Source of the DNA: Treponema sp.
GTDB lineage: Bacteria > Spirochaetota > Spirochaetia > Treponematales > Breznakiellaceae
Direction of reading: 5' to 3'
Assembly: GCA_009776715.1 (NCBI GenBank)
Contig: WRNF01000029.1
Location: 1 to 5,164, forward strand
DNA length: 5,164 bases
In this document: positions 1 to 5,164 of the stretch, piece by piece
How the letters are laid out: each line of letters starts with the position of its first letter
Numbering within the stretch: position 1 is the stretch's first letter
The notes under the pieces: generated by a model
What the model saw: only the letters and a program-made list of their open reading frames with translations
What the model was told of the DNA's origin: nothing
Databases searched by the model: none
Program-made: the position numbers and the translations under genes

Positions 1-73
1 ACACGGAAGTTAAGCCCTCTTACGCCGATGGTACTGCGCCTCTAAGACGCGGGAGAGCAGGTTATCGCCAAGC
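1..73 (+). rRNA. rrf: 5S ribosomal RNA, 3' part (5' end outside window)
   Basis: The first bases carry the conserved 5S core ACACGGAAGTTAAGC, followed by the helix IV/V region with GATGGTACTGC and its partner GAGAGCAGG. The closing strand GCCAAGC at 67-73 would pair with the missing 5' end. Bacterial 5S is about 110-120 nt, so roughly 40-45 nt lie upstream of the window. This marks the distal end of an rRNA operon on the plus strand. The 3' end is placed at the last base before the T run and could be off by one or two bases. Confidence 0.93.
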
Positions 74-103
74 TTTTTTTTGTTTAAAAATGCGGATTTT
101 AAA
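67..103 (+). terminator. T8 run after 5S rRNA plus AT-only hairpin, probable rRNA operon end
   Basis: Eight T residues (74-81) directly follow the 5S 3' strand GCCAAGC. If 5S helix I acts as the stem, this would be a factor-independent terminator; its 5' strand is outside the window, so that is inference. Just downstream, TTTAAAAAT (83-91) and ATTTTAAA (96-103) form a weak AT-only stem with one bulged A and a GCGG loop. The second hairpin is not followed by a T run and may only protect the 3' end. Confidence 0.55.
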
Positions 104-111
104 ACTCTCTA

Positions 112-140
112 TTGTTTTATTTTTAAAAATTGATTATAAT
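112..140 (+). promoter_or_regulatory. sigma70-type promoter for the RlpA-like/SPOR gene
   Basis: The -35 box TTGTTT (112-117, 4 of 6 to consensus) is separated by exactly 17 bases from a perfect -10 box TATAAT (135-140). The surrounding DNA is very AT-rich. The predicted transcription start near 147 leaves a leader of about 95 nt before the ATG at 242. The promoter lies between the rRNA end and the gene, as expected for an independent transcription unit. Confidence 0.7.
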
Positions 141-205
141 TGGAATATATAGGGATGAAAGATATTGCTTTGATAATAAGCTATAGACTCCAACTAGCAA
201 TTGTT

Positions 206-235
206 TTCCTTGAGAGGGTTTGGGAGGGAAAGGAG
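206..235 (+). promoter_or_regulatory. ribosome binding site with possible sequestering stem
   Basis: AAAGGAG (229-235) lies 6 bases before the ATG at 242 and decides that start. Upstream, TTCCTT (206-211) can pair with AAGGAG (230-235), with one G-U pair and an 18-base loop, so the site could be partly hidden in the transcript. The RBS is clear; the regulatory role of the stem is speculation. Confidence 0.6.
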
Positions 236-241
236 CATAAA

Positions 242-1210
242 ATGAAGCGGTTTTTTGGAACCGTATTGTGTATTTTTATTGCCTCTGGTTTTTGCGCAGG
301 CCAGGAGAACAGGAATAATGAAAATATTCAAATAATTGGCGGGAAGGAATTTAGATTTGGAAGGACCTTAGTAGATGAAAAACTGGAAGGCAAATTTGCT
401 TTTTCGGACAATCTTCCCAAAGGTTCAAAACCAAATGTAAAAAATTTATTTAACCAGGCCTTTCAGGATGAAGTAACCATCATTGGGCGGATTGCCGATA
501 ATGATGCACGGGTTCCCAAAGATGTTATTTTAGTTATTTCGCCCAGCGCTGCAAGAAACCTTGGGTTTGTGTATCATACTGGAGCCTCAGGTAATTTTGA
601 TTATTATGTACTGGTTGAAGTAATAAAAACAACAGATGATCAGCCGTCCTTGGCGCCTATTACATTAAGAATAGACGAAGAATCAACTGAACCGCCTGCA
701 ATGTTTGAAATAGAAGAAATTCCGCAGGAAATTGTTTTTGCAAATGAACCGGTAGTACAGGATCTGCGGCCGGGGAAACCCATAAACATTATTATTCAAA
801 ACTATATTTCGGGCAGTTCTAAGGCCTCCCAAAATAATATGCCTATTGGAGAAACTGGCAAGGATGAACCGCCTGATTTTCAGTCTGATGACAGGTATGC
901 CGCATGGCTGGCATTTTATGCGATGGAAATGCTGGAAAGCAAAAAATCGGAGGATTTGCACAATTCCGATGGTTTTTCTGCGGCAGATCAAATAAGCGGA
1001 ATAAAAGGGCATACCGTTCAGGTGGGAATTTATTCCAGCGAGAATGTTTCGCAAAGAGTATCAAAAATTCTGGAAACAGCGGGTTTTAAGGTGCGGGTTG
1101 AAAACATTGAATCAAACGGCATATTATTAAACAAGGTATCAATTGTGGATATTCCGGAAAAAGATTTATATGCAATATGGCAAATTTTAGAATTTATGCA
1201 TTTAAATTAA
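242..1210 (+). CDS. exported protein with degenerate RlpA-like domain and C-terminal SPOR domain
   Basis: The protein has 322 residues. Residues 1-20 look like a signal peptide: KR, then a hydrophobic stretch, then CAG before Q21. Cys18 is preceded by Phe, so a lipobox is unlikely. Residues about 38-128 resemble the double-psi beta-barrel of RlpA, with a DNLPKGS segment, IIGRIADNDA and SPSAARNLGF matching the family's LPFGT, VRINDRGP and LSKAAARALGM. The family histidine before LPFGT is replaced by Ser55, and the RGP after the aspartate is lost. A variable linker (about 129-255) leads to a SPOR domain (about 257-322), with TVQVGIYSSENVSQRVSKIL then a GF-x-V segment. SPOR domains bind septal peptidoglycan stripped of stem peptides. 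RlpA is a lytic transglycosylase, but this copy may only bind. The start at 242 is chosen for its RBS and signal peptide; an in-frame ATG at 140 overlaps the -10 box. The gene seems monocistronic. Confidence 0.75.
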   Translation: MKRFFGTVLCIFIASGFCAGQENRNNENIQIIGGKEFRFGRTLVDEKLEGKFAFSDNLPKGSKPNVKNLFNQAFQDEVTIIGRIADNDARVPKDVILVISPSAARNLGFVYHTGASGNFDYYVLVEVIKTTDDQPSLAPITLRIDEESTEPPAMFEIEEIPQEIVFANEPVVQDLRPGKPINIIIQNYISGSSKASQNNMPIGETGKDEPPDFQSDDRYAAWLAFYAMEMLESKKSEDLHNSDGFSAADQISGIKGHTVQVGIYSSENVSQRVSKILETAGFKVRVENIESNGILLNKVSIVDIPEKDLYAIWQILEFMHLN

Positions 1211-1219
1211 TTTTTCTGG

Positions 1220-1248
1220 TTGAATAAAGATTTATATAATGATATATT
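1220..1248 (+). promoter_or_regulatory. probable promoter of the cheW operon
   Basis: TTGAAT (1220-1225, 4 of 6 to consensus) and TATATT (1243-1248, 5 of 6) are separated by 17 bases. A perfect TATAAT also sits at 1235-1240, but its -35 position reads only TTTTCT. Either would start transcription about 90-100 bases before cheW. No flagellar sigma28-type element (TAAA-N15-GCCGATAA) was seen. Confidence 0.5.
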
Positions 1249-1255
1249 TAAGTGT

Positions 1256-1291
1256 CCAAAAATATTGCAAGCGGTGTCTTGTATTTTTTGG
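1256..1291 (+). other. imperfect hairpin in the cheW leader or rlpA-like 3' region
   Basis: CCAAAAA (1256-1262) pairs with TTTTTGG (1285-1291), and CAAG (1268-1271) pairs with CTTG (1278-1281) around the loop CGGTGT. A small asymmetric internal loop lies between the two stems. With the 1220-1248 promoter the hairpin would be at the very 5' end of the cheW mRNA. Alternatively it is a weak terminator for the preceding gene, but no T run follows the stem. Between it and the cheW RBS I see nothing else definite. Confidence 0.4.
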
Positions 1292-1339
1292 AAAAGATCA
1301 ATAATTGACGGATATATTTTTGGCATTTAAGGGGGATTT

Positions 1340-1810
1340 ATGGCCGATGCTAATCAATTAGTTACTTTTCAGCTTGGCGAAGAGTTATACGGAATTAATA
1401 TCATGGATGTTAAGGAAATTGTTCGGGTTCAAAACATCAGGGCCATTCCTAATGCTCCAACTTATGTAGAGGGAATCTTCAATCTAAGAAGTGAAATAAT
1501 TCCCGTTATCAATCTGCATAAGCGTTTTCATTTGAAGAAGCTCATTAATTCTGAAGAAGATGAATTGCTGTCTGGTTTCATTATTATTGATTTAGACGGA
1601 ATGAAACTTGGAATAATAATCGATAGGATTTCACGGGTTATCACCATCGAAAAAGAAGAAATACAGCCGCCGCCGCAGATGTTGTCCGGAATAGGGGCCG
1701 AATATATTCTGGGTGTGGTCCGCCAGGAGCAAGGGTATTTAATTATACTTGACATTAGAGATCTGTTTAATCCGAGAGAGCTGCAAAAAATCGCCGAACT
1801 AAGACGGTAA
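1340..1810 (+). CDS. cheW: chemotaxis coupling protein CheW
   Basis: The 156-residue protein is one full-length CheW domain. CheW is a cytoplasmic scaffold that links methyl-accepting receptors to the kinase CheA. Visible signatures are the opening strand QLVTFQLGEELYGINI (6-21), VKEIVR (24-29), the core NLRSEIIPVINL (48-59) with the conserved Arg50, GIIIDRISRVITI (91-103), and the closing ILGVVRQEQGYLIILDI (123-139). Where most CheW proteins have glycine after that Arg, this one has Ser51. AAGGGGG (1329-1335) lies 4 bases before the ATG. No cheA, cheY or receptor gene is in the window, so this is probably one of several CheW paralogues, as spirochaetes often carry. It appears to be first in the operon; the next gene starts 19 bases after its stop. 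Confidence 0.95.
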   Translation: MADANQLVTFQLGEELYGINIMDVKEIVRVQNIRAIPNAPTYVEGIFNLRSEIIPVINLHKRFHLKKLINSEEDELLSGFIIIDLDGMKLGIIIDRISRVITIEKEEIQPPPQMLSGIGAEYILGVVRQEQGYLIILDIRDLFNPRELQKIAELRR

Positions 1811-1829
1811 TTTATTCCGGATTTACCGC

Positions 1830-2918
1830 ATGAAGATAGAAGCCTATTCGCCAACCATCAGAAGGAAGGAGATGGATGCCGTTCTTACGGCAATGGTAGA
1901 GGATCATATCGGTCCTGGAGAGCGATCCCGGTTATTGGTGCAAACTGCAAAAGAACAAATTCGTTTTGATTATGCCCTGTCATTGCGCAGCCCGGCTATT
2001 GCGCTGTATCTCGCCCTTAAAGCCCTTAATCTTGAAGCAGGGGACGGGGTGCTGCTTTCGGCATTGTCTCCCCGTTATTATGCCAATGTTTTAGCCGATC
2101 TGCAGTTGAAGCCCCTGTTTTGCGATGTTTCTTTTTCCCTTCCCTGCATAAACCGCGAAAGCATTGAAAAAGCGCTTTTGGAAAAACCGCCGGGCATTGA
2201 GGCCAGTTGCATATTGCTGCACCATACGCTTGGCTTTATTCCGGAAACTGCTAACATGAGCGGGCTTGGAATCCCGGTTATTGAAGACATTTCGCAGAGT
2301 TATTCTGCCGCAGAAAATGAAACTGAAGCAATGCCCGGCAATGAATCAGCTGCAAAGGATGCGCATCAGCCTGGCCGCGGCAATTTTATTATTTTGGGGC
2401 TTGAAGAACGCGATGTGCTTACCTCCGGGGGAGGGGCATTACTGTATGCCATGAACCGGAAAGACTCCTCGGCGCTGAGAAATTTTTCCGGCATCCCCAA
2501 TGAGTACTGCCTGCCGGATATTAACGCATCGCTTGCCGTAGTGCAATTTAAGGAAGCTCCCCGAAACGCATTTAGAAGGTCTGAAATTGCCCAGGCCTAT
2601 ACCCAGGCCTTTGCCCAGGCAAGGCAGAAGGGAAAACATACACTGTTTGCCGGCATTGGCAGCGCAAGTTATAACAATTATGCTTTTCCTTTGGTATTGG
2701 AAACCGGAATGAAAGATGTCATATCTTATGCGCGTAAAAAAGACATTATCGTAGAAAATGCCTTTGAACAGAGCATTATCGGATCCGGCATTATGGATGC
2801 GGCATTGTGCCCAACAAGTTACTCATTATCCTTGCGTACAGCATTGTTTCCCTTGTATCCTCGGCTTGGTTCACAGGAAGCACAGCGTGTTTCTAAATTA
2901 ATTATGACCCTTCCTTAA
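1830..2918 (+). CDS. DegT/DnrJ/EryC1/StrS-fold protein lacking the PLP lysine (probable pseudo-aminotransferase)
   Basis: At 362 residues it has the usual length of the DegT/DnrJ/EryC1/StrS fold-type I aminotransferases of sugar metabolism. Family landmarks are visible: an N-terminal P-x-I segment with IGPG (27-30), LKALNLEAGDGVLLSA (63-78), FCDV (97-100), VIEDISQS (150-157) with the Asp and Gln that normally contact pyridoxal phosphate, TSGGGALL (198-205), LPDINASLAVVQF (228-240) and FPLYP (340-344). In active members a lysine lies 6-9 residues before the glycine cluster. Here the segment is NFIILGLEERDVLTSGGG (185-202) with no lysine. The SGTAAL loop reads RSPAIAL (53-59). Residues 161-183 form a polar insertion. 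The enzyme is therefore probably inactive as a transaminase; function unknown. No strong RBS precedes 1830. ATG 1872 has purine-rich sequence upstream, but residues 2-14 align with the family N-terminus, so 1830 is kept. Confidence 0.85.
   Translation: MKIEAYSPTIRRKEMDAVLTAMVEDHIGPGERSRLLVQTAKEQIRFDYALSLRSPAIALYLALKALNLEAGDGVLLSALSPRYYANVLADLQLKPLFCDVSFSLPCINRESIEKALLEKPPGIEASCILLHHTLGFIPETANMSGLGIPVIEDISQSYSAAENETEAMPGNESAAKDAHQPGRGNFIILGLEERDVLTSGGGALLYAMNRKDSSALRNFSGIPNEYCLPDINASLAVVQFKEAPRNAFRRSEIAQAYTQAFAQARQKGKHTLFAGIGSASYNNYAFPLVLETGMKDVISYARKKDIIVENAFEQSIIGSGIMDAALCPTSYSLSLRTALFPLYPRLGSQEAQRVSKLIMTLP
2589..2624 (+). repeat. three tandem 12-base units inside the DegT-like gene
   Basis: GCCCAGGCCTAT, ACCCAGGCCTTT and GCCCAGGCAAGG follow one another directly in frame. 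They encode AQAY, TQAF and AQAR (residues 254-265), on a helix that is normally ARRxxIAxRYxxxL-like in the family. The third copy has diverged at its end. This looks like local duplication in a tolerant helix. Confidence 0.7.
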
Positions 2919-2922
2919 ATTT

Positions 2923-2932
2923 GAGGCGGTAA
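2923..2932 (+). promoter_or_regulatory. ribosome binding site of nadK
   Basis: GAGGCGGTAA lies directly before the nadK ATG at 2933, within the 14-base gap after the DegT-like stop codon. GAGG is 6 bases from the start. The same ten bases recur at 3816-3825 at the start of recN. Confidence 0.75.
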
Positions 2933-3832
2933 ATGGCTAAGGCTGTAAAAGCGGTTTTGTTTGTCAACCCTTACAAGAAAAACGCATCCTTAATTGCTGA
3001 TGCAATTCACAGCGAACTGGAGAGCAGGGCTGCCAAAGTTTCGGTATTTAATTCAAACAGCGGTTCAGTGCCCGACGATCATTGGGACATTGCCTTTAGT
3101 TTGGGAGGAGACGGCACGGTTCTGAATGCTGCAAGAATGCTGGCCGCATCGAAAACGCCCATTATCCCCATACGCCTGGGCACCCTGGCGTTTCTGGCCG
3201 GCGTGGAGAATGATGACTGGCTTATGGTGTATGAACAATGGCTTAATAACACTGCAAGAATTTCCAGGCGCTGCATGCTGGAATTTTCGGTTAAACGCAA
3301 TGGCCTGGCTGTTTTTCATAATTTTTGTTTAAATGACATAGTGATTTCTTCATTGGGAATTGCTAAATTAATAAGGCTGAAGGTAGAAACAGAACTGGAG
3401 GGCAAAGAAATTGCCGGGCTTGGGTATTACCGGTCAGACGGGCTTATTGTTGCCACAGCGACCGGTTCCACCGCGTATTCCCTGGCTGCCGGGGGCCCCA
3501 TTCTTGACCCGGAAATGGAAGCGCAAATTATCAACCCTATTTGTTCTTTTTCGCTTTCCAGCCGCCCCATGGTGCTTCCGTCCAGACAGATTTTGCATAT
3601 AGGTATTGAAAATGAGCAGCGCAGCGGGGTATTATTAACAGTAGACGGACAGGAGACATTTGAATTGCATCCGAATGACATTATTACCGTACACCAATCG
3701 CCTCATTACGCCCTGCTTTTAACAACCGGGCGGTCGGCATATTATGCGGCGCTCAAAGAAAAATTGGCATGGGGATACGGATGCGGCATTTTGGACAATG
3801 GCATAAGTTCCCATGGAGGCGGTAATGCTTGA
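2933..3832 (+). CDS. nadK: NAD kinase (ATP-NAD kinase)
   Basis: This 299-residue cytoplasmic enzyme phosphorylates the 2'-hydroxyl of NAD to make NADP (EC 2.7.1.23) and so supplies NADPH for biosynthesis. Length is typical. The nucleotide-binding GGDGT is at 58-62, with Asp60 the family's key residue. LNDIVIS (133-139) carries the conserved Asn-Asp, and YRSDGLIVATATGSTAYSLA (166-185) contains the TGSTAY motif. AGGPI follows at 186-190, SSRPMVLP is at 209-216, and the late VDGQ is at 237-240. The segment that often reads N-x-G-x-LGFL is RLGTLAFL (81-88), with Asn and Gly replaced, a mild departure. It lies 14 bases after the DegT-like gene and overlaps recN by 8 bases. Its last codons contain the recN RBS, which implies translational coupling. 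Confidence 0.96.
   Translation: MAKAVKAVLFVNPYKKNASLIADAIHSELESRAAKVSVFNSNSGSVPDDHWDIAFSLGGDGTVLNAARMLAASKTPIIPIRLGTLAFLAGVENDDWLMVYEQWLNNTARISRRCMLEFSVKRNGLAVFHNFCLNDIVISSLGIAKLIRLKVETELEGKEIAGLGYYRSDGLIVATATGSTAYSLAAGGPILDPEMEAQIINPICSFSLSSRPMVLPSRQILHIGIENEQRSGVLLTVDGQETFELHPNDIITVHQSPHYALLLTTGRSAYYAALKEKLAWGYGCGILDNGISSHGGGNA
3815..3819 (+). promoter_or_regulatory. ribosome binding site of recN inside the nadK 3' end
   Basis: GGAGG lies 5 bases before the ATG at 3825. It sits within the codons for the nadK tail HGGGNA. The recN start precedes the nadK stop (TGA 3830-3832), so ribosomes ending nadK can re-initiate there. This RBS fixes the recN start. Confidence 0.8.
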
Positions 3833-5164
3833 AGAACTGAGCATTAGAAATTATGCCTTAATCGATACAATTTCTCTGGCTTTCCGCTCAGGATTTAACG
3901 TGCTAACCGGGGAAACAGGAGCGGGCAAATCCATTATTGTAGGATCATTAAGCCTGTTAATGGGAGGGAAGGCCGAAGCGGACGTTATTCGATCCGGAAA
4001 AGAAGAAGCAAGCGTCAGTGCGGTAATTTCAATTAACAAGGACAACAGCGAGGCGCTGGAATGGCTTAAAAGCCGCGATATTGCCTGCGAAGACGGCGCG
4101 GTAATTGTCCGGCGCACCATTAAAACCAGCGGCAGGGGTTCAATATTCATTCAGGATACGCCTGTTACCAGGGGAGACCTTGAAAGTTTTATGGGCTTGC
4201 TTTTTGACCTGCACGGCCAGCACAATCACGAATCGCTTTTGCACAAGGAAAACCACCGCCGTTTTCTGGACCGTTTTGCCGGAATTGAAACGGAAGTAAT
4301 GGAATATAACAAGACATTCTTAAAACTGGTGGAAATGCGAAGGAACCTTGATAATGCATGCAACTCGCAAAAGGACCGTGATGCGAAACTTGAAATTCTG
4401 CAATATGCCGTTGATGAAATTAATGCCGCCGCGCTTCGTGCCGGTGAAATGAAGGAACTGGAAAATGAAGCGCAAAGGCTCAGTGATTTTGAAAAATTGG
4501 CAGGAAACGTAAACACTGCCGCTAATGCGCTTTTTGATGACGAGGAGTCGGTGTTAAGCCTTTGCCGGCGCACAAAAAATGCAATGGAAAATGCGGCCCA
4601 AATTGACGCATCGCTTTCTTCCCTGAATAAACGTTTTGAAGAACTTTTTTTTGAACTGGAAGACATTGCCGGCGATTTCCGCACTTACTCGGCAGCTTTA
4701 AGTTATGATCCCAAGCGGCAGGAAACGGTGGATGAACGCCTTGCCCTGTTGTACAAATTGAGGAAAAAATACGGCGGGGGCGCTGCGGGCAGCCCGGAAG
4801 AATCAATCCTTGCTTACCGCTCCTCGGCGGAAGCGGAAATTGAAACACTGTCCACAATAGAAGAAAACCGCGGCAAGCTGAAAACTGACATTGCCGCTTT
4901 GGAAAAAGAGCTTGTGAGCGCAGCGGCTGCATTGCGGCAGAAACGGACAGCCGCGGCATTACACTTGAGCGAATGCATCACTGCCATTCTTAAGCGGCTG
5001 GGAATGCCCAATGCCTGCTTTTCGGCATCGGTAACGCCAAAAATTAAGGGTGAAGGCGGGCAAAGTCCCGTTTGCGGCCCCTGGGGCGCCGAGGATATTG
5101 AATTTTTAATTTCTGCCAATACCGGGGAGCCGCTTAAAGACTTGTCCCGCATAGCGTCAGGCGG
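3825..5164 (+). CDS. recN: DNA repair protein RecN, 3' end outside window
   Basis: RecN is an SMC-like ATPase that acts early in double-strand break repair with RecA. The frame from the ATG at 3825 is open to the last base (446 full codons, no stop) and reads without a frameshift. MLEELSIRNYALID (1-14) is the typical RecN opening, followed by the Walker A motif TGETGAGKS (28-36). GRGSIFIQDTPVT (103-115) and LLFDLHGQHNHESLL (125-139) match the family's second and third blocks. A Glu/Lys/Ala-rich coiled-coil arm covers about 150-380. The C-terminal head begins with IEFLISANTGEPLKDLSRIASG (425-446), and the window ends inside the ABC signature (LSKIASGGELSR in the family). Known RecN proteins are about 550-570 residues, so about 110 residues including Walker B are missing. 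It overlaps nadK by 8 bases. Confidence 0.96.
   Translation, partial: MLEELSIRNYALIDTISLAFRSGFNVLTGETGAGKSIIVGSLSLLMGGKAEADVIRSGKEEASVSAVISINKDNSEALEWLKSRDIACEDGAVIVRRTIKTSGRGSIFIQDTPVTRGDLESFMGLLFDLHGQHNHESLLHKENHRRFLDRFAGIETEVMEYNKTFLKLVEMRRNLDNACNSQKDRDAKLEILQYAVDEINAAALRAGEMKELENEAQRLSDFEKLAGNVNTAANALFDDEESVLSLCRRTKNAMENAAQIDASLSSLNKRFEELFFELEDIAGDFRTYSAALSYDPKRQETVDERLALLYKLRKKYGGGAAGSPEESILAYRSSAEAEIETLSTIEENRGKLKTDIAALEKELVSAAAALRQKRTAAALHLSECITAILKRLGMPNACFSASVTPKIKGEGGQSPVCGPWGAEDIEFLISANTGEPLKDLSRIASG

Follow-up and report, generated by a model that had tools for sequence, protein, structure and literature searches.

A DegT-fold protein lacking the Schiff-base lysine between cheW and nadK in a treponeme: apparently an old spirochaete branch with a probably repurposed cofactor pocket

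The window, by which we mean the whole stretch of 5,164 nucleotides that was analysed, carries on its forward strand a gene for a DegT-fold protein placed between cheW and nadK. The genes, and one loop of the encoded protein, are the following.

1340..1810, forward strand: cheW, 19 nt upstream of the DegT-fold gene (PF01584, 118.1 bits)
1830..2918, forward strand: DegT-fold protein without the Schiff-base lysine, an uninterrupted frame of 362 amino acids beginning with ATG
2307..2378, forward strand: loop of variable length and lower confidence, residues 160-183 of the DegT-fold protein (alignment; pLDDT 63-65 at residues 161-180)
2933..3832, forward strand: nadK, 14 nt downstream of the DegT-fold gene (PF20143, 99.6 bits; PF01513, 40 bits)
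3813..5162, forward strand: presumed recN, overlapping nadK by 20 nt and cut by the window end (AAA_23 match; SMC_N below cut-off)

The name recN is our assumption from position. The full-length, uninterrupted frame that an earlier note on this DNA had described between cheW and nadK is confirmed, and its product is a member of the DegT/DnrJ/EryC1/StrS family (PF01041) both by fold and by a profile search, in which it scored 70.9 bits against a curated cut-off of 19.8. Structure prediction, which the note had proposed, was run and gave a model that is confident overall and keeps the DegT/ArnB fold; the landmarks the note had listed, VIEDISQS (residues 150-157) and the C-terminal FPLYP (residues 340-344), were both found. 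A scan of the window for promoters and terminators returned 11 promoter-like sites, where 5.4 were expected, and a single terminator-like site, located on the minus strand inside cheW. Placement beside cheW, nadK and recN suggests that the gene may be co-expressed with cheW and with nadK-recN, on the basis of position, and gives no function. Further upstream lies a frame, 140-1210, whose SPOR match stays below threshold (E 0.082); no relative of it was returned from 11 spirochaete genomes, but this search ran without a positive control and carries no weight. The neighbour was dropped as a functional clue.

The place of the Schiff-base lysine was assigned by two kinds of alignment. In a search of the PDB with a profile built from 35 family members, Asp195, the residue after Arg194, aligned with the lysine of 7b0m, of 3bn1 (perosamine synthetase) and of 1mdo (ArnB); the alanine of 4oca, an entry for ArnB K188A, fell in the same column. 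The aligned stretches read ILGLEERD-LT-GGG in the family against FSFNGNK-IITTGGG in 7b0m, FSFHAIK in ArnB and FSFFGNK in perosamine synthetase, and the MAFFT alignments, gapless through this stretch, concur. Because profile and MAFFT alignments both place the lysine there, the position equivalent to ArnB Lys188 is taken as:

2412..2414, forward strand: codon of Asp195, the catalytic lysine position

The translation contains no lysine in residues 185-202, as had been reported, but the suggestion in the earlier note that Glu192 or Glu193 lies near the lysine position was rejected by both alignments, being off by two or three residues.

Column 195 holds no lysine in any of the 218 treponeme-side rows (Asp in 187, Ser in 20, Gly in 6, Cys in 2, and Ala, Gln and Asn in one each), a set in which the window protein is counted twice (P0001, P0002); L002 and L040, both counted, are one ORF. 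Lysine is likewise absent from this column in the 117 further homologues (Asp 77, Gly 18, Ser 16, Cys 4, His 2) and in the 24 deeper nadK-linked spirochaete rows (Gly 11, Ser 4, Asp 4, Asn 3, Cys 1, His 1), and an alignment with other Treponema and nadK-linked orthologues, of the kind advised in the earlier note, shows no lysine at this position (0/218; 0/24). A more distant spirochaete group, sampled by 36 rows, has lysine in two (L151, L164), arginine in three and other residues in 31; relatives of L151 carry lysine in 120 of 120 cases among the matches listed (of 5,087). The arginine, found in three related genomes (L165, L166, L169; SATR vs ATK), is apparently a separate change. As a control, DegT loci were drawn from 20 spirochaete genomes; of the 30 best-scoring loci obtained, 28 have lysine at column 195, and the two that do not (L189, L190) are the lysine-less family itself. 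The remaining 28, which serve as canonical controls, represent 18 of those genomes, and all four further canonical rows also have lysine in that column. In the genomes of L189 and L190 (G350, G402), the lysine-less protein is the sole whole-profile PF01041 match, the others being partial.

Asp195, set against lysine in 28/28 canonical controls, separates the window protein from DegT-type PLP sugar aminotransferases at this position. A protein that is still a PLP transaminase, with its lysine shifted by one residue or supplied from elsewhere, is very improbable. Lysine does stand at column 194 in 11 of the 218 and 10 of the 117 rows, but that column varies (R, G, K, A, D, F, H, S) and the window protein has Arg194; the candidate from elsewhere, Lys13, is present in 74 of 78 non-redundant rows, yet counts of 31/43 in the branch of the window protein and 25/34 in its sister group mean that it is not fixed. 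The earlier note had named another lysine in the Schiff-base position as the observation that would speak against it; with 0/218 at column 195 and the best lysine column filled in 56 of 77 lysine-less rows, no replacing lysine is fixed, and a takeover from elsewhere was rejected.

The remainder of the cofactor pocket is partly changed and partly kept, and three of its elements are placed as follows.

1986..2006, forward strand: RSPAIAL, residues 53-59, replacing the canonical (N/S)S(G/A)T phosphate loop, with Arg53 invariant
2286..2288, forward strand: codon of Asp153, the retained ring-nitrogen aspartate
2403..2405, forward strand: codon of Glu192, invariant in the branch

In the DegT family, the aspartate equivalent to position 153 contacts the pyridine (ring) nitrogen of PLP. 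It is present in 218/218 and 117/117 rows, as in 32/32 canonical rows, and one PLP anchor is therefore kept; the claim that both PLP anchors were lost holds for the phosphate loop, where RSPAIAL was correctly read as replacing SGTAAL, and is overstated for the pair. Where canonical proteins have N/S-S-G/A-T, the window protein reads R53-S54-P55-A56, with Ser54 kept. Arg53 occurs in 218/218 treponeme-side rows, 117/117 further homologues and 24/24 deep rows, whereas the residues listed at this position in the canonical rows (n=32) do not include arginine; Glu192 has the same three counts (218/218, 117/117, 24/24) against Tyr in 24, Phe in 5 and His in 3 of the 32. In the sister group, neither residue occurs in any of the 34 lysine-less rows. 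Other changes in the window protein are Ser190 to Gly, Asn/Arg227 to Cys and Glu37, found in 32/32 canonical rows, to Val. The canonical rows have G/A55 in 28/32, T56 in 20/32 and Ser190 in 32/32, and the combination of an S(G/A)T phosphate loop with a serine at K-5 is not found in the window protein, which has Gly190. Ser190 is nevertheless retained in 18 of 43 rows of its branch, so not every branch member has a dismantled phosphate site.

Arg53 and Glu192 co-occur, and they sit in the two segments that in canonical enzymes bind the phosphate and carry the lysine; in the nadK-linked branch they may fill the old phosphate site, either as an ion pair or through contacts to a new ligand. Since they mark one branch, perhaps through a single event, their co-occurrence is weak evidence for such a contact. 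The same residues raise a further alternative, a cofactor-independent enzyme in which Arg53, Asp153 and Glu192 would have turned the old pocket into a new catalytic site. All three are charged, lie in segments of the former cofactor site and are invariant in 218/218 rows, which fits this proposal, but a salt bridge would also account for the invariance and the neighbours suggest no reaction or substrate; we consider it distinctly unlikely.

Relationships were assessed with quick IQ-TREE runs, with SH-aLRT support only and alignment columns 189-201 excluded. The branch marked by Arg53 and Glu192 was grouped in both trees (43 rows, support 100; 20 rows, support 100). In the tree to which relatives from other sources were added, the lysine-less rows fall into a single clade (43 rows, support 94), apart from the arginine-bearing L165 and L166; this clade lies beside lysine-bearing rows (L151 with its relatives, and L164). 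In the other tree, L136, L151, L164, the group of L165 and the two larger groups all branch from one open fork, and a single lysine-less clade is not recovered. One main lysine loss early in spirochaetes, together with a separate change of lysine to arginine, would be the simplest reading of these sequences, with moderate support.

The sister group (L135-L170, e.g. L155, L140, L148) is mostly lysine-less and has its own gene context. A PTPS/QueD-like gene, defined by a similarity cluster, lies directly downstream in 13/36 loci (for example L155:3404-4072; PF01242 was tested in L155 only), and a divergent SPOR/DPBB lipoprotein occurs in 15/36 loci (domains tested in L137 only). Its pocket has N/S53 in 32/34, Ser190 in 20/34, His156 in 20/34 and His317 in 33/34 rows, and since it retains more of the pocket, this group may be the better one in which to seek noncovalent PMP chemistry.

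Noncovalent chemistry of this kind is the main rival to a non-transaminase role for the window protein: like ColD/E1, it would be a PMP/PLP enzyme able to work without a Schiff-base lysine, with Asp153 helping to hold the cofactor and another residue serving in acid-base catalysis. Asp153 is invariant (218/218) despite the loss of the lysine, and a pyridine-type cofactor may therefore still bind. According to the title of entry 4oca, crystals of ArnB K188A contained PLP and UDP-Ara4N, so PLP can occupy a DegT pocket that has no Schiff-base lysine. The nucleotide-sugar 3-dehydratases ColD, E1 and SpnQ, as described in PMC8987622, are relatives with histidine at the lysine position that use PMP. 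The fuller pocket of the sister group, and Ser190 in 18/43 rows of the branch, point the same way. Against this, column 195 is mostly Asp, Gly or Ser, with histidine in 0/218, 2/117, 1/24 and 2/36 rows; the window protein has Asp195 where a PMP-dependent 3-dehydratase of the ColD/E1 type has histidine, a ColD-like histidine was rejected for it, and its phosphate loop and Ser190 are altered. On balance, we regard such an enzyme as unlikely.

The gene is widely distributed. A match was found in 135 of 147 genomes around one treponeme, two of them weak (G034, G141), and across the phylum in 253 of 296 genomes, where some matches are weak and perhaps ordinary paralogues; 60 further loci were taken from these 253 genomes. 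Strong PF01041 matches at G328:C1:3394435-3395502 and G042:C1:552804-553865 each have one in-frame TGA. Across 97 treponeme-side rows, nadK lies downstream in 90 (2 had no room, 5 did not have it), and recN lies downstream in 85, with no room for it in 2 and none there in 10. By the thresholds used, cheW lies upstream in 77 and is missing there in 10; a further 10 had no room. All 24 deeper rows have nadK and recN downstream, with cheW upstream in 12 (6 no room, 6 not), and the other 36 deep rows have nadK downstream in 4 (1 no room, 31 not). The gene order of the window is also present in a genome of 1,139,633 bp (L088), the size of that of T. pallidum, and a homologue lies there at the place where the earlier note put one in T. 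pallidum. Our search of the open-licence literature found no paper on the lysine-less family or its function, and none under TP0440, which we take to be the T. pallidum locus tag of the homologue, or its variants.

Thirty-four genomes without a good match (20 of the 43 from the phylum, the 12 treponeme-side genomes with no match and the two weak ones) were checked for nadK, which is present in 21. In ten genomes of Borrelia-like size (L209-L211, L214, L215, L217-L221), cheW directly adjoins nadK, leaving no DegT gene in between, and in the treponeme-like L202 the two genes are about 245 nt apart, again with no DegT-fold gene. In these 11 genomes, the gene was thus lost or never present.

Selection was examined with a simple Nei-Gojobori calculation. 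Of 125 ortholog pairs, the 30 with the highest similarity were used and gave dN/dS of 0.043-0.175; these pairs share genes, and none contains the window protein, whose best homologues among the matches listed reach no more than 72% identity. The dN/dS range and the invariant residues speak against recent decay of the family and agree, at family level, with the earlier view that the gene is under selection; a catalytic residue lost from a gene under purifying selection is the pattern of a pseudoenzyme. A stop inside the match in G149 (frame L069, 254 aa) and the genomes that have no copy could suggest a decaying relic of an aminotransferase, but the low dN/dS, the long frames in nearly all rows examined and the invariant residues make a relic so improbable as to be nearly negligible. 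The partial frames L069 and L096 (281 aa) were used as pieces.

The sequences place the lysine-less protein in a spirochaete branch that is old and strongly conserved. Without the Schiff-base lysine, the internal aldimine and the ping-pong cycle are impossible. The window protein would then not run the usual internal-aldimine ping-pong cycle and would not be an ordinary sugar aminotransferase. Arg53 and Glu192, together with Asp153, may form a repurposed pocket for a different ligand; the weakest step is the role itself, which could be ligand-binding, regulatory or structural but would not be that of a transaminase. We favour, as probable, a DegT-fold protein that is maintained by selection, is not a transaminase and has put its cofactor pocket to another use. 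The ten genomes of Borrelia-like size and the one treponeme-like genome that have cheW and nadK without the DegT-fold gene count against the co-expression considered in this reading. Retention in a reduced, T. pallidum-sized genome points to a needed function. A fuller history, possible but doubtful, is that an early spirochaete sugar aminotransferase lost its lysine and that the nadK-linked Arg53-Asp153-Glu192 site then came to carry a new ligand or chemistry, kept even in that strongly reduced, T. pallidum-sized genome.

By homology and fold the protein is a member of PF01041 and, as judged by residue identity in the alignments, it is neither a PLP aminotransferase (lysine) nor of the ColD type (histidine). 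Many of the proteins among the matches listed (120 of 2,371; 120 of 2,490) carry the database name of a working aminotransferase, dTDP-4-amino-4,6-dideoxygalactose transaminase or perosamine synthetase; given the missing lysine, the name aminotransferase is probably wrong. If these proteins are not transaminases, spirochaete sugar pathways inferred from them are wrong, and a lysine-less branch across much of the phylum, with the pocket rebuilt in one part of the branch, would be a natural case of a PLP fold gaining another role. Compared with ArnB, the UDP-4-amino-4-deoxy-L-arabinose aminotransferase (1mdo, 4oca), the window protein has Asp195 for Lys188, RSPA for the loop SSAT and Gly190 for the serine at K-5. 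Serine palmitoyltransferase provides a precedent in LCB1/SPTLC1, a fold-type-I subunit without the lysine that is kept by selection and pairs with a catalytic subunit; the window protein likewise has the fold without the lysine and is selected, but no catalytic partner is encoded beside its gene. Like ColD, E1 and SpnQ, finally, it is related to these aminotransferases and has no Schiff-base lysine, and it differs from them in having aspartate instead of histidine and a changed phosphate loop.
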